DNA from: an uncultured Vogesella sp.
GTDB taxonomy: Bacteria; Pseudomonadota; Gammaproteobacteria; Burkholderiales; Chromobacteriaceae
DNA: 6,252 nt
Assembly (NCBI GenBank): GCA_946479405.1
Contig: CAMLGD010000188.1
Coordinates: forward strand, 1 to 6,252
Direction of reading: 5' to 3'
Positions 1 through 6,252 of the stretch are shown piece after piece. Below the pieces are notes generated by a model that made no database searches, had not been told where the DNA came from, and saw nothing but the letters and a program-made list of their open reading frames with translations. Every line of letters starts with the position of its first letter. Position 1 is the stretch's first letter. The position numbers and the translations under genes are program-made.

Positions 1-389
1 ATAACCCGTTCTCGCAACTGATTTACCCGCTGCCGGAACCGGGCGGATTGGGCACCCATTTGACGCTGGATCTGGCCGGCCAGGCGCGTTTCGGGCCGGA
101 TGTGGAATGGATAGACGCGGTGGACTACCAGCTGGATGCCGGCCGCGCGCACCACTTCTATCGCAGCATCCGCCGCTGGTGGCCGGACCTGGCCGATGCC
201 GCGCTGACCCCAGCCTACAGCGGCGTGCGCCCCAAGATTGTCGGCCCGGGCGCGGCAGATGCCGATTTTCTGCTGCAGGGCGAACGCGAACATGGCGTGC
301 GCGGGTTGCTGAACCTGTACGGCATCGAATCCCCCGGTCTCACCGCCAGCCTGGCCATTGCCGAGCAGGTGGCCGCGCTATGCCGTTGA
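1..389 (+). CDS. FAD-dependent oxidoreductase, L-2-hydroxyglutarate dehydrogenase family, C-terminal part
   Basis: The reading frame is open from base 3 and ends at TGA 387-389. The gene therefore begins outside the window, and the TTG at 48 is an internal leucine codon. About 128 residues are visible. The end has the C-terminal signature of DAO-type flavoproteins in the LhgO/L2HGDH group: a [16 protein letters not shown] stretch, then YSGVRPKI, then [25 protein letters not shown]. In this family that last segment closes over the FAD and the 2-hydroxyacid site. Family members oxidise L-2-hydroxyglutarate or related hydroxyacids and pass electrons to a quinone or oxygen; the exact substrate cannot be read from this fragment. 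The last 12 bases overlap the 3' end of the convergent SRPBCC-like gene, so the two transcripts are antisense at their ends. I am sure of the family and unsure of the substrate. Confidence 0.87.
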
Positions 390-872
390 TGCCAGCGTCG
401 CCACCGCGCGCAGCGCGCGCTGCCGGAGCAGCCCGCTGACCGGACGGATCAGATACCAGTACGGCAGAAAACGGTAATAGCTGCCGCGGTCCGGGCAGCA
501 GACCCGCGTCTCGGTGTGCAGCCAGACCCGGTCTGCTGCCAGCGGGCGGATGCTGAAGCTCAATACCAGCCGGGGTACCTGCGTCAGCGCGGTAAAAGCG
601 GCGGCATCCGCCACTGACCGCAGGCCATAATCGCCACGCCAGAAATCACCGGCCAGTCCCCACACGATTTCCTCGCTATTGCACGCCAGCAGGGTGAACT
701 CATGCAGACCAAACGGTGGCCGCTGCGCCAGCGCATTGTGCTGCCCCAGCCGTGCGGCCAACCTGGTCGGCAGCTGCTGCAAGGCACGCATCACCTGCGC
801 GGCGGAGGCAGCGATCTGGCGCTGGTGCCGCTCGGCAAACTGGTATGTCGGCAGGTAGCCGTCGCTCAGCAT
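378..872 (-). CDS. SRPBCC/START-like protein of unknown function
   Basis: This 164-residue protein starts [25 protein letters not shown] (about residues 7-31), with the 'xxFxERHxxxIxAsaaqV' rhythm of helix-grip SRPBCC proteins. It continues with [21 protein letters not shown] (58-78) and [30 protein letters not shown] (121-150). The closing YW..IRP.SG.iR segment is typical of a conserved hypothetical group that is mostly annotated without function. There is no signal peptide or membrane segment, so it is probably cytoplasmic. SRPBCC folds bind hydrophobic ligands, but no ligand can be inferred here. The ATG at 870-872 overlaps the upstream gene's TGA by one base (TGATG) and no Shine-Dalgarno sequence is visible, so translation is probably coupled. 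It is the last gene of a three-gene minus-strand operon. The fold assignment comes from sequence pattern only. Confidence 0.78.
753..762 (+). repeat. Copy of the repeated 10-mer TGCGGCCAAC, inside the SRPBCC-like gene
   Basis: An exact copy. In the host gene's frame it is read on the other strand, giving Leu-Ala-Ala (TTG GCC GCA). Confidence 0.5.
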
Positions 873-1633
873 CAGGGCTGCGGCTGGCTGTGATAGCGGC
901 GGAATACCGCCTCGTAGCGGCCATCCTGCTTCAGGCGGCGCAGGCCGTTGTCAAAATGCTGACGCAGCAACGGATCGCGCCACAGCACGGTGGCCTCTTT
1001 CGGCATCAGCAGCGGGGACAGCGTCACCGGCTGCTGAGCCTGACGCCCCAACTTGCGGCGATACCATTCAAAAATCAGCCGGTCGATCAGAATCACATCG
1101 CAGCGCCCCAGATACAGCGCGCGCACCTGGCTACCCTGGTCGGCCAGCTCGCTGTAATGGCCCCGCGCCTGCGCCAGCAGCCGGTCGTAACCAGTGGGCA
1201 GGTCCGGCTCCGCGCCTTCCCACGCCATCACGCGCAGCTCCTGCATATCCTGCGGCTGCGCCAGTTCCAGCCGCCGCCGCTGCAACGCCACCGCCACGTT
1301 GTCGAAGGTATGCAGCGCCCGGCCGATGGAACCCGGCAGCTGGTAATAACGCTGCAGCGCCGGGGTGACGTCGTACAGCGCATCCACCTCGCCGCGGCGG
1401 TAGGCACTGAGACGGCGGCCGAACGGATAGAACACCGGCTGCATGGCGATGCCTTCGCTGTGCAGCGCCTCGCGCAGCAGTTCCACCGCAATGCCGGGAC
1501 GCCGCTCCACGTTCACCCACGGCGGAATGCTTTCGTAGAATGCCACCTTGACCACATTGTTGGCCGCAGCCAGTGCCGCCGGGAAGCACAGTACGGCCAG
1601 CAGCAAGCGCCGCTTGATGCCTGCCATCGTCAA
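872..1633 (-). CDS. Periplasmic solute-binding protein, family 3 (amino-acid-type), orphan
   Basis: A 253-residue secreted protein. Residues 1-24 form a Sec signal peptide (basic IKRR, then LLLAVLCFPAALAAA) with a likely cut near AAA/NN; there is no lipobox cysteine. The mature part follows the SBP_bac_3 plan: VKVAFYESIPPWV (28-40), the RRLSAYRRGEVDALYDVT segment (73-90), the domain swap around VRALYLGRCDVILIDR (170-185), and a closing DNGLRRLKQDGRYEAVFRRY (228-247). Such proteins bind amino acids or similar small polar solutes, but no permease or ATPase gene lies beside it, so ligand and partner are unknown. The TTG at 1631-1633 has a GAGGTG ribosome binding site about 8 bases upstream and overlaps the MOSC stop (TTGA). 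The ATG at 1625-1627 (251 residues) is the alternative, but its spacing to that site is about 14 bases. Confidence 0.85.
   Translation of the reverse strand: MTMAGIKRRLLLAVLCFPAALAAANNVVKVAFYESIPPWVNVERRPGIAVELLREALHSEGIAMQPVFYPFGRRLSAYRRGEVDALYDVTPALQRYYQLPGSIGRALHTFDNVAVALQRRRLELAQPQDMQELRVMAWEGAEPDLPTGYDRLLAQARGHYSELADQGSQVRALYLGRCDVILIDRLIFEWYRRKLGRQAQQPVTLSPLLMPKEATVLWRDPLLRQHFDNGLRRLKQDGRYEAVFRRYHSQPQP
1559..1568 (-). repeat. Copy of the repeated 10-mer TGCGGCCAAC, inside the solute-binding protein gene
   Basis: An exact copy at the signal-peptide cleavage region. The gene reads it in the sense direction as GCG GCC AAC (Ala-Ala-Asn), a different frame from the other genic copies. Confidence 0.5.
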
Positions 1634-2430
1634 TCGAACGCCACCTCGCTGGCCAGCACCTCCACCGCATCGCCCAGCTGCACGCTACCACTGCTGCGCG
1701 CCACCAGATTGACGCCGAAGCACACCCCTTCCGGCATGCGGCGGTAGCCCATCAGCGTGGCCAGCGGCTGTTTTTCCGTGTGCGGCTGTGCCGTGTGCGG
1801 ATCGATGGTGGTGAAGATGCAGCGAGTGCAACGGCTGACCACCTCGAACTCCACCTCGCCGATGCGCAGCCGCTGCCATTCATCTTCTTCGAACGGAAAC
1901 GCGCCCTGCACCACCAGATTGGGGCGGAACTGGCGCATCGACACCGGCGCCGCCAGGCGCTGGTTGAGATCAGCCAGCGAGGCCTCGCTGATCAGCAGGA
2001 ACGGCGCGCCATCGGCAAACGACAACGGCTGCTCGCTATCCTTGAAGCGGCGCGTGCTTTGCCCCAGCCACAGCAGCAGCACCGGCTCGCCCAGCCAGGC
2101 GCTGAACCAGGCATTAGCCGCCGCATCGCCGGCCAGTGCGGTGAATTCCGATTTCCACACCTGCGCGCGCTGCGGCTGGTTAAAGCCCTCGCTGCTGGTC
2201 TGCAGCGGCGCCACGCCGGGAGCGCGGAACTGCCACTGCGCGCCGGCCAACTGCTCCGCTTCCACCAGCACCAGCTGGTGGTGGGTGCGCGCGGTGATCT
2301 GGCTGCCGTCCGGGCGCACCACCAGCCACACGCGATCGTTGCGCAGCCCCTGCGGAGTGACCTCGGCCTGTTCCACGGCAATACCGCGGCAGGATTTGAG
2401 CGGATGGATATAAAGCTGGCTGAGTTGCAT
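1630..2430 (-). CDS. MOSC-domain molybdenum-cofactor protein, YcbX/mARC-like without ferredoxin domain
   Basis: A 266-residue protein. The N-terminal beta-barrel domain opens MQLSQLYIHPLKSCRGI and continues through GLRNDRVWLVV (about 1-120). The MOSC domain follows, with FRPNLVV (168-174), SRCTRCIFTTIDPHT (199-213) and GVNLVARSSGSVQLGD (239-254). Cys204 in CTRCIFTTIDP fits the cysteine expected to bind molybdenum cofactor; Cys201 lies close by. E. coli YcbX and the mARC enzymes reduce N-hydroxylated compounds. E. coli YcbX carries an extra C-terminal 2Fe-2S domain that is absent here, so a separate electron donor would be needed. The ATG at 2428-2430 is preferred because AAGGG lies 7 bases upstream; the frame is open further upstream as a cysteine-rich stretch (see findings). 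It is the first gene of the operon, and its stop overlaps the start of the solute-binding protein gene. Confidence 0.9.
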   Translation of the reverse strand: MQLSQLYIHPLKSCRGIAVEQAEVTPQGLRNDRVWLVVRPDGSQITARTHHQLVLVEAEQLAGAQWQFRAPGVAPLQTSSEGFNQPQRAQVWKSEFTALAGDAAANAWFSAWLGEPVLLLWLGQSTRRFKDSEQPLSFADGAPFLLISEASLADLNQRLAAPVSMRQFRPNLVVQGAFPFEEDEWQRLRIGEVEFEVVSRCTRCIFTTIDPHTAQPHTEKQPLATLMGYRRMPEGVCFGVNLVARSSGSVQLGDAVEVLASEVAFD

Positions 2431-2685
2431 GCTGCGGCCCTTGCAAAATGGCGTCTGACAAACGGCGGGTTGGCACGGCTGACAACGCCCGTGCGGCGAC
2501 TCGCACTGCCGGCAGCGCACCGGGTTTTGTCAGCCGCTCTTATAGCCGATCTCCCCGCCAAAAGGAATGCCATCGCCGTAAGCGGCGCGATATTCGGTGG
2601 TCAGGCACGGCTTCCCGCCAGCGGGTTTTGCCCGGCAATGGCGCGGGCACGGCCAGATGGCAGCCATCCAGCGGCGTAACAGCAG
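2431..2685. other. Gap between convergently read and operon regions: leader of the MOSC operon
   Basis: No gene here can be supported with confidence. Reading the minus strand towards the MOSC gene, the gap holds a TATAAG box at 2544-2539 and then three TGACAA/TTGTCA words: TTGTCA on plus at 2527-2532, TGACAA on plus at 2480-2485 and again at 2456-2461. The first two extend to a perfect 10-bp inverted pair, CGGCTGACAA at 2476-2485 and TTGTCAGCCG at 2527-2536. The MOSC frame remains open back to a GTG at 2520-2518 and encodes six cysteines in that stretch, but without a ribosome binding site at the GTG. Another minus frame segment, 2530 to about 2664, encodes 45 residues beginning MAAIWPCPRHC and ends at an in-frame TGA. 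Confidence 0.4.
2539..2544 (-). promoter_or_regulatory. Possible -10 box (TATAAG) for the MOSC operon
   Basis: TATAAG on the minus strand matches the sigma-70 -10 consensus at five of six positions and lies about 110 bases before the MOSC start codon. The hexamer 17 bases upstream (TTCCTT) is a poor -35, so this promoter would be weak or need an activator. If it is used, transcription would start near 2532 and the TTGTCA words would lie in the leader. Confidence 0.28.
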
Positions 2686-2709
2686 ACTGCGGCCAACGTT
2701 GGCCGCAGT
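2686..2709 (-). terminator. Perfect 24-bp palindrome after the symporter gene; probable terminator hairpin
   Basis: ACTGCGGCCAAC (2686-2697) is followed immediately by its exact reverse complement (2698-2709). It starts two bases after the TAG of the symporter-like gene on the minus strand. As RNA it can fold into a GC-rich stem of about 10 pairs with a four-base loop. Neither side has a run of T, so it is not a canonical intrinsic terminator, but its position directly after the stop codon suits an end of transcription or a 3'-end stabiliser. It also consists of two copies of TGCGGCCAAC, the word repeated across this window. Confidence 0.6.
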
Positions 2710-2711
2710 GC

Positions 2712-3674
2712 CTAGCGTGGCTGCCGGCGGTAGCGTTGCGCCAGCAGCGCGCACACCATCAGCTGCAGCTGGTGGAACAGCATCAGCGGCAGCACGATGG
2801 CGCCGATGGCATGGCCGGCAAACAGCACCTTGGCCAGCGGCACCCCGCTGGCCAGGCTCTTCTTCGAACCGCAGAACACGATGGTGATCTCATCGGCCCG
2901 CGTGAATCCCAGCTGGCGGCTGGCCAGCCGCGTCAGCCCCAGCGCCAGCGCCAGCAGCAGCGCGCAGGCCAGCAGCAGGCCGCCCAGCGCCGGCAGCGGT
3001 GTGGCTTGCCACAGGCCGCCGATCACCGCCGCACTGAACGCGGTATACACCACCAGCAGGATCGAGCCCTGATCCACCAGCTTGAGCCGGCCCTTATGGC
3101 GATCCACCCAACCGCCCAGCCACGGCCGCAGCAACTGGCCGGCGACAAACGGCAGCAGCAGCTGGTAGACGATGGCCAGCGCCGACGCGCCGCTATGCCC
3201 TGCCTCGCCGGCCAGCAGCAGCCAGCCCACCAGCAGCGGTGTCAGTGCAATGCCCAACAGGTTGGAGGCGGTGGCACTGCAGATCGCTGCCGGCACATTG
3301 CCTTCCGCCACCGACACGAAGGCGATCGACGACTGCACCGTGGACGGCAACAGGCACAGGTACAGCAGTCCCAGATACAGCTCCGGGGTGGTCAGGCCGA
3401 CGAGCAACGGCTGCAGCACCACCCCCAGCAGCGGAAACAGCACGAAGGTGGCCGCCAGCACCAGCAGGTGCAGCCGCCAGTGGGTGATGCCGGCCAGCAC
3501 CGCCTGCCGCGACAGCTTGGCACCATGCAGGAAGAACAGCAGGCCGATGGCGGCATCGGTCAGCCATGCCAGCCAGCGCGCGGCCTCGCCACTGCATGGC
3601 AGCAGGCTGGCCAGCAGCACGCTGCCAAGCAGGCCGAGGGTGAAATTGTCGGGAATAAAACGCGGACGTTGCAT
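2712..3674 (-). CDS. Bile acid:sodium symporter-like membrane protein (YfeH/SBF-like)
   Basis: A 320-residue, very hydrophobic protein with about nine or ten membrane helices, for example 13-25, 41-50, 67-92, 100-121, 128-153, 166-182, 204-222, 228-248, 266-285 and 288-312. It carries the marks of the SBF-like (YfeH, eukaryotic SLC10A7) group: FFLHGAKLSRQA (47-58), CLLPSTVQSSIAFVSVAEGN (107-126), SATASNLLGIALTPLL (133-148) and FCGSKKSLASGVPLAKV (267-283). The substrate of bacterial members is poorly defined; sodium-coupled uptake of an organic anion is the family expectation. The ATG at 3672-3674 is chosen because AGGA lies five bases before it; a TTG at 3698 would add eight residues without such a site. 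It is transcribed divergently from a LysR regulator, as yfeH is from yfeR in enterobacteria, and ends at a perfect palindrome. Confidence 0.9.
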   Translation of the reverse strand: MQRPRFIPDNFTLGLLGSVLLASLLPCSGEAARWLAWLTDAAIGLLFFLHGAKLSRQAVLAGITHWRLHLLVLAATFVLFPLLGVVLQPLLVGLTTPELYLGLLYLCLLPSTVQSSIAFVSVAEGNVPAAICSATASNLLGIALTPLLVGWLLLAGEAGHSGASALAIVYQLLLPFVAGQLLRPWLGGWVDRHKGRLKLVDQGSILLVVYTAFSAAVIGGLWQATPLPALGGLLLACALLLALALGLTRLASRQLGFTRADEITIVFCGSKKSLASGVPLAKVLFAGHAIGAIVLPLMLFHQLQLMVCALLAQRYRRQPR

Positions 3675-3733
3675 ATGGATCCTGTCTGCCGCCGGCAAGC
3701 AATGGCGCAGGCCGGCACTGCCTATCTACTGAA

Positions 3734-3743
3734 TGCGGCCAAC
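3734..3743 (+). repeat. Copy of the repeated 10-mer TGCGGCCAAC, intergenic
   Basis: An exact copy of TGCGGCCAAC in the gap between the divergent symporter-like and LysR genes. Because it is non-coding, codon use cannot explain it. See the finding on the repeated word. Confidence 0.6.
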
Positions 3744-3789
3744 CCCTGGCGGGCAACCGCAACGGCCGCTATTTCACCGCGCCGCGATC

Positions 3790-3795
3790 TACAAT
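3790..3795 (+). promoter_or_regulatory. Possible -10 box (TACAAT) for the LysR gene
   Basis: TACAAT differs from TATAAT at one position and lies 38 bases before the LysR start codon. No good -35 is present at 16-18 bases upstream; the nearest similar hexamer, TTCACC at 3773-3778, is only 11 bases away. A start of transcription near 3802 would place the direct repeats at 3800-3828 over the initial transcribed region, which would suit autorepression. Confidence 0.28.
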
Positions 3796-3799
3796 ACAA

Positions 3800-3828
3800 A
3801 TTCATTTATCTCATTGATTGATTCATTT
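3800..3828. promoter_or_regulatory. AT-rich direct repeats 21 bp apart in the LysR/symporter gap; candidate operator
   Basis: ATTCATTT occurs at 3800-3807 and again at 3821-3828, exactly 21 bases apart, which places both on the same helix face. Between them is ATC-N5-GAT (3808-3818), a small dyad of the kind seen within LysR-type binding sites, and ATGAAT at 3834-3839 is an inverted match to ATTCAT. The block is strikingly AT-rich against GC-rich surroundings and touches the LysR start codon. LysR regulators usually bind in the gap shared with a divergent target, so this is the best operator candidate here; binding itself is inferred. Confidence 0.4.
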
Positions 3829-3833
3829 CTGCG

Positions 3834-4736
3834 ATGAATATCACCCTGCGCCAGCTGCGCGCCTTTCTGGCCGTCAGCCAGCACGGCGGTTTTGGCCGCG
3901 CCGGCGACCGCGTCGGCCTGACCCAATCCGCCATCAGCCGCAGCATCCGCGAGCTGGAAGAACAACTGGGCCTGCGGCTGCTGGACCGCACCACCCGCGA
4001 GGTGCTGCTCACCGCCAGCGGCCAGCGGCTGAGCGCCCAGCTCACCCGCGTGCTGGACGAGCTGGATGGCGTACTGGCCGAGGCGCGCCAGGCCGGCGAA
4101 CAGGCCAAGGGCACGGTGCGGGTGGCCAGCAGCCCTACCCTGTCCGCCAGCCTGATGCCGGCCTGCCTGGCCGCCTGCGGCCAACGTTATCCCCAGGTGC
4201 AGCTGCAGATACTGGACCAGGTGCAGCGGCTGAACCTCGACAGCGTGCTGTCCGGCGAAGTGGATTTCGGCCTGGTGGTGGACCCGCGCGCCCACCCGGG
4301 GCTGGAAGGCGAGGTGGTGCTCAGCGACCCATTCTGCCTGGTACTGCGGCCGGATCATCCGCTGGCGGCGCAACCCGACGTGCACTGGCGGCAGCTGCAG
4401 GATGCGCCGCTGGTACTGCTGGACGGCAACAGTGGCAGCCGGCCGCTGATCGAGGCCGCACTGGCGGCGCAGGGCGTGACGGCGCAAGTGGTGCAGCAGC
4501 TGGGCCACTCCAGCGCGGTGTTCCGCGTGGTGGAGGCCGGCATCGGCATCAGCGTGTCGCCACGGCTGGCGCTGCCACTGCCGGCTGGCAGCCAGCTCAC
4601 CGTGCGGCCGCTGTTGCCGCAGATCCGCCGCGACGTGATGCTGGTACGCCGTGCCGGACGCTCACTGTCGCCGCTGGCAGAAAAGGTGTGGCAGCTGATG
4701 CGTGAGGTGCTGCTGGCAGACGACCAGCAGAATTAA
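3834..4736 (+). CDS. LysR-type transcriptional regulator, probable regulator of the divergent symporter-like gene
   Basis: A 300-residue protein of standard LysR length. Residues 1-60 form the winged helix-turn-helix: MNITLRQLRAFLAVSQHGGF, then RAGDRVGLTQSAISRSIREL, then LEEQLGLRLLDRTTREVLLT. A linker helix (about 65-90) follows. The effector domain starts near KGTVRVASSPTLSASLMP (92-109), where the SSPTLSASLMP segment is the usual first ligand-contact strand, and runs to about residue 290. The ATG at 3834 is the natural start for the HTH, although no Shine-Dalgarno sequence is visible and the region before it is AT-rich repeats. The gene is divergent from the symporter-like gene, the same arrangement as yfeR/yfeH, where YfeR has been reported to act on yfeH in Salmonella. 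Control of the neighbour here is inferred from that layout; the effector is unknown. Confidence 0.93.
   Translation: MNITLRQLRAFLAVSQHGGFGRAGDRVGLTQSAISRSIRELEEQLGLRLLDRTTREVLLTASGQRLSAQLTRVLDELDGVLAEARQAGEQAKGTVRVASSPTLSASLMPACLAACGQRYPQVQLQILDQVQRLNLDSVLSGEVDFGLVVDPRAHPGLEGEVVLSDPFCLVLRPDHPLAAQPDVHWRQLQDAPLVLLDGNSGSRPLIEAALAAQGVTAQVVQQLGHSSAVFRVVEAGIGISVSPRLALPLPAGSQLTVRPLLPQIRRDVMLVRRAGRSLSPLAEKVWQLMREVLLADDQQN
4176..4185 (+). repeat. Copy of the repeated 10-mer TGCGGCCAAC, inside the LysR gene
   Basis: An exact copy, read as TGC GGC CAA C (Cys-Gly-Gln). Together with the preceding C and the following GTT it matches 14 bases of the palindrome's left side (2687-2700). Confidence 0.5.
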
Positions 4737-4746
4737 TCGCAACAAG

Positions 4747-4756
4747 GTTGGCCGCA
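4747..4756 (-). repeat. Copy of the repeated 10-mer TGCGGCCAAC, intergenic
   Basis: An exact copy on the minus strand, 10 bases after the LysR stop codon. It is followed by a very GC-rich segment (4757-4780) that could fold weakly, for example through the short dyad GCCGCGCGGC, but no clear terminator with a T run is seen. Confidence 0.6.
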
Positions 4757-4796
4757 AGCTGCCGGCCGCGCGGCGGCAAGGCAAAGCGCCGGCAGG

Positions 4797-4802
4797 TACA
4801 AT
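4797..4802 (+). promoter_or_regulatory. Possible -10 box (TACAAT) for the 78-residue protein gene
   Basis: TACAAT, one base off the sigma-70 consensus, lies 54 bases upstream of the next start codon and is the only AT-leaning hexamer in a GC-rich gap. No recognisable -35 lies 16-18 bases upstream (GGCAAG is at 16). The call rests on this one element. Confidence 0.3.
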
Positions 4803-4856
4803 CCGCCAATCACCCGACTCGCCGGCCCGATAGCCGGCATCGACAGGAATCCCGCC

Positions 4857-5093
4857 ATGTGGTTTGAAGACCGCCCGCCACCGCAGTGGCTGCCCTATAC
4901 CCTGCCGGACGGCAGCAGCCTGCAGGTGCCGGAGCTGATCGTGCGCGGCGACGACGCCGGCCAGCCCGGCTGGCAGCTGCGCTTTGGCGAATGGACCTTC
5001 TTTGCCGATGGCGCCGCTAGCGACGGTGCCGCCCAGGCGCTGGCGCTGGCGATCGCGGAAATGGAAGAACGCATCGCCTATCGCGGCAAGTAA
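4857..5093 (+). CDS. Small conserved-looking protein of unknown function (78 residues)
   Basis: The start ATG has an AGGA site eight bases upstream (4845-4848), and codon use matches its neighbours, so this is very probably a real gene. The protein is acidic and soluble, with no signal peptide, membrane helix or cysteines. It opens MWFEDRPPPQWLPYTLPDG and continues with LQVPELIVRGDDAGQPGWQLRFGEWTFFADG, a pattern of short strands rich in Trp/Phe that suggests a small beta-sheet domain. It closes with an amphipathic helix, AAQALALAIAEMEERIAYRGK (about 58-78). I do not recognise the family and assign no function. It stands alone: LysR lies upstream on the same strand with a 120-base gap, and the AraC-type gene converges from the right. 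Confidence 0.75.
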   Translation: MWFEDRPPPQWLPYTLPDGSSLQVPELIVRGDDAGQPGWQLRFGEWTFFADGAASDGAAQALALAIAEMEERIAYRGK

Positions 5094-5095
5094 GC

Positions 5096-5114
5096 CGCCC
5101 GCGGCCAGCGGGCG
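5096..5114 (+). terminator. GC hairpin after the 78-residue protein gene
   Basis: CGCCCGC (5096-5102) pairs exactly with GCGGGCG (5108-5114) around a five-base loop, GGCCA, beginning three bases after the TAA. There is no T run after it (ATGGCG follows), so it would be a weak intrinsic terminator or a 3'-end stem. The remaining gap to 5217 shows no gene. Confidence 0.4.
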
Positions 5115-5201
5115 ATGGCGCTCAGCGGCTTGGTCGGGAGCGACAAATCATCCCGGCCGATGCTGACTACAACGCGTGGCCCGGTTTGCCGTTGAATACC
5201 A

Positions 5202-5210
5202 GCGGCCAAC
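5202..5210 (+). repeat. 9-mer core GCGGCCAAC, intergenic
   Basis: The core of the repeated word, preceded by A instead of T. It lies eight bases from the AraC-type stop codon, within the convergent gap, and overlaps a weak dyad (GCCA-GGT-TGGC on the minus strand). A role at the 3' end is possible but not shown. Confidence 0.45.
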
Positions 5211-5217
5211 CTGGCGG

Positions 5218-6006
5218 CTATTCCTCAGCCTCGCCGCCAAAGAACACACTGGGCACCACGCCGAACTGACGACGGAACATAGCGGTAAACGCGCTGGGGC
5301 TGGCATAGCCGGCGTCCAGCGCCACATCCAGCACCCGCGCGCCGGCAGCCAGCTGCGCCAGCGCCTGCATCAGCCTTGCCTGCCGCCGCCAGGCACCGAA
5401 ATTCATGCCGGTGGCGCGCACGAAGCGGCGCTGCAGCGTACGCACATCCACGCCCAGCCATGCTGCCCAGTCATCGCTGCTGCGGCTGTCGTCCGGCTGC
5501 GCCTGCAGCGCGCGGCATAGCGGCGCCAGCAAGTCGTCGTCCGGCGTCGGCAGCGCCAGCGGCAGGGTTTCCAGCACCTCCACCTCCTCCAGCAGCAGCG
5601 CCAGCAGGCGCGCGGCACGGGTGCCCGGCAGTACCGGCGGCGGGCAGCGCACCGCGGCCAACAGCAGCTCGCGCCACAGCGGCGTCACCGCCAGCACGCA
5701 GCAATGGTCCGGCATGCCGGCCAACGCCGCCGGCTGCACGTAGACGCTGCGCATCAACGCCGGACTCAGCATGTGCACCTCATGCCAGTGGCCGGGCGGG
5801 ATGTAGATGGCGCGCGTCGGCGGCACGATCCACTGCCCGCGCGCGGTGATCACCCGCATCACCCCGCTGGTGCCGTAGATCAGCTGCGCGGTGCGGTGGG
5901 TGTGGCGCACGGTGGCGTGGCCGGCCGGGTAGTCCTGCGCCTTGCCTATCATCAGCGTGTCGCTGGTGAGCTGCGGTGGCTCGATCAGCTCGATGTCTGC
6001 ACTCAT
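5218..6006 (-). CDS. AraC-family regulator with N-terminal cupin domain (NimR-like)
   Basis: A 262-residue protein. Residues 15-95 form a cupin-type effector domain with RHTHRTAQLIYGTSGVMRV (34-52) and YIPPGHWHEV (68-77). The HxH at 35-37 and His75 are where cupins of this group place possible metal or ligand contacts. The C-terminal pair of helix-turn-helices is clear: DWAAWLGVDVRTLQRRFVRATG (179-200) with FGAWRRQARL after it, and VLDVALDAGYASPSAFTAMFRRQFGVVPSVFF (225-256). The layout resembles E. coli NimR (YeaM), which controls a neighbouring exporter gene, but the ligand and targets here are unknown. The ATG at 6004-6006 has a GAGA site about nine bases upstream; the frame stays open to 6087 but the extra part does not look like cupin. 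The gene is divergent from the truncated gene at 6200. Confidence 0.93.
   Translation of the reverse strand: MSADIELIEPPQLTSDTLMIGKAQDYPAGHATVRHTHRTAQLIYGTSGVMRVITARGQWIVPPTRAIYIPPGHWHEVHMLSPALMRSVYVQPAALAGMPDHCCVLAVTPLWRELLLAAVRCPPPVLPGTRAARLLALLLEEVEVLETLPLALPTPDDDLLAPLCRALQAQPDDSRSSDDWAAWLGVDVRTLQRRFVRATGMNFGAWRRQARLMQALAQLAAGARVLDVALDAGYASPSAFTAMFRRQFGVVPSVFFGGEAEE
5654..5662 (+). repeat. 9-mer core GCGGCCAAC, inside the AraC-type gene
   Basis: The core of the repeated word, preceded by C. The gene runs on the other strand and reads TTG GCC GCG as Leu-Ala-Ala. Confidence 0.4.
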
Positions 6007-6059
6007 GCCGTTTTCTCGATGGTTGATGCCATGTTCGCGTGAGACTGGCAGATGCAGAC

Positions 6060-6089
6060 ATTCTAGGATGGCGCTACACCCACCCACAA
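6060..6089 (-). promoter_or_regulatory. Candidate sigma-70 promoter for the AraC-type gene
   Basis: On the minus strand TTGTGG (6089-6084) and TAGAAT (6065-6060) are separated by 18 bases. The -10 matches the consensus at five of six positions and the -35 at three. Transcription would start near 6053, giving a leader of about 47 bases. The -35 box sits directly at the point where base composition drops. Confidence 0.42.
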
Positions 6090-6169
6090 GAAGGCGCCTC
6101 GAAAAGCCCTGATTTCCAATCGAGCTAAGTCACGGCGAGACAAGGTGCGAACGAAAAATGTCGACGCAG

Positions 6170-6184
6170 CATATGTTTGATATG
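6170..6184 (+). promoter_or_regulatory. Short dyad CATAT-N5-ATATG before the ribosome binding site
   Basis: CATAT (6170-6174) and ATATG (6180-6184) are exact reverse complements around GTTTG, one base before the AAGGAG site. It could be a regulator half-site pair or part of the promoter region. The AT pairing is too weak for a stable RNA hairpin. Confidence 0.25.
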
Positions 6185-6185
6185 T

Positions 6186-6191
6186 AAGGAG
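6186..6191 (+). promoter_or_regulatory. Shine-Dalgarno site AAGGAG deciding the GTG start at 6200
   Basis: A perfect AAGGAG with an eight-base spacer to GTG 6200-6202. It is the strongest ribosome binding site in the window and is the main reason for calling the truncated gene. Confidence 0.65.
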
Positions 6192-6199
6192 ACACAATC

Positions 6200-6252
6200 G
6201 TGAGCAACGCAGTATCGCGACGAAAGCGGGAGTTTTTCGAGGTGTCCAAGGA
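6200..6252 (+). CDS. Start of a gene truncated by the window edge, unknown product
   Basis: A GTG start follows a perfect AAGGAG site at optimal spacing, and the frame stays open to the window end, giving 17 complete codons: MSNAVSRRKREFFEVSK. The basic RRKRE followed by FFEV is soluble-looking rather than a signal peptide or first membrane helix, so this is unlikely to be the start of an exporter. Composition is lower in GC than all upstream genes. It may be the AraC-type regulator's divergent partner or, given the composition and the basic N-terminus, the first gene of an inserted element such as a transposase; nothing in 17 residues decides this. Confidence 0.5.
   Translation, partial: MSNAVSRRKREFFEVSK

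Follow-up and report, generated by a model that had tools for sequence, protein, structure and literature searches.

A DUS-like word in genomes of the Vogesella group of Chromobacteriaceae

The word repeated in the window, the whole stretch of 6,252 nucleotides analysed here, was assigned at a probability of about 0.87 to a DUS-like signal of the Vogesella group, for which we infer a function in DNA uptake. Its consensus is 5'-AG-GTTGGCCGCA-3', with a strict 10-mer and a semi-conserved AG. The tag most probably serves in the recognition and uptake of DNA from the cells' own kind, a role held in Neisseria by a tag that is related to it but not identical. An earlier note on this DNA had suggested an uptake signal, or another genome-wide signal, for a relative of the Neisseriaceae. 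The uptake reading was supported by the copy numbers, the lack of strand bias, the placement between genes and in inverted pairs, the scarcity in two stretches with defence genes, the dialects, the AG prefix and a ComP-like pilin in 13/13 genomes.

Copies of the word in the window

The closest named relatives of the window were Vogesella. Seven positions of the exact 10-mer had been claimed (753, 1559 minus, 2688, 2698 minus, 3734, 4176 and 4747 minus), and exactly these were found. Two further 9-mer cores claimed at 5202 and 5654 were recovered within one-mismatch copies at 5201 and 5653. In the following list, each copy is assigned to the strand that reads GTTGGCCGCA, TGCGGCCAAC being the other reading.

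753..762, minus strand: exact copy of the 10-mer with AG prefix, in the 378-872 gene (Leu-Ala-Ala frame); identical in place in L001, L005 and L009
1559..1568, plus strand: exact copy in the solute-binding-protein-like gene 872-1627 (Ala-Ala-Asn); not kept in L001, L005 and L009
2688..2697, minus strand: left arm of an inverted pair of 20 bp, perfect in sequence, which begins 4 bases past the end of the transporter gene 2712-3674
2698..2707, plus strand: right arm of the inverted pair; the pair is also present in L001 (alignment)
3734..3743, minus strand: exact copy between the divergently oriented transporter and LysR-family genes; absent at the site in L001, L005 and L009
4176..4185, minus strand: exact copy within the LysR-family gene 3834-4736, read as Cys-Gly-Gln; unchanged in L001, L005 and L009
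4747..4756, plus strand: exact copy with AG prefix, 10 bases past the stop codon of the LysR-family gene; identical in L001 (alignment)
5201..5210, minus strand: position-10 variant GTTGGCCGCT, intergenic, with AG prefix; V. oryzae has the exact word here
5653..5662, minus strand: position-10 variant GTTGGCCGCG, a tolerated variant type, in the AraC-family gene 5218-6006

By the gene calls made here, five of the nine copies were intergenic (2688, 2698, 3734, 4747 and 5201), and gaps were calculated as about 15% of the window, both in accordance with the earlier note. The three reading frames that it had named for the copies at 753, 1559 and 4176 agreed with the translations. When up to one mismatch was allowed, nine matches were counted in the window, compared to an average of 1.27 over 200 dinucleotide shuffles, of which 0/200 reached nine. 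With the background rate taken from the order-4 model of V. aquatica, at least seven copies in 6252 bases had a Poisson probability of about 1e-11; the genome rate of the word in V. oryzae predicts about four copies for the window length. The number of copies identical in V. oryzae depended on the alignment, and was five of seven in one and three of seven in another.

Abundance and placement along the genomes

TGCGGCCAAC/GTTGGCCGCA was found in 1871-2895 exact copies in each of 13 of the 61 Chromobacteriaceae genomes, compared to 4-14 copies of the reversed control word. The other 48 family genomes held 8-58 copies of GTTGGCCGCA. The 13 genomes are referred to as the Vogesella group; G001, G002 and G003 bear Vogesella names, and nine were grouped via the word and the ComP tree. 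Among 200 genomes sampled from the order, high counts were observed only in G001, G055 and G057, all of them among the 13, and the others held at most 52 copies.

Bias in composition or codon use was considered as an explanation, given the GC content of 67% in the window and the frequency of GGCC-rich words in GC-rich genomes. This explanation was refuted by the genome counts and the Markov test. The counts against a Markov model and against GGCC-containing words of equal composition, both suggested by the earlier note, were performed on genomes of relatives. In two genome samples the word was the top 10-mer, with 252 and 256 copies where the order-4 model predicts 6.1 and 6.2, an excess of about 41-fold. 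The excess was 19- and 15-fold at order 5, and 7- and 5-fold with an order-6 model, into which the word itself feeds. Words of the same composition averaged about three copies in these samples, and the best non-overlapping GGCC word reached 46. The rarity of the reversed word, the use of several reading frames and the many intergenic copies likewise speak against composition. The word was strict at nine positions and tolerant at the last. The AG at -2/-1 was semi-conserved (A 0.54-0.62, G 0.54-0.62). Positions of the word were conserved above background in 11/11 comparisons, e.g. 31/90 vs 0.163, 10/14 vs 0.337 and 21/26 vs 0.49.

In three samples, 94/252, 113/256 and 109/286 copies were intergenic, compared to 13-16% for control words of the same composition (P <1e-11 each), and the word was 2.2-3.3 times denser between genes. 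These shares were obtained with a home-made gene finder that probably misses small genes, and the control words guard against such misses. Inside genes, in several frames, were 56-63% of the copies. Enrichment in gaps and inverted pairs, which the earlier note had proposed to look for, were both seen in the genomes of relatives, the pairs as a minority of copies. With a gap of at most 20 bases, 7, 25 and 21 inverted pairs were counted in the three samples, of which 6/7, 22/25 and 20/21 were intergenic.

The intergenic position of the pairs could be explained if the word were mainly a transcription terminator or 3'-end stem-loop element and not an uptake signal. Roughly half of the neighbours on the 3' side of intergenic copies ended within 60 bp (57/103, 78/132 and 60/128), and a T-rich flank, at least five T in 10 bases, accompanied 2/7, 7/25 and 2/21 pairs vs 5-7% of random places. 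In addition, the 20-bp palindrome at 2688-2707 folds as RNA into an 8-bp stem with a 4-base loop at -14.4 kcal/mol. However, the pairs take up at most 14/252, 50/256 and 42/286 copies, the larger share of copies lies within genes as stated above, and a terminator requires a stem and not a single exact sequence. A role mainly in termination was therefore considered very unlikely. As part of an uptake signal, inverted pairs able to form hairpins may also help to end transcription.

Chi, KOPS and matS are types of replication, segregation or recombination signals, and a very high copy number together with a strict sequence along the chromosome would fit a signal of this kind. Such a role was considered very unlikely. 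No leading/lagging orientation bias relative to GC skew was observed (150 vs 136 copies, P 0.44), the strong preference for intergenic sites does not fit, and the last bases of the word vary among genomes of one family. Furthermore, 10-21 copies were present in 18/20 stretches along the genome of G062. The other 2/20 stretches carry genes for BREX-like and type I restriction proteins and held 1 and 2 copies, and 3 copies were counted in one stretch of low GC content in V. oryzae.

Sister words and a ComP-like minor pilin

The last bases of the word differ between genomes of Chromobacteriaceae. GTTGGCCGAA was present in 579-2168 copies in 7 family genomes, and GTTGGCCGAG in 1590 and 1940 copies in two genomes, G038 and G039. 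All three words are preceded by the semi-conserved AG, and together they bring the carriers of an abundant DUS-like word to 22/61 family genomes. The DUS-like words were regarded as a new group of dialects in Chromobacteriaceae. A further candidate dialect, GTTGGCCGAC, hinted at by a few copies in G051, was rejected, with 9-107 copies in 20 genomes and 12-64 copies of the reversed controls.

The Pfam family ComP_DUS (PF16732) was tried as a receptor marker. It matched 61/61 family genomes (60 over the cut-off) and 0/14 controls, and its best match in all 13 Vogesella-group genomes was another gene than the ComP-like one. In V. aquatica, the best-match protein, which was the one compared with the PDB, resembled PilA and PilE and not ComP. 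PF16732 was rejected as a receptor marker, and the C-terminal parts of seven ComP-like proteins were aligned for use in its place. With this query, a ComP-like minor pilin match (E <1e-13) was obtained in 57/61 family genomes, seven of which had supplied the query. The matches included 22/22 carriers and, among them, all 13 Vogesella-group genomes. A pilin of this kind had been proposed as a search target in the earlier note. Across the family genomes, the association between ComP presence and the word was not significant (P 0.29).

The three best PDB matches of the ComP-like protein of V. aquatica, which was tested for the 13 Vogesella-group genomes, were ComP structures, and the G041 protein, the second of the two tested, was also closest in sequence to ComP among solved pilins. 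A model of a close relative had a type IV pilin fold closest to ComP, with ComP as the first two Foldseek matches. In 12/13 Vogesella-group proteins, just two cysteines follow residue 30. The G062 protein has two extra, one in the N-terminal helix and one in the soluble continuation of this helix. All 13 Vogesella-group sequences were joined at 100/99 in the ComP tree (n=26; 39 loci were entered, 13 were dropped without the simple motif, and the G048 sequence lacked its start). In the RecA tree (29/30 genomes, as G014 gave no usable RecA), carriers were scattered and the six Vogesella-group genomes included were not one clade, with many weak forks.

The word could also be the binding site of an abundant housekeeping DNA-binding protein or methyltransferase, which would be compatible with the counts alone and with the strict 9-bp core. 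This was regarded as very unlikely, since the scarcity in the two defence-gene stretches, the dialects sharing an AG prefix and the ComP-like match in every carrier fit uptake better. For the uptake signal, ComP on the pilus would bind the word, in its native form AGGTTGGCCGCA, in free DNA and thereby favour the import of DNA from kin. Over many rounds of import and recombination, the word could become widespread in the core genome and be maintained there, as has been suggested for Neisseria.

The best-known cases of self-specific DNA uptake via a pilus receptor are those of Neisseriaceae. A ComP-like match in 57 and abundant DUS-like words in 22 of the 61 genomes offer natural receptor/word pairs with a changed core base. 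Such pairs make two questions testable in an environmental genus, namely the reading of DNA by ComP and the change of dialects. A practical hint is that linear DNA bearing the tag may serve to transform Vogesella. For the environmental strain V. indigofera OSW_575, which is genetically tractable, allelic-exchange deletion and conjugative plasmid transfer have been published (PMC12826045). A broader proposal, for which we see even odds, is that ComP/DUS uptake is older than the Neisseriaceae and has two grammars, a CTG core with a two-disulfide ComP in Neisseriaceae and a CCG core with a one-disulfide ComP in Chromobacteriaceae. The latter would comprise at least three dialects (GAA, GCA and GAG), of which GAA is probably the ancestral one, and the signal would have disappeared several times from lineages that retained ComP.

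Comparison with known uptake systems

A survey from 2013 reported no obvious DUS in five Chromobacteriaceae genomes (Laribacter, Lutiella, Pseudogulbenkiania and two Chromobacterium). In PMC full text, no paper joining Vogesella with 'uptake sequence' was found, and a search by the letters of the words gave no DNA-uptake title among the matches listed. Experiments on a function of the words in uptake were likewise not found in these searches. In a ComP modelling paper (PMC12061091), terms for Chromobacteriaceae and Vogesella were absent.

AGGTTGGCCGAA matched simDUS and mucDUS at 9/12 places, which was equalled by 184/20000 shuffles in any register; for the bare 10-mers, the similarity to known DUS was not significant. 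The words resemble the DUS of Neisseriaceae (AG-DUS, simDUS and mucDUS) in being 10-12-mers with about 2000 copies per genome on both strands, and in forming inverted pairs between genes. As in AG-type DUS, a semi-conserved AG is found at -2/-1, G at +1, C at +6 and G at +8. All DUS dialects have A at +10; GTTGGCCGCA and GTTGGCCGAA also end in A, whereas GTTGGCCGAG, the word in G038 and G039, has G as its last base. The A/C difference at +9 between the words is like that between kingDUS and king3DUS. One-base DUS variants in a meningococcal genome fall at a peripheral base in 72% of cases (PMC3868556), and the variants of the present word likewise cluster at a peripheral base. The USS of Pasteurellaceae, likened here by description only, is also a short genome-wide uptake word.

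Two differences from Neisseriaceae were observed. Every DUS dialect has a CTG core at +6 to +8, whereas all three words have CCG, and the T+7 form of the word was found at chance expectation (3, 3 and 2 copies in three samples). ComP, the DUS receptor of Neisseria, has four cysteines forming two disulfides in its DD region (N. meningitidis and N. subflava), in contrast to the one C-terminal Cys pair found here. With a CCG core instead of CTG and one Cys pair in ComP, the words are therefore called DUS-like.

Abundance and form of the repeated word

A word search of the window returned seven exact copies of the 10-mer GTTGGCCGCA on one strand or the other (753, 1559, 2688, 2698, 3734, 4176 and 4747) and two copies with one mismatch (5201 and 5653, with 9-mer cores starting at 5202 and 5654), at the positions reported in the earlier note. 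Its claims that five of the nine copies are intergenic and that the genic copies are read differently were borne out by our gene calls and by the translations, which gave three different reading frames. The gene content of the window was ordinary in appearance when compared with Pfam:

FAD oxidoreductase, end part only (Pfam)
164-residue protein, no name assigned
Solute-binding-type protein (Pfam score slightly below the cut-off)
MOSC protein (Pfam)
SBF-like transporter (Pfam)
LysR (Pfam)
78-residue protein (zero Pfam matches)
AraC (Pfam)

Vogesella is placed in Neisseriales, Chromobacteriaceae, by the NCBI taxonomy. In a search of genome contigs the transporter protein of the window was closest to Vogesella oryzae (91% identity), followed by V. 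urethralis and V. aquatica (80%), and the DNA matched V. oryzae at 81% over 5.8 kb aligned.

The over-representation suspected in the earlier note was found in these relatives. Samples of V. aquatica (400 kb) and V. oryzae (385 kb) contained 252 and 256 copies of GTTGGCCGCA, against order-4 Markov expectations of 6.1 and 6.2. The word ranked first of all 10-mers in both, and words of the same composition had a mean of about 3 copies. Genome-wide, 2273, 1871 and 2283 copies were counted in V. oryzae, V. urethralis and V. aquatica; the reversed word, used as control, gave 13, 14 and 7. Thirteen of 61 family genomes, all of the Vogesella group, carried 1871-2895 copies (control 4-14) and the other 48 carried 8-58; Formivibrio citricus had 15 (control 15) and strain TC5R-5 had 18 (control 3). 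Three genomes were high in an order-wide sample of 200, all among the 13.

Nine positions of GTTGGCCGCA are near-strict. At position 10, C, G and T are tolerated in V. aquatica and V. oryzae, and less so in G062, probably Vogesella sp. LIG4, with which it shares an identical ComP protein. Variants with C and G numbered 71 and 59 in V. oryzae, 41 and 51 in V. aquatica, and just 9 and 17 in G062. Positions -2 and -1 before the word are A and G at frequencies of 0.54-0.62, and weaker preferences extend to -3 (A) and -4 (C).

Placement and conservation of copies

The intergenic share of GTTGGCCGCA was 37-44%, compared to 13-16% for control words of the same composition. Densities in convergent and divergent gaps were 3.3 versus 0.45 per kb in V. 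oryzae, 3.1 versus 0.82 in G062 and 1.16 versus 0.87 in V. aquatica. Inverted pairs with a gap of up to 20 numbered 7, 25 and 21 in three samples and hold a minority of the copies; their use as terminators is plausible, if weakly supported. No dependence of orientation on replication direction was observed (150 versus 136).

In each of 11 comparisons, which overlap in part, copies of GTTGGCCGCA at aligned places were kept at a higher rate than other 10-mers. Between V. aquatica and V. oryzae 31 of 90 copies were kept, against a fraction of 0.163 for other 10-mers (P 2e-5), and between V. aquatica and G062 6 of 23, against 0.099.

Eighteen of 20 stretches sampled from the G062 chromosome held 10-21 copies, and two held 1 and 2. 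The latter, at 630-650 kb and 1050-1070 kb (L224 and L226), are low in GC (54% and 53%). They encode BREX-type proteins (BrxB and BrxC types) together with a RepB-type protein and a serine recombinase, as well as a type I restriction system accompanied by proteins with GmrSD and Fic domains; ordinary genes (BacA, GyrB) lie at their edges. Scarcity in defence-gene stretches, here only two, would be expected if the word spreads when core genes are transformed.

Sister dialects in the family

Dialects were screened in one stretch per genome (n=61; 15 stretches below 20 kb, one just 4.9 kb). GTTGGCCGCA ranked first in 12 of the 13 carriers and second in the Vogesella genome G002, after an overlapping word, and sister words ranked top in some other family genomes. 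Whole-genome counts of the sister word GTTGGCCGAA were 2168 (G041), 1851 (G049), 1368 (G015), 1245 (G042), 1104 (G050), 893 (G052), 579 (G040) and 183 (G051), with at most 78 in all others; those of GTTGGCCGAG were 1940 (G038), 1590 (G039) and 165 (G040), with at most 92 elsewhere. Among 399 genomes sampled from the order, GTTGGCCGAA was high in G015 and G042 only, both of the same family, and the rest had at most 47 copies. Both sister words likewise have A and G at positions -2 and -1 (61 and 22 copies). G051 has a strong ComP match and groups in the RecA tree with G050 and G052, carriers of the dialect ending in GAA, yet holds just the 183 copies; its dialect may be decaying.

Other words stood out as well. 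TCAGGGTAAA led the ranking in G037 (L205), where 20 kb held 6 copies, and with 4 copies was one of the four highest in G036 (L180). Both genomes lack a clear ComP, and the word could be another repeat family. The palindrome TCGCCGGCGA was top in samples of G016, G020, G021, G026 and G028 (L182, L184, L179, L206 and L176); each site is counted twice, so these are 3-4 sites per stretch. Poly-C runs were strongly enriched in V. oryzae (L141-L160), CCCCCCCCCC giving 86 counts, overlaps included, against 0.4 expected; phase-variable tracts or an assembly effect are possible explanations.

Origin and relation to known uptake sequences

In a 2013 paper, the origin of the DNA uptake sequence (DUS) is dated after the split from C. 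violaceum, in which no ComP, the minor pilin that is the Neisseria DUS receptor, was found by BLAST. The ComP matches and dialects observed here suggest that the DUS-like system is older and that several lineages have lost the word. comP may also have been transferred between families. The RecA tree lacks the strength to decide on the origin: carriers are scattered and G015 is placed among non-carriers. That the carriers' pilin is related to ComP was shown at the sequence level and in one model. The best match to Pfam PF16732 (ComP_DUS) was in all 13 genomes another pilin and not the ComP-like gene, so annotation by this family can mislead in the Vogesella group. By analogy with Neisseria, the ComP-like protein would bind the word, which would bias DNA uptake and be spread by transformation.

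Compared with simDUS and mucDUS, AGGTTGGCCGAA has 9 of 12 letters alike in the AG register, equalled in any register by 184 of 20000 shuffles, and AGGTTGGCCGCA has 8 of 12, equalled by 1469 of 20000. The dialect change from A to C at +9 parallels the difference between kingDUS and king3DUS of Neisseriaceae. C+6, T+7 and G+8 are common to all eight published DUS dialects, whereas the Chromobacteriaceae words have C at +7. Neisseria ComP has four cysteines, whose two disulfides make up a DD region that takes part in DNA binding (PMC4906244); in contrast, the ComP-like protein has a single C-terminal cysteine pair. GTTGGCCGCA is therefore not classed as a Neisseriaceae DUS. We propose, by analogy, that it would work like a DUS, as a variant distinct from the known ones.
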